Shown piece by piece: positions 1-64,000 of a DNA stretch of 64,000 nucleotides. Numbering within the stretch: the stretch's first letter is position 1; every line of letters begins with the position of its first letter. Position numbers and translations under genes: made by a program. This DNA is from Flavivirga jejuensis (lineage in GTDB: Bacteria > Bacteroidota > Bacteroidia > Flavobacteriales > Flavobacteriaceae). Under the pieces are notes generated by a model. The model saw only the letters and a program-made list of their open reading frames with translations, did no database searches and was not told the DNA's origin. The stretch covers positions 310,001 to 374,000 of the forward strand of contig NZ_JAUOEL010000001.1 in NCBI RefSeq assembly GCF_030540765.1, given 5' to 3'.

Positions 1-531
1 ATCAAATTCTTTATAAAAATCTAGATGTAGAATTTCAAAACTATTTTCATAAAACTTTTTAAGATCAGCCTTGTTATGGTAATTCACAAAAAGACCTTTA
101 AAAATTTCAGAGCCTTCTCCGCTCCAAAAAGAATGACAAATTATACCATTAGAGTTTAAAATATCGTGTTGTCTTTTAAAGGATTCGGTTAACTCATTAT
201 CTCTTAAATGATGCATTACTTTGTTTGAGTAGATACCATCAAATTTTTTATCAGTTTTTAAAGTTATAGCATCCAACTCTAAGAATTCTTCATTAGGGTT
301 TTTAGCAATTAAAAAGCTCAAAAATTCGGCTGAATTATCAGACCCTACAACATTAAATGACTTTTTTAAGATTTCCCAATCACTACCTGGACCAGAACCT
401 ATTTCAAGTAAAACTGAATTGTTGGGTAAAACTTTTTTAAGTTTTTCTATCAGTTGAGATCCATTAAAACCTTTTGCTAATTTTATATATTCTTCAACAG
501 ATTCTTTTGTTTTATAATAACCTCTATCCAT
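1..531 (-). CDS. Class I SAM-dependent methyltransferase (partial, runs off left edge)
   Basis: An open frame of 177 codons starts at ATG 531 and stays open to base 1, so the C-terminus lies outside the window. Motif I of Rossmann-fold methyltransferases is visible as VLLEIGSGPG, followed by an acidic strand end (VVGSDNS), a post-I segment LELDAITL, and the motif DGIYSNKVMHHLRD typical of small-molecule (UbiE/Coq5-like) methyltransferases. It should transfer a methyl group from SAM to an unknown substrate in the cytoplasm. The family assignment is secure; the substrate is not known. Confidence 0.8.
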   Translation of the reverse strand, partial: MDRGYYKTKESVEEYIKLAKGFNGSQLIEKLKKVLPNNSVLLEIGSGPGSDWEILKKSFNVVGSDNSAEFLSFLIAKNPNEEFLELDAITLKTDKKFDGIYSNKVMHHLRDNELTESFKRQHDILNSNGIICHSFWSGEGSEIFKGLFVNYHNKADLKKFYENSFEILHLDFYKEFD

Positions 532-540
532 ACAATTTAA

Positions 541-731
541 GGTTTAATCTAAAAATTCTCTGCTTGGAGGCAGGGTTTCCTAATTACATCGCTCTTTTGG
601 AGCCATCAGAACGGCTTTTTTTGCAGTTCTGGGTGAGGTAAAATTTGCCTCTAAAGGCCAAATGAAACTGGCAAAAACCAGTGCTGAGTGGAGCCGAAGT
701 ATACCCTTATAGTTTGCCTGGGGATAGTCAG
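541..731. ncRNA. Putative structured RNA of about 190 nt (class and strand unknown)
   Basis: The gap between the methyltransferase and the SUF operon has no credible ORF and is less AT-rich than other gaps here. It holds four consecutive hairpins: CTGC/GCAG at 560-573; CAGAAC-g-GC/GC-a-GTTCTG at 607-631; GAGG/CCTC extended by AAA/TTT at 635-651; ACTGG/CCAGT at 667-682. Long-range complementarity (AGGCA 568-572 with TGCCT 715-719; GGGT 573-576 with ACCC 703-706) would close them into one rod. The size and rod shape recall 6S RNA, but no diagnostic motif of 6S, SRP RNA, RNase P or tmRNA was recognised. It could instead be a palindromic repeat. Confidence 0.35.
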
Positions 732-752
732 TCAGTTTTAAGAGCTTTTATT

Positions 753-1079
753 TTAAAGCATCCCCAATTCTAATTTAGCTTCTTCACTCATAAGTTCTTG
801 TGTCCAAGGCGGATCGAAAGTAATTTCTACTTCAGCACTTTTTACTTCGTTCAAAGATTTTACCTTTTCTTCAACTTCTAATGGTAATGTTTCTGCTACA
901 GGGCAGTTAGGTGTTGTTAAAGTCATTAGAATTTTAACGTCGTAATCTTCGTTAACAAAGACGTCATAAATAAGACCTAGTTCATAAATATCAACAGGAA
1001 TTTCTGGATCGTAAATAGTTTTTAAGACATTTACTATTTTTTCGCCTAATGCGTTTGTATCTATTGTTGTTTCACTCAT
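753..1079 (-). CDS. SufT-like DUF59/MIP18-family iron-sulfur assembly factor
   Basis: A 108-residue protein starting MSETTIDTNALGEK. The frame stays open upstream to 1151, but those codons come from a palindromic intergenic repeat, so ATG 1079 is chosen. The DUF59 core is clear: KTIYDPEIPVDIYELGLIYD, then LTTPNCPVAETLP with the conserved cysteine, then a C-terminal DPPWTQELMSEEAK. Family members (SufT, PaaD, MIP18/CIA2) help mature Fe-S proteins. Its place as last gene of the SUF operon, behind sufE, supports that role. Confidence 0.88.
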   Translation of the reverse strand: MSETTIDTNALGEKIVNVLKTIYDPEIPVDIYELGLIYDVFVNEDYDVKILMTLTTPNCPVAETLPLEVEEKVKSLNEVKSAEVEITFDPPWTQELMSEEAKLELGML

Positions 1080-1095
1080 AACTATATTTTTTTTC

Positions 1096-1146
1096 ATTTC
1101 CGCTAAGGCGGAAATCTCATTAATAGATTCCTGCCTTCGCAGGAAT
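1096..1146. repeat. Two tandem REP-like hairpins
   Basis: Two perfect 8-bp hairpins with 4-nt loops lie between sufE and the sufT-like gene: ATTTCCGC-TAAG-GCGGAAAT (1096-1115) and ATTCCTGC-CTTC-GCAGGAAT (1127-1146), followed by GACA. Related CATTC/GAATG arms recur at 32381-32410, and a degenerate relative is at about 3323-3361. This looks like a dispersed palindromic element rather than a terminator, because no T tract follows on the minus strand and the operon continues. Confidence 0.7.
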
Positions 1147-1151
1147 GACAA

Positions 1152-1574
1152 TCAATTCAATTGTGTTTGATACGCGATAGCATACATTTTAAGTTGTTTT
1201 ACCATACTTACTAAACCATTGGCACGCGTAGGAGACAAATGTTCTTTTAAACCAATTTTATCTATAAAATCGGTGTTTGCGTCAATAATATCTTTTGGGT
1301 GCTGGTTTGAAAATGAGCGAATTAAAATCGCAATAATACCTTTAGTAATAATAGCATCGCTATCTGCTGTAAAAGCTATTTTATCGTCTTTCATTTCGGC
1401 GTGTACCCAAACTTTACTTTGGCAACCTTTAATAATGTTGCTATCCGTTTTGTATTGCTCGTTAATTAAAGGTAAATCTTTACCTAAATCAATCATATAT
1501 TGGTAACGTTCCTCCCAATCATCAAACATCGAGAATTCGTCTATTATTTCGTTTTGAATATCTTTAATGGTCAC
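1152..1574 (-). CDS. sufE: SufE, cysteine desulfurase sulfur acceptor
   Basis: SufE takes persulfide sulfur from SufS and passes it to the SufBCD scaffold. The acceptor cysteine sits in IKGCQSKVWV (residue 51 from the start used here), followed by the family segments ADSDAIITKGIIAILI and IGLKEHLSPTRANGL. No ATG is suitably placed: GTG 1574 (VTIKDIQNEI) matches the usual N-terminus of the family, and a TTG six codons upstream at 1592 is the alternative. The sequence TATTTTTG just upstream on the minus strand resembles a Bacteroidetes -7 box, so an internal promoter is possible. Confidence 0.92.
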   Translation of the reverse strand: MTIKDIQNEIIDEFSMFDDWEERYQYMIDLGKDLPLINEQYKTDSNIIKGCQSKVWVHAEMKDDKIAFTADSDAIITKGIIAILIRSFSNQHPKDIIDANTDFIDKIGLKEHLSPTRANGLVSMVKQLKMYAIAYQTQLN

Positions 1575-1612
1575 AATAACAATTTTATACAAAAATACAA
1601 CAAGAAAGTTTC

Positions 1613-2041
1613 CTATTCAATGTTTTCTGATGTAGATAGTATTTCTTTAACAAGTATTTCTATTTCTTTTGGTGGATTTCCATGATCGAAAGGTTTCGTC
1701 TCATAAGTCGTTCCATCATAAATAATTTTTAACCTTGCTATAGCGGCTCCATCAAAAAGACGATTTTCTGAAGGGGCTTTTAGATTAGGTATATTTTCAA
1801 CATCAATGGGTTTAAGTGCTTTTAATAGATTGTTCCAGTGTGTTTGACTGCACGCTTTGATAAGAGGCGAGGTGTTTCTTTTGTTTTCAAAAGAGATATT
1901 CTTTTTGTTGATCTTAATGTTTTTATAAAGACCTCTCGATTGCGCTGAATATTCAAGTGAAATAGTTTCTTGATCTATTTTAGATTCTGAGCACCGACTG
2001 TCTATAAATGCAAGAGATAGAATTATAAAAAGGAATTTCAT
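1613..2041 (-). CDS. Hypothetical lipoprotein in SUF operon
   Basis: A 142-residue protein of unknown function. An N-terminal hydrophobic stretch (MKFLFIILSLAFIDSRC) ends in a cysteine at residue 17, compatible with a lipoprotein signal although the residues just before Cys are poor for a lipobox. The mature part contains an HGNPPKEIEILVKEIL segment near the C-terminus. It lies between sufS and sufE on the same strand with short gaps (about 22 and 38 bp). Nothing in it resembles an Fe-S assembly factor; location alone does not give a role. Confidence 0.65.
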   Translation of the reverse strand: MKFLFIILSLAFIDSRCSESKIDQETISLEYSAQSRGLYKNIKINKKNISFENKRNTSPLIKACSQTHWNNLLKALKPIDVENIPNLKAPSENRLFDGAAIARLKIIYDGTTYETKPFDHGNPPKEIEILVKEILSTSENIE

Positions 2042-2063
2042 AGGATTTCGTTTTATAAAAATA

Positions 2064-3278
2064 TTAAGACAGCATCATTTTAGCTTTCTTAACACCTTCA
2101 ACTAAGGCGTCAATCTCTTCTTTAGTATTGTAAAATGAAAAAGATGCACGAACAGTTCCTGGAATACAATAAAAATCCATGATTGGTTGCGCACAATGGT
2201 GTCCTGTACGTACTGCAATTCCTAACTTATCTAAAATAGTACCAACATCGTAAGGGTGAATATGCTCTAAATTAAAAGAGATTACCGATGTTTTGTTTTT
2301 AGAGGTTCCATATATTTTTAGACCGTCTATCGTTAATAGTTTTTTTGTAGCATACTCTAGCAAATCGTTTTCGTAAGCTGCTATGGCATCAAATCCAATA
2401 GTGTTCATGTAATCGATAGCTGCTCCAAAAACAATACCTCCAGCAATATTTGGTGTGCCAGCTTCAAACTTGTGTGGTAAATCGGCATAAGTTGTTTTCT
2501 CAAACGTTACTTCAGCAATCATTTCGCCACCTCCCTGATAAGGAGGTAATTTATTAAGCCATGCTTCTTTTCCATAAAGCATACCTACACCTGTTGGGCC
2601 ACACATTTTATGAGCCGAAACTACATAAAAATCAACATCTAAAGCTTGAACATCTGGTTTTATATGAGGACAGGCTTGTGCGCCGTCTATTAAAACGGCA
2701 GCACCAACTTCGTGTGCTTTTTCTATGATATATTCAATAGGATTAATAGTTCCTAAAGCATTTGATATGTGGTTTACAAAAACAAGTTTTGTGTTTTCAG
2801 ATATTAAATCATCAAAAGCACTCATAACTAATTCGCCTTCTTCATTCATTGGTATGACCTTAAGAGTGGCTCCAGTGCGTTCACAAAGCATTTGCCAGGG
2901 CACGATATTACTATGGTGTTCTAAAGCAGAAACTATAATGTCGTCTCCCTTTTTTAGGAGGGAAGAAAACCCATTTGCTACTAAATTAATACTATGTGTT
3001 GTTCCCGATGTTAGTATAATTTCATGTGAAAACTTAGCATTAAAATGTGCTTGTATTTTTAGACGTGCTTGTTCGTATAAATCTGTTGCTTCTTGACTTA
3101 ATGTGTGTACCCCACGATGAATATTAGCATTGTAGTTTGAATAATAATCTACAATGGCATCAATAACTTGTTGTGGTGTTTGTGATGTTGCAGCATTATC
3201 AAAATACACTAAGGGTTTCCCATTTACTTTACGTGAAAGAATGGGAAAGTCTTTTCTTATGTCTTGTACGTTGAACAT
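2064..3278 (-). CDS. sufS: SufS, PLP-dependent cysteine desulfurase
   Basis: SufS (404 aa, usual length) removes sulfur from L-cysteine and loads it as persulfide on its own active-site cysteine. The N-terminus FPILSRKVNGKPLVYFDNAATSQ is family-typical. The PLP-binding lysine is K224 in VVSAHKMCGPTG, and the catalytic cysteine is C362 in RTGHHCAQP, whose context marks group II (SufS) rather than IscS enzymes. It is followed downstream in the operon by sufE, its sulfur acceptor. Confidence 0.97.
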   Translation of the reverse strand: MFNVQDIRKDFPILSRKVNGKPLVYFDNAATSQTPQQVIDAIVDYYSNYNANIHRGVHTLSQEATDLYEQARLKIQAHFNAKFSHEIILTSGTTHSINLVANGFSSLLKKGDDIIVSALEHHSNIVPWQMLCERTGATLKVIPMNEEGELVMSAFDDLISENTKLVFVNHISNALGTINPIEYIIEKAHEVGAAVLIDGAQACPHIKPDVQALDVDFYVVSAHKMCGPTGVGMLYGKEAWLNKLPPYQGGGEMIAEVTFEKTTYADLPHKFEAGTPNIAGGIVFGAAIDYMNTIGFDAIAAYENDLLEYATKKLLTIDGLKIYGTSKNKTSVISFNLEHIHPYDVGTILDKLGIAVRTGHHCAQPIMDFYCIPGTVRASFSFYNTKEEIDALVEGVKKAKMMLS

Positions 3279-3322
3279 GGTTTCAAATAATTTATGTTGG
3301 TAGTATTATGAGGTTCCTTTGG

Positions 3323-3361
3323 GTCATTGAGCGAGGTCGAAATGAGAGAAGGAATGTCAAA
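3323..3361. repeat. Degenerate REP-like element
   Basis: Between sufS and sufD lies GGTCATTGAGCGAGGTCG followed by AAATGAGAG and a terminal AATGTCA. The GTCATT..AAATGA arms and the GAGCG(A)GGTCG centre resemble palindromic intergenic elements common in Flavobacteriaceae. No gene is present in this 86-bp gap. Confidence 0.45.
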
Positions 3362-3364
3362 AAA

Positions 3365-4678
3365 CTACAGATCGAAACCAATATTGACTCCTAATTTCTT
3401 CGCGATAATCTTAGTAATGCGTTGTTTCATTTCGGGAATTTTAACCGAATTTAATACATTGTTGCTAAAGGCATACATTAAAAGTGCTTTGGCTTCTTTT
3501 TCTGGAATACCACGCGAACGCATATAAAACATAGCACTTTCGTCTAATTGTCCAATGGTACAACCGTGCGAACATTTAACATCGTCTGCAAAAATTTCGA
3601 GCTGAGGTTTGGTATTAATAGTCGCTTTATCACTTACAAGGATGTTATTGTTTGCTTGAAATGCATTGGTTTTCTGGGCTTCTTTTTCTACAATAATCTT
3701 TCCATTGAAAACACCTGTTGAATTCTCTCCAAAAATACCTTTGTAGTCTTGATGACTTTCACAATTTGGCTCTATATGATGTACCAATGTGTTGTGATCT
3801 ACATGCTGTTTCTCACCAATAATGGTCACGCCTTTTAGGATAGAATCAATGCGTTCTCCTTCTTGAAAGAAGTTTAGATTGTTACGTGTTAATTTACCGC
3901 CAAAAGCAAAAGTGTGTACAGATGCTACACTTTCTTTCTTTTGTTTTATAAACGTATTATCTATTAAAGATGCGTTTGAATTATCGTTCTGAATTTTATA
4001 ATAATCTACAATAGCGCGCTTATTTGTAAAAATTTCGGTAACGCTATTTGTAAGTACTGGATTGTTGTTTAAACTTTGATGACGTTCTATAATTTGCACA
4101 TGCGAATTCTCGTCAACCACAATTAAATTACGTGGTTGTAGCATGGTAGCAGATTCGTTTCCTGTAGAAAAATGTATAATTTGAATGGGCTTTTCTACCA
4201 TTTTATTTTTAGGAATATGAATATAGGCTCCCTCACTCGAAAAGGCTGTGTTTAATGATGACAGACTGTCTTTTGTAGCAGCTTTATTGAAATAGTTTTC
4301 AATTAAAATACGGTATTTTGGCTTTGAAAGCGCAGAAGACATTAAGCAAACATCTATGCCATCGTGTGTGGTTTGTGATAAGTGAGACGAATATTTACCA
4401 TCGATAAATATAATTTTATAGGTGTCTATATCGTGGATGAAATATTTTTTAATGTCTTTATAATCTATAGCATCTTCCTGTTGAGGAAATAGGCTATAAT
4501 CCTCTTTTAATATTTTATTTAGGGAAGTGTATTTCCAAGCTTCTTCTTTTTTTGTTGGAAAGCCTTTTTCTTCAAATATTTTAATAGCATCATTTCTTAC
4601 ATCGTGCACATAGGTGTCAATGTCTACTTGATTTTCAAATACTAAAAAGGATGATAATAATTTTTCTTTTAAATCCAT
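3365..4678 (-). CDS. sufD: SufD, SufBCD scaffold subunit
   Basis: SufD (437 aa) pairs with SufB and SufC in the complex on which nascent Fe-S clusters are built. The C-terminal beta-helix core is evident in HNTLVHHIEPNCESHQDYKG, then KTNAFQANNNILVSDKA, then the family hallmark FADDVKCSHGCTIGQLD and a final RGIPEKEAKALLMYAF. The N-terminus KKEEAWKYTSL is also conserved. It is encoded between sufC and sufS on the same strand. Confidence 0.96.
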   Translation of the reverse strand: MDLKEKLLSSFLVFENQVDIDTYVHDVRNDAIKIFEEKGFPTKKEEAWKYTSLNKILKEDYSLFPQQEDAIDYKDIKKYFIHDIDTYKIIFIDGKYSSHLSQTTHDGIDVCLMSSALSKPKYRILIENYFNKAATKDSLSSLNTAFSSEGAYIHIPKNKMVEKPIQIIHFSTGNESATMLQPRNLIVVDENSHVQIIERHQSLNNNPVLTNSVTEIFTNKRAIVDYYKIQNDNSNASLIDNTFIKQKKESVASVHTFAFGGKLTRNNLNFFQEGERIDSILKGVTIIGEKQHVDHNTLVHHIEPNCESHQDYKGIFGENSTGVFNGKIIVEKEAQKTNAFQANNNILVSDKATINTKPQLEIFADDVKCSHGCTIGQLDESAMFYMRSRGIPEKEAKALLMYAFSNNVLNSVKIPEMKQRITKIIAKKLGVNIGFDL

Positions 4679-4833
4679 TGTCTCAGTCTTCAGTGATCAG
4701 TCTTCAGTAAGCAGCCAAAAGCACTACTAAAACTGTGTAATTTATTACTGTTTTATTTTTGAATAAAATAGAAAGAGTAATCAGAATTTGAGTAAGCAAC
4801 TGCCAACTAGAGACTGAATACTGCCAACTAATT
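4679..4833. repeat. Short direct repeats in sufC-sufD gap
   Basis: A 155-bp gap inside the operon holds CAGTCTTCAGT twice (4684-4694 and 4698-4708) and CTGCCAACTA twice (4800-4809 and 4821-4830). Similar CAGTCTCAGT text lies in the sufB-lipoprotein gap near 6110. These look like simple low-complexity intergenic repeats. Confidence 0.5.
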
Positions 4834-5586
4834 TTAAGCGTTCACTTCTTCTTTAATCCAGTCGTAACCTTTTTCTTCAAGCTCATGAGCCAATTCTTTT
4901 GTGCCCGATTTTACAATTTTTCCGTTATATAAAACGTGTACAAAATCAGGAACAATATAATCTAATAAGCGTTGATAGTGGGTGATAACAACTACGGCGT
5001 TGTCTTTGCTTTTAAGTTTGTTTACACCATTTGCAACTATACGTAATGCATCGATATCGAGACCAGAATCGGTTTCATCAAGGATAGCCAACTGTGGATC
5101 TAGCATGGCCATTTGAAAAATCTCGTTACGTTTTTTCTCGCCTCCAGAAAACCCTTCGTTTAAAGAACGTGATAAAAACTTTCTGTCGATTTCTAACATC
5201 TCAGATTTTTCACGGATTAATTTAAGCATGTCTTTAGCAGGCATATCATTTAATCCTTGGGCTTTTCTGGTTTCGTTAATAGCAGTTTTTATAAAGTTAG
5301 TAACAGAAACACCAGGAATTTCAACAGGGTATTGAAACGATAAAAAGACTCCTTTATGGGCGCGTTCTTCGGCAGCTAATTCATCAATGTTTTCGCCTTT
5401 AAATTCAATAGAGCCCTTTGTAACCTCATACTCTTCTTTTCCTGCAATAACAGAAGCTAATGTGCTTTTTCCAGAACCATTAGGTCCCATAATAGCATGT
5501 ACTTCACCCGCTTTTACTTCAAGGTTTATGCCTTGTAAAATGCTTTTATCTTCAACACTTGCGTGTAAATTATCAATTTTTAACAT
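4834..5586 (-). CDS. sufC: SufC, ABC-type ATPase of the SufBCD complex
   Basis: SufC (250 aa) hydrolyses ATP to drive conformational change of SufB/SufD during cluster assembly. The Walker A motif GPNGSGKST is at residues 34-42, the signature FSGGEKKR at 146-153 and Walker B LAILDETDSGLD from 166, all intact. The E-K-K-R signature and the FQYPVEIPGVS segment are specific for SufC among ABC ATPases. It is cytoplasmic with no transmembrane segments. Confidence 0.97.
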   Translation of the reverse strand: MLKIDNLHASVEDKSILQGINLEVKAGEVHAIMGPNGSGKSTLASVIAGKEEYEVTKGSIEFKGENIDELAAEERAHKGVFLSFQYPVEIPGVSVTNFIKTAINETRKAQGLNDMPAKDMLKLIREKSEMLEIDRKFLSRSLNEGFSGGEKKRNEIFQMAMLDPQLAILDETDSGLDIDALRIVANGVNKLKSKDNAVVVITHYQRLLDYIVPDFVHVLYNGKIVKSGTKELAHELEEKGYDWIKEEVNA

Positions 5587-5660
5587 ACTTTTTAATTCAA
5601 AGTTTTAAGTTCAAGATTCTAAGTCTATTTTCTTTTATCTTGATTCTTTTTCTATATTGA

Positions 5661-6077
5661 TTAGTTCTCTAATTTTACAACGTTATTATCTTCTTGCTTT
5701 GGTGCTGTTACGTTTAAAATTTCAACAATTTCAACTTTATTTTCCCAAAGTATTTTTTCGTCTTTTTTATTTGTGATTCTTCCTCTAATCTCTACAGGAA
5801 CCATGTCTGTTGGATTCGATTTATGAGTTTCAGCTTTTTTGTTTAGTTCGTGCATTTTATCGGTAATTAAAACACCATAAATATTGGTATGTGTTTGTAA
5901 AACTGCAGCGCCATCATAAAAAACAAAGTCACCTTTTAAAAGTGTTAAACCATCGTTTTGTTTAGCGGTTTTTTCTGGACTGTCTGCTGTGATAAGATCA
6001 TTTTCTGCAGATTTAGTTTCTTTTTTACAACTTAAAAATGCTGTTAGTGTAAATGCGATAAAAAATATTTTTTTCAT
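5661..6077 (-). CDS. Hypothetical lipoprotein between sufB and sufC
   Basis: A protein of 138 aa from ATG 6077 (an ATG four codons upstream at 6089 would give 142). MKKIFFIAFTLTAFLSC is a clear lipoprotein signal peptide with lipobox LTAFLSC. The mature domain is short and mixed charge (DGLTLLKGDFVFYDGAAVLQ, then PVEIRGRITNKKDEKILWE) with no recognised family. It is co-directional with the operon, so probably co-transcribed, but is exported and cannot contact the cytoplasmic SUF complex directly. Confidence 0.7.
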   Translation of the reverse strand: MKKIFFIAFTLTAFLSCKKETKSAENDLITADSPEKTAKQNDGLTLLKGDFVFYDGAAVLQTHTNIYGVLITDKMHELNKKAETHKSNPTDMVPVEIRGRITNKKDEKILWENKVEIVEILNVTAPKQEDNNVVKLEN

Positions 6078-6225
6078 TTTAAAATTCATCTTGTTTAGTT
6101 TTCTGTTTTCAGTCTCAGTGTTTAGGTGAGGACTAAACGAGAAACTGTATATCTTTTTTAAGGTTTTTTGAATATTCCATCAAGAGTGGCGAATTACAAC
6201 TTGTAACTCAATACTATCAATTATT

Positions 6226-7674
6226 TTACCCTACACTTCCTTCTAAACTTATTTCTAATAATTTTTGAGCTTCCACTGCAAATTCCATTGGTAATTTGTT
6301 TAATACTTCTTTACTAAAGCCGTTTACGATTAAAGCAATGGCTTTTTCGGTATCAATACCACGTTGGTTGCAATAGAAAATTTGATCTTCACCAATTTTA
6401 CTGGTTGTGGCTTCATGTTCTATTTTAGCCGTTTTGTTTTTTGCTTCTATATATGGAAAAGTATGCGCACCACATTCATTTCCCATTAGTAGGCTATCAC
6501 ATTGTGAAAAATTACGTGCGTTTTCTGCTCTGGAATTTATTTGAACTAAACCACGGTAACTGTTTTGCGATTTTCCTGCTGAAATTCCTTTTGAAATGAT
6601 AGTCGATTTAGTATTCTTTCCTAAATGAATCATTTTAGTACCAGTATCTGCTTGCTGGTAGTTGTTTGTTACTGCTATGGAATAAAATTCTCCAACAGAA
6701 TTATCGCCTTTTAAGACGCATGATGGATATTTCCAGGTAACAGCAGATCCTGTTTCAACTTGGGTCCAAGAGATTTTTGCGTTTTTCTCACATAATCCTC
6801 GCTTGGTTACAAAATTGTAAACACCACCTTTGCCTTCTGCATTTCCAGGGTACCAGTTTTGTACTGTAGAATATTTTATTTCTGCATCATCCAGAGCAAT
6901 TAACTCTACAACGGCTGCGTGTAATTGGTTTTCGTCTCTACTTGGTGCTGTACAACCTTCTAGGTAACTAACATAACTACCTTCGTCTGCAATAACTAGA
7001 GTTCTTTCGAATTGTCCTGTACCTGCTTGATTAATTCTAAAGTATGTTGAAAGTTCCATTGGGCATTTTACCCCTTTTGGAATATAGCAGAAAGAGCCAT
7101 CACTAAACACTGCGCTATTTAAAGCGGCATAAAAATTATCTTTTTGAGGAACTACGGTTCCTAAATATTTTTTGACTAATTCTGGATGCTCTTTTATAGC
7201 CTCAGAGATACTCATAAATATTATGCCTTTTTCTCCTAAGGTTTTCTTGAATGTTGTTGCTACTGAAACTGAATCTATAACAACATCCATAGCAACACCA
7301 GACAATTTTTTTTGTTCATCTAGAGAAATACCTAATTTTTCAAAAGTTGCCAATAATTCTGGGTCTACTTCATCTAAACTATCATATTTAGGTTTGCTAT
7401 TAGGCGCAGAATAATATGAGATACCTTGAAAATCTGGTTTTTTATAATGGACGTTGGCCCATTCTGGTTCGGTCATCTCCTTCCAGACCTGAAAGGCTTC
7501 CAATCTCCAATCGGTCATCCATTGTGGTTCTTCTTTCTTTTTAGAAATAGCACGCACAATAGCTTCATTTAAACCATTAGGGAATGTCTCTGATTCTATA
7601 TCTGTATAAAAACCATATTCGTATTCTTTGGTTTTTAGCTCTTCACGAAGATCATCTTCTGTATACTTCGACAT
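6226..7674 (-). CDS. sufB: SufB, Fe-S cluster scaffold protein
   Basis: SufB (482 aa) carries the nascent cluster in the SufBCD complex. Conserved stretches run through the whole protein: [20 protein letters not shown] near residue 90, then [20 protein letters not shown], then [20 protein letters not shown], and a C-terminal [20 protein letters not shown] with [20 protein letters not shown]. Length and order match full-length family members. It follows the A-type carrier gene by 14 bp. Confidence 0.97.
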
Positions 7675-7688
7675 AATTCTTTTTTATT

Positions 7689-8018
7689 TTATAATGAAAA
7701 TGATTCGCCACAACCACAAGTACGGTTGGCGTTAGGATTGTTAAAAACAAAACCAGTTCCGTTTAATCCTCCAGAATATTCAAGCGTCGTTCCAATTAGG
7801 TATAGAAAGCTTTTTTTGTCTACGATAATTTTTACATCATTATCTACAAATACTTTATCGTCTTCTTGATTTTCTTTGTCGAACTTTAAATCGTAAGACA
7901 GCCCAGAACAACCACCACTCTTAACACCTACACGTACGTAGTCTGTTGAAGGATTATAGCCATCATCTGTCATTAATTCAATGACTTTCTTCTTAGCTGT
8001 ATCAGAAACTTTTATCAT
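7689..8018 (-). CDS. sufA: A-type iron-sulfur carrier (SufA/IscA/HesB family)
   Basis: A 109-residue A-type carrier with the three ligand cysteines C37 (SGGCSGLSY), C101 and C103 (TCGCGESFSL). It receives Fe-S clusters and hands them to apoproteins. The first gene of the SUF operon, separated by 14 bp from sufB. In Bacteroidetes such genes are often simply labelled iron-sulfur cluster assembly accessory protein; the sufA symbol rests on the operon context. Confidence 0.93.
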   Translation of the reverse strand: MIKVSDTAKKKVIELMTDDGYNPSTDYVRVGVKSGGCSGLSYDLKFDKENQEDDKVFVDNDVKIIVDKKSFLYLIGTTLEYSGGLNGTGFVFNNPNANRTCGCGESFSL

Positions 8019-8682
8019 ATTATTTTTTAGTTTAGATTTAGAAACATGTTCATAATGATTTAATTAAGACAGCTTCTAAATAAAGTACAAATATACAATA
8101 TAAGTCATGGATTACCATATAACCTGACATTATATTAATATATGGTTTTATAGGTTTTCTTTATGGATTTTGAAAAGGTTGTGATATCTAAATAAATTAT
8201 GGGTTTAGTGACAATTTATTAGATTAAAATATCAAATTCAACTAAATTTTATAAAAATAAGGCATACTCATAATCTTTTTTCTTACAGATTATTTTTTAG
8301 TGCGTTGAAAAGAGTAACTTATATCAAGTAATTAGAAAGTGCAAATTGTAGTTGAGACAATACTTAGTTTGACATCGATTTTATGTGTTAAGCTATATAT
8401 AATGAGTAAAGTAACTTGTGTGTGTAAATAAAGAAATAGTGTCAATTCCGAACGCTATCGAAAACAAAATATATTTTGGTTGAAGGTGTAAAACGTAGCT
8501 TTTGAGGAGGCATCTCATTTTTGTGAGACGTCTCCTCACTCATGCTTTACTCTGCCGACATTGTCAAGGTGTTGTTTATTAATAATATAAATATTATTTG
8601 CTTATTTTAGTTTGTGTCGAGTTCACGTTAGTTAGTATAAACTTGTTTGTTTTGAAACTTGATAAAAATTTGTTTAATTAGC
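8019..8682. other. 664-bp gene-free region with one long hairpin
   Basis: Apart from the SUF promoter the gap between the SUF operon and the small gene at 8683 is AT-rich and without credible coding potential. Its single striking feature is a near-perfect inverted repeat at 8503-8538: TGAGGAG..TCTCA, loop TTTTTG, TGAGA..CTCCTCA, a 15-bp stem with one mismatch and one wobble. The flanks GTAAA (8489-8493) and TTTAC extend it. It lacks a downstream T tract, so it is not a standard terminator. Confidence 0.5.
8088..8095 (-). promoter_or_regulatory. Promoter -7 box of the SUF operon
   Basis: On the minus strand TATATTTG fits the Bacteroidetes -7 consensus TAnnTTTG, about 70 bp upstream of the sufA start. 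No good -33 TTTG is present at the expected distance, so the core promoter may need an activator. No obvious palindromic operator was seen beside it. Confidence 0.5.
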
Positions 8683-8886
8683 TTACATTACTTTTTTTAT
8701 TTTTGAAAGATAAAATGGGCTTTTTTGTTGGTCTACTTCAATGATATCACCAGAAAGGTTAAACATAAAATATTTTTTACAACATTTACAAACTAAGTCT
8801 GGAGTATCTGTTTTAGTTTCTTTTAGGCGGAAATAATTGTGTCCATAAGCTAAACAAAAAAAGCTTGAAGTGATTGCTGTTTTCAT
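8683..8886 (-). CDS. Small Cys/His protein (possible zinc-binding)
   Basis: A 67-residue protein with the pattern C-x3-YGHNYF followed by VCKCCKKYFMFNLSGDI. The Gly-His-Asn, the Cys-x2-Cys-x-Lys and the Asn-x2-Gly are all shared with the two proteins at 14769-15107 and 15180-15446, so the three appear to be paralogues. The arrangement (one Cys, one His, then CxxC) could hold one zinc ion. Function unknown. Isolated gene facing away from the cytochrome operon gene order but on the same strand. Confidence 0.65.
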   Translation of the reverse strand: MKTAITSSFFCLAYGHNYFRLKETKTDTPDLVCKCCKKYFMFNLSGDIIEVDQQKSPFYLSKIKKVM

Positions 8887-8985
8887 AAATAAAATAGTTT
8901 CTACAACTTAAATATATGTAAAATTTTACATATAATGAAGGAAAAATCTATTTTTATATAGGAAAAAGAATACATTTCAAAGAAA

Positions 8986-10050
8986 TTAAAGGTTTTTGAA
9001 ATCTGAATTATTGATAAACTCATAATCCGAAAGAGTTAGTAAAAAGGCTTTTAAATCTGCTTTATCCTGAGCTGAAAGTTGTACACCACCTTGTGCTACT
9101 TTTTTCATTAATGGATCAATAGTTGGTGAGTTTTGTAGACCTTCGCTATAATGATTAATCACTTCATCGATTGTAGCAAATCTACCGTCATGCATATAAG
9201 GCGCAGTGAATGTTAGATTACGTAATGAAGGTGATTTAAATTTTCCATTATCTGCAGGGTCTCCAGTTATTTCACCTAAGCCTAAATCTGTAATTGTGGC
9301 ATCTAAACCATTGTTGTGAAACATATTATCTGTCCACAATGGGTTTTTGTCACTACCATGACAATGAAAACAATCCCCTTTTGTTTCGTCCATAAAAACA
9401 TTAAAACCATTAAGCTCTTCGGAGGTTAAGGTAGCTTCGCCTAAAAGATGTTTATCAAATTTTGAATTGGAAGAAATTAAAGTGCGTTCAAATTGAGCAA
9501 TGGCTTTGGTAACTAAAGAGGAATCTATCGTTGATGTTCCAAATGCTTGTTCGAATAAATTAGGGTATTCTGAGTTTTGTTGTAATTTTTGTTCTACTTG
9601 CATCCATGTATTATGCATTTCCAGAGGATCTGTTACTGGTTGGAAAGCTTGGTGTTCTAAACTAAATACCCGACCATCCCAAAAGAATTTTTCATCATAA
9701 TTCCAAGCTAAATTAAATAAGGGCATGGCGTTACGATTACTAAAAAAACCATCAATGCCATCGCTAAATCGGTCTGTATCAGAAAACGCATTTTCTGGAG
9801 CATGGCAATCTGCACATGCTTGCGTATTGTCTGCAGATAATATGGGGTCGAAAAATAATTTTTTACCCAAAGCAATACCTTCAATTGTTTGTGGATTGTT
9901 TGTTGGAACCACAGGAGAAAGTATATTATCTTGAAAGAGTTGTGGGATTTTTAAGGGGCTTGATGTGGGCACATATGTATCTACATTTTTATTTGAGCAT
10001 GATACACAAATGAAAAATAGCAAGATATAATATGGAACGCATTTAAGCAT
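8986..10050 (-). CDS. MbnH-like dihaem cytochrome c (cytochrome-c peroxidase/MauG family) lipoprotein
   Basis: A 354-residue lipoprotein (lipobox ending at C18) with two haem c motifs, CADCH at 79-83 and CFHCH at 227-231, plus the family segment APYMHDGRFATIDEVINHY near the C-terminus. The CCP/MauG family reduces peroxide or carries out protein oxidation. The gene starts 2 bp after the end of an MbnP-domain gene. In the described MbnP/MbnH pairs the dihaem enzyme converts a tryptophan of MbnP to kynurenine, which creates a copper site. The same role is inferred here from the pairing; plain peroxidase remains possible. Confidence 0.85.
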   Translation of the reverse strand: MLKCVPYYILLFFICVSCSNKNVDTYVPTSSPLKIPQLFQDNILSPVVPTNNPQTIEGIALGKKLFFDPILSADNTQACADCHAPENAFSDTDRFSDGIDGFFSNRNAMPLFNLAWNYDEKFFWDGRVFSLEHQAFQPVTDPLEMHNTWMQVEQKLQQNSEYPNLFEQAFGTSTIDSSLVTKAIAQFERTLISSNSKFDKHLLGEATLTSEELNGFNVFMDETKGDCFHCHGSDKNPLWTDNMFHNNGLDATITDLGLGEITGDPADNGKFKSPSLRNLTFTAPYMHDGRFATIDEVINHYSEGLQNSPTIDPLMKKVAQGGVQLSAQDKADLKAFLLTLSDYEFINNSDFKNL

Positions 10051-10051
10051 T

Positions 10052-10822
10052 TTATTGATTAATTGTGTTTAAACTAAATACGTTTTGACCGTTTTCAAAC
10101 ATCAGTATTTGGGCATTGAAATTTGGCATAAGCGTATTGTTTAAAACATTCAGATCCCAAGCGTTTGGGTTTTTAAACCATTCGGCGATGTTCATGTCAA
10201 TTTCAAAAACAGCATTATTTGTAATGGTAACAGCTCCTAAATCAACTTCAAAAAAAGTATCTTCAAACTCTTGAGTTGTCCCCGAATTATCTACTGCTCT
10301 TATAGTATGATAGGCGTACCCTGTTTCGGTGGTTGTATTGTCAATAAACTTTCCTTCTAATTGCATAAAATGATAGCCACCTCCTAGCATGGCTGGAACG
10401 CTCCAGGAAGTTGAATTTAAATCAGAATAATTACCATTATAATTAGCGTCATTATTAAAGCCAAAAGTGAAGGAAACTTTGCTGTAAGAACCCGTTGGAA
10501 TAGTTGTAATTGGTGTAAAAGACAGGTTTGTATTATTGGTAACATCAACTAAATTATACCCATCAAGAATAAATATTTCTCCATCCGATTTTTGAAATGT
10601 TATACTAGAAATAAGGTATCTTAATTTTGTTATACTTAACTGTTCACCATTAGCATTGGTGTATTGAATTGTGTTAAAATCGGTATTTGTAACTGCTGAT
10701 GCATCCCAATTATGACTAAAATTAAATGTCGCATTTGCTTGAGAAATAGTATCATCATTATCTGAGGTACAGGATAATAATGTGATTAAACTAAAAATAA
10801 GTATATGGACTATTCTTTGCAT
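10052..10822 (-). CDS. MbnP-like domain lipoprotein (putative periplasmic copper-binding protein)
   Basis: A 256-residue lipoprotein (LITLLSC lipobox) whose N-terminal half shows MbnP family traits: ATFNFSHNWDA, then ANGEQLSITKLRYLISSITF, then GYNLVDVTNNT, and a central SKVSF-type FGFNNDANYNG segment with MLGGGYHFMQLEG. Candidate tryptophans for oxidation to kynurenine include those in SHNWDAS, STSWSVP and IAEWFKNPNAW. It is 2 bp from the dihaem partner gene. The domain call is fairly secure; copper binding is inferred from the family. Confidence 0.8.
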   Translation of the reverse strand: MQRIVHILIFSLITLLSCTSDNDDTISQANATFNFSHNWDASAVTNTDFNTIQYTNANGEQLSITKLRYLISSITFQKSDGEIFILDGYNLVDVTNNTNLSFTPITTIPTGSYSKVSFTFGFNNDANYNGNYSDLNSTSWSVPAMLGGGYHFMQLEGKFIDNTTTETGYAYHTIRAVDNSGTTQEFEDTFFEVDLGAVTITNNAVFEIDMNIAEWFKNPNAWDLNVLNNTLMPNFNAQILMFENGQNVFSLNTINQ

Positions 10823-10823
10823 T

Positions 10824-12164
10824 TTATTTTATTTTAAAAATTAATAAATCTGTGAATCCTTTATTTTCTGGAATATCGCCATTTGAGCTATTAGATTCTC
10901 CGACAACAATAATACTTTTGTCATCAAGCTCAATGGCATCATATGCAAAATCAATATCGGAACCTCCAATGGTTTTTTGCCATTCTAGGATTGCATTAGC
11001 ATCAATTTTTACAACCCAGGCATCATTTTGTCCGTTGTTATTTGAAAGATTTCCGTCTGAACTTCTTGAGCTTCCAGAAATAATGAACCCATTATCTTGA
11101 GTTTTAGAAATAGAGCGCCCAACATCAAAACTAGTACCGCCAATCGTTTTCTCCCAGATTAAATTTCCCGTTGGAGATATTTTAATAACCCATAAATCGG
11201 CAGCACCAAGATTGTTTGAAATGTCTAAATCTTTACTTCTAGTATCTCCAACAATAATATAGTTGCCATCTCCAGAACTTGTTATGGCTCGTGCTTCATC
11301 AATTTCTGAACCACCAAAAGATTTTTCCCAAATTAATGCTCCAATTTCAGATATTTTAATGACCCAAAAATCATAAGATCCTTTGTTTTCTTTTATGTCG
11401 ATATCATCACTATCTGAAGATCCTACAATAATATAGCCATTATCATCCGTTTGAATAACATCATAAGGGGTGTCTGTATAAGTGCCGCCAAAAAATTTAC
11501 TCCATTGTTTTTCGCCAGAAGCATTGAGTTTAATAGCCCAATAATCACCGCCAGCATGTTTTTTTGAAACTAAAGATTTACTGTTTCCTTCACCATTTGA
11601 AGCCGTGACATCTAAAACGCCTGTTAAGAGATAACCGCTATCTTTTGTTTCAATTATTGAAATACCACTATCTGCTCCAGAAAAACCAAAAGATTTTTGC
11701 CATAACATGGAACCCTCAATATTTAATTTTGAAACCCAAAAATCGTTAGAACCAGAATTATCGGTTACTGCACCATCGTTACTTGAACTAAATCCAATAA
11801 TTGCGAAACCACTATCTTTTGTTTGGATAATTTTGTTACCTCTATCATCATCACTGCCTCCATAAGTTTTTTGCCATTGTAAATTATTGTTGGCGTCAAA
11901 TTTAAGAAGCCAATAATCAAAAGATTCATTTTGCTTATCGGTTATATCGTCGTTTATACTTTGTGTATACCCCAAAATAGCATACCCACCATCATTTGTT
12001 TTGGTAATGGATTGTGCACTTTCGTTTAAAGAACCTCCGTAGATTTCTATTTCTGAGATTATTTGGGTTGTATTTAAATTATTAGAATCGTCTGAAGAAC
12101 AATTTAATAAAGTCATAAATGTGACTAAAACATAAAGACTAATATTAAATTTTATTTGTATCAT
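10824..12164 (-). CDS. Lipoprotein with about seven beta-propeller-type repeats
   Basis: A 446-residue lipoprotein (lipobox MTLLNC). About seven ~55-residue repeats follow the pattern GGS-x-D-x(4)-I-x(2)-T-x-D-x-G-(Y/F)-x-I-x-G-x-S-x(2)-DGD, then a D-F/Y-W-V-x-K acidic-to-aromatic turn and W-x-K-x(2)-GG. Seven such units would form a closed propeller. No catalytic motif is visible. It lies 1 bp from the MbnP gene, within the same minus-strand operon, and may be an extracellular binding or scaffold protein. Confidence 0.75.
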   Translation of the reverse strand: MIQIKFNISLYVLVTFMTLLNCSSDDSNNLNTTQIISEIEIYGGSLNESAQSITKTNDGGYAILGYTQSINDDITDKQNESFDYWLLKFDANNNLQWQKTYGGSDDDRGNKIIQTKDSGFAIIGFSSSNDGAVTDNSGSNDFWVSKLNIEGSMLWQKSFGFSGADSGISIIETKDSGYLLTGVLDVTASNGEGNSKSLVSKKHAGGDYWAIKLNASGEKQWSKFFGGTYTDTPYDVIQTDDNGYIIVGSSDSDDIDIKENKGSYDFWVIKISEIGALIWEKSFGGSEIDEARAITSSGDGNYIIVGDTRSKDLDISNNLGAADLWVIKISPTGNLIWEKTIGGTSFDVGRSISKTQDNGFIISGSSRSSDGNLSNNNGQNDAWVVKIDANAILEWQKTIGGSDIDFAYDAIELDDKSIIVVGESNSSNGDIPENKGFTDLLIFKIK

Positions 12165-12184
12165 AAGAATTTGCTTATTAAATG

Positions 12185-13447
12185 CTATAAGTCACTTTTC
12201 CTTACTATAAATAAGCCTTTTTCAATATCACTAATAACAATATTTCCACTTTCAAAATAAGGATAAACACTCCACACGCCATTAAAATTCGCATTATCAT
12301 CAGCTGGGTATGTGTCAAAATAACCAATTTCGGTCATGGAATCAGTTGAAGAATCAATATTAGAAATATCAAGGACTCTTAACCCAGCTCTATAATTTGC
12401 TAAATAGTAAGTGTCTTCTTTAACATAGCCATTATGATCAATGGCGAGTGTTGGACCAAAATAGGTAGATGATAAAACAGGGTTGTCGAGGTCGTTAAAA
12501 TCAAACACTATGGTTTTAGTATTATTCCCAAAAAATTGTTCATCAAGTTCATCTCCCAAAATAAAATATCGTTGATTTTTGGCAAACCAACCTTGGTGTG
12601 TATAACCAGAATTAGGGTATGTAACATCTGAGATGAATTGTGGATTTGCCTTATCGGTTACATCAATAATAACAACTTTGTTAGTTCCAGAGGTAGTCCC
12701 GTTACTGCCAATATAAATTTCACGCCCAGTATAATCTGAATCGGGGCCACTATAAGTTACAACTTGCGCATCATGTGAATAACCATCTGCATCGTAACCA
12801 CCAGCACTAACTGGATTTAAAGGATCTGAAATGTCTATAAAGTTAGGGCCTCCATTAAACGTATTACAGCCAACCAAATACGCAAAGCCTTTATCTTCAT
12901 TAATTACTATATTGTGGCAACTTCCAACACCATTATAAAGAGCATCGGTTGAGAAAACTTCTGGTGGGTTTGCAACATTGCGTAATCGAGTTAAATCAAA
13001 TACTTGCATGCCATGTGCACCAACAAGATCAGCAACTATGAAAGCATAATTGTTATAAACTTTAACATCTCTCCAAGAATTGTCAACCGTTTCTGTTGGT
13101 AGATTCCCTAAATATAGGGGATTTGCTGGGTCTGTAATATCAATAAAAGCAACATTTGTGTTTGTTGCTAATATAGCGTATTCATTTCCAGTAGTAAGAT
13201 CTGTCCAACCCCAAGAGTCGTTACCAGCATCAGCATCAAATATGTCTAGAGATAAATGTGCTATTAAATCATAACCGTTACATGGGTAAATATCTGCGAA
13301 ACCATTTATGCAAGGTGCTAATGTTTCAGTTTCAGTTTCAAGAATAGGGATATTATTATTTCTGTCACAAGATTGTACAGATAAAAATAATAGATAGCTT
13401 AAAATAGAGGCTTTAATAAAACGAATACTTTTTTTTAAGTAATTCAT
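12185..13447 (-). CDS. LVIVD-repeat (choice-of-anchor B type) lipoprotein
   Basis: A 420-residue lipoprotein (lipobox SVQSC) with repeated LVIVD-like units such as VAFIDITDPANPLYLGNL, MQVFDLTRLRNV, NFIDISDPLNPVSAGGY and KVVIIDVTDKANPQFISDV. These form a beta-propeller. The HDGY-type segments SHDAQVVTYSGPD and IDHNGYVKEDTYYLANYRAGLRVLDI are typical of the choice-of-anchor B family, normally surface-exposed. First gene of the four-gene operon ending with the dihaem cytochrome; its role there is unknown. Confidence 0.8.
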   Translation of the reverse strand: MNYLKKSIRFIKASILSYLLFLSVQSCDRNNNIPILETETETLAPCINGFADIYPCNGYDLIAHLSLDIFDADAGNDSWGWTDLTTGNEYAILATNTNVAFIDITDPANPLYLGNLPTETVDNSWRDVKVYNNYAFIVADLVGAHGMQVFDLTRLRNVANPPEVFSTDALYNGVGSCHNIVINEDKGFAYLVGCNTFNGGPNFIDISDPLNPVSAGGYDADGYSHDAQVVTYSGPDSDYTGREIYIGSNGTTSGTNKVVIIDVTDKANPQFISDVTYPNSGYTHQGWFAKNQRYFILGDELDEQFFGNNTKTIVFDFNDLDNPVLSSTYFGPTLAIDHNGYVKEDTYYLANYRAGLRVLDISNIDSSTDSMTEIGYFDTYPADDNANFNGVWSVYPYFESGNIVISDIEKGLFIVRKSDL

Positions 13448-13720
13448 GTTAGCATTTTTTTTGGTTAGTTCTTTTTCTTTTTCAAAGTATAGAATTCGTT
13501 TGAATTTTTTAGTGTTTAATTGAAACGAATTCTATAACAAACATATTGCTTATAATGTAAGTTAGCTAATGTAAAATAATAAAATTAACTTGATTAAAAC
13601 TTATAAGGTATGTGCTTTTATCGATTTTTATATTAAAAATGAAAGATGGTTTATACAATTTGAGATTGGTTTTGTACTATTTAATATTAAAAGTTTATTC
13701 ATTTATATATTTAAGCTTCT

Positions 13721-13728
13721 TATTTTTG
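13721..13728 (+). promoter_or_regulatory. Promoter -7 box of thiL
   Basis: TATTTTTG matches TAnnTTTG only 4 bp before the thiL ATG at 13733. If used, the transcript would be nearly leaderless. The 285-bp gap upstream is shared with the divergent lipoprotein operon and is otherwise AT-rich without visible operator. Confidence 0.5.
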
Positions 13729-13732
13729 CGTC

Positions 13733-14779
13733 ATGATAGAAGATAAAAATCAAGAGAGAACTCAATTAAGTGATTTGGGAGAATTTGGACTTATAGATCA
13801 TCTCACCAAGAATTTTAAAATTAATCATAAATCGACAGTTAAAAGTATTGGAGATGATGCTGCTGTTTTAGATTTTAAAAGTAAAAAAATGGTTGTCACA
13901 ACCGATTTACTTATAGAAGGTGTACATTTTGATTTAAGCTACATGCCTTTAAAGCATTTAGGATATAAGGCGGTTATTGTAAATTTATCTGATGTGTATG
14001 CTATGAATGCAAAAGCGACACAAATTACAGTCTCTATAGCGGTGTCTAATAGGTTTCCGTTAGAGGCTCTTGAGGATTTGTATGCAGGAATAGAAACTGC
14101 TGCAAAGATTTATAATATCGATGTTGTTGGAGGAGACACAACATCTTCTTTAACAGGGTTGTTAATTTCTGTAACAGCTATTGGGGAAATTGAGAATAAT
14201 AATGAAGTATACAGGGATGGTGCTAAACCTAACGATTTATTGGTAGTTACAGGAGATTTAGGAGCTGCTTATATGGGATTACAGGTGCTCGAACGCGAAA
14301 AAGAAGTGTACAAAGTGAATCCTAATAGCCAGCCTGATTTGGAACTTTATTCTTATATTATAGAACGTCAATTGAAGCCCGAAGCTCGAAAGGATATTAT
14401 TAAACTATTAAAAGATTTAGAAGTAAAACCATCTTCAATGATTGATATAAGTGATGGTTTATCTTCCGAGATTATACATTTATGTAAGCAGAGTAAAGTG
14501 GGTTGTGATTTGTATGAAGAAAAAATTCCGTTAGATCCACAGGTAATTTCAACTTGCGAAGAGTTTAATATTGATAGTACGACGGTTGCTTTAAATGGGG
14601 GTGAGGATTATGAACTGTTATTCACAGTTTCTCAAGAGGACTATCCTAAAATAAAAGCAAATCCTAACCTCACTGTAATTGGATATGTGAAAGAAGAGCA
14701 AGCAGGTATACATCTAGTAACTAGAGCAGATACTCAAATACCTATTAAAGCTCAGGGTTGGAAAAATTTCAATGCTTAA
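13733..14779 (+). CDS. thiL: Thiamine-monophosphate kinase
   Basis: ThiL (348 aa) phosphorylates thiamine monophosphate to the cofactor thiamine diphosphate. Family motifs are intact: LGEFGLIDHL at the N-terminus, then IGDDAAVLDF, the metal-binding TTDLLIEGVHFD, then GYKAVIVNLSDVYAMNA and VVGGDTTSS, and near the C-terminus MIDISDGLSSEI with NGGEDYELLF. No other thiamine gene is adjacent. It ends 11 bp inside the convergent small gene downstream. Confidence 0.96.
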   Translation: MIEDKNQERTQLSDLGEFGLIDHLTKNFKINHKSTVKSIGDDAAVLDFKSKKMVVTTDLLIEGVHFDLSYMPLKHLGYKAVIVNLSDVYAMNAKATQITVSIAVSNRFPLEALEDLYAGIETAAKIYNIDVVGGDTTSSLTGLLISVTAIGEIENNNEVYRDGAKPNDLLVVTGDLGAAYMGLQVLEREKEVYKVNPNSQPDLELYSYIIERQLKPEARKDIIKLLKDLEVKPSSMIDISDGLSSEIIHLCKQSKVGCDLYEEKIPLDPQVISTCEEFNIDSTTVALNGGEDYELLFTVSQEDYPKIKANPNLTVIGYVKEEQAGIHLVTRADTQIPIKAQGWKNFNA

Positions 14780-15107
14780 ATACTAACAGATTCGATAAAT
14801 CTACAGATGCATGTAGCTCATCGTCCGATTTTACTTTATGCTTAATGTGAATATATTCTATGTCATCATTAGTTATATCCAAGTGTTGCTTAAGATTAAG
14901 ACTTGATCTCATATGTCGTTTCATATGAATGTGTTCCAAAACGTCGTTTATTTCCTTGAATTCAGGTGTAAGTTCTGTTAAGTATCCGTTTTCGTTGGTG
15001 GTGAGTTGCTTATTGCAGTTTTTGCAGGTGTACTCTTTTACATGGTACGTAACATCCCGCGTTACTTGGAAATTATGTCCAAATACCTTGCAATGGATAT
15101 TTTTCAT
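14769..15107 (-). CDS. Small Cys/His protein, paralogue of the 88-aa gene next to it
   Basis: A 112-residue protein: HCKVFGHNFQVTRDVTYHVK, then YTCKNCNKQLTTNENGYLTEL, then TPEFKEINDVLEHIHMKR. The Cys-x3-GH and Cys-x2-Cys pairs could bind zinc. The first 60 residues match the gene at 15180-15446 almost position for position, so the two are a recent tandem duplication, with this copy carrying about 30 extra C-terminal residues. It overlaps the 3' end of thiL by 11 bp, tail to tail. Function unknown. Confidence 0.75.
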   Translation of the reverse strand: MKNIHCKVFGHNFQVTRDVTYHVKEYTCKNCNKQLTTNENGYLTELTPEFKEINDVLEHIHMKRHMRSSLNLKQHLDITNDDIEYIHIKHKVKSDDELHASVDLSNLLVFKH

Positions 15108-15179
15108 TTAGTGCTATTAGATTAATCAGTTAGAGTTTATTAAAATATTAAAAAACAATCAGACATAATCAACAACTTG

Positions 15180-15446
15180 TTAGTAAATCGACGAAGCGAT
15201 CGTTTTCTTCTTTGAACGTTCCATTCTTGAGGTGTGTATACGTTCTAAAATGACATTTATCTCTTTAAACTTGGGTGTTAGTTCGATTAAATGACCATTA
15301 CTATTTGTCGTCAATTGTTTTTTGCAATGAGAACAAGTATATTCTTTAACATGGTAAGTTACTTTTTTAGTTACTTGATAATGATGACCAAAAAGGTTGC
15401 AGTACATTTTAGGAATAAATGTAGGTTTGTTAGTAGGTTTGCTCAT
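15180..15446 (-). CDS. Small Cys/His protein, tandem paralogue
   Basis: An 88-residue protein with YCNLFGHHYQVTKKVTYHVK, then YTCSHCKKQLTTNSNGHLIEL and TPKFKEINVILERIHTSR. The same spacing of Cys, Gly-His and CxxC as its neighbour and as the gene at 8683-8886. The polybasic tail (MERSKKKT) differs. No signal peptide. Possibly a small zinc-binding cytoplasmic protein; no partner genes suggest a pathway. Confidence 0.75.
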   Translation of the reverse strand: MSKPTNKPTFIPKMYCNLFGHHYQVTKKVTYHVKEYTCSHCKKQLTTNSNGHLIELTPKFKEINVILERIHTSRMERSKKKTIASSIY

Positions 15447-15504
15447 GGTATTAAATTTAGGAGCAATAAATCTAAAGTAAAAAAATCAATAAAACGACAA
15501 AGCG

Positions 15505-16284
15505 TTATGTATTTTCGATGAAATGCGTGATTGTGTATGAAAATTCACTTTTATTTTCAATATGACTCATGTGTCCGTCGGGAAACTCTACGATTTCTAC
15601 ATCCGTATTTTTTGTTTGAGAGATTAATGAGTTATAATCTAGCACAGGATCTTTTCTGCTAATAATGAACATTTTTTTAAAAGGTGTAAAATGTAGAAGG
15701 GCTTCTCTATCATCTCTAATTTTCATTCCTTCAAGAGCTGCGACTATACCTTGTAAAGGCGTTTTTAAGGCTTCTTTTTTTATGTGCTTTATTTTTTCTG
15801 AAAAAATGGTTCTGTTTTTTGGTCTAAATAGATTAGAGATCGCCATTCTAATAAACATTTTGTGGTTTTGTTTAACAGCAATTATAGCTCGATCTCTATT
15901 CTTTTTCTTTTCATCGGTATCTGCATTAGCGGTAGAGTTCATAAGGCATAATCCTTTCAATGCGTCTGGATTTTTTTCCGCGAATGCGAGAGCCACGTAG
16001 CCTCCCATAGAATGTCCGATAAAAGTGGAACGGCGAATTTTTAAATGTTTCAAAACCACTAGAACTACTTCGGCCATAAGTTCCATAGTGTGTATGTAGC
16101 CCAGGCATTCGGTTTTTCCGTGACCTAGTAAATCGATACAAATGATTCTGTTTTTTTTTGATAATGTTGGAATAAAAGGATCCCACATTGAAGCGTTTTC
16201 TAAAAATCCATGAAGTAAGACAACCGCGTTCCCTTTTCCAGTATCGGTATAAAAAACATTTATGCCTTTGTATTGTAAAATCAT
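15505..16284 (-). CDS. Alpha/beta hydrolase
   Basis: A 259-residue single-domain hydrolase. The oxyanion-hole HGF motif is in VVLLHGFLENASMW, the nucleophile elbow in FIGHSMGGYVAL (Ser at about 93), the acid probably in SRKDPVLDY, and the catalytic His in FPDGHMSHIE. No signal peptide, so cytoplasmic. Such enzymes cleave esters, thioesters or C-C bonds; the substrate cannot be told. It ends 13 bp from the next minus-strand gene and may be co-transcribed with it. Confidence 0.85.
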   Translation of the reverse strand: MILQYKGINVFYTDTGKGNAVVLLHGFLENASMWDPFIPTLSKKNRIICIDLLGHGKTECLGYIHTMELMAEVVLVVLKHLKIRRSTFIGHSMGGYVALAFAEKNPDALKGLCLMNSTANADTDEKKKNRDRAIIAVKQNHKMFIRMAISNLFRPKNRTIFSEKIKHIKKEALKTPLQGIVAALEGMKIRDDREALLHFTPFKKMFIISRKDPVLDYNSLISQTKNTDVEIVEFPDGHMSHIENKSEFSYTITHFIENT

Positions 16285-16297
16285 TGAAATAAGTACG

Positions 16298-16954
16298 CTA
16301 GGATTTTACTTTTTTAATAGCAGCGAAGGCTTTATCTACATATTCATCTTCTACCAGAATTGTAAATTCATTTGTGGTTGAAATGACTTCGTAAAGAACA
16401 ACGCCTTCCCAGGCTAAACGTTTAAAAAAATGATAATATAAGCCAGCAATTTTAGAGTTGTCTTGAGGAAGGTTTATACTAATTGCAGATAATCCATCTT
16501 GTATTGCCAGGAATGTTTCTTTTTTTAATTGATCGATAATAAAGTCTTTTAAGCTGCTGGAAATTATAATGTTACTTTCGTGAATACCTCTTGTAAACGT
16601 ATAAAATAATTTTGATTCTTGATTGATCCTATCTAGAATTTTGGCATGATTATCAATAATAGTGTCAGAATTTTTAACGGTAAAGTCTGTTAGGTTAGAA
16701 CGTACAGTTATATCTCCTAAATTCTGGATAACCCGTTTCATTTTTATGGAATTGCTTAACGTCGTTGGCGGATTGTATCGTCTTAAAGCCATCATGATAG
16801 CGCCAGGTTTAACATCTTTTTTAAGCATTTTGCTAATAGGTTCTGTTAATTCAATGGCTAAGGCGCTAAAGTTTATGATATTTCTAGATAGCGCCTCTTC
16901 TAAATAAGGCTGCGTTATTAAAATATCTTCAACACAGTTAGATACAGTTTTCAT
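16298..16954 (-). CDS. Conserved protein with ACT-like C-terminus, divergent from lysC
   Basis: A 218-residue cytoplasmic protein. The N-terminal part (VEDILITQPYLEEALSRNIIN, then KPGAIMMALRRY) is helical and of unknown function. The second half contains IIISSSLKDFIIDQLKK and the ending NEFTILVEDEYVDKAFAAIKKV, which resembles ACT domains such as those at the C-terminus of aspartate kinases. It lies head to head with lysC across a 283-bp gap, so a regulatory link to aspartate kinase is a reasonable but unproven inference. Confidence 0.65.
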   Translation of the reverse strand: MKTVSNCVEDILITQPYLEEALSRNIINFSALAIELTEPISKMLKKDVKPGAIMMALRRYNPPTTLSNSIKMKRVIQNLGDITVRSNLTDFTVKNSDTIIDNHAKILDRINQESKLFYTFTRGIHESNIIISSSLKDFIIDQLKKETFLAIQDGLSAISINLPQDNSKIAGLYYHFFKRLAWEGVVLYEVISTTNEFTILVEDEYVDKAFAAIKKVKS

Positions 16955-17237
16955 GTGCTTATGTTTATTGCTTTTTAACGGTTGTACTTCGACAATATTT
17001 TTGTCAAATATTGATTTGTATATTCCATTCCAAAATATATTTTGTTCTCGATAATGTTCAACATAAGTTGGTCATTAAAGGTGTGTAACATCTATTATAT
17101 CAATAACATTAGTCTTAAATTATTGCTACGGGTGTTTAGTGTTAATTATTTAACATTATGTGCAAAAATAATCTTTTTTTTAAATAAATATAGTTATTGG
17201 GTTAAGGAGTTTTAGTTTTACAGTTAAATTGACGTAA

Positions 17238-18560
17238 ATGAAAGTATTAAAGTTTGGAGGAACCTCGGTGGGTTCTATTGAAAATATATGTAACGTTAAA
17301 AATATTATTAACGATAGAGAAAAGAAGATTGTTGTGCTTTCTGCTATGTCTGGCACTACGAATCAGTTAGTTGCTATTACAAATAATATTGCGAGAAAAG
17401 AACCGGACGAAGCTATTGCTAAGATTAATATGCTACGTGAAACTTATGATGTTACTATAGACAAACTATTAATAAATAAGGGCTTAAATAAAGAAGTTAA
17501 AGATTATGTTTCTGGTGTTTTTAGTTTCTTAGTTTCATGTACTTATAAAGCGTTTTCTAAAAGCTTAGAAAATAATATTGTTGCTCAAGGTGAGTTGCTT
17601 TCTACGTTTATGTTTAATTGTTATTTGAAGCAAGAAGGTATTAATTCTACGTTATTACCAGCTTTAAATTTTATGCGTATTGATAAAGATAAAGAGCCAG
17701 ACATAAGTTATATAAAACAACATTTTGATAGTGCAGTAAGTGCTGTAGGAAATTCAGAAATATATATTACTCAAGGATTTATTTGTTTAGATGATAATGA
17801 TGAGGTTTCAAATTTACAGCGTGGAGGCAGTGATTATACAGCAACTATTATTGGGGCAGCTATTAAAGCTGAAGAAGTGCAAATTTGGACAGATATTGAT
17901 GGCATGCATAATAACGACCCCAGGTATGTTGAAAACACCAAGCCAATTTCAAACCTGTCGTTTGATGAAGCTGCAGAATTAGCTTATTTTGGAGCAAAGA
18001 TATTGCACCCACAAACAGTGACTCCTATTAGAGCAGATAACATTCCTTTGCGTCTAAAAAATACGATGAATCCAGATGCTCATGGAACATTAATTTCTAA
18101 TATTACTTCAGAAAATGGTATTAAAGCTATAGCTGCTAAGGACAATATTATAGCAATAAAGATTAAATCTGCAAGAATGTTGCAGGCACATGGTTTCTTG
18201 AAAAAAGTATTTGAAATTTTCGAAACGTATAAAACATCTATCGATATGATTACAACATCGGAGGTAGCTGTTTCTTTAACTATTGATGACGATAGGAATT
18301 TAGATAAGATTATTGAAGAACTAGAGAAAATAGCAACAATAGAGGTCGATAAAAACCAAAGTATTGTTTGTTTGGTTGGGCACTCTGTTGTTAATCATGA
18401 TGATACTTATAAATTATTCCAAATACTGCAAGACGTAAAAATTAGAATGATTTCTTATGGGGGAAGCAAAAATAATATTTCTCTATTAATAGATACAAAA
18501 GATAAAATTAATTCGCTACAAAAACTAAATGATTATTTATTTGAATTAGTCACTCTATAA
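17238..18560 (+). CDS. lysC: Aspartate kinase
   Basis: Aspartate kinase (440 aa) phosphorylates L-aspartate, the first step towards lysine, threonine and methionine. The N-terminal KFGGTSVGS (residues 4-12) is the substrate/ATP signature. QGFICLDDN and LQRGGSDYTATIIGAAI form the kinase core, with WTDIDGMHNNDPR following. From about residue 295 two ACT-like regulatory units follow (VFEIFETYKTSIDMITTSEVAVSL). Monofunctional: no homoserine dehydrogenase domain is fused. Confidence 0.95.
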   Translation: MKVLKFGGTSVGSIENICNVKNIINDREKKIVVLSAMSGTTNQLVAITNNIARKEPDEAIAKINMLRETYDVTIDKLLINKGLNKEVKDYVSGVFSFLVSCTYKAFSKSLENNIVAQGELLSTFMFNCYLKQEGINSTLLPALNFMRIDKDKEPDISYIKQHFDSAVSAVGNSEIYITQGFICLDDNDEVSNLQRGGSDYTATIIGAAIKAEEVQIWTDIDGMHNNDPRYVENTKPISNLSFDEAAELAYFGAKILHPQTVTPIRADNIPLRLKNTMNPDAHGTLISNITSENGIKAIAAKDNIIAIKIKSARMLQAHGFLKKVFEIFETYKTSIDMITTSEVAVSLTIDDDRNLDKIIEELEKIATIEVDKNQSIVCLVGHSVVNHDDTYKLFQILQDVKIRMISYGGSKNNISLLIDTKDKINSLQKLNDYLFELVTL

Positions 18561-18587
18561 ATTAGAATATCTTAGTTTGTTAGCAAA

Positions 18588-18620
18588 AAGGGTCGTTTTT
18601 TAAACGACCCTTCTTTTTTA
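18588..18620 (+). terminator. Rho-independent terminator after lysC
   Basis: An 11-bp perfect stem AAGGGTCGTTT (18588-18598) / AAACGACCCTT (18602-18612) with a 3-nt loop, followed by a T-rich tract (CTTTTTTA). It lies 28 bp after the lysC stop codon. Confidence 0.9.
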
Positions 18621-18704
18621 TTAGTTTCAAATAATGCTAGTATATTTCGCTTTCAGTCTGCTAAAGTGAATCTATGGGTTTTTAGCTCATAATGGTTAGT
18701 TCAT

Positions 18705-19997
18705 TTATGAGTTCATAATAGCTTCTATTTCATCAGCTTCAATAGGGATATTTCTCATTAAATTAAAAGGTTCTCCATTTTCTTGAATAACGACATCATC
18801 TTCTAATCGTATACCAAAACCTTCTTCAGGAATATATATTCCAGGTTCTACAGTAAACACCATATTAGCTTGCATAGGTTCTGTTAGTATGCCATAATCA
18901 TGAGTGTCTAATCCCATGTGGTGGCTCGTACCATGCATAAAGTATTTTTTATAAGCTGGCCATTCTGGATTTTCGTTTTGCACATCGGCTTTATTTAGTA
19001 GTCCTAAGTTTTGTAACTCACTAGTCATTATTTTGCCTACTTCTACATGGTAATCTGCCCAGATAGTTCCAGACACCAACATTTTTGTAGCTTCATTTTT
19101 TACTTTATTTACCGCATTATAGACGTCCTTTTGTCTTGGAGTGAATCTCCCCGAAACAGGAACACTACGTGTCATGTCACTAGAATAATTAGCATATTCT
19201 GCGCCTATATCCATCAATATTAAGTCGCCCGCTTTACATTGCCGATTGTTTTCTATATAATGTAATACGTTTGCATTATTTCCTGAAGCAACAATAGGGG
19301 TATAGGCGAATTTTTTAGAGCGATTTCTCAAAAATTCATGCATAAATTCCGCTTCAATTTCATATTCCCAAACACCAGGTTTTACAAAATTTAAAATACG
19401 TCTAAATCCTTTTTCGGTAATATTGCAAGCTTGTTGAATTAAATCTATTTCAATAGTGTCTTTTACAGAACGAAGTCTTTGTAAAATAGGATTGCTTTTT
19501 GCAACAGCATGTGCTGGATATTTTTCTTTTAGCCATTTTGTAAAACGATCTTCTCGGGTTTCTGTTTCTACATTAGCTCTATAGTGTTCATTGGTATTAA
19601 TATAAACTGTATCACACTGCGTCATAATCTCAAACATGATTTTTTCCATGTCTTGCAGCCAATAAACGGTCTTAATACCGCTAGTCTCAAAAGCTTTTTC
19701 TTTGGTTAATTTCTCGCCTTCCCAAATAGCGATATGTTCATTCGTTTCTTTTAAAAATAAAATTTCGCGATGTGTTTCTTTTGGGCAATCTGGAAATAGT
19801 ACCAAAATACTTTCTTCCTGATCTACGCCACTTAAATAAAAGATGTCTCTGTGTTGCTCAAAAGGCATGGTGCTATCGGCACTTATAGGGTAGATGTCGT
19901 TTGAATTGAAAACAGCCAAACTCTTGGGTGCCATTTTAGAAGCAAAATTTTTACGGTTTTTTATAAATAGCTCGTTATTAATTGAATGGTATTTCAT
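18705..19997 (-). CDS. Aminopeptidase P (Xaa-Pro aminopeptidase, M24 family)
   Basis: A 430-residue dimetal peptidase that removes an N-terminal residue preceding proline. The N-terminal creatinase-like domain is followed by the pita-bread catalytic domain with metal ligands in DIGAEYANYSSDMTR, GTSHHMGLDTHD, VEPGIYIPEEG and IRLEDDVVI. No signal peptide, so cytoplasmic. It is a lone gene convergent with lysC and divergent from the T9SS protease. Confidence 0.93.
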   Translation of the reverse strand: MKYHSINNELFIKNRKNFASKMAPKSLAVFNSNDIYPISADSTMPFEQHRDIFYLSGVDQEESILVLFPDCPKETHREILFLKETNEHIAIWEGEKLTKEKAFETSGIKTVYWLQDMEKIMFEIMTQCDTVYINTNEHYRANVETETREDRFTKWLKEKYPAHAVAKSNPILQRLRSVKDTIEIDLIQQACNITEKGFRRILNFVKPGVWEYEIEAEFMHEFLRNRSKKFAYTPIVASGNNANVLHYIENNRQCKAGDLILMDIGAEYANYSSDMTRSVPVSGRFTPRQKDVYNAVNKVKNEATKMLVSGTIWADYHVEVGKIMTSELQNLGLLNKADVQNENPEWPAYKKYFMHGTSHHMGLDTHDYGILTEPMQANMVFTVEPGIYIPEEGFGIRLEDDVVIQENGEPFNLMRNIPIEADEIEAIMNS

Positions 19998-20161
19998 CTT
20001 AGTTGTATATTAAGTTTGCTTTTATGTAGCAAAGCTAAATAAATCATTTAGATTATAATTTGCTATATTTGGGAATCCTCATTTTTTTTAATAAACCTAA
20101 AAGTTGATTTTATACGTATATTCAATAATTTAGGTCTCTTTAAATGTTTAAAAGTTTTCAA

Positions 20162-21994
20162 ATGAAAAAAGTTACGAAACCAATAATGCCAATTATTATT
20201 TTACTGTTTTGCCTAGTATTTCAGAAATCTTTATTTGCGCAAAGTATGCTAAGAGAAATACCTTTAAAGCAACAGATAGATGAATCTAGTTTGGTAATAG
20301 AAGGTAAAGTAATTTCGAAGCAATCATTTTGGGATACGGATTATAAAAATATTTATACAGTTAATACTATAGAAGTTTATAAAGTTTTTAAAGGGGAAGC
20401 TGTTACTATAATAGAAGTAATTACTCCAGGAGGAGCTGTTGGTGATAGAATACAAAAGGTTATTCCTAGCTTAAAACTTAGAAAAGGAGATTTAGGTGCT
20501 TTTACCTTGCATGAAAGTCATATTAATATTTCAGAAAGCAATAAGTCTGGGAATAAACAATTTAAAGTATATAGTTCTCTTCAAGGGTTTTATAAGTATC
20601 ATTTAAATGATAATGTGGCTACAAATCCATTTAGTTCTAAAAATGGAATTACAAAGGAACTTTATAATCAAATAGAAAGTATTACAAAGGCTAAGTATGT
20701 TGATGTGTCTTTTTTTGATGTTAGCAAAGCGCATTCAAAATTGGTTGAAAACAAAAGTGTTTTGCAGCCACCAAGTTCTATAACGTTTAATCCAACAACT
20801 TCTACTGCAGGGACAAAATCAGTATTAACTATTTCAGGATCTGGATTTGGAGGCACTAAAGGAAAAGTAGGGTTTGCTAATGCGGATGAAGGAGGTGTTG
20901 ATAATGGAAATACCATATTTTTTGATGCATTAGATACACAAGTTTTAACTTGGAGTGATACTCAAATTACTGTTGAGATACCTTCTGAAGCTGGCACAGG
21001 TAAGATTCGAGTTACTGATGCATCATTATCTAGTAGTGAGTCTGCTGCAGATTTAAATATAACTTATGCTGAAGTTAATTCCGTTTCAGACTTTTTAGCT
21101 AATGGTGTAGAATATGCCTATCAAACACGGCATATAGATGCAGATGGCAGCGGTGGTTATACATGGGAAATGCATACAGAATTTAATGCAAATACTAATG
21201 CGAAAAGTGCTTTTTTAAGAGCTTTAGAAACATGGAGTTGCGAGACAGGAATTAATTTTAGTGTCGCGTCATCAGCTACAACAGTAGATGAAGTAAAGGA
21301 TGATGATACTTTTGTAGTACGATTTGATAATGGTTCAGAGCTTCCTGCAGGTAATTTAGGAGTATGTACTTATTTTATTGGACTTTGTGGGAGTTCTGCT
21401 GTAGGCCAAACTAGTGTTGAGGCTTATGTAGATGAATTAGATATTGTATTTGATGATGGTACCGATTGGAATTTTGGGCCAGGTCTTTCTACAGTTATTG
21501 GTCAATTTGATTTTGAGAGTGTTGCGTTACACGAATTAGGACATGGGCACCAATTAGGACATGTTATAGATACAAATGCTATCATGCATTTTAGCCTTTC
21601 TCCTAATGAAGAACAAAGGGTTTTAGATGCTAATGATATTATTGCAGCTAATAACATACAAAATAGAAGTACAGGATCTACAGTTTGTGGAGAAAGTGCC
21701 ATGACAAATTATTCGGGAGATTGCGGTTTAAGTATAGACGAAGAAGAGCTAAATAGTTCTATCAGTCTATATCCAAACCCAGCCAAAAGTGTTTTTTATA
21801 TAAATAATGAATCATTTATGAACTTAGAAAAAGTAATCATTTATGATATTAGCGGCAGGCAAATATCCGAATATGATATTTCTAATACTTCACAAATAAA
21901 GACTATTAATCTTGTTGGTATTTCTAAAGGTATTTATTTCGTAAATATTCACTCTAATAGTGCTATGATTACTAAAAAAATAGCTGTAGAGTAG
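20162..21994 (+). CDS. Secreted zinc metalloprotease with T9SS C-terminal sorting domain
   Basis: From ATG 20162 (610 aa) the protein begins with a signal peptide ending LFAQS; an ATG six codons upstream is the alternative start. An IPT/TIG-like Ig domain (PPSSITFNPTTSTAGTKS, then ISGSGFGGTKGKVGF) precedes the catalytic region with HELGHGHQLGH (around residue 457), the metzincin-type zinc site with a third His. The last 80 residues (SLYPNPAKSVFYINNES, then IYDISGRQI, then GIYFVNI) are a type A T9SS sorting domain. It should be exported through the outer membrane and may be anchored on the surface. Confidence 0.9.
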   Translation: MKKVTKPIMPIIILLFCLVFQKSLFAQSMLREIPLKQQIDESSLVIEGKVISKQSFWDTDYKNIYTVNTIEVYKVFKGEAVTIIEVITPGGAVGDRIQKVIPSLKLRKGDLGAFTLHESHINISESNKSGNKQFKVYSSLQGFYKYHLNDNVATNPFSSKNGITKELYNQIESITKAKYVDVSFFDVSKAHSKLVENKSVLQPPSSITFNPTTSTAGTKSVLTISGSGFGGTKGKVGFANADEGGVDNGNTIFFDALDTQVLTWSDTQITVEIPSEAGTGKIRVTDASLSSSESAADLNITYAEVNSVSDFLANGVEYAYQTRHIDADGSGGYTWEMHTEFNANTNAKSAFLRALETWSCETGINFSVASSATTVDEVKDDDTFVVRFDNGSELPAGNLGVCTYFIGLCGSSAVGQTSVEAYVDELDIVFDDGTDWNFGPGLSTVIGQFDFESVALHELGHGHQLGHVIDTNAIMHFSLSPNEEQRVLDANDIIAANNIQNRSTGSTVCGESAMTNYSGDCGLSIDEEELNSSISLYPNPAKSVFYINNESFMNLEKVIIYDISGRQISEYDISNTSQIKTINLVGISKGIYFVNIHSNSAMITKKIAVE

Positions 21995-22203
21995 ACTAAG
22001 TTACTATGAATTTGAAATAAAAAAAGCTAAAAAATGTCGTTCTGAATACCATAAAGAATCTCTGAAAGGTTTAATTTTTTAAATTTAGAGAAATAAAATT
22101 CTTTGTTTTGATCTGAATTATTTGGTTTTAACTTAGAATTCAGTCTCTTTTTTGGTTTTTTCTTTAAATTGATTCTAAATAGTAAAAACATGACATTTGT
22201 TAG

Positions 22204-22234
22204 TTGTCTAAAACTTCATCCTAACTTACCTTTG
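22204..22234 (+). promoter_or_regulatory. Promoter of sdhCAB
   Basis: TTG at 22204-22206 and TACCTTTG at 22227-22234 are separated by 20 bp, close to the Bacteroidetes consensus TTTG-N19-TAnnTTTG. The sdhC ATG follows 26 bp downstream. Just upstream (around 22032-22100) a degenerate GTCGTTCTGAA palindromic-element relic fills the gap behind the T9SS protease gene. Confidence 0.65.
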
Positions 22235-22260
22235 TGAAAACATAAAATAACTTCAAAATA

Positions 22261-22932
22261 ATGAGTGGATTTTTCAAATCTTCGATTGGAAGAAAAGTAG
22301 CTATGGCACTTTCTGCTTTTTTCCTCATGTTTTTCTTAATAATACATTTAGCAGTTAACATCACATCTTTATTCAGTGAAGATGTTTTTAATGAGCTATC
22401 TCATTTTATGGGAACCAATCCTTTGGTTCAATTTGGGTTACAACCCGTTTTAATATTTGGTGTTGTATTTCATTTTTTAATGGGATTTGTGTTAGAAATT
22501 AGGAATAAGAAAGCAAATGGCGTAGCATACGCTAAAAACAATGGTGCAGCTAATTCTACTTGGATGAGTAGAAACATGATTTATAGTGGGCTGGTTATAT
22601 TAGCCTTTATTGTACTTCATTTTATAGATTTCTGGTTTCCAGAAATAAATACGAAATACATTCAGGGTGATATGTCTGGAATGCATGATGGCGGTTTTAG
22701 ATATTTTCATGAATTAGTAGAGAAGTTTCATAATCCATTAAGAGTAGGAGCCTATGTTGTAGCGTTTATTTTATTAGGGCTGCACTTAGCACATGGTTTC
22801 ACTTCTGCATTTCAATCTATGGGGCTAACTGCTGGGCGTAAAAAAAACATGCAAACTTTTGGAAAATTATATTCTATTATTATTCCATTAGGGTTTATAA
22901 TTATTGCCCTTGTTCATCATTTTAACCATTAA
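22261..22932 (+). CDS. sdhC: Succinate dehydrogenase cytochrome b subunit
   Basis: The 223-residue membrane anchor of succinate:quinone oxidoreductase. Five hydrophobic helices are apparent with haem-ligand candidate histidines in IIHLAVN, FHFLMGF, VLHFIDFW, HLAHGF and VHHF, as in the Bacteroidetes/epsilon-type single-subunit dihaem cytochrome b (SdhC with no separate SdhD). Start motif MSGFFKSSIGRKVAMALSAF is typical. First gene of the sdhCAB operon. Confidence 0.94.
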   Translation: MSGFFKSSIGRKVAMALSAFFLMFFLIIHLAVNITSLFSEDVFNELSHFMGTNPLVQFGLQPVLIFGVVFHFLMGFVLEIRNKKANGVAYAKNNGAANSTWMSRNMIYSGLVILAFIVLHFIDFWFPEINTKYIQGDMSGMHDGGFRYFHELVEKFHNPLRVGAYVVAFILLGLHLAHGFTSAFQSMGLTAGRKKNMQTFGKLYSIIIPLGFIIIALVHHFNH

Positions 22933-22944
22933 TCTTAAGATAGT

Positions 22945-24957
22945 ATGGCTTTAGATTCAAAAGTACCAAAAGGTCCAATTAAAGATAAATGGACAGATTA
23001 TAAAAATCATATCGATTTAGTAAATCCTGCAAATAAACGTCATATCGATATTATTGTAGTAGGAACAGGTTTAGCAGGAGGTTCGGCCGCTGCAACCTTA
23101 GCAGAGTTAGGATATAATGTAAAAGCATTTGCTTATCAGGATTCTCCGCGTCGTGCACACTCAATTGCTGCACAAGGAGGTATTAATGCTGCAAAGAACT
23201 ACCAAGGAGATGGCGATTCAACATATAGATTATTTTATGATACTGTAAAAGGTGGTGATTACCGTTCTCGTGAAGCAAACGTATATCGTTTGGCTGAGGT
23301 GTCTGCAAATATTATTGATCAATGTGTGGCTCAAGGTGTTCCTTTTGCTCGTGATTATGGTGGGTTATTAGATAACCGCTCGTTTGGAGGTGTATTGGTT
23401 TCAAGAACTTTTTACGCTAAAGGGCAAACAGGTCAACAATTATTATTAGGAGCTTATTCTGCAATGAATAGACAAATTGCTCGTGGTAAAATTGAAATGT
23501 TTAACCGTCATGAAATGCTTGATGTTGTAAAAGTTGATGGGAAAGCAAGGGGTATTATTACTCGTAATTTAATTACAGGTGAGATAGAAAGACATTCTGC
23601 ACATGCAGTTGTAATAGCATCTGGTGGATATGGAAATGTATATTTCTTATCAACAAACGCTATGGGAAGTAATACGACGGCTGCTTGGAAAATTCATAAA
23701 AAAGGCGCTTATTTTGCAAATCCTTGTTATACACAAATTCACCCAACATGTATTCCACGTTCTGGAGATTATCAGTCTAAACTAACATTGATGTCTGAAT
23801 CTTTACGTAACGACGGACGTATTTGGGTTCCTAAAAATATGGAAGATGTAATAGCAATTCGTGAAGGTCGTAAAAAGCCAACCGATTTGTCTGAAGAAGA
23901 ACGCGATTATTATTTAGAGCGTCGTTATCCTGCATTTGGTAATTTAGTACCTCGTGATGTGGCATCTAGAGCAGCAAAAGAGCGTTGTGATGCGGGTTAT
24001 GGTGTAAATGCTACTGGTGAAGCGGTCTATTTAGATTTTAAATCTGCTATTACGCGTTATGGAAAAGAACAAGCTAAGATTCATAATATAACAAATGCTT
24101 CTGAAGAAAAAATATATGAATTAGGTCAGGCTATTGTTGAAGCTAAATATGGTAACTTGTTCCAAATGTATGAGAAAATCGTTGATGAGAATCCATATAA
24201 AACACCTATGATGATTTACCCTGCAACACACTATACAATGGGAGGTGTTTGGGTTGATTATAATTTAATGACAACCATTCCAGGTTGTTATTGTATAGGG
24301 GAAGCTAATTTCTCAGACCACGGAGCAAACAGACTTGGAGCTTCGGCTTTAATGCAAGGGTTAGCCGATGGTTATTTTGTATTGCCTTATACCATAGGAG
24401 ATTATTTATCAGACGATATTAGAACAGGAAAAATACCAACTGACACTAAGGAATTTGATGAAGCAGAAAAAGAGGTAAAAGACCGTATTGATTTCTTTAT
24501 AAATAATAAAGGAACAAAATCTGTGGATTACTTCCATAAGAAACTTGGAAAAGTGATGTGGGATAAAGTAGGTATGGCGAGAAACGAAAAAGGTTTAAAA
24601 GAAGCTATGTCTGAGATTAAAGCCATTCGTGAAGAATTCTGGAAAGAAGTAAAAGTTATAGGAAATGCAAATGAAATGAACCCAGAGTTGGAAAAGGCAG
24701 GTCGTGTCGCAGACTTTTTAGAATTAGGAGAGTTATTTGCTAAAGATGCTTTGGTGAGAGAAGAATCATGTGGAGGCCATTTTAGAGAAGAATCTGTAGA
24801 ATTAGATGGTGAACAAAAAGGAGAAGCAAAACGTAATGATAAAGATTTTGCATTTGTTTCTGCTTGGGAATATAAAGGAGAGCCAGCCGATGCCGTTTTA
24901 CATAAAGAAGAATTAGAATTTAAAGATATTGAACTAAAACAACGTTCATACAAATAA
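22945..24957 (+). CDS. sdhA: Succinate dehydrogenase flavoprotein subunit
   Basis: SdhA (670 aa) oxidises succinate to fumarate. The FAD-binding motif [12 protein letters not shown] is at about 38-49. The covalently flavinylated His is H72 in [11 protein letters not shown]. The active-site region carries [21 protein letters not shown] and the C-terminal [10 protein letters not shown]. It follows sdhC by 12 bp and precedes sdhB by 10 bp. In Bacteroidetes this enzyme also serves as fumarate reductase in some species. Confidence 0.97.
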
Positions 24958-24967
24958 AAAGGACACT

Positions 24968-25711
24968 ATGAATTTAACACTTAAAATTTGGAGACAAAAA
25001 GACTCAAATGCAAAGGGTCAAATGGTCGATTATAAAGTTACTGATATATCAGAACATATGTCCTTTTTAGAAATGATGGATGTTTTAAATGAACAATTGG
25101 TAAACACTGGAGAAGAGCCTGTAGCTTTCGATCACGATTGTCGTGAAGGTATTTGCGGGATGTGTTCGATGTACATCAATGGAGAAGCACATGGGCCAGA
25201 TAGAGGTGTAACAACATGCCAATTGCACATGCGTATGTTTAAAGATGGCGATACTATTACCATAGAGCCATTTAGAGCAGCGGCATTCCCTGTGATAAAA
25301 GATCTGGTAGTAGATAGAATGGCCTTTGAGCGTATTCAACATGCTGGAGGGTATATTTCTGTGAATACATCTGGAAATACTCAAGATGCAAACTCAATTC
25401 CAATTTCTAAACATGCAGCAGATGAAGCTATGGATGCAGCCACTTGTATTGGTTGTGGTGCCTGTGTTGCTACTTGTAAAAACTCATCTGCAATGTTATT
25501 TGTAGGAGCTAAAGTATCGCAATATGCTTTATTACCTCAAGGGCAAGTAGAAGCTGCAGACCGTGTTAAAAATATGGTTGCACAAATGGATCTAGAAGGT
25601 TTTGGTAATTGTACAAATACAGGAGCTTGTGAGATTGAATGCCCTAAAGGGATTTCTTTAGAGAACATTGCACGTATGAATAGAGAGTTAATGAAAGCCA
25701 ATATATCATAA
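24968..25711 (+). CDS. sdhB: Succinate dehydrogenase iron-sulfur subunit
   Basis: SdhB (247 aa) carries electrons from SdhA to quinone. 2Fe-2S ligands are C58, C63 and C66 ([11 protein letters not shown]) plus C84 (TTCQLHM). The other two clusters are bound by [14 protein letters not shown] and [15 protein letters not shown]. Third gene of sdhCAB; it is the kind of Fe-S protein the SUF system upstream in this window would mature. Confidence 0.97.
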
Positions 25712-25740
25712 AGTTTTAACCATACATCGTAAAATTTGTA

Positions 25741-25766
25741 AACCCAAGCTATGCTTGGGTTTTTTT
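25741..25766 (+). terminator. Rho-independent terminator after sdhB
   Basis: A perfect stem AACCCAAGC / GCTTGGGTT with a TAT loop, followed by a run of T, 30 bp after the sdhB stop. Confidence 0.92.
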
Positions 25767-25795
25767 GTTTAGATTTAAGACATAAACTCTAACGA

Positions 25796-26713
25796 ATGAA
25801 AATAAAATTCATATTCCTATTTTTTCTATTTCAAATTTTATGTATAAATAGTAACTCGCAAATATTTGAAAAAACAGCTAGTCCTTTTTGCGAGGAATCC
25901 ATGTTAAAGCACATTAAATCATTGTCTTCGGATGCTTTTGAAGGCAGAAAAACAGGGACAAAAGGAGCACTAAAAACTAGAAAATATATAATTAATCAAT
26001 TCCATTCGTTACATATTTTGCCATTAGGAAAAAGCTATGAACAGTCTTTTTCGTTTATAAAAAAAAGTAAGGAATATAAGGGGACAAATATTTTAGGGTT
26101 TATTAAAGGAACAGAATTATCAGAAAAATATATAGTTATTAGCGCACATTATGACCATGAGGGGATTAAAATGGGGGAAATATATAATGGTGCTGATGAT
26201 AATGCTTCTGGGTTGAGTGCTTTGTTTAGTTTTGGTGAATATTTAAAAAACAATCCACCAAAACATTCTGTTATTTTAGCAGCTTTCGATGCGGAAGAAT
26301 TAGGACTTCAAGGGTCTAAATACTTTGTAAGGAATCCAATCATTCCATTAAAAAATATAAAAGTGAATATTAATATGGATATGATTAGTAGGAGCGAAAA
26401 GAATGAATTATATGTGTGTGGAGTCAAGCGCAATAAGACTTTAGACTATATTATTTCAAATTTTGAATATTCTAAAAAAATAAAACTTATTTCTGGGCAT
26501 GATGATTATGATAATCTAGAAGATTGGACTTATTCTTCAGATCATGTAAACTTTTATAAAAAGAGGATTCCGTTTTTATACTTTGGGGTTGAAGATCATA
26601 AGGATTATCATGAGCCTACAGACGATTATGAGAACATCCATCCAGATTTTTATGTAGAAGCAGTAAAGGTTATTATTTCAGTTTTTAAAAAAATAGATAA
26701 TTCACCATTCTAG
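25796..26713 (+). CDS. Secreted M28-family zinc metallopeptidase
   Basis: A 305-residue aminopeptidase-like enzyme with N-terminal signal peptide (hydrophobic to about residue 21, ending NSNSQ). Metal-ligand motifs of the M28 family are present: SAHYDHEG, GADDNASG, FDAEELGLQGS, NMDMISR and a C-terminal LYFGVEDHKDYHEPTDDYENI with the last His. The 3' end overlaps the convergent large gene by 4 bp. Confidence 0.9.
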   Translation: MKIKFIFLFFLFQILCINSNSQIFEKTASPFCEESMLKHIKSLSSDAFEGRKTGTKGALKTRKYIINQFHSLHILPLGKSYEQSFSFIKKSKEYKGTNILGFIKGTELSEKYIVISAHYDHEGIKMGEIYNGADDNASGLSALFSFGEYLKNNPPKHSVILAAFDAEELGLQGSKYFVRNPIIPLKNIKVNINMDMISRSEKNELYVCGVKRNKTLDYIISNFEYSKKIKLISGHDDYDNLEDWTYSSDHVNFYKKRIPFLYFGVEDHKDYHEPTDDYENIHPDFYVEAVKVIISVFKKIDNSPF

Positions 26714-29700
26714 AAATAAGCTTTTAATTGAATAGAGCCTGTATGTATGGCTTTGCTAGACTCTGTTTTTCTTCCAAGATAACTCAGGTTAAGATCGAGA
26801 AAAGCAGTTAACTTTTTTTGCGCTAATAAAGTCCATGTAAAGTTTTTTCCAGGTTGTAATCCTTCTAACATTTGGTAGGCTACTGGTGTATTTGAATCCC
26901 CATTAAAAATATTAGAAAAATAATTAAACTCACCATTTATAGCACTTTTTTGACTGCTAGCTATGGTAAAAGAAGCGCCGTATTTTTGCTGTTTTAAAGC
27001 CTCTAGGCTTCCTATCGTATTATCTTTACTAGTATATTGGTAAAATATACTAAAACTAGAATTGTCATTATATAAGTACGATAACTTTGGATTCAGGAGT
27101 GTTTCATCAAAATTATAATTCTTGCTTGCAAAGTTCTCACTAATGCTTTCATTATTATTAAAAGATGAAAGCAGGTTTATTAACCAACTTTCGGCAATTT
27201 TATGATTAAAATTAAGTTGATGACTTTTTAAACCGTTTTCTATAAACCCAATAGATAGAATGCTTCGAGTTGTATTATCAAGGTAGGTATAAGAGGTTGT
27301 AAAATGTTGTTTGCCTCTATTAAAGAATAAGACATTTCTAAAATTTAATTGCAAGCCTAATTGATCGGTTTCATCATTTTTAAAAGGATTGAGATTAAAA
27401 CTGTTACCTTCTCGTCTTATCTTTCTATCAATTAAATAACTGGTTTGATTGTAAAAATGTGACCAGAATTTTTTCAATTTACGTTTACTAACACTCCATT
27501 GAGATGGGTTAATAGTAAGTGTTTGACTTAATCTGTTTTGATGTGTTTTTATAAAAACCTGATTAGGTAAAAGTACCCTTATGTATTTTCCTTGGTCTTG
27601 AAATTGTGCAATTTCAAACTCTTCTAATTCTTGTATCCCATTTTCATTATAATCAATCCAAGTATAAGTGCCCTGCCCTGCTTCAACTTCAACATAAGTA
27701 AAATCTTGTTGAGGTAGTGTTCCTGAATTAGTTTCAAAAATGGTATTCCACTGTACAATTTGTTTAAAAAGTTTTTGGTTAAATTGTAATCTGGAATTTA
27801 TAGACTGTTCATTTTCAATAGCACTATCTTCACTTTTTAACGTTCTATAATTAGCATATAAAGACAGATTGGTGTTTTTATTTTGAACCAATCGCGAATT
27901 TAAATAAAACGTATTGGAGGTATTTACTTTTTGTAACTCATTATTTCTTATACTGTCATTCACTCGGTTTTTATAACCTATTTCTGCAAAAACTTTCGTG
28001 CTATCCCCAACGCCAACAAATATTTCGTAGGACTTAAATTTTTGACTTAAGGACGTTAATGTTTGAGTTAGAATATCTTTTTGCTCATTATCCTCAAAAT
28101 CTAATTGAGTACCCAACCAACTTTTTTGCATACCGTAAGTTATACGATTATAAGATCTTAAAAAGGTTGAGGTATCCGTATTAGAATTTGCATTTAAAAA
28201 ACTGGAATAAGATGTGATGTTGAATTTATTTAAAAGTAAGTTTATATTGGTAACATGCCTGTTACCATTAAAATTTTTAGAGTAACCTAGATGCTCAAAT
28301 TGATAGTTAATAATACCTTTTTCAGGATGAGACATTTGAAAACCTGAGTTTAATAAGATTTGATTTCCTAAGTCGTTTTCGGTTTCATTTTCAGAAGATA
28401 AACCTAAATTCCAATCACGATTAAACTCCGCATTGTACAAACGTTCAATGGTTTTAAAATTTTCTTGAATATAATCTGTTTTAGCAAATACACTTAAACT
28501 CCAAAGGCTATCATGTTTGATAAGTTTTTGCTCAATATCAAATTTTCCAGCAAAACCATCATTGTTTTCATCATCTGCATTTGAGAATAAATTTAAGTCG
28601 TTTTTACTACCAGTTGCTTCAAAAGTTATATTTGTTTTTTCGGTTGGTTTATAACTTCCGTTAATGACTGCTATTTGAAGTTTTGTAGGAGCAACCAATT
28701 GAACAATAGGTGCAAAATTTCCTTGACCAACACCTATGAATTCATATATATTATTAATAGCGGTTGTATTGCCTAAGATATAATCTCCTTCATTTGTTCC
28801 AACTTGTGTAAAGGTAACACGATACAATTCATCGTCTGGATCATTTGAAAATACAAAAGCTTCAACACCTCCAATAAGCTCTTTTTTATATAAAATTCTA
28901 TTCTCATTTATAGATTCTTGAACTTCAGAAGGCGCTACCATTAAGCTGCTATCATCACCAGCATTAGATAGTATTAGAATCTGTTCTTCAGATAAATTTT
29001 GTTGAAGGGGTTGGTTTTTTGCATCGTTTTCAGAATATACTGAAATTCCAATATTTAATTTGTCACTTTCATATCGTCCACCACCATAAGCTACAAAACG
29101 GGAGTAATTACGTTCGCTAAATTGATAATCGACAGTAACCCTCATTTCGGAAGTTATAGGATATGTAGAATTAAATATAATTTCACCTGCATTATAATCT
29201 ATAATATAATCTTGATCTTCACCACGTTTTACAGGAATACCATTTACAAAAACCGTCTCACTGCCAGATACAATAAGCACAAATAATTCGCCATTTTGAC
29301 CCTGTAATTTATAGGGGCCTTGATTACCTTCCTGGGCGGTAAACTGACTTCTTGTAAATTGACCACGCACTATAGCACCCGAAGCAAATAAATTGGTTTG
29401 AGCATCCTCATCTCCTAATTTGGTATTAACAGACAAACCTTGAACACGCTTAGAAAAACTTGCGAAATAAGAATCGGTATTTTGTAAATCAATATCACCA
29501 GCACGAATACTCCAACGGTCGCTAAACAATTCAATAAAAACTTGGTCAAATTCATCTAAACGTTGCGAATAGCCACTTTCTTGTAAAGGAATATTAGCAT
29601 CCTGTATGGAGGCTCTAAGTGAAACCTTATCATTAAGCTTTCCCGTTATTTGAAGGTCTAATTCGCTGTTTAAAACCGAACTTTGGTTGTTTCCAATAGT

Positions 29701-30132
29701 CACACCTCTTGAGATACTTCCCGAAGTTGTTAAACCATCAAACGGAATAAAATTTTTAGAAGTATTTGGTTGTGATAGTTTGTATAGTTTGTCAAGGTTA
29801 TTGTTGTTTTCAACAATAATAGCATCATCCAATTGTTGGTAGGTTTTGGTCAAAAAATCGGGGAACTTTAAATAGCTAATAATAATTGAATCGGTTGCAA
29901 CAGGCTTTTTAAAAGAAAGAATAGCTTTAGCATAATCAACCGAATAGAACGTTGAATCAATAATCGTATTATCTTTTCTTTTAATTGAAAATGAACTAGA
30001 ATTTATACTAACACTATCAATACGAATCGTATCTTTTACAACAACTTTTATTGTTTTATAGTTTGAAGTTGGTTCTTGAGCAAATCCACAAAAACCAACT
30101 ATAAATATAAAAATTGATGTAATACACTTCAT
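26710..30132 (-). CDS. Giant outer-membrane beta-barrel protein, function unknown
   Basis: A 1140-residue protein with signal peptide (MKCITSIFIFIVGFCGFAQ). After an N-terminal beta domain it contains SGSISRGVTIGNNQSSVLNSEL, and then runs of alternating hydrophobic strands with aromatic ends and polar turns to the C-terminus, which ends in GSIQLKAYF (terminal aromatic, as in outer-membrane proteins). No plug or TonB box is visible. It belongs to a conserved Bacteroidetes family of unknown function; it may be a cell-surface or secretion-related porin-like protein. Overlaps the M28 gene by 4 bp. Confidence 0.75.
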   Translation of the reverse strand: MKCITSIFIFIVGFCGFAQEPTSNYKTIKVVVKDTIRIDSVSINSSSFSIKRKDNTIIDSTFYSVDYAKAILSFKKPVATDSIIISYLKFPDFLTKTYQQLDDAIIVENNNNLDKLYKLSQPNTSKNFIPFDGLTTSGSISRGVTIGNNQSSVLNSELDLQITGKLNDKVSLRASIQDANIPLQESGYSQRLDEFDQVFIELFSDRWSIRAGDIDLQNTDSYFASFSKRVQGLSVNTKLGDEDAQTNLFASGAIVRGQFTRSQFTAQEGNQGPYKLQGQNGELFVLIVSGSETVFVNGIPVKRGEDQDYIIDYNAGEIIFNSTYPITSEMRVTVDYQFSERNYSRFVAYGGGRYESDKLNIGISVYSENDAKNQPLQQNLSEEQILILSNAGDDSSLMVAPSEVQESINENRILYKKELIGGVEAFVFSNDPDDELYRVTFTQVGTNEGDYILGNTTAINNIYEFIGVGQGNFAPIVQLVAPTKLQIAVINGSYKPTEKTNITFEATGSKNDLNLFSNADDENNDGFAGKFDIEQKLIKHDSLWSLSVFAKTDYIQENFKTIERLYNAEFNRDWNLGLSSENETENDLGNQILLNSGFQMSHPEKGIINYQFEHLGYSKNFNGNRHVTNINLLLNKFNITSYSSFLNANSNTDTSTFLRSYNRITYGMQKSWLGTQLDFEDNEQKDILTQTLTSLSQKFKSYEIFVGVGDSTKVFAEIGYKNRVNDSIRNNELQKVNTSNTFYLNSRLVQNKNTNLSLYANYRTLKSEDSAIENEQSINSRLQFNQKLFKQIVQWNTIFETNSGTLPQQDFTYVEVEAGQGTYTWIDYNENGIQELEEFEIAQFQDQGKYIRVLLPNQVFIKTHQNRLSQTLTINPSQWSVSKRKLKKFWSHFYNQTSYLIDRKIRREGNSFNLNPFKNDETDQLGLQLNFRNVLFFNRGKQHFTTSYTYLDNTTRSILSIGFIENGLKSHQLNFNHKIAESWLINLLSSFNNNESISENFASKNYNFDETLLNPKLSYLYNDNSSFSIFYQYTSKDNTIGSLEALKQQKYGASFTIASSQKSAINGEFNYFSNIFNGDSNTPVAYQMLEGLQPGKNFTWTLLAQKKLTAFLDLNLSYLGRKTESSKAIHTGSIQLKAYF

Positions 30133-30417
30133 TAGATACTTAAACTACAAAAAGTTTAAAATATTTTGTTAATATCATTCGTTAAATCAGTTGTAAAACG
30201 AATATAATTCTTTTAAGGAACTTAAAGGTTTCTTATAAATTTGTCTTTTCCCGAGAAATCGAGATACTAAATAAAAATAAATTTTTGTTTGATAGTGTAA
30301 ATGTAACGTATTATTTATTTTAGCTAGATGAAACGAGCATAATTAAAGATTTTGGTACGTATCACGATATTTATTATGTGAATAACACGCGATAATTAGA
30401 ACAATAACTATATATAA

Positions 30418-31179
30418 ATGAAAATTATATCCTATAATGTAAACGGTATTCGAGCAGCAATTAACAAAGGCTTTGTTGATTGGTTAAAGAGTGCAAACCC
30501 AGATGTTATTTGTTTGCAAGAAATAAAGGCATTAAAAGAGCAACTAGATTTAGATATTTTTGTTGAGGCAGGGTATAAATACAACTATTGGTTTAGTGCT
30601 CAGAAAAAAGGATATAGTGGTGTCGCTATTTTAAGTAAAACGGAACCAAACCATATAGAATATGGAACAGGCATAGAGACGATGGATTTTGAAGGAAGAA
30701 ATATAAGAGCCGATTTTGAAGGTGTATCCGTTATGAGTTTGTATTTGCCATCTGGAACTAATGATGCACGTTTAAACCATAAGTTGGAGTATATGGATTT
30801 GTTTCAAGATTATATAAACAATCTTAAAAAGGATCTGCCTAATCTGGTTATTTGTGGTGATTATAATATTTGTCATGAAGCAATAGATATTCATAATCCT
30901 AAAATGAAAGGCGTATCAGGGTTTTTACCAGTAGAGCGCGAGTGGATTGGGAGCTTTATAGATAGTGGATTTATAGATTCGTTTAGATATTTAAATACAG
31001 AAACTCAACAATATAGTTGGTGGAGTTACCGTGCCAATGCCCGTGCAAATAACAAAGGCTGGCGATTAGATTATGCGATGGTTGCAGAACCATTACAAGA
31101 AAAAATAAAAAGAGCCGTTATACTCTCTGAGGCAGTACATAGTGATCATTGCCCCATTTTAGTAGAAATAGATAATTAA
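30418..31179 (+). CDS. xth: Exodeoxyribonuclease III / AP endonuclease
   Basis: A 253-residue DNase of the endonuclease/exonuclease/phosphatase fold acting in base-excision repair. Motifs: SYNVNGIRAA (Asn), CLQEIKA (catalytic Glu), SLYLPSGTND (Tyr), ICGDYNICH (Asp-x-Asn), WRLDYAMV and SDHCPILVEI (Asp-His). Length is normal. It appears to be followed by the OmpA gene in one transcript (26 bp gap). Confidence 0.95.
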   Translation: MKIISYNVNGIRAAINKGFVDWLKSANPDVICLQEIKALKEQLDLDIFVEAGYKYNYWFSAQKKGYSGVAILSKTEPNHIEYGTGIETMDFEGRNIRADFEGVSVMSLYLPSGTNDARLNHKLEYMDLFQDYINNLKKDLPNLVICGDYNICHEAIDIHNPKMKGVSGFLPVEREWIGSFIDSGFIDSFRYLNTETQQYSWWSYRANARANNKGWRLDYAMVAEPLQEKIKRAVILSEAVHSDHCPILVEIDN

Positions 31180-31223
31180 AACCCATTTTAAATAAGTAAT
31201 AACAGATGATGAACCTAAACAAA

Positions 31224-32183
31224 ATGATAAAAAAAACCTTATTAGCCATAGTAACTTTAACATTTTTAGTGTCTTGTGTATCTCCAAAAATATATAAAGA
31301 ATTAGAAGATAAATATGCTGATTTAAAGGAGGAGAATAGAAAACTTTCTAACGAAAATGATGACCTTTTAAGTGCTAAAACTGCTGCAGAAAATGAATTG
31401 AAACAAATTCAGAAAGACTATGATGAAGCGCTTCAACAACGCGATAAACTACAGTCAGATTATAATGCAGCAAAATCTAATTACGAGAACCTAAAAGCGT
31501 CTTATGATGCATTAGAAAAAAATAGCTCTAGCGCAATAGCAAGAAACTCTAAAAAGAATAGAGAGCTATTAGCACAATTAGAAGCAAAAGAACAAGCTTT
31601 GGCTGCCGAAAATGAACGTTTAGCGAAACTTAAAAAGGAACTGGAAGAGCGATCTAATCGAGTAGCAGAATTAGAGAATGTTATAGCTTCAAAAGATGCC
31701 GCGATGACGCAACTAAAAAATGCGATTTCTAAAGCTTTAACAGACTTTGAAGGTAAAGGTTTAACAGTAGAACAACGGGATGGAAAAGTCTATGTGTCTA
31801 TGGAGAACAAACTTTTATTTGGTTCGGGGAGTTGGGCCGTTGGTTCCGAAGGTAAAAGAGCGGTACAACAATTAGGAAGTGTGCTTGGCGATAATCCAGA
31901 TATTGCAGTTTTAATAGAAGGACATACAGATAATGTACCTTATAAAGGTAACGGACAATTAAGTGGTAACTGGGATTTATCAACCAAACGTGCTACAGCT
32001 ATTGTAAATATATTAAGAGAAAATGCAGCCATAAACCCTGAAAATTTAACGGCAGCTGGTCGTGGTGAGTTTGCACCTATTGCTTCAAATGATACGGCAA
32101 CAGGAAAAGCAAAAAATAGACGTATTGAGGTGATTTTAACACCAAAATTAGATGAGTTATCTAAGTTGTTAAACGATAATTAA
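31224..32183 (+). CDS. OmpA-family lipoprotein with coiled coil
   Basis: From ATG 31224 (319 aa; ATG 31206 is the in-frame alternative) a lipoprotein signal ends at LTFLVSC. Residues about 25-170 form a long coiled coil rich in Glu, Lys and Ala. The C-terminal OmpA peptidoglycan-binding domain shows NKLLFGSGSWAVGSEGK, EGHTDNVPYKG, NWDLSTKRATAIV and AKNRRIEVIL. It likely tethers the outer membrane to peptidoglycan. Confidence 0.92.
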   Translation: MIKKTLLAIVTLTFLVSCVSPKIYKELEDKYADLKEENRKLSNENDDLLSAKTAAENELKQIQKDYDEALQQRDKLQSDYNAAKSNYENLKASYDALEKNSSSAIARNSKKNRELLAQLEAKEQALAAENERLAKLKKELEERSNRVAELENVIASKDAAMTQLKNAISKALTDFEGKGLTVEQRDGKVYVSMENKLLFGSGSWAVGSEGKRAVQQLGSVLGDNPDIAVLIEGHTDNVPYKGNGQLSGNWDLSTKRATAIVNILRENAAINPENLTAAGRGEFAPIASNDTATGKAKNRRIEVILTPKLDELSKLLNDN

Positions 32184-32307
32184 GTCGTTTCAGTAATGAG
32201 GGATGATTGTGACAATCTTTTGAATAGTAGTTCAAAAACCAATTTGGATATGCAATAAAAAGATTCTCACATCACGCAAAAAAGCGCGACTCAGGATATC
32301 AATAGAT

Positions 32308-32347
32308 AAAAAACCTTTGAAAGGCTTAGACCTTTTAAAGGTTTTTT
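32308..32347 (+). terminator. Bidirectional-looking terminator hairpin
   Basis: A 17-bp inverted repeat AAAAAACCTTTGAAAGG (32308-32324) / CCTTTTAAAGGTTTTTT (32331-32347) with one G-T pair and a 6-nt loop, ending in T's. It closes the exonuclease-OmpA unit; a candidate -7 box TATCTTTG (32347-32354) for the next gene begins at its last base. Confidence 0.85.
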
Positions 32348-32380
32348 ATCTTTGCACCTGTCATAAAAAAATAATTACGA

Positions 32381-32410
32381 TTGTCATTCCTGAGAAGGTA
32401 AGAATGACAA
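32381..32410. repeat. REP-like palindrome in 5' leader of aldo/keto reductase
   Basis: TTGTCATTC / GAATGACAA, a perfect 9-bp inverted pair around a 12-nt CTGAGAAGGTAA centre, just before the ATG at 32422. It is a relative of the ATTCCTGC-CTTC-GCAGGAAT element at 1127-1146. The frame of the downstream gene stays open through it, which would wrongly extend that protein by about 35 residues. Confidence 0.65.
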
Positions 32411-32421
32411 AAAAGCTAGTT

Positions 32422-33453
32422 ATGAAATACACAACACTACCAAATACCAATATAAAAGTTAGTAAACTATGTTTGGGTTCCATGACATGGGGAAACCAAA
32501 ATACAGAAGCCGAAGGACATGCACAACTAGATTATGCTTTAGACCAAGGTGTAAATTTTATAGATACGGCAGAGTTGTATCCAGTACCTGCTACAGCAGA
32601 AATGAGTGGGCGTACCAGTAAAATTATTGGTACTTGGTTGCAAAAAACTGGTCATAGGGATAAAGTGATTATTGCTTCTAAAATTGCAGGTCCTGGAGAT
32701 TATACAGCACATATCCGAAAAACAGGATTTAGTCCAAATGCGATTAAAGAGGCCATAGATTTAGAGCTAAAAAGGTTGCAAACCGATTATATAGATTTAT
32801 ATCAGTTACATTGGCCAGAGCGTAATACTAATAGATTTGGCGTTAGAAATTATAAGTATGATTCTAATTGGGAAGATAACTTTAATGAAATATTGCACAG
32901 TCTTGATACTCAGATTAAAGCAGGGAAGATTAGAAATATAGGGATCTCTAATGAAAACTCATGGGGTACGATGCGTTATTTAGAAGAATCTAAAAATCAT
33001 AATTTACCAAAAATAATGACCATTCAAAATGCATATTCTTTACTTACTAGAACGTTTGAAACGGATATGGCTGAAGTGTCGTTAAGAGAAAATGTAGGCT
33101 TATTAGCATATTCCCCAATGGCTTTTGGAGTGCTTTCTGGTAAATATATAAAAGGAAATGCGGCAGATAATGCAAGGCTTAAATTATTTCCAAGATTTGC
33201 AAGATATAGCGGAGAACAAGCTACTGAAGGAGTCAAACAGTATTTAAAAATCGCAGAAGATAATAATATGACTTTGGCACAAATGGCTTTGGCGTTTGTA
33301 AATCAGCAATCCTTTGTTACTAGTACGATTATTGGAGCTACTAATTTAGCTCAATTAAAAGAGAATATAGATAGTATTCATGTTTCTTTAAACGAAGAAG
33401 TGTTATCCCAAATTAATGAGGTGCATAATCTGATGCCTAATCCTGCTCCTTAA
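32422..33453 (+). CDS. Aldo/keto reductase
   Basis: A 343-residue NADPH-dependent oxidoreductase of the AKR superfamily (Tas-like). Catalytic residues are seen in FIDTAELYP (Asp, Tyr), IIASKIAG (Lys) and LYQLHWPER (His); the coenzyme-binding C-terminal motif is TSTIIGATNLAQLKENI. ATG 32422 (MKYTTLPNTNIKVSKL) gives the family N-terminus; upstream codons derive from a repeat. Substrate unknown. Confidence 0.92.
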   Translation: MKYTTLPNTNIKVSKLCLGSMTWGNQNTEAEGHAQLDYALDQGVNFIDTAELYPVPATAEMSGRTSKIIGTWLQKTGHRDKVIIASKIAGPGDYTAHIRKTGFSPNAIKEAIDLELKRLQTDYIDLYQLHWPERNTNRFGVRNYKYDSNWEDNFNEILHSLDTQIKAGKIRNIGISNENSWGTMRYLEESKNHNLPKIMTIQNAYSLLTRTFETDMAEVSLRENVGLLAYSPMAFGVLSGKYIKGNAADNARLKLFPRFARYSGEQATEGVKQYLKIAEDNNMTLAQMALAFVNQQSFVTSTIIGATNLAQLKENIDSIHVSLNEEVLSQINEVHNLMPNPAP

Positions 33454-33667
33454 AATAACTTTATTATTCTAAAGTTACTATGTAATTCTTTATAGTTTGA
33501 CTTTTACAAGTTTACCAATAATATCGTTTTACGGTTTTGCCTCAACTATGTTTTTGTTTTTTCGATAAAATACATAAATTTTATGTGTTTCAAAATTAAG
33601 ATTTTAAAACTAATTATGTAAGTTTAATTGGGAGGTGGTTTTTTATTAATTTTTAAACTTAATTATA

Positions 33668-35062
33668 ATGAAAAACAAACTTAGAATTATCAAATTATTT
33701 TTGGTGTTTGTAATTCCTTTTTTCTTATTTCAGAATTGTTCTGAGGATGAAGTAGTAGAAGGAAAGGTAGAAACGACTCTAGAAGATGATCCTGTGGTCA
33801 ACAAACTTTTAGAAATGGGCTATGAACTTGAAAGAATACAAGAACTTGATGATTTTTATCTTGTTCAAGGGGATTTATTATTCTCTAAAAACATTGAGGA
33901 TTATAACCAAAAAGGGAAAAATAAACAAAGTGATATTCTTGAAAGGCACGCGCATACGGATAATTTAGTTTCTCAAACAAACGTAACCTCAATGACTGTA
34001 TATATAGATTCATCTGTTTCAGTACCTGGAGCTGACAATTGGCAAATTGCAGTAACTGATGCAATTGATGATCTTAATAGTATTAGTAACTCTAAATTAA
34101 ACTTTATAGTTTCAACAAATAGTGATTCAGATATAATTGTTAAAAGTGACAATAATGCGTTACCTAGCAACACCATAGCTGCAGCAGGATTTCCAACAAA
34201 TGATCAACCATATAACACTATCTTGATTAATTTAGATTTTCTCCCTAATATAGATATTAGTGATGGAATTAAAAGATATAATATGGTTCATGAGTTAGGA
34301 CATTGTATTGGCTTACGTCATACAAATTGGGAAACTAATGATCCTTATACAACAGTTGGAGCAAACTTGATCCCAGGAACGCCATCTCAAGACCCTAATT
34401 CAGTAATGAACGGGGGAACAGCGTTAGACTCTTGGAGCGGCTTTTCAGTATATGATATTGTTTCTATTGAATATTTGTATCCTATTCCAACAATTTCAGG
34501 AACTAATTTAATCTGTAATACTGAAACAGAAACCTATACTTTGGTTGGAGCTAGCTCTGCTACATGGCAAGTGTCGTCTAATCTGCAAACTATTTCGTCT
34601 ACAGGAACAAGTATAACCGTAAGCCCTTTAAACGCTTTATTTAGTGGTTCGGCTTATGTAGCAGCTACTATAAATGGAAATACAGTACAGAAAGATTTTT
34701 ATATAGGAAAGCCTTCTCTGGCTCAATTAATGACAAATTCTGGAGTACCGTATGATGTATTTAATTTACCTGCTGGTTGCGAAAATGGTAATACATATTG
34801 GGAGTTTAATACCAGGAATGCATTAGATCAGGTATCAGAGTTTCAGTTTAGCGTTTCTGGAGGGACTCCAATAATAAAAACAGCTATTAACGGTTCAGCA
34901 ATATTAACTGCCCAAGAGTTGGGGATACTTGAGGGACAAACGTTATCTGTTACAGTTAGACCAGTAAATAGTTGTGGTTCTCAAGGTCTAGTACTTGTAA
35001 TAACATTATACAGACCAACAGATTGCGAATGTGGAATAGGAGTTGGCTGTGCACTTCCGTAA
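33668..35062 (+). CDS. M57-type zinc metalloprotease lipoprotein
   Basis: A 464-residue lipoprotein (lipobox LFQNC) with zinc motif MVHELGHCIGLRH near residue 207 and the Met-turn region DPNSVMNGG downstream, the pattern of the M57 / HEIGH metzincin family. After the catalytic domain come about 200 residues of Ig-like beta structure (ISGTNLICNTETETYTL and following) and a cysteine-rich end DCECGIGVGC. No T9SS sorting domain is visible. Surface or periplasmic protease; target unknown. Confidence 0.88.
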   Translation: MKNKLRIIKLFLVFVIPFFLFQNCSEDEVVEGKVETTLEDDPVVNKLLEMGYELERIQELDDFYLVQGDLLFSKNIEDYNQKGKNKQSDILERHAHTDNLVSQTNVTSMTVYIDSSVSVPGADNWQIAVTDAIDDLNSISNSKLNFIVSTNSDSDIIVKSDNNALPSNTIAAAGFPTNDQPYNTILINLDFLPNIDISDGIKRYNMVHELGHCIGLRHTNWETNDPYTTVGANLIPGTPSQDPNSVMNGGTALDSWSGFSVYDIVSIEYLYPIPTISGTNLICNTETETYTLVGASSATWQVSSNLQTISSTGTSITVSPLNALFSGSAYVAATINGNTVQKDFYIGKPSLAQLMTNSGVPYDVFNLPAGCENGNTYWEFNTRNALDQVSEFQFSVSGGTPIIKTAINGSAILTAQELGILEGQTLSVTVRPVNSCGSQGLVLVITLYRPTDCECGIGVGCALP

Positions 35063-35097
35063 CCAACAAACATACAAATGCATGTGTGCATGAAAAC

Positions 35098-35131
35098 AAA
35101 AACCCCTTACTAAAAATAGCAAGGGGTTTTT
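35098..35131. terminator. Terminator between convergent genes
   Basis: AAAAACCCCTT (35098-35108) / AAGGGGTTTTT (35121-35131), a perfect 11-bp stem with 12-nt loop and A/T tails on both sides, so it can end both the M57 protease gene and the minus-strand RNase gene that ends 4 bp away. Confidence 0.9.
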
Positions 35132-35134
35132 AAA

Positions 35135-36682
35135 TTATTTAATTTGATTACCATCTTTGTCAAAAAAATGATATTCTAGATACGTGTAAGCATCTCTTGG
35201 TAAAATTTTAACCCATTTTTTGTGTTCAAAAAACCATTTTGAACGTATCGATGGAAAGCCTTTTGTTAAGAAGGCTGCTATAAAAGGGTGTGTGTTTAAA
35301 GTCAACTTTTTATAGTCTTTTTTTAATAGTTGTTCAAGATCTTGTGTTACTTTTTGCACCAATCCTATAGGTGCTTCAACCTCAGAGCCATTTATAACGA
35401 TATCAGGATTTTCCTCACGTGTTTTAATGTTCATTTCTGGGCGAACGCGTTGTCTTGTTATTTGTATCAATCCAAATTTGCTAGGAGGCAATATTTTGTG
35501 TTTTGCTCTGTCATCTTTCATTTCATCACGAAGATGGTTAAACAATTTTTGCCTGTTTGCAGCATTAGTCATATCAATAAAATCGACTACTATAATGCCT
35601 CCCATGTCACGTAAACGTAATTGACGAGCCATTTCTGTAGCTGCTATTAAATTAACTTCTAAAGCTGTGTCCTCTTGATTATTGGCTTTGTTAGATCTAT
35701 TGCCGCTGTTTACATCTATAACATGTAGTGCTTCGGTATGTTCTACTACCAGATAAGCACCTTTTGCCATAGAAACGGTTTTGCCAAAGGAAGTTTTTAT
35801 TTGTCTTTCAATTCCGAATTTTTCGAAAACAGGAATTTTAGACTGATACAATTTTACTATTGATTCTTTTTTTGGTGCAATTTCTTGCACATAATCTTTA
35901 ATTTGAATGTAAAGCTCTTCATCATCAACATGAATACTTGTAAAAGTGTCATTAAATATGTCTCGTAAAATAGACGAGGCCTTATTCATTTCTCCTAATA
36001 CTTTACTTGGATGATGTGCTTTGTGTAGCTTTTTACACATTGCCGTCCAACGACTAAGCAAATTTTGTAAATCTTTATCTAGTTCAGCTACTTTTCTGCC
36101 TTGTGCTACAGTACGAACAATAATACCGAAACCTGGTGGAGTGATACTCTTTACCAATCGTTTTAGTCGGTCTTTTTCTTCTCTGTCTTCTATTTTTTGA
36201 GAAATAGAAATACGACTAGAAAAAGGAACTAAAACAATATATCTACCAGCAATAGAAAGCTCTGAGCTTATTCTAGGGCCTTTTGTAGATATAGGTTCTT
36301 TAACTATTTGTACTAATAGCGATTGATTAGATTTTAAGGCGTCAGCAATTTTGCCGTCTTTCTCAATATCTTTTTCAAATGGGAAATCTTTTAAAGAAAA
36401 ATCTTTTAGTTTACCTGTGCTTACACGTTTAATGAATTTTAAAAGTGAAGGTAGTTTTGGTCCTAAATCGTGATAATGCAAAAAGGCATCTTTCTCGTAA
36501 CCTACATTAACAAATGCAGCGTTTAGACCAGGAACGGCTTTTCTAATTTTGGCTATAAACACATCACCAACAGAAAAGTCATTACTGTTTTCATCTTTCT
36601 GTAATTCAATAAGTTTTCCATCTTTTAATAAGGCAAAATCAACATTGTCGGAACTAGATCGAATAATCAATTCTTTATCCAT
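35135..36682 (-). CDS. rng: Ribonuclease E/G family endoribonuclease
   Basis: A 515-residue RNase G-type enzyme. The S1-like domain occupies the N-terminus (VGDVFIAKIRKAVPGLNAAFVNVG, then GYEKDAFLHYHDLGP). The DNase-I-like catalytic site is in VIDVNSGNRS and IVVDFIDM, the two metal-binding aspartates. It lacks the long disordered C-terminal scaffold of RNase E. It processes rRNA and mRNA 5' ends in the cytoplasm. Confidence 0.95.
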   Translation of the reverse strand: MDKELIIRSSSDNVDFALLKDGKLIELQKDENSNDFSVGDVFIAKIRKAVPGLNAAFVNVGYEKDAFLHYHDLGPKLPSLLKFIKRVSTGKLKDFSLKDFPFEKDIEKDGKIADALKSNQSLLVQIVKEPISTKGPRISSELSIAGRYIVLVPFSSRISISQKIEDREEKDRLKRLVKSITPPGFGIIVRTVAQGRKVAELDKDLQNLLSRWTAMCKKLHKAHHPSKVLGEMNKASSILRDIFNDTFTSIHVDDEELYIQIKDYVQEIAPKKESIVKLYQSKIPVFEKFGIERQIKTSFGKTVSMAKGAYLVVEHTEALHVIDVNSGNRSNKANNQEDTALEVNLIAATEMARQLRLRDMGGIIVVDFIDMTNAANRQKLFNHLRDEMKDDRAKHKILPPSKFGLIQITRQRVRPEMNIKTREENPDIVINGSEVEAPIGLVQKVTQDLEQLLKKDYKKLTLNTHPFIAAFLTKGFPSIRSKWFFEHKKWVKILPRDAYTYLEYHFFDKDGNQIK

Positions 36683-36923
36683 TTAGTTAATTTTTATCCA
36701 TACAATTAAGTACAGATGGATTATACATTATTTTTTCTGGCAATAATTATTGATTTTCTATTGTCAGATATAAAACCTCAATGACTCTTTTGGTATAAAA
36801 CCAAATTTGTAATTGAGGAAAATTTCACAGGGTTTTTAAATCCGTGGAACTCAAAAAAACATTAAAATATTTAAAGTTTTAATGAACTCATTTCAAAGAA
36901 CTTGTCTGTTTTTTTAAAACCAA

Positions 36924-36950
36924 AAGAAGTAGTTAATCTAACTACTTCTT
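36924..36950 (-). terminator. Terminator behind the 30-aa basic gene
   Basis: A perfect 12-bp stem AAGAAGTAGTTA / TAACTACTTCTT with ATC loop starts 5 bp beyond the small gene's stop codon on the minus strand. The T tract after it is interrupted (TTGGTTTTAAAA), so efficiency is uncertain. Confidence 0.7.
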
Positions 36951-36954
36951 TGAT

Positions 36955-37047
36955 TTATTTTTTCTTCTTGTGACGATTAGCTCGCCTACGTTTTTTACGC
37001 TTATGCGTAGCGACCTTATGTCTTTTGCGTTTTTTACCACTTGGCAT
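36955..37047 (-). CDS. 30-residue very basic protein, putative small ribosomal protein
   Basis: ATG 37047 to TAA 36955 encodes MPSGKKRKRHKVATHKR followed by KKRRRANRHKKKK: over half Lys, Arg or His. The composition and the K-R-x-K-H-K-x-R-K-x-R pattern recall the tiny ribosomal proteins bS22/mS38 (AURKAIP1/COX24-like), and near-identical short ORFs are, to my knowledge, conserved in Bacteroidetes. It has its own terminator and lies between rng and the HU gene. Ribosome association is inferred, not shown. Confidence 0.75.
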   Translation of the reverse strand: MPSGKKRKRHKVATHKRKKRRRANRHKKKK

Positions 37048-37086
37048 ATATAGTGTCTTTTAAATTAATAATTTATTTTAATGCTT

Positions 37087-37377
37087 CTATTTAACGTCTA
37101 CATTTGTTTTAACACCTTCAACAAAAACTTTTGCAGGTTTAAATGCAGGAATATTATGAGCTGGTATTTTTATGGTAGTGTTTTTAGAAATGTTTCTACC
37201 AGTTTTTTCGGCTCTTGTTTTAATAATGAAGCTACCAAAGCCTCTTAAATAAACATTGTCACCACTTTCTAATGAAGTTTTTACTTCTTCCATAAATGTT
37301 TCAACAGTTGCTTGAACATCACCTTTTTCAATTCCTAATTTTTCGGAAATTTTTGCTACTAAATCGGCCTTCGTCAT
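37087..37377 (-). CDS. HU/IHF-family DNA-binding protein
   Basis: A 96-residue nucleoid protein. Family motifs: MTKADLVAKISEKLG at the N-terminus, YLRGFGSFIIKTRAEKTGRN in the DNA-binding arm region, and IPAHNIPAFKPAKVFVEGV. The arm reads ISKNTTIKIP, more IHF-like than HU. It probably bends DNA as a dimer. A likely 5' region of 132 bp separates it from mutY, which is transcribed the other way. Confidence 0.94.
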   Translation of the reverse strand: MTKADLVAKISEKLGIEKGDVQATVETFMEEVKTSLESGDNVYLRGFGSFIIKTRAEKTGRNISKNTTIKIPAHNIPAFKPAKVFVEGVKTNVDVK

Positions 37378-37481
37378 TTTTATTTTTTTTTAGGTTATAT
37401 AAATTTAGAGGGTTGCAAATATAGGAATTTAATATTCAATATTTCAAACCTAATTCATTAAAATTTAAGATTATAAACGTT

Positions 37482-37489
37482 TATTTTTG
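37482..37489 (+). promoter_or_regulatory. Promoter -7 box of mutY
   Basis: TATTTTTG matches TAnnTTTG, 20 bp before the mutY ATG at 37510. No clear -33 TTTG at the exact 19-bp spacing. Confidence 0.5.
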
Positions 37490-37509
37490 TACGCAGTTTA
37501 TATTCGATA

Positions 37510-38550
37510 ATGGTATTTTCAAAAATTTTAATTCGCTGGTATTCAAATAATAAGAGGCTACTTCCTTGGAGAGAAACTAAAGCTCCTTATCATATATGGT
37601 TGTCTGAAATTATTTTACAACAAACACAAGTTAAACAGGGACGTCCTTATTATATGTCATTTATAGAGAAATTTCCTTCTGTTTTTGATCTTGCCAAGGC
37701 AGATGAAAGTGATGTTCTAAAATTATGGCAAGGATTGGGTTATTACTCGCGAGCCAGGAATTTACATGCTACTGCTAAACATATTGTTAATGAATTAAAA
37801 GGAGAGTTTCCTAGTAATTATAAAGATTTATTAAAACTAAAAGGGGTAGGTGATTATACGGCAAGTGCTATAGCTTCTATTTGTTTTAATGAGGTTACAG
37901 CAGTTGTTGATGGCAATGTATATAGAGTATTATCAAGATATTTTGGAATAGATACTCCTATTAACTCATCAAAAGGAGCAAAAGAATTTAAAGCACTAGC
38001 TCAAGAATTAATTGATAAAAAGAACCCAGCAGAGTTTAACCAAGCCATTATGGAATTTGGAGCAATACATTGTACGCCTCAAAATCCAGATTGTAATATG
38101 TGTCCTTTTAATAAAGGATGTATCGCTTTCAATAAAAAAAGAATAAATGAATTGCCAGTTAAAATTAAATCCGCGAAAGCGAAAAAAAAATATTTCAACT
38201 TTTTAGTATTTATTTCTGATGATGGAAAAACTGTTTTAGAAAAACGAGAAGGAAAAGGTATTTGGCAAAACCTATATCAATTTCCTTTAATTGAGACCAA
38301 TACAAATGTTGATGTAAAAACTTTAAAAACGCTTATTAAAGAACATCATTTAATAAATGGGTTGCCGTTTGAATTATCTCTATATAATAAAGATGTTATT
38401 GTACATAAATTATCCCATCAACATTTATACACTAAATTTTGGGTTTTAAATGTAAATAGTCTTTTAATTAAAGGAATCCCAACTAACGAGATACACAAAT
38501 ATGCCGTGCCAATTCTGATAGGGAATTTTATTGAAGCCTTTAATTTTTAA
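37510..38550 (+). CDS. mutY: A/G-specific adenine DNA glycosylase
   Basis: MutY (346 aa) removes adenine mispaired with 8-oxoguanine. The catalytic Glu is E33 in LSEIILQQTQV, and the helix-hairpin-helix aspartate is D134 in VVDGNVYRV. The 4Fe-4S cluster has the canonical C-x6-C-x2-C-x5-C spacing (C188, C195, C198, C204). A NUDIX-like MutT domain for 8-oxoG recognition fills the C-terminal third (FLVFISDDGKTVLEKREGKG). Confidence 0.96.
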   Translation: MVFSKILIRWYSNNKRLLPWRETKAPYHIWLSEIILQQTQVKQGRPYYMSFIEKFPSVFDLAKADESDVLKLWQGLGYYSRARNLHATAKHIVNELKGEFPSNYKDLLKLKGVGDYTASAIASICFNEVTAVVDGNVYRVLSRYFGIDTPINSSKGAKEFKALAQELIDKKNPAEFNQAIMEFGAIHCTPQNPDCNMCPFNKGCIAFNKKRINELPVKIKSAKAKKKYFNFLVFISDDGKTVLEKREGKGIWQNLYQFPLIETNTNVDVKTLKTLIKEHHLINGLPFELSLYNKDVIVHKLSHQHLYTKFWVLNVNSLLIKGIPTNEIHKYAVPILIGNFIEAFNF

Positions 38551-38698
38551 AAACATTTCTTTAAATATTCAACGTTTGAGTTTCAATTGAAATGATCGTT
38601 TCCTTAGAAATAATCTCTAACAATGCTTTATTTTTGATTAGTTTATATACAGCAATCATATTTTTTTACTAATTTTAAAAAAATGCAGCGCAATATTG

Positions 38699-38706
38699 TA
38701 ATTTTG
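38699..38706 (+). promoter_or_regulatory. Promoter -7 box of ssb
   Basis: TAATTTTG fits TAnnTTTG, 23 bp upstream of the ssb start. It gives ssb-gldE-gldD their own start point in addition to any read-through from mutY. Confidence 0.5.
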
Positions 38707-38729
38707 CATTCTAACAATAAGCGATAATT

Positions 38730-39203
38730 ATGTCAGGAACATTAAACAAAGTCATGTTAATTGGTCATTTGGGAGATGAGATAAAAATGCATTATTTTGA
38801 AGGTGGGGGTTGTATTGGTCGGTTTCCTTTAGCAACAAACGAAACTTATACAAATAAGCAGACGAATGAGCGTGTTACGAATACGGAATGGCATAACATT
38901 GTTGTTAGAAATAAAGGAGCCGAGATTTGTGAAAAGTATTTAAGTAAAGGAGATAAGGTTTATATAGAAGGTAGATTGAAAACCAGAAAATGGCAAGATG
39001 ATACTGGTAATGAAAGATATTCTACCGAAATTCAATGTAACGATTTTACATTCCTTTCAACCAAAAAAGAGAGTGAGAATAATGCAGCTGCTAATAAACC
39101 CATAGCTCCAAACCCCGTTGCTAACAAGCCATCAAGTAGTGATGAGTCTATTGCAGGTAGTGGTGAGTCTATTGCAGAAAAAAATGACGATCTTCCATTT
39201 TAA
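38730..39203 (+). CDS. ssb: Single-stranded DNA-binding protein
   Basis: SSB (157 aa) with an N-terminal OB fold (GTLNKVMLIGHLGDEIKMHYF, then NTEWHNIVVRNKGAEICEKYLSKGDKVYIEGRL), a disordered Asn/Pro/Ser-rich linker and the acidic tip DDLPF that recruits repair partners. A short tandem repeat (SSDESIAGSGESIAEKND) precedes the tip. Its position between mutY and gldE follows the order known in Flavobacterium. Confidence 0.95.
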   Translation: MSGTLNKVMLIGHLGDEIKMHYFEGGGCIGRFPLATNETYTNKQTNERVTNTEWHNIVVRNKGAEICEKYLSKGDKVYIEGRLKTRKWQDDTGNERYSTEIQCNDFTFLSTKKESENNAAANKPIAPNPVANKPSSSDESIAGSGESIAEKNDDLPF

Positions 39204-39229
39204 TTTAAGTTAAACTAAAAAGAGCGTAT

Positions 39230-40534
39230 TTGGATCCTGACCCCTCGAGTTTTAAATCTTTATTAATTTCAATTGATTTTTCAGTTGTTACAGGTCTTGT
39301 ATTACTGTTTTTGCTCTTAGTTTGTTCGGGGCTTATCTCTGGGGCAGAAGTAGCTTTATTTTCCCTTAACAGAAAAGATATAGACGATGGTTTAGAAGAG
39401 AAATCTAAACGCATTGAAATCATCTCAAAATTATTAAAGCATCCCAAAAAGCTATTAGCCACTATATTGGTAGCCAATAATTTTATAAACATAGCCGTCG
39501 TTATTTTGTTTGCTTTTTTAGGAGATTTTATGTTTGGAAACATTACTAATCCGCAAATTAAATTTATTGTTGAGGTTCTTGTAATTACATTCTTGATCTT
39601 GTTGTTTGGTGAAATTTTACCTAAAATATATGCTAGTAGAAATAATTTGAAGTTTGCTTCTTTTATGGCATACCCGTTACGTGTTTTAGATGTTTTTTTA
39701 TCGCCAGTAAGTTTGCCAATGCGAAGTGTAACATTGGCTATTCATAATAAATTAGGAAAACAAAAATCTAATTTAAGTGTCGATCAACTTTCCCAAGCTT
39801 TAGAATTAACAAGCGAAGAAGATACGACCAAAGAAGAACATAAAATATTGAAAGGTATCGTATCGTTTGGAAATACAGATACGAAACAGGTTATGCGTCC
39901 TCGAATTGATATTTTTGCCCTAAATATAGAGCAAAAGTATACAGAGATCATGCCCGAAATAATTTCTAATGGTTATTCTAGAATCCCTGTTTATGAAGAT
40001 AATATAGATACCATTAAAGGGATTCTTTATGTTAAGGATTTATTACCACATATCGATAGAGAACAGTTTGATTGGGCAAGCTTAATACGTAAGCCTTTCT
40101 TTGTGCCAGAAAATAAAAAGTTAGATGATTTAATGGCAGAGTTTCAAGAGAAAAAAGTGCATTTGGCTATGGTTGTAGATGAGTATGGAGGCACGTCTGG
40201 TTTAGTTTCTTTAGAAGATATTATTGAAGAAATTGTGGGTGATATAAGTGATGAGTTTGATGATGAAGACTTAATATATTCTAAATTAGATGATACTAAT
40301 TTTGTTTTTGAAGGTAAAACAGCTTTAAAAGATTTTTATAAAATTATTAGAGTTGAAGATGAGACTATTTTTGAAGAGAATAAAGGGGAAGCAGAATCCA
40401 TTGCAGGATTTGTGTTAGAAATATCTGGAAGTTTTCCGAAATTAAACAGTAAAATAAATTTTAAAAATTACGTTTTCACTATAGAAGCTTTAGATAGGAA
40501 GAGAATAAAACTTGTAAAATTTACGATTACCTAA
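39230..40534 (+). CDS. gldE: GldE, gliding-motility-associated CBS-domain membrane protein
   Basis: A 434-residue HlyC/CorC-type protein. Starts at TTG 39230 (DPDPSSFKSLL), matching the family N-terminus; no ATG fits. An N-terminal DUF21 (CNNM) transmembrane domain runs to about residue 190 (LLVCSGLISGAEVALFSLNRKDI, VANNFINIAVVI), then two CBS motifs (VMRPRIDIFALN; LAMVVDEYGGTSGLVSLEDIIEEI) and a C-terminal CorC_HlyC domain. gldE can suppress certain gldB defects in Flavobacterium and is paired with gldD. TTG start is unusual among neighbours. Confidence 0.9.
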   Translation: MDPDPSSFKSLLISIDFSVVTGLVLLFLLLVCSGLISGAEVALFSLNRKDIDDGLEEKSKRIEIISKLLKHPKKLLATILVANNFINIAVVILFAFLGDFMFGNITNPQIKFIVEVLVITFLILLFGEILPKIYASRNNLKFASFMAYPLRVLDVFLSPVSLPMRSVTLAIHNKLGKQKSNLSVDQLSQALELTSEEDTTKEEHKILKGIVSFGNTDTKQVMRPRIDIFALNIEQKYTEIMPEIISNGYSRIPVYEDNIDTIKGILYVKDLLPHIDREQFDWASLIRKPFFVPENKKLDDLMAEFQEKKVHLAMVVDEYGGTSGLVSLEDIIEEIVGDISDEFDDEDLIYSKLDDTNFVFEGKTALKDFYKIIRVEDETIFEENKGEAESIAGFVLEISGSFPKLNSKINFKNYVFTIEALDRKRIKLVKFTIT

Positions 40535-40582
40535 ATTGCTTGATACAAAGACTAAATATAGTTACTGCTAACTAAATATTAT

Positions 40583-41191
40583 ATGATTTTAAAGCCGACT
40601 TTCAATTTTTTATTAAAAAGTTTCTTAATAACTGGTGTTTTGATTTTTGTGTCTTGTGGAGAAGATTATGTTCCAAAACCAAAGGCTTATTTAAGATTAG
40701 AGTATCCTAAATCCAGATATGTTGAAGCTGAGGTAGATGTTCCTTTTTTATTTGAAACGAATTTATTAGCAACCAAGTTAAGTTATAGTAAAATAAATGC
40801 TACCACAGAGAGTTATGGTATAAATATAGAATATCCAAGTTTAAAAGGCACCATTTTTTTAACTTACAAAGCAGTTGAAGGGAATAGAAAAAATTTAATT
40901 AATTTTTTAAGAGATGCAGAAAAGTTAACAGAAAATCATATGATTAAAGCTGATGAGATTCCTCCTGCAAGTATTTACGAAAATGAAATAGGAAAAGTAT
41001 ATGGTATGTTTTCTGAAGTTAAAGGAAATGTAGCATCTCCAGCTCAATTTTATGTAACTGATAGTATAAACCACTTTTTAACAGGTTCTTTGTATTTTTA
41101 TGCGAAACCTAATTACGATTCCATTTTGCCTGCAGCCAACTATTTACAAAAAGATATTAAGCATATTATGGAAACCATAGAGTGGAAATAA
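40583..41191 (+). CDS. gldD: GldD, gliding motility lipoprotein
   Basis: A 202-residue lipoprotein (lipobox IFVSC, Cys at residue 25). The mature start GEDYVPKPKAYLRLEYPKSRY and the segments GTIFLTYKAVEGN and DSINHFLTGSLYFYAKPNYDSI are typical of GldD, which is needed for gliding and T9SS-dependent surface export in Flavobacterium. It follows gldE by 48 bp. Confidence 0.93.
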   Translation: MILKPTFNFLLKSFLITGVLIFVSCGEDYVPKPKAYLRLEYPKSRYVEAEVDVPFLFETNLLATKLSYSKINATTESYGINIEYPSLKGTIFLTYKAVEGNRKNLINFLRDAEKLTENHMIKADEIPPASIYENEIGKVYGMFSEVKGNVASPAQFYVTDSINHFLTGSLYFYAKPNYDSILPAANYLQKDIKHIMETIEWK

Positions 41192-41193
41192 AA

Positions 41194-41224
41194 AAGCTTC
41201 CAGATTTTAAAAAACTAGAAGCTT
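41194..41224. terminator. Terminator between gldD and the convergent metal-binding gene
   Basis: Inverted repeat AAGCTTC-c-AG (41194-41203) / CT-a-GAAGCTT (41215-41224) immediately after the gldD stop, with AT-rich flanks on both sides. It probably serves gldD and perhaps the minus-strand gene ending at 41257. Confidence 0.7.
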
Positions 41225-41256
41225 AATTGTTGTAAATACTTTTTGCAAGAAGTTTT

Positions 41257-41655
41257 TTATTGTACAGCAGTTTTTTCTGAAAATGCATCAACCGTTTTCA
41301 TGTCACTTACTTTATAAATATCGGCAACTTTAACAACTGTTTCTTCTAATAGCACAGGAGTTACCTTAGCTTCGTTATATTCAACCATAGCTAATTTTCT
41401 ATCAAAATCTACAGTAGCAGATTTTACACCTTCCATTTTAGATATTTTCTTTTCTATCGATTTAGCACATCCAATAGCACATGTCATACCATCAATGGTG
41501 AATTCTGCTTTAGCATAAGTAGCATTTGGATCTAATTTTTTAGAAACCTCTGTAGCTACCTCTACCGTTTTAATTTCAGGTTTAGTTTCATTCTTGCAAC
41601 TAACAGTAATCAATAGTACCATTACAATTGCTATAATATTTTTTAATGCGTTCAT
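41257..41655 (-). CDS. Lipoprotein with heavy-metal-associated (HMA) domain
   Basis: A 132-residue lipoprotein (LLITVSC, Cys 20). Residues about 48-112 form an HMA ferredoxin-like fold: AKAEFTIDGMTCAIGCAKSIEKKISKMEGVKSATVDFD. The metal loop reads GMTCAIGC, that is C-x3-C, one residue longer than the usual C-x2-C. It is probably a periplasmic copper or other soft-metal chaperone or sensor; no transporter gene is next to it. Confidence 0.85.
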   Translation of the reverse strand: MNALKNIIAIVMVLLITVSCKNETKPEIKTVEVATEVSKKLDPNATYAKAEFTIDGMTCAIGCAKSIEKKISKMEGVKSATVDFDRKLAMVEYNEAKVTPVLLEETVVKVADIYKVSDMKTVDAFSEKTAVQ

Positions 41656-41748
41656 TATTTATAAGTATTAAGTTGTTTACAAAACTACTAAATAAAGCTG
41701 TTTATTGTATTAAAAAATAAAATTTTGTGATTTCTAAGACTGGTTTAA

Positions 41749-42636
41749 ATGAACAATATTAATCCAAAATGGATGTATCTTTTTGTGCTCTCTATAGTTT
41801 GGGGAAGCTCGTTTATTTTAATTAAAAAAGCATTGTTAGGATTAACGCCCTATGAATTGGGGGCATTAAGAATAATTATTACAGGGCTTTTCCTATTTAT
41901 AATGGGGTATAAAACGATTAAAACGATTAAAATATCCGATTGGAAATGGATTATAATCTCTGGCTTTTTAGGGTCTTTTATTCCTGCTTTTTTCTTTGCT
42001 ATTGCAGAGACAGAAATTGATAGTGCTGTAGTTTCTATTATAAACTCATTAGTCCCTTTAAATACGATGTTGTTTGGTTTCGCTATTTTTAAAATAGCGT
42101 CAACAAAACGCCAAGTATTAGGTGTTATGATTGGTTTTATAGGTACCGCTATATTAATCTTGAAAGGCTCACATTTAAATCCGAATCAAAATTATCTGTA
42201 TGCTATTTTTGTGATTTTATCGACCTTTATGTATGCCCTTAATGTTAATATTATTAAGAAATATTTGCAGCATGTAAAACCATTAACTATTGCTACTGGT
42301 AATTTTGTAGCCATAATTATTCCTGCCATAATTGTTTTATTATTTACAGATTTCTTTTCGGTAAAAACATTTGAGAATCCAGAATTTAAAATGGCTATAG
42401 TTTATATTACTATACTGTCGTTTTTTGGTACAGCTATGGCAAAAATATTATTTAACAAACTCGTACAGATATCAACACCAGTATTCGCTTCTTCGGTAAC
42501 TTTTGTTATACCTATTGTAGCTTTAATTTGGGGCTTTTTAGATGGTGAAACATTTAGTCCTCTTCAAGGACTTGCTAGTATTATTATTTTACTAGGTGTT
42601 TATTTATCTCATAAAAAGCAATCGAAAATTAGTTAA
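41749..42636 (+). CDS. EamA/DMT-superfamily transporter
   Basis: A 295-residue inner-membrane protein with ten predicted helices in two EamA repeats. The first begins FVLSIVWGSSFILIKKALLGLTPYELGALR, and the second has YAIFVILSTFMYALNVNIIKKY and PVFASSVTFVIPIVALIWGFLDGE. Members export amino acids or other metabolites; substrate unknown. Standalone gene. Confidence 0.9.
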   Translation: MNNINPKWMYLFVLSIVWGSSFILIKKALLGLTPYELGALRIIITGLFLFIMGYKTIKTIKISDWKWIIISGFLGSFIPAFFFAIAETEIDSAVVSIINSLVPLNTMLFGFAIFKIASTKRQVLGVMIGFIGTAILILKGSHLNPNQNYLYAIFVILSTFMYALNVNIIKKYLQHVKPLTIATGNFVAIIIPAIIVLLFTDFFSVKTFENPEFKMAIVYITILSFFGTAMAKILFNKLVQISTPVFASSVTFVIPIVALIWGFLDGETFSPLQGLASIIILLGVYLSHKKQSKIS

Positions 42637-42736
42637 TGAGCTCAAAAACAGTATGTTTATGTAAAAAAAATAGTCTCAAAATTATTTTAATCCATAAATT
42701 TTCCCGAAATTTAAATACATGTAAATTTGCAAGAAG

Positions 42737-43186
42737 ATGAAAAAAACATCACTCTCTATTCGCTTTGGACTCTTTACAAGCGCTATGTTAATAATATATT
42801 TTTTAATCTTATCAATATTCAATAAGCATACTAATCCTGCATTTAGTTTTTTTAATGCTGTTATTACTGCTTTTGGAGTTTGTGAAGCAGTACGTTTGAA
42901 AAAACTTGAGAACCCAGAAGTTTTTACTTATGGAGAAGGATTTAAAACAGGCATTATTACGGGCTTTATAGCTACATTAGTGTTTACTGTTTTTTTCTTG
43001 TTTTATGTCACAGAGATAAACCTTGACTTTTTACCAGAATTACTAAAAACTATTAAAGGTGGTTTTAATGTAGATATTGGTATGCTGACTTTTGTGGTTG
43101 CTGTTATGGGCTTAGCAACAACTGTGGTTTCTGTACTTACAGTTATGCAGTTTTTCAAAAAAGCCAGCAATATGCTTCAAAATTAA
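42737..43186 (+). CDS. DUF4199-family membrane protein
   Basis: A 149-residue protein with four hydrophobic helices: at about 10-28, 33-50, 70-95 and 118-140. The loop FTYGEGFKTGIITGFIATLVFTVFF between helices 2 and 3 is the family signature of small Bacteroidetes DUF4199 proteins. Function unknown. Confidence 0.8.
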   Translation: MKKTSLSIRFGLFTSAMLIIYFLILSIFNKHTNPAFSFFNAVITAFGVCEAVRLKKLENPEVFTYGEGFKTGIITGFIATLVFTVFFLFYVTEINLDFLPELLKTIKGGFNVDIGMLTFVVAVMGLATTVVSVLTVMQFFKKASNMLQN

Positions 43187-43200
43187 TAGTATTTGCTGTT

Positions 43201-43299
43201 TTAATGCCTTAATACGTAAGACGCAGCTGCGGGTAATTCTTTAATAAATCCGTTAATTTCTTTCATTTTAATTCTGAATTGATTTTTAATTTTTCTCAT
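43201..43299 (-). CDS. Possible 32-residue peptide
   Basis: ATG 43299 to TAA 43201 encodes MRKIKNQFRIKMKEINGF then IKELPAAASYVLRH; an internal ATG (43266) would give 21 residues. The segment ELPAAASYVLRH has GC-richer codons than the surrounding AT-rich gap, which suggests coding constraint, but no homologue is recognised. The rest of the 417-bp gap 43187-43603 contains only the rplU promoter. It may be a small gene, a leader peptide or a relic. Confidence 0.35.
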   Translation of the reverse strand: MRKIKNQFRIKMKEINGFIKELPAAASYVLRH

Positions 43300-43531
43300 A
43301 ATAATAGCAATTAATTTTGCTTATAAAACGGGCTTACAACAAAAAAACCTCTTGCTTTTTAAGAAATCTTACTTTGTTTTATTGGTTTCAACTGTAGTTA
43401 AAAGGGTGTTTTTTAGTGTATTTCGCTTTCAGCTTCTAAAAATTTTGAAAATGAATTTCACGAATTCAGTTTTCCCATGTTTATTCTTTTTAAAAATTAA
43501 GAGGAAATAATCATTCAAAATCAATAAAACG

Positions 43532-43562
43532 TTTGTAGTTTAATTAATTACCAGTATATTTG
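43532..43562 (+). promoter_or_regulatory. Promoter of rplU-rpmA
   Basis: TTTG at 43532-43535 and TATATTTG at 43555-43562 with exactly 19 bp between them: a perfect match to the Bacteroidetes primary sigma consensus, 41 bp before the rplU ATG. Confidence 0.8.
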
Positions 43563-43603
43563 CACTCATTTTTGAATAAATTAATTAATAAAAACGTTAC
43601 GCT

Positions 43604-44152
43604 ATGTACGCAATTGTAGAGATAGCAGGGCATCAATTTAAAGTTGAAAAAGACCAAAGAGTCTTTGTTAACCGTTTACAAACAGAAGAAGGTAAGAAAG
43701 TTTCTTTCGATAATGTTCTTTTAGTTGCAGATGGTGACAAGGTTACTGTAGGCGCCCCCGCTATAGACGGAGCTCAAGTAGGAGCAAAAGTCTTAAAGCA
43801 CCTTAAAGGTGATAAAGTTATAGTTTTTAAGAAAAAAAGACGAAAAGGTTACCGTGTTAAAAATGGTCACCGTCAGTCTTTAACAGAAATTGTAATAGAA
43901 AGCATAGCTGCTTCGGGAGCTAAGAAAGCTGCCAAAGTTGAAAACAAGGAAGCTAAGAAAGCTGCTCCAGCAAAAGCAACTAAAAAAGCAGAACCAAAAG
44001 CAGAGGTTGCTGCACCTAAAGCAAAAAAAGTTGAGGCTACTCAAGATTTAAGCAAACTTACTGTTGCTGAATTAAAAGATATGGCTAAAGCTAAAGGAGT
44101 TGAAGGAATTTCTTCTATGAAGAAAGCCGATTTAATTGCTGCTTTAAGTTAA
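43604..44152 (+). CDS. rplU: Ribosomal protein bL21 with long C-terminal extension
   Basis: The first ~103 residues are a complete bL21 (MYAIVEIAGHQFKVEKDQRVFVNRL, then KVIVFKKKRRKGYRVKNGHRQ and TEIVIESI). About 80 more follow: a Lys/Ala-rich linker built of KKAA-type units (105-145), then TVAELKDMAKAKGVEGISSMKKADLIAAL, a helix-extension-helix fold of the SAP / Rho N-terminal type that often binds nucleic acid. Bacterial bL21 is usually ~100 aa. Extended versions occur in Bacteroidetes. Confidence 0.95.
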   Translation: MYAIVEIAGHQFKVEKDQRVFVNRLQTEEGKKVSFDNVLLVADGDKVTVGAPAIDGAQVGAKVLKHLKGDKVIVFKKKRRKGYRVKNGHRQSLTEIVIESIAASGAKKAAKVENKEAKKAAPAKATKKAEPKAEVAAPKAKKVEATQDLSKLTVAELKDMAKAKGVEGISSMKKADLIAALS

Positions 44153-44177
44153 TTTTAAAAACTAAAATCGAAATAAA

Positions 44178-44438
44178 ATGGCACATAAAAAAGGAGTCGG
44201 AAGTTCGAAAAACGGTAGAGAATCAGAATCGAAACGCTTAGGTGTAAAGATATTTGGTGGTCAAGCTGCAATAGCTGGAAACATTATCGTTAGACAAAGA
44301 GGTAATACACATCACCCAGGTGAGAATGTTTACTCTTCAAAAGATCACACATTACACGCTAGAGTTGATGGTCTTGTAAAATTTACTAAGAAAAAAGATA
44401 ACAAATCTTATGTTTCTATTGAGCCTTTTGAGGCTTAG
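44178..44438 (+). CDS. rpmA: Ribosomal protein bL27
   Basis: An 86-residue bL27 ([20 protein letters not shown], then [18 protein letters not shown]). The N-terminus starts directly with AHKKG, so there is no cleavable leader of the Firmicutes type. It is co-transcribed with rplU (25 bp gap). Confidence 0.97.
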
Positions 44439-44465
44439 GAAATAATTTTCTTTTACAAAGTATTT

Positions 44466-44499
44466 AAAAACCCTTTCTGGAAACAGGAAGGGTTTTTTT
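44466..44499 (+). terminator. Terminator after rpmA (copy 1 of a repeated terminator)
   Basis: Stem AAAACCCTTTCTG / CAGGAAGGGTTTT with a GAAA tetraloop and one T-G pair, then a T run. The 28 bases from CCC at 44471 recur exactly at 48531-48558. Confidence 0.92.
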
Positions 44500-44659
44500 G
44501 TAGTCTTTTAATTATAATATATCTAAAAGTTATTTTTAATGTTACATAATCGTAAAGACACGATTTTTTCTAAGTATAGATAACAATTAGATAAAAAACA
44601 CTTAAAATTCTTCACTCATCAATTTTGTTATTTCGTTCAAAATTCAACTAGCAAAAATT

Positions 44660-47485
44660 ATGAGAAAAAATTACGTATTACTATTATTTATTACATTATC
44701 TCTTTCCTTTTTTGGATTCTCTCAAAGCGGGCATATTCAAGGAAAAATTATTGATGAAAACGGCTTATCAATACCTTTTGGAAATGTATTAATCGAATCG
44801 TTAAATAAAGGAACTACATCAGATTTTGATGGTAGTTTTTTATTGGTAAATGTTCCTTCTGGGAACCAAACAATAAAAATTACATATTTAGGCTATGCCG
44901 ATGTGGAAAAAGAAGTTACTGTTGAAGAAGGCGCAACAGTTAAAGTTATTATTAGAATATCGCCTACAGCTTTAGAGCTAGATGGTGTTTTAATAACAAG
45001 TTATAATAGCGGTCAGGCAAAAGCACTTAACTCACAAAAAAATAAACAGAATATTACCAATGTTGTTTCAACAGATCAAATAGGGAAGTTTCCCGATGTT
45101 AATATTGGAGATGCGGTAAAGCGTATTCCTGGAATTACTATGCAGGTAGATCAAGGTGAAGCTCGTAATATTATTATTAGAGGTTTAGCTCCTCAACTAA
45201 ATTCGGTAACGTTAAACGGGAGTAGAATTCCTTCCGCCGAAGGTGATAATAGAAATGTCCAAATGGATTTAATTCCATCAGATATGATTCAGCTTATAGA
45301 AGTAAATAAAGCTGTGACTCCAGATATGGATGCCGATGCTTTAGGTGGCTCTGTAAATTTAGTAACTAGAACTTCTCCAAACGGATTTAGGCTTGCTGCA
45401 ACAGTAGGCTCTGGAATTAATTTTATTACTGATAAAAGAATTCTTAATGGGTCGTTTTTAGTAGGGGATAGATCTAAAGATAATAAATTTGGATGGATGC
45501 TTTCTACGACTATTAATGATAGCGATTTTGGATCGGATAACGTAGAGGCAGAATGGGTAAATGAAGCAGAAAGTCCTGTTTCTGGAGACGATATTTCCGT
45601 AAATCCTTTTGTAGAAGAATCTGATATTAGAACTTATTTAGTACAGCGTATTAGAAGAAGTTTTTCTGCAAATTTAGACTATGCCTTCGATGTTAATAAT
45701 ACCATTTATTTAAAATCAATGTATAACTGGAGAGATGATAGAGAAAATCGCTTTAGACTTAGTTATGGAAGCATTGAGCCAATATTTAATAGCGGTACAG
45801 AAACTATTATAGGATACCAAGGTGAAATAGGAAGACAAACAAAAGGAGGAATTGATAATAATAGAAATAAAAATACGCGTTTAGAAGACCAGCGTATGGA
45901 AAACTACAGTTTAGGTGGCGATCATCTTTTTGGAAAGTTAGAGTTTGATTGGATGGCGTCTTACGCAAGTGCCTCTGAAGAACGATTAAATGAACGTTAT
46001 ATTGAATATGAATTAAAAGAAAATAATGAAGGCGACCCTATTCCTTTTAATACCGATTTTTCAAATGAAAAGTTCCCGTTAATTACACCATTGAATAGTA
46101 GCGATGTTGCTTTAAGTAATTTTAGTTTAAAAGAAATTACAGAAGAGAACCAATTTACAGAAGAAAAAGATTTTAACTTTTTTGCTAATTTTAAATTGCA
46201 AGTAGACTTTTTTAATAAAGGAAATGGATTTGTGAAATTTGGAGGGCGTATAAAAGTGAAAGATAAAGAACGCATTAATAGTTTCTTAGAGTTTGAATCT
46301 ACGGATAGTAGTTTCGACGACTTAAGTGCTATACCATTAGTAGACCAAACAGATACTAACTTTTTAGCAGGAAGAAAATACGCAGCAGGGATGTTTGTAG
46401 ATCCTGCTTTTTTAGGAAAATTAGACCTAAATAATATATTGTTATTCGATGTTTCTGATGTACCTAGTGAATACGTTAGAGCAAATTATGAAGTAAGAGA
46501 AGATGTTTATGCAGGTTATGCAATGGCAAATCAGAAATTGTCTGATAAATTGGATGTATTAGTTGGTGTAAGAGTAGAACATACTAAAACGGAAGCAACT
46601 GGTAACCAAATTGAAGATGAAGAAAATGTTCTGGGGAAAATAACTGAAGACAAAAATTATGTGCATGTTTTGCCTGGGATTCATTTTAAGTATCATGTTA
46701 ATGATAATACCGTATTACGTTTTGCCTGGACAAATACATTAGCAAGACCCAATTATCAAGATGTGGTGCCTAGTGTAGATCTTGTTGCAGATGATAAAGA
46801 AATATTCTTAGGGAATCCCGAATTAAGTGCGACGACATCTATGAATTTTGATTTGATGGCAGAATATTATTTTAGTAATGTAGGTATTGTTTCTGGAGGG
46901 GTATTTCAAAAAAGTATTAAAGATTTTATATATACATTCCAATTTGAAGATACTGCTACAGGTTTTGATACATTCCAACCACAAAATGGAGAAGGTGCTA
47001 ATATTTTTGGAGCAGAAATAGGATTTCAACGTCAATTAGATTTCTTACCAGGGTTTGCGAAAAACTTTAGTTTCATGTTAAATTACACATATTTAACATC
47101 CAATACAGACGGGATTAGGAACTCTGATGGAGAAGAAAGAGATGATGTTGATTTACCAGGTACGGCACCGAATATGTTTAATGGCTCTTTAGCATATTCT
47201 AGTAAAAATTTCAATTTGCGTTTATCTGCAAATTACTCTGATGCTTATATAGATGAAATTGGAGGAAGTGCTTTTGAAGATAGATATTATGATGAGCAAT
47301 TTTTGTTAGATTTTAATGCATCCTATGCTATAAATAACGAATTAACATGCTATTTCGATTTAAACAACATTACCGATCAGCCTTTACGTTATTTCCAAGG
47401 AATTAAAAATAGAACTATGCAAGTTGAATATTATGGAAGACGTATTACGTTTGGTTTAAAATATGACTTATTTAAAACAAAATAA
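44660..47485 (+). CDS. TonB-dependent receptor with carboxypeptidase-regulatory-like domain
   Basis: A 941-residue outer-membrane receptor. Signal peptide to about residue 21 (FFGFSQ), then the CarboxypepD_reg-like domain GKIIDENGLSIPFGNVLIE, then the plug (VVSTDQIGKFPDVNIGDAVKRIPG; RGLAPQLNSVTLNG; MDADALGGSVNLVT) and a 22-strand barrel ending in GRRITFGLKYDLF. The phytase gene starts 3 bp after its stop, so it most likely imports phytate or its inositol-phosphate products. Confidence 0.93.
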   Translation: MRKNYVLLLFITLSLSFFGFSQSGHIQGKIIDENGLSIPFGNVLIESLNKGTTSDFDGSFLLVNVPSGNQTIKITYLGYADVEKEVTVEEGATVKVIIRISPTALELDGVLITSYNSGQAKALNSQKNKQNITNVVSTDQIGKFPDVNIGDAVKRIPGITMQVDQGEARNIIIRGLAPQLNSVTLNGSRIPSAEGDNRNVQMDLIPSDMIQLIEVNKAVTPDMDADALGGSVNLVTRTSPNGFRLAATVGSGINFITDKRILNGSFLVGDRSKDNKFGWMLSTTINDSDFGSDNVEAEWVNEAESPVSGDDISVNPFVEESDIRTYLVQRIRRSFSANLDYAFDVNNTIYLKSMYNWRDDRENRFRLSYGSIEPIFNSGTETIIGYQGEIGRQTKGGIDNNRNKNTRLEDQRMENYSLGGDHLFGKLEFDWMASYASASEERLNERYIEYELKENNEGDPIPFNTDFSNEKFPLITPLNSSDVALSNFSLKEITEENQFTEEKDFNFFANFKLQVDFFNKGNGFVKFGGRIKVKDKERINSFLEFESTDSSFDDLSAIPLVDQTDTNFLAGRKYAAGMFVDPAFLGKLDLNNILLFDVSDVPSEYVRANYEVREDVYAGYAMANQKLSDKLDVLVGVRVEHTKTEATGNQIEDEENVLGKITEDKNYVHVLPGIHFKYHVNDNTVLRFAWTNTLARPNYQDVVPSVDLVADDKEIFLGNPELSATTSMNFDLMAEYYFSNVGIVSGGVFQKSIKDFIYTFQFEDTATGFDTFQPQNGEGANIFGAEIGFQRQLDFLPGFAKNFSFMLNYTYLTSNTDGIRNSDGEERDDVDLPGTAPNMFNGSLAYSSKNFNLRLSANYSDAYIDEIGGSAFEDRYYDEQFLLDFNASYAINNELTCYFDLNNITDQPLRYFQGIKNRTMQVEYYGRRITFGLKYDLFKTK

Positions 47486-47488
47486 AAA

Positions 47489-48505
47489 ATGAAAAATCTT
47501 AAAATAAACATCATTTTTATTTGCTTTGTTGCTTTAATGGCATGCACTGCAAAATTACCTATAATTGCAGCCCATGTTGTTACAGAAACAACTTTACACG
47601 ATACAGATGATCCTGCGATATGGGTTAATCCCAAAGATGCTTCAAAAAGTATCGTTTTTGGTACCGATAAAAATACAGAGGGAGCTATTTATGCCTTTGA
47701 TCTAGAAGGTAAAATTATTGAAAACAAAACTATTAGGGGTTTAAAACGACCTAATAATGTCGACTTAGAATATGGTTTTCAGCTTAATGATTCTACTAAA
47801 GTTGATGTTATTGCATTTACCGAAAGAGAGCGTCAGCAAATACGTTTATTTTCTGTTCCAGATATGAAAGCATTAGACAATGGCGGTTTTCCTGTTTTTA
47901 TAGATGCAAAAGAACCTGAAACAAATTTACCAATGGGGATAGCACTTTATAAATCACCAAAAACAAATAAATTATACGCTATTGTAGGTAGAAAAACAGG
48001 ACCAAAACAGGGCTATTTATATCAATATCATTTAACTTCAGATAGTTTAGGTGTCCATTCTAGATTGGTTAGGAAGTTTGGAGAATTTAGTGGTAAAAAA
48101 GAAATAGAAGCGATTGCAATTGATGACGAAGCAGGCATTGTGTATTATTCTGATGAGAAGCATTGTATTCGCAAATATTATGCAGAACCAATAAAAGGAA
48201 ATGAAGAGATTTCCTGTTTTGGTAGCGCGTATTTTAAAGAAGATATTGAAGGTATTGCTATTGCTAAATATCAAGATAAAGGATTTTTAATTGTATCAAA
48301 CCAACAAGTGCATACATTTAATGTTTTCGATTTAAAAACAAATGCATTTATTAAAGAAATTAATTTAGGAACTATAGAAACAGATGGCTGTGAGGTTACA
48401 ACCGCTGCATTGGGCGATAAATTCCCTAATGGATTATTTGTATCTATGAATGATAAAAAGAATTTCTTTTTTCACGATTTAAAAAAACTTAAACTATTAG
48501 AATAA
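47489..48505 (+). CDS. Beta-propeller phytase lipoprotein
   Basis: A 338-residue 3-phytase-type lipoprotein (lipobox LMAC) that releases phosphate from phytate with calcium. Characteristic stretches: DTDDPAIWVNPKDASKS, FGTDKNTEGAIYAFDLEG, RPNNVDLEYGF, KEIEAIAIDDEAGIVYYSDE and DIEGIAIAKY with acidic calcium ligands. It is in an operon with the TonB receptor, a phosphate-scavenging pair on the cell surface. Confidence 0.93.
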   Translation: MKNLKINIIFICFVALMACTAKLPIIAAHVVTETTLHDTDDPAIWVNPKDASKSIVFGTDKNTEGAIYAFDLEGKIIENKTIRGLKRPNNVDLEYGFQLNDSTKVDVIAFTERERQQIRLFSVPDMKALDNGGFPVFIDAKEPETNLPMGIALYKSPKTNKLYAIVGRKTGPKQGYLYQYHLTSDSLGVHSRLVRKFGEFSGKKEIEAIAIDDEAGIVYYSDEKHCIRKYYAEPIKGNEEISCFGSAYFKEDIEGIAIAKYQDKGFLIVSNQQVHTFNVFDLKTNAFIKEINLGTIETDGCEVTTAALGDKFPNGLFVSMNDKKNFFFHDLKKLKLLE

Positions 48506-48530
48506 ACCAACCATTAGTTTAAAGATGAAG

Positions 48531-48558
48531 CCCTTTCTGGAAACAGGAAGGGTTTTTT
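48531..48558 (+). terminator. Terminator after phytase gene (copy 2 of repeated terminator)
   Basis: CCCTTTCTG-GAAA-CAGGAAGGG followed by six T's, identical over 28 bases to the one behind rpmA at 44471-44498. Confidence 0.92.
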
Positions 48559-48647
48559 ATTGGTATGAACTGTAGTTTTAAATGGTGTTTGGTATGCGTT
48601 TCTAAGAAACGAAGCGTTTTGGTTTTTGGTAGGATTCCAAATATAAA

Positions 48648-48859
48648 ATGTTTAAAAAAAAAGCATTTAAAGTAGTAACTAAAATTTCGTTAGGTAGTTT
48701 CCTCATTTTGGGTGCTTTTACTTTCCCTCTCGGATATAGCACAATAAGAATAAAATACTTCTCTTTACATTAAAACCTTTTTTTAGATTATTTGGGTTAG
48801 ATCGCCTTAAAGACTTGCAAACCGCGTTTATTACTTTTAACGCATGGTCTAATTGTTAA
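48648..48859 (+). pseudogene. Possible frameshifted gene relic
   Basis: ATG 48648 opens MFKKKAFKVVTKISLGSF with a hydrophobic helix LILGAFTFPLG and stops at 48771. The next frame, overlapping the stop, reads TLKPFFRLFGLDRL then KDLQTAFITFNAWSNC to TAA 48859. Together they look like one short gene broken by a frameshift, but no family is recognised. Alternatively the first part is a real 41-residue membrane peptide. Around it, 48506-49054 has only the terminator and AT-rich sequence. Confidence 0.3.
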
Positions 48860-49054
48860 TTCACATTAACTTTAGAAGCTGTAGCGTTGCTTTTATCTTT
48901 AAAAGGAATGTTTTGCTCTATTTGAGATAAAGATCGTTTAGAATGGCTGTTTTTTTTGTTGAGCATTGTTTAAATAAATTATACAGAATAAGAATAAATC
49001 CTTAACTTGTAGGTGTTGCACTTGCAATATGTAAATTGTCTCACTTAAAATTAT

Positions 49055-49321
49055 ATGGTTATGCTACCTTTTAGATCTGAAATAAGAAACTCGCCGAGCC
49101 AGCAAACTATCAAAATTTTTTTGACGGATGCATCTTTAGATAACAAGATTAAAACACATTTAGAGCATTTTAACGAAATAGAACTTGTAGAAATCAGGCA
49201 AAGTATTGGACAGAACCGAGCGGATGAAAATATTACTGTTTTTTTAAAAGACGATGTAGATATTAATAAAATGAAAGCTTCTATCGATTCTAGTTTGTGG
49301 TGGTATTTTGAAGAGAAGTAA
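49055..49321 (+). CDS. Hypothetical 88-residue protein
   Basis: ATG 49055. The sequence TIKIFLTDASLDNKIKTHLEHFNEIELVEI, then ENITVFLKDDVDINKMKASIDSSLWWYF has a beta-alpha-beta rhythm like a ferredoxin-type fold, and codon use agrees with the neighbours. An antisense frame over the same bases has a less natural composition and is not preferred. Function unknown; isolated gene. Confidence 0.55.
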   Translation: MVMLPFRSEIRNSPSQQTIKIFLTDASLDNKIKTHLEHFNEIELVEIRQSIGQNRADENITVFLKDDVDINKMKASIDSSLWWYFEEK

Positions 49322-50224
49322 TATGCCGTTAGTTTGTTTTTAGCTTTTTTCCTAAATAAACCGTTCAAATAAAAGAATGTGTTGCTTAGTTTAAAAACAA
49401 AGCATTGCCAGACTTAATATTTTTAGATATAACAGTTAAATGGTGGTTGTGGTTTTTATATTATTAACATCAAGCAAAAATTTTTATGACTCCTTATAAT
49501 AAATATACTATAAGAGGTTTTAAATCCTATCCAATTTTTTAGACCAAACCGAAAGGAATATGCTTATTCGTCAGACTGCGCAAAAACCTATTTTGAATTA
49601 AAGCATATTCGGAGGGGTGTCTGAGAAAAAAATCAAATATGAGATTCTCAGAGCTATGAATATAGTTAATGCGCAGACTCCCGTTGGTAATTAATTAAGA
49701 AACTGTTTAAATTTTATCCCTTAGTTTATTTTGTGGTCTTAAGCCCGCATTCTACTCTGCAGCAAAATTTATTTAAATAGTGATGCTATTCGTATTTACT
49801 TTGCCTTGACTGAGAACTTAGTCCACCGAAACTAATTCCCAAAACAAACTTAAACAGTCTCTAAGTTTTTGGATTATTAATTTTATTTTTCACCTGTGGT
49901 GTAAATTTCGCGAATTAAGTTAATGACTTCATTAACAGTGTTTTGTTTATTTATTAAGTATTAGTACTTAATTCTATGTTAAAAAAAATATTGAATTAAT
50001 CACTTTTATGCATTTATAAATTTTGGAACCTTAAATTAATTTTTTGATAAATAGCATCTGCCAAAGTTGTTAATATACTATAATTTGTAAAGATTAGCTT
50101 AACTCTATTAGTGCTTTTTGTCTGGTTTTTAGTTACGGCTAATCCAGGCGGTTGTTTTTTGTGAGAAAAATAAGTATTTTTACGTAGTTTCAATTTACAA
50201 TACTTAACTCCAAATCTTAAAAAC
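49322..50224. other. About 900 bp without a gene; structured and MITE-bearing
   Basis: The first part (49556-49680) has nested inverted repeats: GAATATGCTT (from 49559) with AAGCATATTC (from 49602), CTGCGCA with TGCGCAG (about 49576 and 49670), and an inner TCTGAGAA/TTCTCAGA hairpin. A 163-bp MITE-like element follows. The remainder to 50224 is AT-rich, presumably the promoter region of the next gene. Confidence 0.55.
49699..49861. mobile_element. 163-bp MITE-like element flanked by TAA direct repeats
   Basis: Left end GAAACTGTTTAA and right end (reverse complement) GAGACTGTTTAA; similarity continues with small gaps for about 40 bp on each side, through AGTTT..TTTTGTGG versus AGTTTCGGTGG. 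Immediately outside, TAA at 49696-49698 and TAA at 49862-49864 look like a 3-bp target-site duplication. No ORF inside. A 3-bp duplication is known for some IS5-family groups (IS1031 type), but the parent IS cannot be named from the ends alone. Confidence 0.7.
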
Positions 50225-51058
50225 ATGAAGTCTAAAATTACGATTACCCTTTTTATGATTATACTATTGACGATTAATAATGCAACGGCACAAACTCAAA
50301 ATTTTGGTTCGATTAATTATAATAAAGCCATTAATATTTCAGGTAAGCAAAGGATGCTATCTCAAAAAATGTCGAAAGCATATTTATTAATATCAAAAGG
50401 TGTTAACAATGAAAAAATTAAAAAAGAACTTAATTCAAGCAAATTTATTTTTGACAAGCAATTAGAGATTTTAAATGAAAATGCCAAAAGTTCATCTACA
50501 AAATTGTACATAAAAAAAGTATATGGTTTTTGGAATGAATTTAAACGCATAATAAATAAAACAGCAAGTCTTGATAATTCTTTGCGTATTATGCAATTAA
50601 ATACAGAACTCTTAGATGCTTGCCATAAAGTAGTGCAGAGTATAGAAGCGACTTCTAATTACGATAATAAGTTTTTTGAAAATAATGATCAGGAATTAAT
50701 TAAAACAATTAATGTTTCTGGAAAGCAGAGAATGCTGTCTCAAAGGTTATGCTTATACTTTGCTGCTATAAAAATATTTCCAAAAAATAAAGCAGAATAT
50801 CGACCTATACTAGATAGTGTTTTTGATGAGTTTTCCGATGTAATAGGTCGCTTATTAATAAGTACTTATAATGATACAGAAACTGAGGAAGAAATTGGTC
50901 TCGTTATGGCAGTTTGGGAGCAATATCAATCTAGTAAAAGAAAGTTTTTAGATGGCGATTTTGAGCTAATAGATGTTTATAATGTAACAAACGACCTAAC
51001 AAAAAGCTTTAATAAAATAACAGGCTTGTATGAATTGCTATCGGAAGGTCAAAAATAA
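50225..51058 (+). CDS. Secreted protein with two PilJ/NarX-type sensor repeats
   Basis: A 277-residue protein with signal peptide (to about TAQ, residue 23) and two copies of the motif SGKQRMLSQ (residues 39-47 and 165-173), each at the start of a helix in a four-helix-bundle-like segment. This is the type IV pili methyl-accepting chemotaxis transducer N-terminal domain (PilJ_N), related to the nitrate-binding P-box of NarX/NarQ. No transmembrane or signalling domain follows, so it is a free-standing periplasmic sensor-type protein. Confidence 0.82.
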   Translation: MKSKITITLFMIILLTINNATAQTQNFGSINYNKAINISGKQRMLSQKMSKAYLLISKGVNNEKIKKELNSSKFIFDKQLEILNENAKSSSTKLYIKKVYGFWNEFKRIINKTASLDNSLRIMQLNTELLDACHKVVQSIEATSNYDNKFFENNDQELIKTINVSGKQRMLSQRLCLYFAAIKIFPKNKAEYRPILDSVFDEFSDVIGRLLISTYNDTETEEEIGLVMAVWEQYQSSKRKFLDGDFELIDVYNVTNDLTKSFNKITGLYELLSEGQK

Positions 51059-51104
51059 ATTGACGTTTTTAAGATAAATTCAATGTGTAAAATATAATAT
51101 AATT

Positions 51105-51132
51105 AAAAACCTCGTGTATTCACGAGGTTTTT
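51105..51132 (+). terminator. Terminator after the PilJ-type gene
   Basis: A perfect 12-bp stem AAAAACCTCGTG / CACGAGGTTTTT with TATT loop; symmetric A/T tails allow use from either strand. Confidence 0.92.
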
Positions 51133-51172
51133 AATTATATAGTATAAGAATAACTTCTTAAGTTCTGAGTAT

Positions 51173-52699
51173 TTAATTAATAAATAATCCTTTACTTATT
51201 AATTCAGCAGGAATTGCAAACCCTAATCCTTCGATGCCAACACCAGATAATTTAGCGTTTATAACACCAATTAATCCCCCTTGTTTGTTAATCATCGGTC
51301 CGCCACTATTTCCTCCATTAACTCCAGCATCAGTTTGAATTAACTTAACACCTTCGTTTTCTCTGTCTCCAGAAATAATACCTTTATTTAAAGTTTGACC
51401 TAATTCAACTGTAGTAGGCGTACCAATAATAAAAATATCATCACCAGTTTTATAATTTTTTGTAGTAGGTAAAGCAAAATGACTTGAAAAAGTGGCATCT
51501 ACTTTTAATAATGCTAGATCTAAGTTCTCACTCTGTCTTATTAATTTAGCTTTATACTCCTTATTATCTTTTGTAATAACAGTTATATCTTCCTTATAAT
51601 TAGCTACAACATGGAAATTAGTTATGATGTAACCATCTGTACTTATTTTAAATCCACTTCCATGACCTTCGCCTACCTTTATTGTAACTGTACCATCTAA
51701 TGCAGAGTCTACATCGTTAATCGCTTTTCCTTTAGAAAGGGTGATGTTAGGTAGTGTTTTTTGCGTTGCGACATTGTCTTTCTCTAAATGTTTTTTAACT
51801 TTTTCATTATTAATAAAAGTTAAGAAAGATGAAGCAACAGCATCTTCTACAGCTAAAAGTGATGTATTTTTTTTGTTGTAATCTATAGAAAACTGTCCAG
51901 ATGTGGTTTTGTAGCTTTTAGTATAAACACTTTGTCCGTATACATCTTGAAAATCCCAAGAAATATTTACTTCTGCTTGTAAGAAGCTCATATAGCGTTT
52001 AGCAGCTCTTTGATAAACATATTGAATGTCTAACTCACTAATTTTAGCACTTAAGTATGCCGAATTTGTTTTGTTCTTAAAAATAGTCTTAGTAGAATCT
52101 GTGTACTTATATTTTAATAATATATCATTTAATGACGACGTGAATATAGAGTTGTCAAATTCAATCTTATCTACATTAGAGTCAATGTCTTTAAATTTTT
52201 TCGTATTATTCTTTTTAAGAGAACGGTGTCTGATTTTTCTAATTTTTAAAGCTTTTTCATCAAGATGAAACTCTGTATTTTTTACAAAAAGGTATTTTTG
52301 ATCTTCAGTTTTGATTGCGATAGGAATTAACTTTTCTTCAGCTGTAACATCTTTTTTATAGTTATAACTTTTAGGACCAAAATCCATAAATGGAGGATAG
52401 AATAAAATTCCAAAAGGAACCCATGATAAGATGTGTAATGGTGATTTTAGGTTTTGATAGTGAACCACGTATTGATCTTTATATCCTTTTGTTTCAATTT
52501 TTAATTGCTTAACCTTACGGTCTCTTGATAATTTAGATTTTACGCTTCTTCCAGAACCTTGTTTTACACCATTTACATAAACTACAGATTCATCATTTTG
52601 GGTTTTTACATTAACATTTTTTTGAATTTTACCATTAAGGGTTGATGCACAACTATTCACCAGCACCATAATAGATAATAAAAATAAGATTTTTTTCAT
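51173..52699 (-). CDS. Lipoprotein with C-terminal trypsin-like serine protease domain
   Basis: A 508-residue lipoprotein (MVLVNSC lipobox). Residues about 20-130 include a PEGA-like start (VVYVNGVKQGSGRSVKSKL) and one membrane-proximal hydrophobic stretch ILSWVPFGILFYPPFM. The last 180 residues are an S1C/HtrA-like protease with the catalytic triad in ITNFHVV (His about 362), LDLALLKVD (Asp about 394) and GGNSGGPMI (Ser about 463). No PDZ domain follows. Probably a periplasmic quality-control or signalling protease. Confidence 0.88.
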   Translation of the reverse strand: MKKILFLLSIMVLVNSCASTLNGKIQKNVNVKTQNDESVVYVNGVKQGSGRSVKSKLSRDRKVKQLKIETKGYKDQYVVHYQNLKSPLHILSWVPFGILFYPPFMDFGPKSYNYKKDVTAEEKLIPIAIKTEDQKYLFVKNTEFHLDEKALKIRKIRHRSLKKNNTKKFKDIDSNVDKIEFDNSIFTSSLNDILLKYKYTDSTKTIFKNKTNSAYLSAKISELDIQYVYQRAAKRYMSFLQAEVNISWDFQDVYGQSVYTKSYKTTSGQFSIDYNKKNTSLLAVEDAVASSFLTFINNEKVKKHLEKDNVATQKTLPNITLSKGKAINDVDSALDGTVTIKVGEGHGSGFKISTDGYIITNFHVVANYKEDITVITKDNKEYKAKLIRQSENLDLALLKVDATFSSHFALPTTKNYKTGDDIFIIGTPTTVELGQTLNKGIISGDRENEGVKLIQTDAGVNGGNSGGPMINKQGGLIGVINAKLSGVGIEGLGFAIPAELISKGLFIN

Positions 52700-52868
52700 T
52701 TGAGTTAGAGGTTTAAATTTGTAAGAAGCAATATTAATAAAAAGAACTGTTTTTTTAGGCGATATTATATATTAGTTTACTTATTTACTTGGCAGACGCT
52801 CAAAAGCTATTTTGTAACTTGCTTCTTATTTCTAATTAAGTTAAATTCTGACTAATTCAATTCGGTAA

Positions 52869-53116
52869 TTAACAAGAGAACCATGGAGCAAATACGCATA
52901 TGTGCACCGTAACAAATCTGACAATTTTATTTTTGGAATGTATCTAAACCATGAAGAATTTGTTCCTAATCCTGCTGATGATAAAAAAACAACTAAATAT
53001 GTAATATGGAAAGCTAAATTGTTTTAATAGAACAACAAGATAGAAGTAAGAATTCTGACCCAACTAGGTTGATTGAAGGATGGGATAATTATTTTTGGAT
53101 GGAGCTAGAAAAATAA
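52869..53116 (+). pseudogene. Frameshifted relic of an unknown gene
   Basis: One frame without a start codon reads LTREPWSKYAYVHRNKSD, then GMYLNHEEFVPNPADDKK and TTKYVIWKAKLF to a stop at 53025; a second frame continues as EQQDRSKNSDPTRLIEGW then DNYFWMELEK to TAA 53114. The protein-like composition across the junction points to one gene interrupted by a frameshift and lacking its 5' end. No family was recognised. Confidence 0.5.
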
Positions 53117-53150
53117 TTTATAGCAAATACATTGCTTTTATAATATATAA

Positions 53151-53179
53151 CCCCCTAATTAATACTGTTAATTAGGGGG
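53151..53179 (+). terminator. Terminator after the gene relic
   Basis: CCCCCTAATTAA (53151-53162) / TTAATTAGGGGG (53168-53179), perfect 12-bp stem with 5-nt loop, followed by TGTATTTTATTT. It lies 34 bp behind the relic's stop codon and is probably its original terminator. Confidence 0.85.
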
Positions 53180-53637
53180 TGTATTTTATTTCATAATAAT
53201 GCTAATAGCCAATGTATGCTTAGTGTGGTAGTAAATGCAGTGCATTTCGAACCTGCACAAGTAAAAGCTTTAACCGATCTCTAGTTTGTTGGGATAAAAA
53301 TAAGGAAAAAGCTTTTACGTAGCTGAAAACCAGTCCACATTTCGGCTCTCTAACGATTAGAGTTATGTATGTAAACACCTAGCCTCAGATTACCCAGCTA
53401 ACCCATGACACATATCAAAATAAGCAGTAGTGTGAGTTGTATCAGATTACAAGAAGTTTTAACAAGTTGCTTATGTCAATTTTAAGATTTAGTTGTGTAA
53501 AACTATCTGGTTTTAGGATTTATTCATACAACATATAACATATTTATAAATATTTTTGTGCAAAAATAAAGAGTGAAACACGGAATAAAATCACAAACCA
53601 GCATTATAGAGTCCTTATAATTAAATCTTAATTCTAT
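53180..53637. other. Gene-free segment with one long inverted repeat
   Basis: No coding sequence seen. GTAAAAGCTTT (about 53261-53271) and AAAGCTTTTAC (about 53311-53321) form an 11-bp inverted pair 40 bp apart. The remainder is a patchwork that does not match the cassette spacers further right. Confidence 0.4.
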
Positions 53638-54462
53638 TTATTTTTCTATTATAGAGAAATCTGCAAAAAATAGATCTTCATCTCTTAGGTCTTTAGCTGT
53701 TTTTAGACTTCTATAAATCCCCCATTTTGGTCTTATAAATGAGGCTCCATTTTGCCATAATATCAAATTTTCACTTTTGAAATTTAAAATGTTTTTCTCT
53801 GTTTTTATATCTATAATATCAATTTTATAAGAACCTTTAGTATCATAAGTTACAGTTTCAGTAACTTTCACCCATTTTCCCCGAAACAAGTCAAGGTCTA
53901 CTTTTTTAAGTATCACTCCTTTTTCAGGACCATTAGAATATCTGAGTTCTAATTGATCAGGGTTTCCTTTTCTTGGAGTAAGTGTTATAATAGGTTTTGA
54001 TTTTGGTTGTTCATCTACTGATTTCAATTGATGAATATGTGTGAAGTTTTTAGATGGTTTGAAGTTTGTATCTAATTTAAATTTCCAAATATACTCTACC
54101 GTTTCTCCTTTAGTACCTTTCAAACTGTCGGGAGATGCTCTATAGGTTTTAATTTCGTTACGCTGTCTATCAAATTTTTTGCAACGATCATTATCCTCAT
54201 TTAGATGAATAGAGAATTTAAAAACATATTTGTTTAATTCATTATCAAATATTTCTGTGATATGAGGATCTTTAGCATTAGAATGATTGTCGCAATCTCC
54301 TTTTTTTATTCCTGGAGACTCTAATGCTCTTCCACGGTCTGGATCCAATATGGAATTAATTAAGATTCCTGCTTTTCCCGACCCATCTGCCTCCAATATA
54401 GTTTGTGATTGAAGTACACTTCCTGAAAAAAGAATAAACAGTTTAATAATAGTTAATTTCAT
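53638..54462 (-). CDS. Secreted protein resembling jelly-roll polysaccharide lyases
   Basis: A 274-residue protein with signal peptide (ending VLQSQ). The order of motifs, FKFSIHLNEDNDRCKKFDRQRNEIK, then GETVEYIWKFKLD, then FTHIHQLKS, then ITLTPRKGNPDQLELRYS and RGKWVKVTETVTYD, resembles concanavalin-like beta-jelly-roll lyases (heparin lyase I / PL20-like). A basic-acidic DRQRNEIK and the HIHQ pair could be at the active cleft. The exact family and substrate are uncertain. Confidence 0.6.
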   Translation of the reverse strand: MKLTIIKLFILFSGSVLQSQTILEADGSGKAGILINSILDPDRGRALESPGIKKGDCDNHSNAKDPHITEIFDNELNKYVFKFSIHLNEDNDRCKKFDRQRNEIKTYRASPDSLKGTKGETVEYIWKFKLDTNFKPSKNFTHIHQLKSVDEQPKSKPIITLTPRKGNPDQLELRYSNGPEKGVILKKVDLDLFRGKWVKVTETVTYDTKGSYKIDIIDIKTEKNILNFKSENLILWQNGASFIRPKWGIYRSLKTAKDLRDEDLFFADFSIIEK

Positions 54463-54548
54463 ATAATTTAGGACTTATTTAGTTGTTTTTGTAATGTGGG
54501 GTAATGTGTTTGTGTATTAACTTAAATCTGATTCTTGAGAATCACATT

Positions 54549-54558
54549 GTTACCTGCT
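54549..54558 (-). repeat. Simple site at the 3' end of the hydrolase cassette
   Basis: On the plus strand GTTACCTGCT sits 4 bp beyond the stop codon of the hydrolase gene, nearly identical to GTTACCTGCC at 56450-56459 in the same position relative to the next cassette gene. No matching inverted copy was found upstream of the hydrolase gene, so this cassette boundary is incomplete or hybrid. Confidence 0.4.
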
Positions 54559-54562
54559 TGCT

Positions 54563-56092
54563 TTAATCCTTCAGTTGTTTCAATCTGTCAATTGCATTTT
54601 GATTTTCTGGATTTAGTTTCAAAGACTTTTTGTAATTCAAAATAGCGTTTTGGTAATCCTTATTGTAAAAATATGCTTCAGCTAAACTGTCATATAAATT
54701 TGCTGATTTTGGATAAAGATGTAAAGCCAACAAAAAGACATTAACTCCTTGTTTTATCTTGTTTTTATTAAAAGACAATCGTAATCCTAAAGTGTTCAAC
54801 ATTCCTTCTTGAAGTTCAAGATTTGGGTATTCAGCAATAGTTCTTTTATATAAAAGGATTAAATCTTGATAGTCTTGTTTATATGCTAAATCATTGAAAT
54901 CTTTATAGGAAAATTCCTTTTCAACAGCTTTTTTTGTTTGTTTTGAAATCAAACTTTCTGAAAAACCATTTTCAACAGATTTATTTTCAATGAAATCATT
55001 CGCCTTTTTTTTATTTTTTAGTGTTGCATTTAAAAACTGCAAAATATGAAGGCAAAGCAAATTGTAGGAAGCCATTATTTTTTCATCACTTTTATCTTGC
55101 CTTTTATCTCTGTTGGCAAACAAGACTCCAAACGAACTGAAATAGGAATGTGTGAGGTCGTGAAACCTATATCTGTAAACATTGCTATATTTTAAAGAGT
55201 CATATAATTGGAATTTATAATTTAATTCGGCAGGAATTTTATCGTTTCTCAAAACTTCTTTTGGAATCTCTTTTTGAGAGAAGTGGATGTAAGGAATTGT
55301 AAAGTTATCTAAATTAAAATATGGTGACTGTTCCAAAACAGGATAATTATACCTTTCTGCTCCATCCAAACTTACAATTGCATTTATATTCTTGTTTTTC
55401 ATTACCGTGATAGCGTTCGATAATCCACCAAAACTAAATCCCATTAATGCCACTTTTTCCGTATCAATATTCTTGTAGTTGTAAATTTCTTTAAGAAGGA
55501 ACTCAACATCTCTTGATTGCGTTTCCATATCTTTTGTGGTTGCTCCTTCTAACCAACGTGTGTCTGTTCCTTTTGAAGGGCTTGATATCACTACAAATCC
55601 GTTACTGGCTAAATATTCACATAATGCAAAATTCTCAATTGAAGAGGCTTGATAACTTGATGCATAAACTACGATTGGAAAATTTCCGCTTAACAATGTT
55701 GGATTAGAATAGGCATTTACTTTTTCAGAAAGATGAGCCTTGTTTTGTGCTGTGTTCGGTAAATAATGAAACCAATCCAATAAAAAATAGTTTGGCAAAT
55801 CTTTCCATTCTTCTTCTTCTTTTAAAATCTCTAAATAATTTAAAACGGTTAGCTGTTCGGAATTATTATCTTCAATTGTCGCAGGATACCAAATACTAAT
55901 TGGAACTGGCCTCTCGATAAGTTGGTTGTTAAACTCATTATGAATTCGGTAGGTTCTCGTGCTATCTTTGATTGTATAATGTTTGAAACCTACTTTGTAT
56001 TTTCCAGCTTTAAGGTTTATATCTTTTATAGATGTCTGCCCATAAACTATTGTTGATAGTAAAATACTTGTAATGAATATATTTAACCGCAT
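54563..56092 (-). CDS. Secreted alpha/beta hydrolase with C-terminal TPR
   Basis: From ATG 56092 (509 aa; ATG 56113 is seven codons upstream) a signal peptide ends VYGQ. The hydrolase domain resembles platelet-activating-factor acetylhydrolase/dienelactone hydrolase types: PISIWYPATIED, GNFPIVVYASSYQASS, nucleophile elbow ALMGFSFGGLSNA, and His in FHDLTHSYFS. The last 100 residues contain TPR-like helices (FLLALHLYPKSANLYDSLAEAYF, then YQNAILNYKKSLKLNPENQNA). It is a probable cassette gene of the array at 54.5-59.3 kb. Confidence 0.8.
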   Translation of the reverse strand: MRLNIFITSILLSTIVYGQTSIKDINLKAGKYKVGFKHYTIKDSTRTYRIHNEFNNQLIERPVPISIWYPATIEDNNSEQLTVLNYLEILKEEEEWKDLPNYFLLDWFHYLPNTAQNKAHLSEKVNAYSNPTLLSGNFPIVVYASSYQASSIENFALCEYLASNGFVVISSPSKGTDTRWLEGATTKDMETQSRDVEFLLKEIYNYKNIDTEKVALMGFSFGGLSNAITVMKNKNINAIVSLDGAERYNYPVLEQSPYFNLDNFTIPYIHFSQKEIPKEVLRNDKIPAELNYKFQLYDSLKYSNVYRYRFHDLTHSYFSSFGVLFANRDKRQDKSDEKIMASYNLLCLHILQFLNATLKNKKKANDFIENKSVENGFSESLISKQTKKAVEKEFSYKDFNDLAYKQDYQDLILLYKRTIAEYPNLELQEGMLNTLGLRLSFNKNKIKQGVNVFLLALHLYPKSANLYDSLAEAYFYNKDYQNAILNYKKSLKLNPENQNAIDRLKQLKD

Positions 56093-56180
56093 TATTTTTG
56101 AATTAGTGTCCATAATAAAGATGCCCTATTTTGATGATTGTTACAGGTCTAATGTTCGTTAAGGGACATGGTTTGCCAAC

Positions 56181-56459
56181 GTCTAGTATAAGAAATGTAG
56201 CGGATTTACGCACAAACTTTTCGGTTTACTATTCGCCTTCAATTTACAGAACTCGCTTCGAATTAAGCACTTAAACCGCTATTTTTTTTATATACAGTGT
56301 GGCTGTTGCACAAGTCAAAAAATATTGCAAAACACTTGTTTCTTGCATTTAAACAAACATAACAGACTGGTTTTTAGCTATATTTTATTGATTGTTATTG
56401 AAAAAAACAAGGTTTATTCAAAATCATGAGTTGTGCAACGGTAACCGTTGTTACCTGCC
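56181..56459 (-). repeat. attC-like spacer 3 (carries MITE copy A)
   Basis: Between the two flanking minus-strand genes. One arm GTATAAGAAATGTAGCGG (from about 56186) pairs imperfectly with CCGCTATTTTTTTTATATAC (to about 56295), a long stem of the attC type, and the spacer ends at the simple site GTTACCTGCC (56450-56459), which overlaps the stop codon of the next gene. After removing the inserted MITE and its duplicated target it would be about 130 bp long, within the attC size range. Confidence 0.6.
56301..56442. mobile_element. MITE copy A in attC-like spacer
   Basis: 142 bp with terminal inverted repeats GGCTGTTGCACAAGTCA (left) and TGAGTTGTGCAAC (right). Its body is about 95% identical by eye to copy C at 58267-58410. 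No ORF. Short imperfect direct repeats flank it (ACAGTGT left, AACCGTTGT right), compatible with an 8-bp target duplication that has since mutated. Confidence 0.75.
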
Positions 56460-57194
56460 GTATTTTTTCCATATTTTCTTGAATTTTTTTTCAGATGTCA
56501 GTAATAGTATAACTCCATTTATCGCTCTCGAACCATAAATACTTGCTGATTGTTCTTTTGTCAAATATTTAATGGTGTTAGTTTCTACTAGTAATAATTC
56601 TTTCAATAATTCCCTGTCTGCTAAAGGATATCCGTTGACAACAATTAAAGGCTCTGGATTATCATACCTGATTGTAACTTTAGCGTGTTGATTAGAATCA
56701 GATATTTTTATTTCTTTCGAGTTATTCTCTGTTTTTTCAGGATTGTAATTCAATACTTTAAAAACTAAAGAATCTACATATTTATAAAGCTTTTGTTCCG
56801 ACAGTTTGTCAAAATTCATAAGTTTGAGTTCTGGCTCATCTTTTTTATTCAATTCAATAATTCGGAATTTGTTAGTTAGATTTCCATTTTGGTAATATTC
56901 AATGATTTGTCCGAAATCTCTTTTTCTTAATTTAATTTTTTCTTTTCCAACAATTCCACTTATTCGAGGTGGTTCAGTACAAATGTTTACTTCGTTTGTC
57001 GTAAATTCTCTTTTTTCAATCCACCATTTTGTTTGATAACAATTTTTGATATTTCTATAAAATTTAATTGTGTCGGTTTTAAAAAATATTTCGCTATTGG
57101 TTCTCCATATTCCATTCAATTCCTTTTTCTTAATTTGAGAGAAAGAGAAGTTGGTTAATAATAAAAAGCTTATTGTTAAAGCAGTAATTTTCAT
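56451..57194 (-). CDS. Secreted protein with TonB-plug-like C-terminus (cassette gene)
   Basis: A 247-residue protein with signal peptide (ending FSFSQ). The N-terminal two thirds have no recognised fold. The C-terminal segment RYDNPEPLIVVNGYPLADREL, then IKYLTKEQSASIYGSRAINGVILLLT matches the plug sequence of SusC/TonB receptors (usual form VVDGVP..., ...A.AIYGSRGANGVI), but no barrel follows. It lies in a cassette bounded by GTTACCTGCC and GGTAGGTAAC. It may be a soluble decoy or a M56/TonB-system partner. Confidence 0.75.
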   Translation of the reverse strand: MKITALTISFLLLTNFSFSQIKKKELNGIWRTNSEIFFKTDTIKFYRNIKNCYQTKWWIEKREFTTNEVNICTEPPRISGIVGKEKIKLRKRDFGQIIEYYQNGNLTNKFRIIELNKKDEPELKLMNFDKLSEQKLYKYVDSLVFKVLNYNPEKTENNSKEIKISDSNQHAKVTIRYDNPEPLIVVNGYPLADRELLKELLLVETNTIKYLTKEQSASIYGSRAINGVILLLTSEKKFKKIWKKYGR

Positions 57195-57206
57195 TTGTGG
57201 TTATAT

Positions 57207-57498
57207 GGTAGGTAACGGTTGGTGTAAGGAAAGTACGAGTTTAAGAACGGCGATTTTCCGCAGGAAAATCGGAAGTTCGCAAACAAAGGACAGGCCTTAC
57301 GATTAAGCATTAAAAATAGTATTTTTTTTACACATTGTGGCTGTTGCACAACTACTTTTTTTGATTGAATTAGGTTATTTCTGAGAACTTTAAAAATAAT
57401 GAACATTGATAATCAGTATCTTAATAATTGTTTGGAAATTAAAACACATGATTTCCTAAAAATTTTGAGTTGTGCAACAGTCACCATTGTTGTAGTGC
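57207..57498 (-). repeat. attC-like spacer 2 (carries MITE copy B)
   Basis: Bounded by GGTAGGTAAC (57207-57216) and GTTGTAGTGC (57489-57498). Arms GTGTAAGGAAAGTAC (from 57222) and GTATTTTTTTTACAC (to about 57333) pair with a few G-T contacts; inside is the hairpin GATTTTCC-GCA-GGAAAATC (57252-57270), which recurs in spacer 1. This fits an attC-like folded site interrupted by a MITE. Confidence 0.6.
57339..57482. mobile_element. MITE copy B in attC-like spacer
   Basis: 144 bp with ends GGCTGTTGCACAACT and GAGTTGTGCAACAGTC, the same terminal repeats as copies A and C, but an unrelated AT-rich body. The direct repeats ACACATTGT (left) and CACCATTGT (right) suggest a target duplication of about 8 bp. 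Position in the spacer is the same as in copies A and C, which points to site-preferring insertion. Confidence 0.75.
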
Positions 57499-57502
57499 GT
57501 TT

Positions 57503-58123
57503 TTAGTATTTAAATTTCGATTTAATTCTTTTCCAAAAAGTTGGTTTTTCCTTTTTAGCGTTATCTTTTGTCAAGCCAAAAGTTATTGAACTTACGTGTC
57601 CGTCTTCATAATATTCAACTTGGTCAGCTTCTTCGGCTCCAGCATCCAAAAAGGCTTGTGTCAGGATTTCAGATTGTTCTCTTAACCCTTCCCATACAGG
57701 TGAGTCAAATACTTTGTTTTTTGCATCTCTATGCTCAAATTCGAAATCTTTGATTAGAGTCAAAATTGTCTGCATTGGTGAGATTCCAATAAGTTTTAAA
57801 TCCGAAATCAACCTGTCAAAATCGATATTCTCTTTAGTACGTTTAAGTTTACTTACCAATTCATTTTTTAAGTAGTTTTTAGCAACTTCTTCGGCTTTTT
57901 CCCTTGCTTTTTCTCCACCAATAAATCGTTCATCATATTCATTCGAACTGTCAATTTGATTTTCATTGTCAAGCATATCATAAACACACCACCACCAATA
58001 ATCTTCGTCCATCCATTCAGCTCGCAACATTAAACCTGACCATTTTGCTGTGCAATCATCATTCAAATCGCCATTCCATATTATTGGTTGGTCAAAATCT
58101 CTATTTTTTTCTATCGTTTTCAT
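57503..58123 (-). CDS. Hypothetical acidic protein (cassette gene)
   Basis: From ATG 58123 (206 aa) the protein begins MKTIEKNRDFDQPIIWNGD; codons further upstream run through the recombination site and are not used. It is soluble, rich in Asp, Glu and Trp (WMDEDYWWWCVYDML), with a central helical part (EKAREKAEEVAKNYLKNEL) and a basic end FWKRIKSKFKY. No family recognised. The cassette is bounded by the perfect pair GTTGTAGTGC / GCACTACAAC. Confidence 0.75.
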   Translation of the reverse strand: MKTIEKNRDFDQPIIWNGDLNDDCTAKWSGLMLRAEWMDEDYWWWCVYDMLDNENQIDSSNEYDERFIGGEKAREKAEEVAKNYLKNELVSKLKRTKENIDFDRLISDLKLIGISPMQTILTLIKDFEFEHRDAKNKVFDSPVWEGLREQSEILTQAFLDAGAEEADQVEYYEDGHVSSITFGLTKDNAKKEKPTFWKRIKSKFKY

Positions 58124-58136
58124 TGATTGGTCAAAT

Positions 58137-58426
58137 GCACTACAACGTTTATGTATAAGAATAGTGCGGTTTTGTGTGCGAGGATTTTCCGAAGGAAAAT
58201 CAGATGTAACAAAAATGCACGACACTTTGATTAAGCACTAAACCAAGCATTATTTTTATACGGTGTGGCTGTTGCACAAGTCAAAAAATATTGCAAAACA
58301 CTTGTTTCTTGCATTTAAACAAACATAACAGGCTGGTTTTTAGCTGTATTTTATTGATTATTATTGAAAAAACCATAGGTTTATTCAAAATCATGAGTTG
58401 TGCAACAGTCACCGGTGTTACCCAAC
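58137..58426 (-). repeat. attC-like spacer 1 (carries MITE copy C)
   Basis: Bounded by GCACTACAAC (58137-58146) and GTTACCCAAC (58417-58426). Arms GTATAAGAATAGTGC (from 58153) and GCATTATTTTTATAC (to about 58261) match at 13 of 15 positions; an inner hairpin GATTTTCC-GAA-GGAAAATC lies at 58183-58201. Without the MITE it would be about 118-130 bp. Confidence 0.6.
58267..58410. mobile_element. MITE copy C in attC-like spacer
   Basis: 144 bp, terminal repeats GGCTGTTGCACAAGTCA and TGAGTTGTGCAACAGTC, body nearly identical to copy A. Flanking direct repeats TACGGTGT / CACCGGTGT suggest an 8-bp duplication. The GG-x-CTGTTGCA terminus recalls IS6-family ends (8-bp duplications), a resemblance only. 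Confidence 0.75.
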
Positions 58427-58438
58427 GTTTTTTATTTA

Positions 58439-58912
58439 TTAAAAATCACCTGACCAATCAGGATATGCTATATGTCCCCAAAACATTCCGCTTTCAACAT
58501 TCAGAATATAAGTCAGATATTGTTCTTCTTTTGAAATATTCGCAATGAAGGTCAAATCCGTTTTAGGTATTTCAACATATTTTTCCGACATATTTTGCTC
58601 AAATGTTTCTATCGAATCGTTGTCTGGAAAGAACGGTAAAATTTTATCTGTATCCTCTTCAATATATTCCGCTGCGCTTGAGTAAGAATGGAAGTCCATT
58701 TTTGAAATGAAGTCAGAAGCATCTTCTTTGGTAAATTGTAAATGAACCCAAACATCACCTTCCAAACTGTCTCCGCAATTTATAATTCCCACATTATTTG
58801 GAAATTTTATTCCACTTGTTTTTTCAAAAAACTCAAAATCACAACTTCCTTTTGTCGGTTTTCCATTGCAGCTAATTAATAAAATTAATAAAGAAAAAAG
58901 TGTAATTCTCAT
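58439..58912 (-). CDS. Small lipoprotein (cassette gene)
   Basis: A 157-residue lipoprotein (MRITLFSLLILLISC, lipobox LLISC). The mature part CDFEFFEKTSGIKFPNNVGII, then EGDVWVHLQFTKEDASDFI and YLTYILNVESGMFWGHIAYP has no recognised family. It is the first cassette after the recombinase remnant and is bounded by the perfect inverted pair GTTACCCAAC (58417-58426) / GTTGGGTAAC (58926-58935). Confidence 0.75.
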   Translation of the reverse strand: MRITLFSLLILLISCNGKPTKGSCDFEFFEKTSGIKFPNNVGIINCGDSLEGDVWVHLQFTKEDASDFISKMDFHSYSSAAEYIEEDTDKILPFFPDNDSIETFEQNMSEKYVEIPKTDLTFIANISKEEQYLTYILNVESGMFWGHIAYPDWSGDF

Positions 58913-58940
58913 TGTGGTTTCAAATGTTGGGTAACAATTG

Positions 58941-58977
58941 TATAACTACAATAAATAGTGATTCTATTGTGGTTATA
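58941..58977 (-). repeat. Hairpin next to the recombinase remnant (attI/attC-like)
   Basis: TATAAC-t-ACAATA (58941-58953) pairs with TATTGT-g-GTTATA (58965-58977), a 12-bp stem with one central mismatch and 11-nt loop. It lies between the simple site of the first cassette and the recombinase stop at 58982, where an integron would have its attI or first attC. Confidence 0.5.
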
Positions 58978-58981
58978 TCGT

Positions 58982-59322
58982 TTATACATGCAATGTATTA
59001 CTTTTTAATAAAGTATCCAATGGACTTATAATGGTCTTATTGTTAATTTCAATAGTTTTGGTATAAATTTCTGTCGTTTTTGGCGAACTATGTCCTAGCA
59101 TATTCTGTAAATGACGAATATTTATGTTGTTTTCAATACAATGCAATGTGTAGCAAACCAATGGCGCAATGTATGTACTGTTGCCCATGGGTTCAAATTA
59201 GTATCGTTCACGACTTTTCTATATATGGCTCTTATGCTAGTGGTACTGTATTTACATCTTGTTTGTCCTTCAAATAGCCCAATAGCACGGATTTTTAATC
59301 CGTGATTCATTATCTTAAACAT
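58982..59322 (-). pseudogene. Tyrosine recombinase (phage-integrase family) C-terminal remnant, frameshifted
   Basis: Only the catalytic C-terminus remains. One frame (59322 to 59122) gives YSTTSIRAIYRKVVND, then VHTLRHWFATHCI with the conserved H-x-x-R. The next frame continues CIENNINIRHLQNMLGHSS then PKTTEIYTKTIEINNKT with the LGHSS His/Trp box and nucleophilic Tyr. The shift is caused by a tandem CAATG duplication at 59139-59148 (plus strand). The N-terminal SAM-like domain and first catalytic Arg are missing. It may once have mobilised the adjacent cassettes. Confidence 0.85.
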
Positions 59323-59509
59323 AACCCATTATATGAAGCTTTCACCTCACTACAAAAGCCTTCTTTTATTTATTTACGGGCACGGAAAACATTTCCGCGC
59401 TAGCGGGTTTCGTTGCGTGTTTCAGCACCTAATTTAGTAAATATAAACCGAATAGAAAATCCACGAATACTAGCAATTACTTGTAGGATACGGTGTTGAT
59501 CACCTGCTT

Positions 59510-59848
59510 TTATTTGTAGATATTTTCAATATTCAACTCTTCGGTTACCATTTCTTGCAGAGTTTTCAATTCCTTATTGTAATTTATATTTTCTTCTTCT
59601 TTCTTTTTTAATTCTGATAAAACGTCAAATACAAAATTTTCCTCTCCATACTCATTCCAATCTTTTTGGAAACTCCTATTCCTGTGGTTACCGAATTTGA
59701 GTTCCATTTTATGTCTGTTCCATTTTGATTCCATATCAATACTATAGTCAATCAGAATTTTATTATTCCTAATGTTTTTTATTTGAAAAACTCCCATTGG
59801 AATTTCCATTTGTTTATACTCTTCTTTGAGTTCTTTTTTTGTTTTCAT
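59510..59848 (-). CDS. GIY-YIG-like protein
   Basis: From ATG 59848 (112 aa; ATG 59875 upstream would add nine residues). MGVFQIKNIRNNKILIDYSIDM, then WNRHKMELKFGNHRNRSFQKDW, then YGEENFVFDVLSEL follow the pattern of Bacteroidetes GIY-YIG family proteins, though the first motif is degenerate (Gly-Val-Phe-Gln for Gly-Ile-Tyr). A coiled C-terminus follows. Nuclease activity is doubtful. The 187 bp between this gene and the recombinase relic holds hairpins such as CACGGATT/AATCCGTG. Confidence 0.7.
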   Translation of the reverse strand: MKTKKELKEEYKQMEIPMGVFQIKNIRNNKILIDYSIDMESKWNRHKMELKFGNHRNRSFQKDWNEYGEENFVFDVLSELKKKEEENINYNKELKTLQEMVTEELNIENIYK

Positions 59849-59995
59849 ATTATATAAATAATTGTAATCTAGCAAGACTGCAAGAACTTGTTTAAGTGGT
59901 TATTTATAAGATAATTACGCGATTTTTTTATTAAATGCAATATATTCTGGTTTCAACTTAGACATGTTGCAATTTTCATTTTATATAAATACAGA

Positions 59996-60247
59996 TCATA
60001 ACTCCCTACCGTCAAAATCAATATCAAGTAGTTTTTGAGGATGAATTTCTAATCCCTTGGCTAGTTCGAATAAGGTAGTTAATTGAAGACTAACTAAACC
60101 TTTTTCTATTTTACTGATTTGACTATGATCAACATCACATAATTGAGCTAATTCTCTATAGCTAATACCTTTGTCACTTCTAATTTTATGTAATTTTTTT
60201 CCAAACAATAGGAGTAAACTTTTCTTAGCTTCAATTTCCATATTCAT
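59996..60247 (-). CDS. XRE-family HTH regulator
   Basis: An 83-residue Cro/C1-type repressor: LFGKKLHKIRSDKGISYRELAQLCDVDHSQISKIEKGLVSLQLTTLFELAKGL is a complete HTH_3 domain with recognition helix DVDHSQISKIEKG, plus a short tail. No dimerisation or sensor domain. It is transcribed away from the gene at 60446, and the gap contains a perfect palindrome that is its likely operator. Confidence 0.9.
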   Translation of the reverse strand: MNMEIEAKKSLLLLFGKKLHKIRSDKGISYRELAQLCDVDHSQISKIEKGLVSLQLTTLFELAKGLEIHPQKLLDIDFDGREL

Positions 60248-60286
60248 ATTAATTTTAAGAAATATCTATGAATTTGATATAAAAAA

Positions 60287-60306
60287 TGTAGTACTATAAT
60301 ACTACA
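60287..60306. promoter_or_regulatory. Palindromic operator in the XRE divergent gap
   Basis: TGTAGTA-N6-TACTACA, a perfect 7-bp inverted repeat. The plus-strand -7 box TATATTTG lies at 60322-60329, so the palindrome covers where its -33 element should be. This layout fits repression of the rightward gene and autoregulation by the XRE protein. Confidence 0.75.
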
Positions 60307-60445
60307 GATAGAATATTTATGTATATTTGTAGCTTAATACATATGTTTTCAATTCTTCAAATAAAAATATTGAAGCAATTGCTTTGCCCTCAAAATTAAG
60401 TTTACCTACCACGCAATAAGCGTAATTAACCTTAAAATTTTATTT

Positions 60446-60781
60446 ATGACAGAAACAGAAACCAAAGAATTACCGTACGATTATTTACTGCCTCGTTATA
60501 TTAATATAGCCTTAATAACTTCGTTAATCGAAGAATCCCACTTAACCAGCGCCGTTAAAGAGCATTGTAAAATGGGATTAAAGATTATTGCTCTTATCTG
60601 TGCTGATTTTGCTTATAAGACAGAGCGTACTCCTTTAATAGGTAAAGAATTCGATGCCTTTTTTAAATTATTTCCTCAAGCCTATTTTAACAATCGGGAA
60701 TTAATCTCTACAGATCTGATTATTAAAAGCATCCAATTATGCATTAGTACAGAAGATCTGGTACATATAAATTGTGAGTAA
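60446..60781 (+). CDS. Hypothetical 111-residue protein upstream of sigma factor
   Basis: MTETETKELPYDYLLPRYINIALITSLIEE, then KEHCKMGLKIIALICADFAYKTERTPLIGKEF: helical, soluble, two cysteines, no recognised domain. Its stop codon at 60781 is 1 bp before the ATG of the truncated sigma factor, so the two are translationally coupled. It could be a regulator or partner of the sigma fragment, and its promoter is under the XRE operator. Confidence 0.6.
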   Translation: MTETETKELPYDYLLPRYINIALITSLIEESHLTSAVKEHCKMGLKIIALICADFAYKTERTPLIGKEFDAFFKLFPQAYFNNRELISTDLIIKSIQLCISTEDLVHINCE

Positions 60782-60782
60782 T

Positions 60783-61049
60783 ATGAGCTCCAAAGAAGAT
60801 AGAAATGAATTAACGCTGGAAGATTACAAGAATCTTTTTGAGGGCTTGTATCCGCAACTTTGTGAGTTAGCATGTAAATACCTCAATGATTTAGAATCCT
60901 CAAAAGATCTCGTTGAAGAAGTATTTGTTAACGTATGGGAAGATGGAATTGTTTTTGAAAATGAAAACCATACCACAAGTTATTTTTATAAGGCTGTGAA
61001 GAATGCATGTCTTAATTTTCTAAAAAATAAAACCCAAACATTCAAATGA
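60783..61049 (+). CDS. Truncated ECF-type sigma factor (region 2 only)
   Basis: From ATG 60783 (88 aa). YKNLFEGLYPQLCELACKYLNDLESSKDLVEEVFVNVWE and SYFYKAVKNACLNFLKNK form a normal sigma-70 region 2 as in Bacteroidetes SusC/D-linked ECF factors. It ends there with NKTQTFK; region 4 (-35 recognition HTH) is absent and not found downstream in another frame. Either a truncated relic or a region-2-only protein. The 297-bp gap that follows contains an open stretch without ATG (61219-61350) reading VVLEVLGIYWLLDINF, maybe a relic. Confidence 0.75.
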   Translation: MSSKEDRNELTLEDYKNLFEGLYPQLCELACKYLNDLESSKDLVEEVFVNVWEDGIVFENENHTTSYFYKAVKNACLNFLKNKTQTFK

Positions 61050-61346
61050 CTGGTTTGGCTTTTTATTTTTGGAATTTAATTCCGCGAAAACAGGAATTTT
61101 GAATCTTTAGATAAAAATAAGCGAGATACCATTATTTTGGCTTGCATAAGTAAAGACTATATTTGTAGAGGACAAAGGTAAATCCTTTAGTTTGTCTATC
61201 GGATTAATGTCACCATAAGCTTTAATCATTATCAGAAATGTGGTATTAGAGGTGCTAGGAATCTATTGGTTACTGGATATTAACTTTCCAATACCTTCTC
61301 ATGCTTCAGAATTTATTGAAATGACGCTAATAGATAATTTAACTTA

Positions 61347-62252
61347 TTAAAAATCTAAGTTGTTTTTTATAATGTAATCGTTAATCGTTTCTGACCATTC
61401 TTTGTTTGCAAAATGGAATTTAAGACCACTTTCTTTTTTTCCAAACCAAGCAAATGTTTTTTCTTCAACTATTTTGTTATTGGAATAACTGTCATAGTAA
61501 CTGAACCTTATTTTAATCAAGGCTTCAGAAAATATAGTATCAATTTCTTTAATGCTGAATTTTTCTTGACTGTAAAGTATTAGACGTCTATTTTTATTTA
61601 TAGGAACCTCCAAATTTTCATGTTCAGAATTTTTAAGAATCATATGTCCGATTGTTTTTTTATTTCTCCCAAACACAATTATACCTGAGACCTTTAGATT
61701 TTTAGCCGCTCTTTTTCCATCATTTCGGCAATCATATAATAGTCTGTAGTGATTAGGGTTATTATATATTGAATAACTTATGGTTATATTTACATTAGGC
61801 TTTTCTGATTCAAATCTTTTCTTTTCAATTTCTAATTGTTCTTTTACCTTTTTTTCAAATAATTCTGTTTGCTTCAGAGTATTATTCAATGTTTTAATTT
61901 GAGTCTTTATGTCGTGTTCAACATTACTTAGAGTTTTATTTTGTTTACTAATGCTGTTACTAAGAGTTAATGTCTTTTCTAGGCTTTCGTTTAAATTGTA
62001 AATTATAGAATCTGCTTTTGTTTTGATGTTTTTAGTATTATCTAAGGTAATGTCAATTTTTTCTACTTTTTTGATTTCCTCTTTTTCTTTTAAAGCTTCA
62101 GACTTTATTGAAAAATATAAACCAGACAAAATTAAAATACCACCGACAAGCACAAGAAAATACTTGTCATATTTGTCGTTAGTTAAATCTAATATATAAG
62201 ATAGTATAGCAAGTATTGCTGCAATTACCAATGTAATTATGATATATTTCAT
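61347..62252 (-). CDS. Membrane protein with coiled coil, function unknown
   Basis: A 301-residue protein. Two N-terminal hydrophobic helices (residues 2-20 and 30-49) are followed by a long coiled coil (about 55-150) and a C-terminal beta-rich domain (NVNITISYSIYNNPNHYRLLYDC, then AKNLKVSGIIVFGRNKK). Similar architecture is seen in accessory membrane proteins of unknown role. No partner genes in the same direction. Confidence 0.65.
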   Translation of the reverse strand: MKYIIITLVIAAILAILSYILDLTNDKYDKYFLVLVGGILILSGLYFSIKSEALKEKEEIKKVEKIDITLDNTKNIKTKADSIIYNLNESLEKTLTLSNSISKQNKTLSNVEHDIKTQIKTLNNTLKQTELFEKKVKEQLEIEKKRFESEKPNVNITISYSIYNNPNHYRLLYDCRNDGKRAAKNLKVSGIIVFGRNKKTIGHMILKNSEHENLEVPINKNRRLILYSQEKFSIKEIDTIFSEALIKIRFSYYDSYSNNKIVEEKTFAWFGKKESGLKFHFANKEWSETINDYIIKNNLDF

Positions 62253-62590
62253 GATTTAGATTTATTGTTAAAAGAAGAAGAATTTAAATATAAGAATAAT
62301 TTCACTTTTTAGTAAATATTTTTTGCAATAGTGATTGATACTGCATCCTTTTTTGAGGTACTAGAAAAAGATATAGCGTAAAGCGCGGTTTGTTTTTGCT
62401 TTTTCTGTTAAAACAAAATAGCTCTAATTAACCAAGTTCTAGCTAAGTTGTTTTATAAGAATTTAAAAATCAGTTAACTAATTATACGATTTATCTTGTC
62501 GTCGGCAGAAATGACAGAAAAACAAAAACCCTCACATGTCTGTAAGGGTGTAAGTATTTTTAAGCGATTAAACGCTATAATGTCCTAAAT
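62253..62590. other. 338-bp gap with ahcY terminator and REP-like relic
   Basis: Holds the ahcY terminator (62521-62549) and a TTGTCG..CAGAAATGACA segment near 62494-62519 that resembles the palindromic elements of this genome. Otherwise AT-rich, with no gene seen. Confidence 0.45.
62521..62549 (-). terminator. Terminator of ahcY
   Basis: On the minus strand ACCCT / AGGGT arms extended by ACA / TGT, each with one bulged mismatch, around a 4-nt loop, followed by TTTTTGTTTTT. It starts 42 bp after the ahcY stop. Confidence 0.8.
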
Positions 62591-63907
62591 CTAGTATCTG
62601 TAATGCTCTGGCTTATAAGGGCCATCAACAGTTACACCAATATAACTTGCTTGATCTTCACGAAGTTCTGTTAACTCCACTCCAATTTTTGCTAAGTGTA
62701 ATTTTGCTACTTTCTCGTCTAAAGATTTAGGTAGCATATAAACATCATTTTTATAAGCATCAGCGTTAGTCCAAAGTTCGATCTGCGCCAAAGTTTGGTT
62801 TGTAAACGAGTTACTCATTACAAAACTTGGGTGTCCTGTTGCACAACCTAAGTTTACTAAACGACCTTCGGCAAGAATAATAACATCTTTCCCGTTTATA
62901 GTATATTTATCTACTTGAGGTTTAATGGTGTTTTTTGTATGTCCGTGGTTTTTATTTAACCAAGCCATATCAATTTCGTTATCAAAATGTCCAATATTAC
63001 AAACAATAGCCTTGTCTTTTAAAGCTTCAAAATGTCTACCTTGAATAATATCTTTATTTCCTGTTGTTGTAATAACGATATCTGTATTACCAATTACAGT
63101 TTCTAGTTTTTTAACTTCAAAACCATCCATAGCAGCTTGTAACGCACAAATAGGATCGATTTCTGTAACCGTTACAATACCTCCAGCCCCTTTAAAAGAA
63201 GCGGCAGTACCTTTACCAACATCGCCATAACCACAAACGGTTACACGTTTTCCAGCAAGCATAATATCGGTAGCACGACGAATCGCATCTACCGCAGATT
63301 CTTTACAACCGTATTTATTATCGAATTTCGATTTTGTAACCGAGTCGTTAACATTAATAGCAGGCATTGGTAACGTACCATTTTTTACACGCTCGTAAAG
63401 TCTGTGAACACCCGTTGTAGTTTCTTCAGATAAACCATTAATACCTTCAGCTAACTCAGGATATTTATCTAAAACCATATTAGTTAAATCACCACCATCA
63501 TCAAGTATCATATTAAGTGGTTTTCTATCTTCACCAAAGAAAAGTGTTTGCTCAATACACCAATCGAATTCCTCTTCTGTCATGTCCTTCCAGGCGTAAA
63601 CTGCCGTTCCAGCATCAGCAATTGCAGCAGCAGCTTGATCTTGAGTAGAAAATATGTTACAAGAACTCCAGGTAACTTCTGCACCTAAAGCCTGTAAAGT
63701 TTCAATTAAAACCGCCGTTTGGATTGTCATGTGTAAACATCCAGCAATTCTAGCACCCTTAAGAGGTTGTGAATTTTTGTATTCTTCACGTAAACTCATA
63801 AGTCCTGGCATTTCAGCTTCGGCTAATTCTATTTCTTTTCGTCCCCAAGCGGCAAGTGAAATATCTTTTACTTTGCTAGCTACGTAAGGAATTGTTTTTG
63901 TACTCAT
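62591..63907 (-). CDS. ahcY: S-adenosylhomocysteine hydrolase
   Basis: AhcY (438 aa) splits S-adenosylhomocysteine into adenosine and homocysteine, clearing the product of SAM-dependent methylations. Motifs: the N-terminal substrate domain [16 protein letters not shown] and [11 protein letters not shown], the NAD-binding [17 protein letters not shown], then [33 protein letters not shown], and the C-terminal tetramer tail KPEHYRY. Complete, typical length. Confidence 0.97.
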
Positions 63908-64000
63908 ATCTATATTTCTTTTTTGTTTTTAACCCTAACAAGATTGTGATTACCACTTAAATAGTTAAATTCGCTTGTCAAAAAATACAATCCTAGATTT

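What the first reader, a model, noticed from the sequence alone, without database searches (positions are those of the whole stretch)
54549..59322. Integron-like cassette array with a decayed tyrosine recombinase
Seen: genes at 58439, 57503 and 56451 (all minus strand, single-gene units) are each enclosed by a private inverted pair: GTTACCCAAC/GTTGGGTAAC (perfect), GTTGTAGTGC/GCACTACAAC (perfect), GTTACCTGCC/GGTAGGTAAC (9 of 10). Spacers between genes carry long imperfect stems and a shared inner hairpin (GATTTTCC..GGAAAATC). In integrons each cassette begins with the GTT-type part of R' and ends with its complement R'', exactly this pattern. A tyrosine recombinase relic stands at the head of the array. 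Known: attC consensus is RYYYAAC..GTTRRRY; the pairs here keep GTT/AAC but not RRRY, so this would be a divergent type. The recombinase reads in the same direction as the cassettes, unlike most integrons. Cargo: a lipoprotein, an acidic protein, a plug-domain protein, a hydrolase.
Basis: partly seen in the sequence, partly recalled or inferred. Interest (0 to 1): 0.82.

Follow-up and report, generated by a model that had tools for sequence, protein, structure and literature searches.

The report
Integron without the classical integrase domain
The window holds a worn-out piece of a gene-collecting system that is built like an integron, but whose enzyme, intact in related bacteria, lacks the part thought to be indispensable for capturing genes this way.

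Summary
Three minus-strand genes are each enclosed by a private GTT…/…AAC pair, and a covariance model trained only on other genomes finds an attC-like site in each of the three spacers (E 1e-14 to 8e-9). The relic is the C-terminal part of a tyrosine recombinase. Intact relatives occur in other Bacteroidota; in 23 of 91 placed loci the first cassette border lies 27-407 nt after the integrase stop, same direction. Same-cassette R'/R'' match in 94 of 134 neighbours against 36 of 822 other pairs. Cassettes recur in other neighbourhoods with homology ending at or near the GTT borders. Sites show compensatory pairing and fold better on the bottom strand (96 of 110), as attC does. Yet the integrase is not IntI: 84 of 84 relatives lack the ~42-residue insert that 19 of 19 canonical IntI carry, and R' rarely fits GTTRRRY (11 of 127). 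It works like an integron but fails a defining test: a divergent, I2-less lineage, here decayed. Recombination itself is inferred; many family loci showed no array.

The parts
58985..59322 (-). Relic of the C-terminal third of an I2-less tyrosine recombinase (two frames, 5-nt duplication)
   Evidence: tblastn pieces 59322-59140 and 59152-58985, 100% and 93% to the query fragment; intact 372-aa homologue P0001
58933..59407 (-). 'Head' repeat: leader, integrase C-terminus and attI-like end; one of nine copies in the genome
   Evidence: blastn to the other copies; 5-nt duplication shared with two C29 copies
58936..58986 (-). attI-like end with an imperfect inverted repeat (by eye), ..GTTATACAATT|GTT
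   Evidence: sequence; same place relative to the integrase as in 23 loci of other genomes
58926..58935 (-). R' of cassette 1 (GTTACCCAAC on the minus strand)
58439..58912 (-). Cassette 1 gene: 157-aa lipoprotein-like protein (by eye), no Pfam family
58417..58426 (-). R'' of cassette 1
   Evidence: 10/10 to its R'
58144..58419 (-). attC-like site 1, interrupted by a MITE; model match 58144-58267
   Evidence: R1 E=1e-14
58266..58411 (.). MITE (ends TGRCTGTTGCACAA) inside attC-like site 1
58137..58146 (-). R' of cassette 2 (GTTGTAGTGC)
57503..58123 (-). Cassette 2 gene: 206-aa protein if started at the ATG 58123, no Pfam family
57489..57498 (-). R'' of cassette 2
   Evidence: 10/10
57214..57491 (-). 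attC-like site 2, interrupted by a MITE at 57338-57483; model match 57214-57339
   Evidence: R1 E=2.9e-11
57207..57216 (-). R' of cassette 3 (GTTACCTACC)
56451..57194 (-). Cassette 3 gene: 247 aa; plug-like C-terminus is by eye (recalled motif), Pfam gives only one hit below its cut-off, to another family
56450..56459 (-). R'' of cassette 3
   Evidence: 9/10
56178..56452 (-). attC-like site 3, interrupted by a MITE at 56300-56444; model match 56178-56301
   Evidence: R1 E=8e-9
54563..56113 (-). Unit 4 gene: hydrolase with TPR (516 aa); start of the unit fused, own R' lost
   Evidence: same gene in G005 (85%) and G006 (77%) with other neighbours
54540..54561 (-). R'' of unit 4 (GCAAGCAGGTAAC) and the first bases of a truncated attC
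   Evidence: homology with G005 ends here

Best explanation
The window holds a decayed cassette array of an integron-type system found in Flavobacteriaceae and some other Bacteroidota. In intact copies a tyrosine recombinase without the IntI-specific I2 insert is followed by an attI-like junction (palindromic in about half of those seen) and, in the same direction, by cassettes that mostly carry one gene. Each cassette has one attC-like site whose two ends (R'' and R') are private to the cassette; the bottom strand can fold into a hairpin of R stem, short asymmetric spacer and a 17-pair L stem, and is joined at the GTT to attI or to another attC. Shown: anatomy, private pairing, covariation, strand bias, cassettes shared between settings with borders at GTT, linkage of integrase, junction and array in part of the family. 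Inferred: that this integrase is the recombinase, that the folded bottom strand is its substrate, and that fixed G-T wobbles rather than extrahelical bases read by I2 set the polarity. In the window the integrase is broken, a MITE sits in each of the three attC-like sites and the last unit is fused, so the array is most likely stranded.
For: Private pairs: at most 1 mismatch in 7 nt in 94/134 same-cassette neighbours, 16/234 across one attC, 36/822 other pairs (palindromic sites can count on both strands). L stem: 93.1% of cells paired, 13 of 17 pairs with change on both sides, 0/500 shuffles as high; one pair G-U in 35/35. Bottom strand more stable in 96 of 110 sites (top 6, tie 8), 27 of 29 loci, direction set by the integrase. 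First border 27-155 nt (once 407) after the integrase stop in 23 of 91 loci. Integrase and sites: 32 both, 2 integrase only, 10 sites only, 16 neither of 60 genomes, Fisher 5.7e-6. One 557-560 bp cassette three times in L123 with exact borders; one 1.3-kb cassette at 95% in L150 and L262 with nothing else alike in the 4.3 kb compared; the window's hydrolase gene in three settings. Canonical IntI over cut-off in 0 of 18 genomes tested. Varied cargo: 102 cassette proteins match 54 Pfam families, none in more than 2.
Against: No recombination assay exists for this integrase. The detector (flavobacterial motifs) linked an array to 30 of 91 placed integrases, 27 of the 59 with at least 1.5 kb downstream, and model R1 hit only 9 of 66 further integrase loci: much of the family, above all outside Flavobacteriaceae, has no array shown. 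In shuffled sequence 2 of 17 chance sites found a partner within 4 kb. Ten of 60 genomes have sites but no integrase at the threshold used, two the reverse, and the test ignores shared ancestry. XerC/D acting in trans is not excluded. The palindrome before the first border is clear in 11 of 23 only, one of them (L121) probably part of an attC (shuffles 5 of 460).
Confidence: 0.88

Rival explanations
1. A true IntI integron (ordinary sedentary chromosomal integron) whose intI has simply diverged.
For: Same cassette logic and bottom-strand bias; NCBIfam's integron-integrase model hits the three proteins tested in two stretches, 181-203 bits. PMC8138268 says the insert is not fully conserved in its integron-like subgroup (passage).
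Against: Below the curated cut-off of 265 in those three proteins and in 18 of 18 genomes; insert missing in 84 of 84, present in 19 of 19 canonical IntI; IntI form one clade (SH-aLRT 96) that excludes these; R' fits GTTRRRY in 11 of 127; model R1 finds nothing in 60 Pseudomonadota genomes, 11 of which carry canonical IntI.
Confidence: 0.05
2. Double-strand recombination by XerC/XerD on dif-like modules (as in pdif modules, recalled), with the hairpins incidental.
Against: R'/R'' are private to each cassette and covary; a double-strand site needs no R''. Bottom-strand stability bias and the fixed G-T wobble have no obvious role on a duplex.
Confidence: 0.05
3. Fixed chromosomal genes separated by repeat elements (terminators, REP/MITE), no cassette mobility.
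For: Spacers do contain a MITE and hairpins.
Against: Same cassettes in different neighbourhoods with borders at GTT; a terminator would favour the sense strand, yet the other strand folds better; pairs are private.
Confidence: 0.02

Closest known systems
Integrons (IntI/attI/attC), including sedentary chromosomal integrons and CALIN
   Same: Mostly single-gene cassettes, private R'/R'', folded site with bottom-strand bias, attI-like junction beside the integrase in 23 loci, long arrays (G025: 58 sites, the most that were scored), arrays without an intact integrase
   Different: Integrase lacks the I2 insert and mostly has extra N-terminal residues; R' rarely GTTRRRY; L stem without a consensus extrahelical base but with fixed G-T wobbles; integrase points the same way as the cassettes
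Same-direction integrons such as that of Treponema denticola (recalled, no call)
   Same: Integrase co-directional with the array
   Different: Those carry a canonical IntI (recalled)
Xer/XerA recombinases (PDB 4a8e, 5hxy)
   Same: Best sequence matches in the PDB and the top fold match; no I2-length insert
   Different: Xer acts on duplex dif (recalled); not known for cassette arrays
Polaribacter phage P12002L attC sites (PMC9892861)
   Same: The phage genome has two R1 matches and, by eye, short sites of this type; the paper reports that P12002L_attC2 was recombined by IntI1 as bottom strand and gave no recombinants as top strand, while attC1 failed (passages)
   Different: The paper tested IntI1, not the flavobacterial enzyme; which place in the genome is attC2 could not be read

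Membership tests
Integron | Array of cassettes, each with its own attC whose R'' pairs with the R' of the same cassette | tested here: met
   94/134 vs 36/822; window sites
Integron | attI site beside the integrase gene as entry point | tested here: met
   first R' within 450 nt of the integrase stop in 23 of 91 loci; anatomy only, use as entry point not tested; in the window only as a relic
Integron | Integrase with the IntI-specific insert (I2 / additional domain) | tested here: not met
   58-65 residues between the KDR and HxLRH motifs in 84/84 against 102-108 in 19/19 IntI; TIGR02249 under cut-off in 18/18 genomes; 2a3v aligns in two blocks, 6-180 and 245-318
Integron | R' consensus GTTRRRY | tested here: not met
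   11 of 127 cassettes (the set holds a few near-identical copies); position 4 is a purine in 122 of 127
Integron | Bottom-strand folding preference of attC | tested here: met
   96 of 110 sites by predicted DNA folding energy; activity not tested
Integron | Cassette gain, loss and duplication at the G|TT border | tested here: met
   duplication and shared cassettes; the exact bond cannot be told from sequence
Integron | Recombination catalysed by the linked integrase | not testable with these tools
   needs an assay
Integron | Pc promoter driving the first cassettes | not tested
   -
Xer/dif (pdif) modules | Common, not private, duplex sites flanking modules (definition recalled) | tested here: not met
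   sites differ per cassette and covary

The most novel reading that the evidence does not exclude
Flavobacteriaceae and some other Bacteroidota run a second integron lineage in which an integrase that never had (or lost) I2 recombines folded single-stranded attC, using paired G-T wobbles instead of extrahelical bases to choose the strand; cassette capture therefore does not require I2.
Probability: 0.6. Interest if true: 0.93.

Novelty: new variant of a known kind. Interest (0 to 1): 0.86.

Why it matters
The literature seen holds I2 to be necessary for cassette capture, to confer single-strand recombination and to occur in no other protein, and names the lack of intermediates as an obstacle (PMC7790495, passages); PMC8138268 calls the insert essential though not fully conserved in its subgroup (passage). 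Software identifies integron integrases by that domain (PMC9668308, passage), so a gene-sharing system of a major environmental group may have been overlooked; IntegronFinder 2 reports one complete Bacteroidetes integron proper, in Salinibacter (PMC9024848, passages). If right, the origin of single-strand recombination becomes testable with natural enzymes.

Tried and rejected
A motif-only scan for R'/R'' was too noisy; an L-stem detector and then model R1 replaced it. R'/R'' round tet(X3) beside TnpF in pHH1107: 7/10 by eye, no pair at the script's threshold, best model match E 0.16: left as a lead. The homologue of the cassette 2 gene in G005:C12 showed no cassette borders. The fold list covers residues 103-371, so nothing is said about the fold of the N-terminal ~90 residues. 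The palindrome first noticed before the integrase-proximal border proved clear in only 11 of 23. Nine paper searches (listings with titles and abstract starts seen) showed no report of cassette arrays with an I2-less integrase; the library holds no preprints and few subscription papers, and PMC8138268 had already noted incomplete conservation of the insert.

Limits: the site finder uses flavobacterial motifs, so other orders are under-counted; model matches per genome are lower bounds because at most 58 candidates were scored, and longer lists were cut. Eleven integrase rows (short or duplicate) were dropped before the tree and the insert count; 9 of 111 cassette proteins were left out of A5. 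L118 and L129 are one contig; L123 holds three copies of one cassette.
Full report
WHAT IS IN THE WINDOW. Reading the minus strand, an attI-like end (..GTTATACAATT|GTT) is followed by four units. Units 1-3 (genes 58439-58912, 57503-58123, 56451-57194) each begin with GTTNNNNNNN and end with its complement (10/10, 10/10, 9/10). After each comes a spacer of about 270 bp made of an attC-like site and an inserted MITE of 145-146 bp. Unit 4 (hydrolase, 54563-56113) keeps its R'' (54549-54561) but no matching R', and its attC stops after a few bases. 5' of unit 1 lies the C-terminal part of a tyrosine recombinase, broken by a 5-nt duplication.

THE SAME THING ELSEWHERE IN THE GENOME. The ~474-bp head (integrase C-terminus plus attI-like end) occurs in nine copies: six at C29:215-230k, one broken copy at C29:161k, one at C31 and the window. 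Two of the C29 copies share the window's 5-nt duplication; four keep an open 111-aa frame. The six heads in L010 and the one in L013 run straight into a GTT and differ in what follows. Model R1 gives 37 attC-like sites in the genome at E<=0.001, a lower bound. No intact integrase of the family was found: the closest other copy (L004) has lost the Box I arginine, and TIGR02249 finds nothing in this genome at E<=1e-25.

INTACT RELATIVES. The relic's best relatives in 60 genomes are full-length: P0001 (372 aa, G014), P0002 (G024), P0003 (G032). In L115 the first cassette border lies 69 nt after the integrase stop and five attC-like sites follow in chain, each with its private partner. L123 (G025) has 16 detected sites on the array strand, 15 of them linked; listed model matches run over some 58 kb there (2733284-2791656). 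The search for related loci returned the best 80 of a longer list, by title mostly Bacteroidota, with a minority from other phyla. Of 91 integrases placed, 30 have a linked site downstream on the same strand (27 of the 59 with at least 1.5 kb there), and 23 have the first border within 450 nt of the stop: 27-155 nt in 22, 407 in one. An exact palindrome with arms of 8 or more stands before the border in 11 of the 23 (shuffles 5 of 460; in L121 it is probably part of an attC). Against this, R1 hits only 9 of 66 further integrase loci, so much of the family has no array shown; R1 was trained on Flavobacteriaceae-like sites.

STATISTICS OF THE PAIRS. Sites were found by the L stem alone, blind to R. 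In 92 loci the 7 nt beside GTT/AAC match with at most 1 mismatch in 94 of 134 same-cassette neighbours, in 16 of 234 comparisons across one and the same attC, and in 36 of 822 other pairs. Shuffles of 40 loci gave 17 sites, 5 neighbouring pairs (0 matching), and 2 sites with some partner within 4 kb. Some palindromic sites are counted on both strands, and L118/L129 are one contig.

STRUCTURE OF THE SITE. In 35 aligned bottom strands the 17 L-stem pairs form in 93.1% of cells; 13 pairs show changes on both sides against a mean of 8.5 in shuffles, none of 500 as high; sliding the partner by one column drops pairing to 34%. RNAalifold predicts the same stem on its own, 14 pairs. One pair is G-U in 35 of 35 and another in 29 of 35; on the top strand these are A-C mismatches. 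There is no consensus bulge: the one extra column in the stem is empty in 31 of 35 rows. By DNA energy parameters the bottom strand is more stable in 95 of 108 sites (top 7, tie 6) and, with direction set by the integrase, in 96 of 110 (top 6, tie 8) and in 27 of 29 loci. Lengths cluster at 121-127 and 179-191 nt, with some short forms of about 45-60.

MOVEMENT. One 557-560 bp cassette occurs three times in L123 (96.8-99.8%), bounded by GTT on both sides, twice in tandem and once between other cassettes. A 1.3-kb cassette is 95% alike in L150 (flavobacterial MAG) and L262 (same genus as the window): homology 11732-13078 for a cassette 11735-13055, and nothing else in the 4.3 kb compared. L180/L260 share a cassette body and site (92%, starting 21 nt inside the border), and L160/L050 a cassette from its GTT to its R'' (86%). 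The window's hydrolase gene is 85% in G005 (without the unit's start) and 77% in G006 in other settings; in G006 it still has its R', directly behind an attI-like end. The homologue of cassette 2 in G005 showed no borders.

SPECIFICITY AND SPREAD. R1 hits 42 of 60 relatives, own genome included, and 0 of 60 Pseudomonadota, 11 of which have canonical IntI. The empty control shows that R1 does not match ordinary genomes or known arrays, not how sensitive it is. Integrase and sites co-occur (32/2/10/16, p 5.7e-6, uncorrected for ancestry). The Chryseobacterium plasmid NZ_CP041688 carries integrase, one exact private pair and three R1 sites.

CARGO. 127 cassettes have a median of 816 bp; of 119 with an ORF of 50 aa or more, the longest reads forwards in 111. 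102 of their proteins hit 54 Pfam families, none more than twice, and 15 PADLOC models.

VERDICT. Works like an integron: about 0.9. Is a member of the IntI integrons: no, defining features were tested and not met. The steps not shown are catalysis by this enzyme and use of single strands.

Noticed in passing
window 56300-56444, 57338-57483, 58266-58411 and 12 more places in L009-L057: A MITE of 145-147 bp (ends TGRCTGTTGCACAA) sits inside an attC-like site, just after R'' AAC, in 15 of 15 copies with recognisable ends (flanks judged by eye; the loci were fetched by similarity to one such spacer): an element that appears to target attC.
   Followed up: partly
window 58933-59407; L010 5492-19929; L009 7870-8266; L013 8258-8708: Nine copies of a ~474-bp head with truncated integrase and attI-like end; in those read, the left end CCCGYTAGCGCGG is joined to different sequence. 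How they multiplied is unexplained. G006 shows repeated attI-like heads of its own.
   Followed up: partly
L265 4070-6180 (pHH1107): TnpF, a shortened relative of this integrase (52% to P0001 over residues 112-337), lies directly before tet(X3), and by eye the sequence after tet(X3) resembles the start of an attC-like site; the borders match only 7/10. A lead on how tet(X) may have left Bacteroidota, nothing more.
   Followed up: partly
L264 14503-14624, 31118-31313, about 30040 and 30930: Polaribacter phage P12002L carries two R1 matches and, by eye, short sites with GCATTAAAACG-like loops as in L010.
   Followed up: partly
L115 10672-11037, L117 1262-1738, L118 3402-3749: A divergent 115-158 aa gene with CxxC motifs stands upstream of the integrase in three genomes; no Pfam or NCBIfam match for the two tested.
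   Followed up: no
P0001-P0003 and members of A1/A4, residues 1 to about 90: An extra N-terminal alpha/beta part before the SAM-like domain, without a Pfam match in the three tested and mostly absent from IntI; function unknown.
   Followed up: no
G025:C1:2219417-2258873: A second cluster of R1 sites on the same contig, about 39 kb.
   Followed up: no
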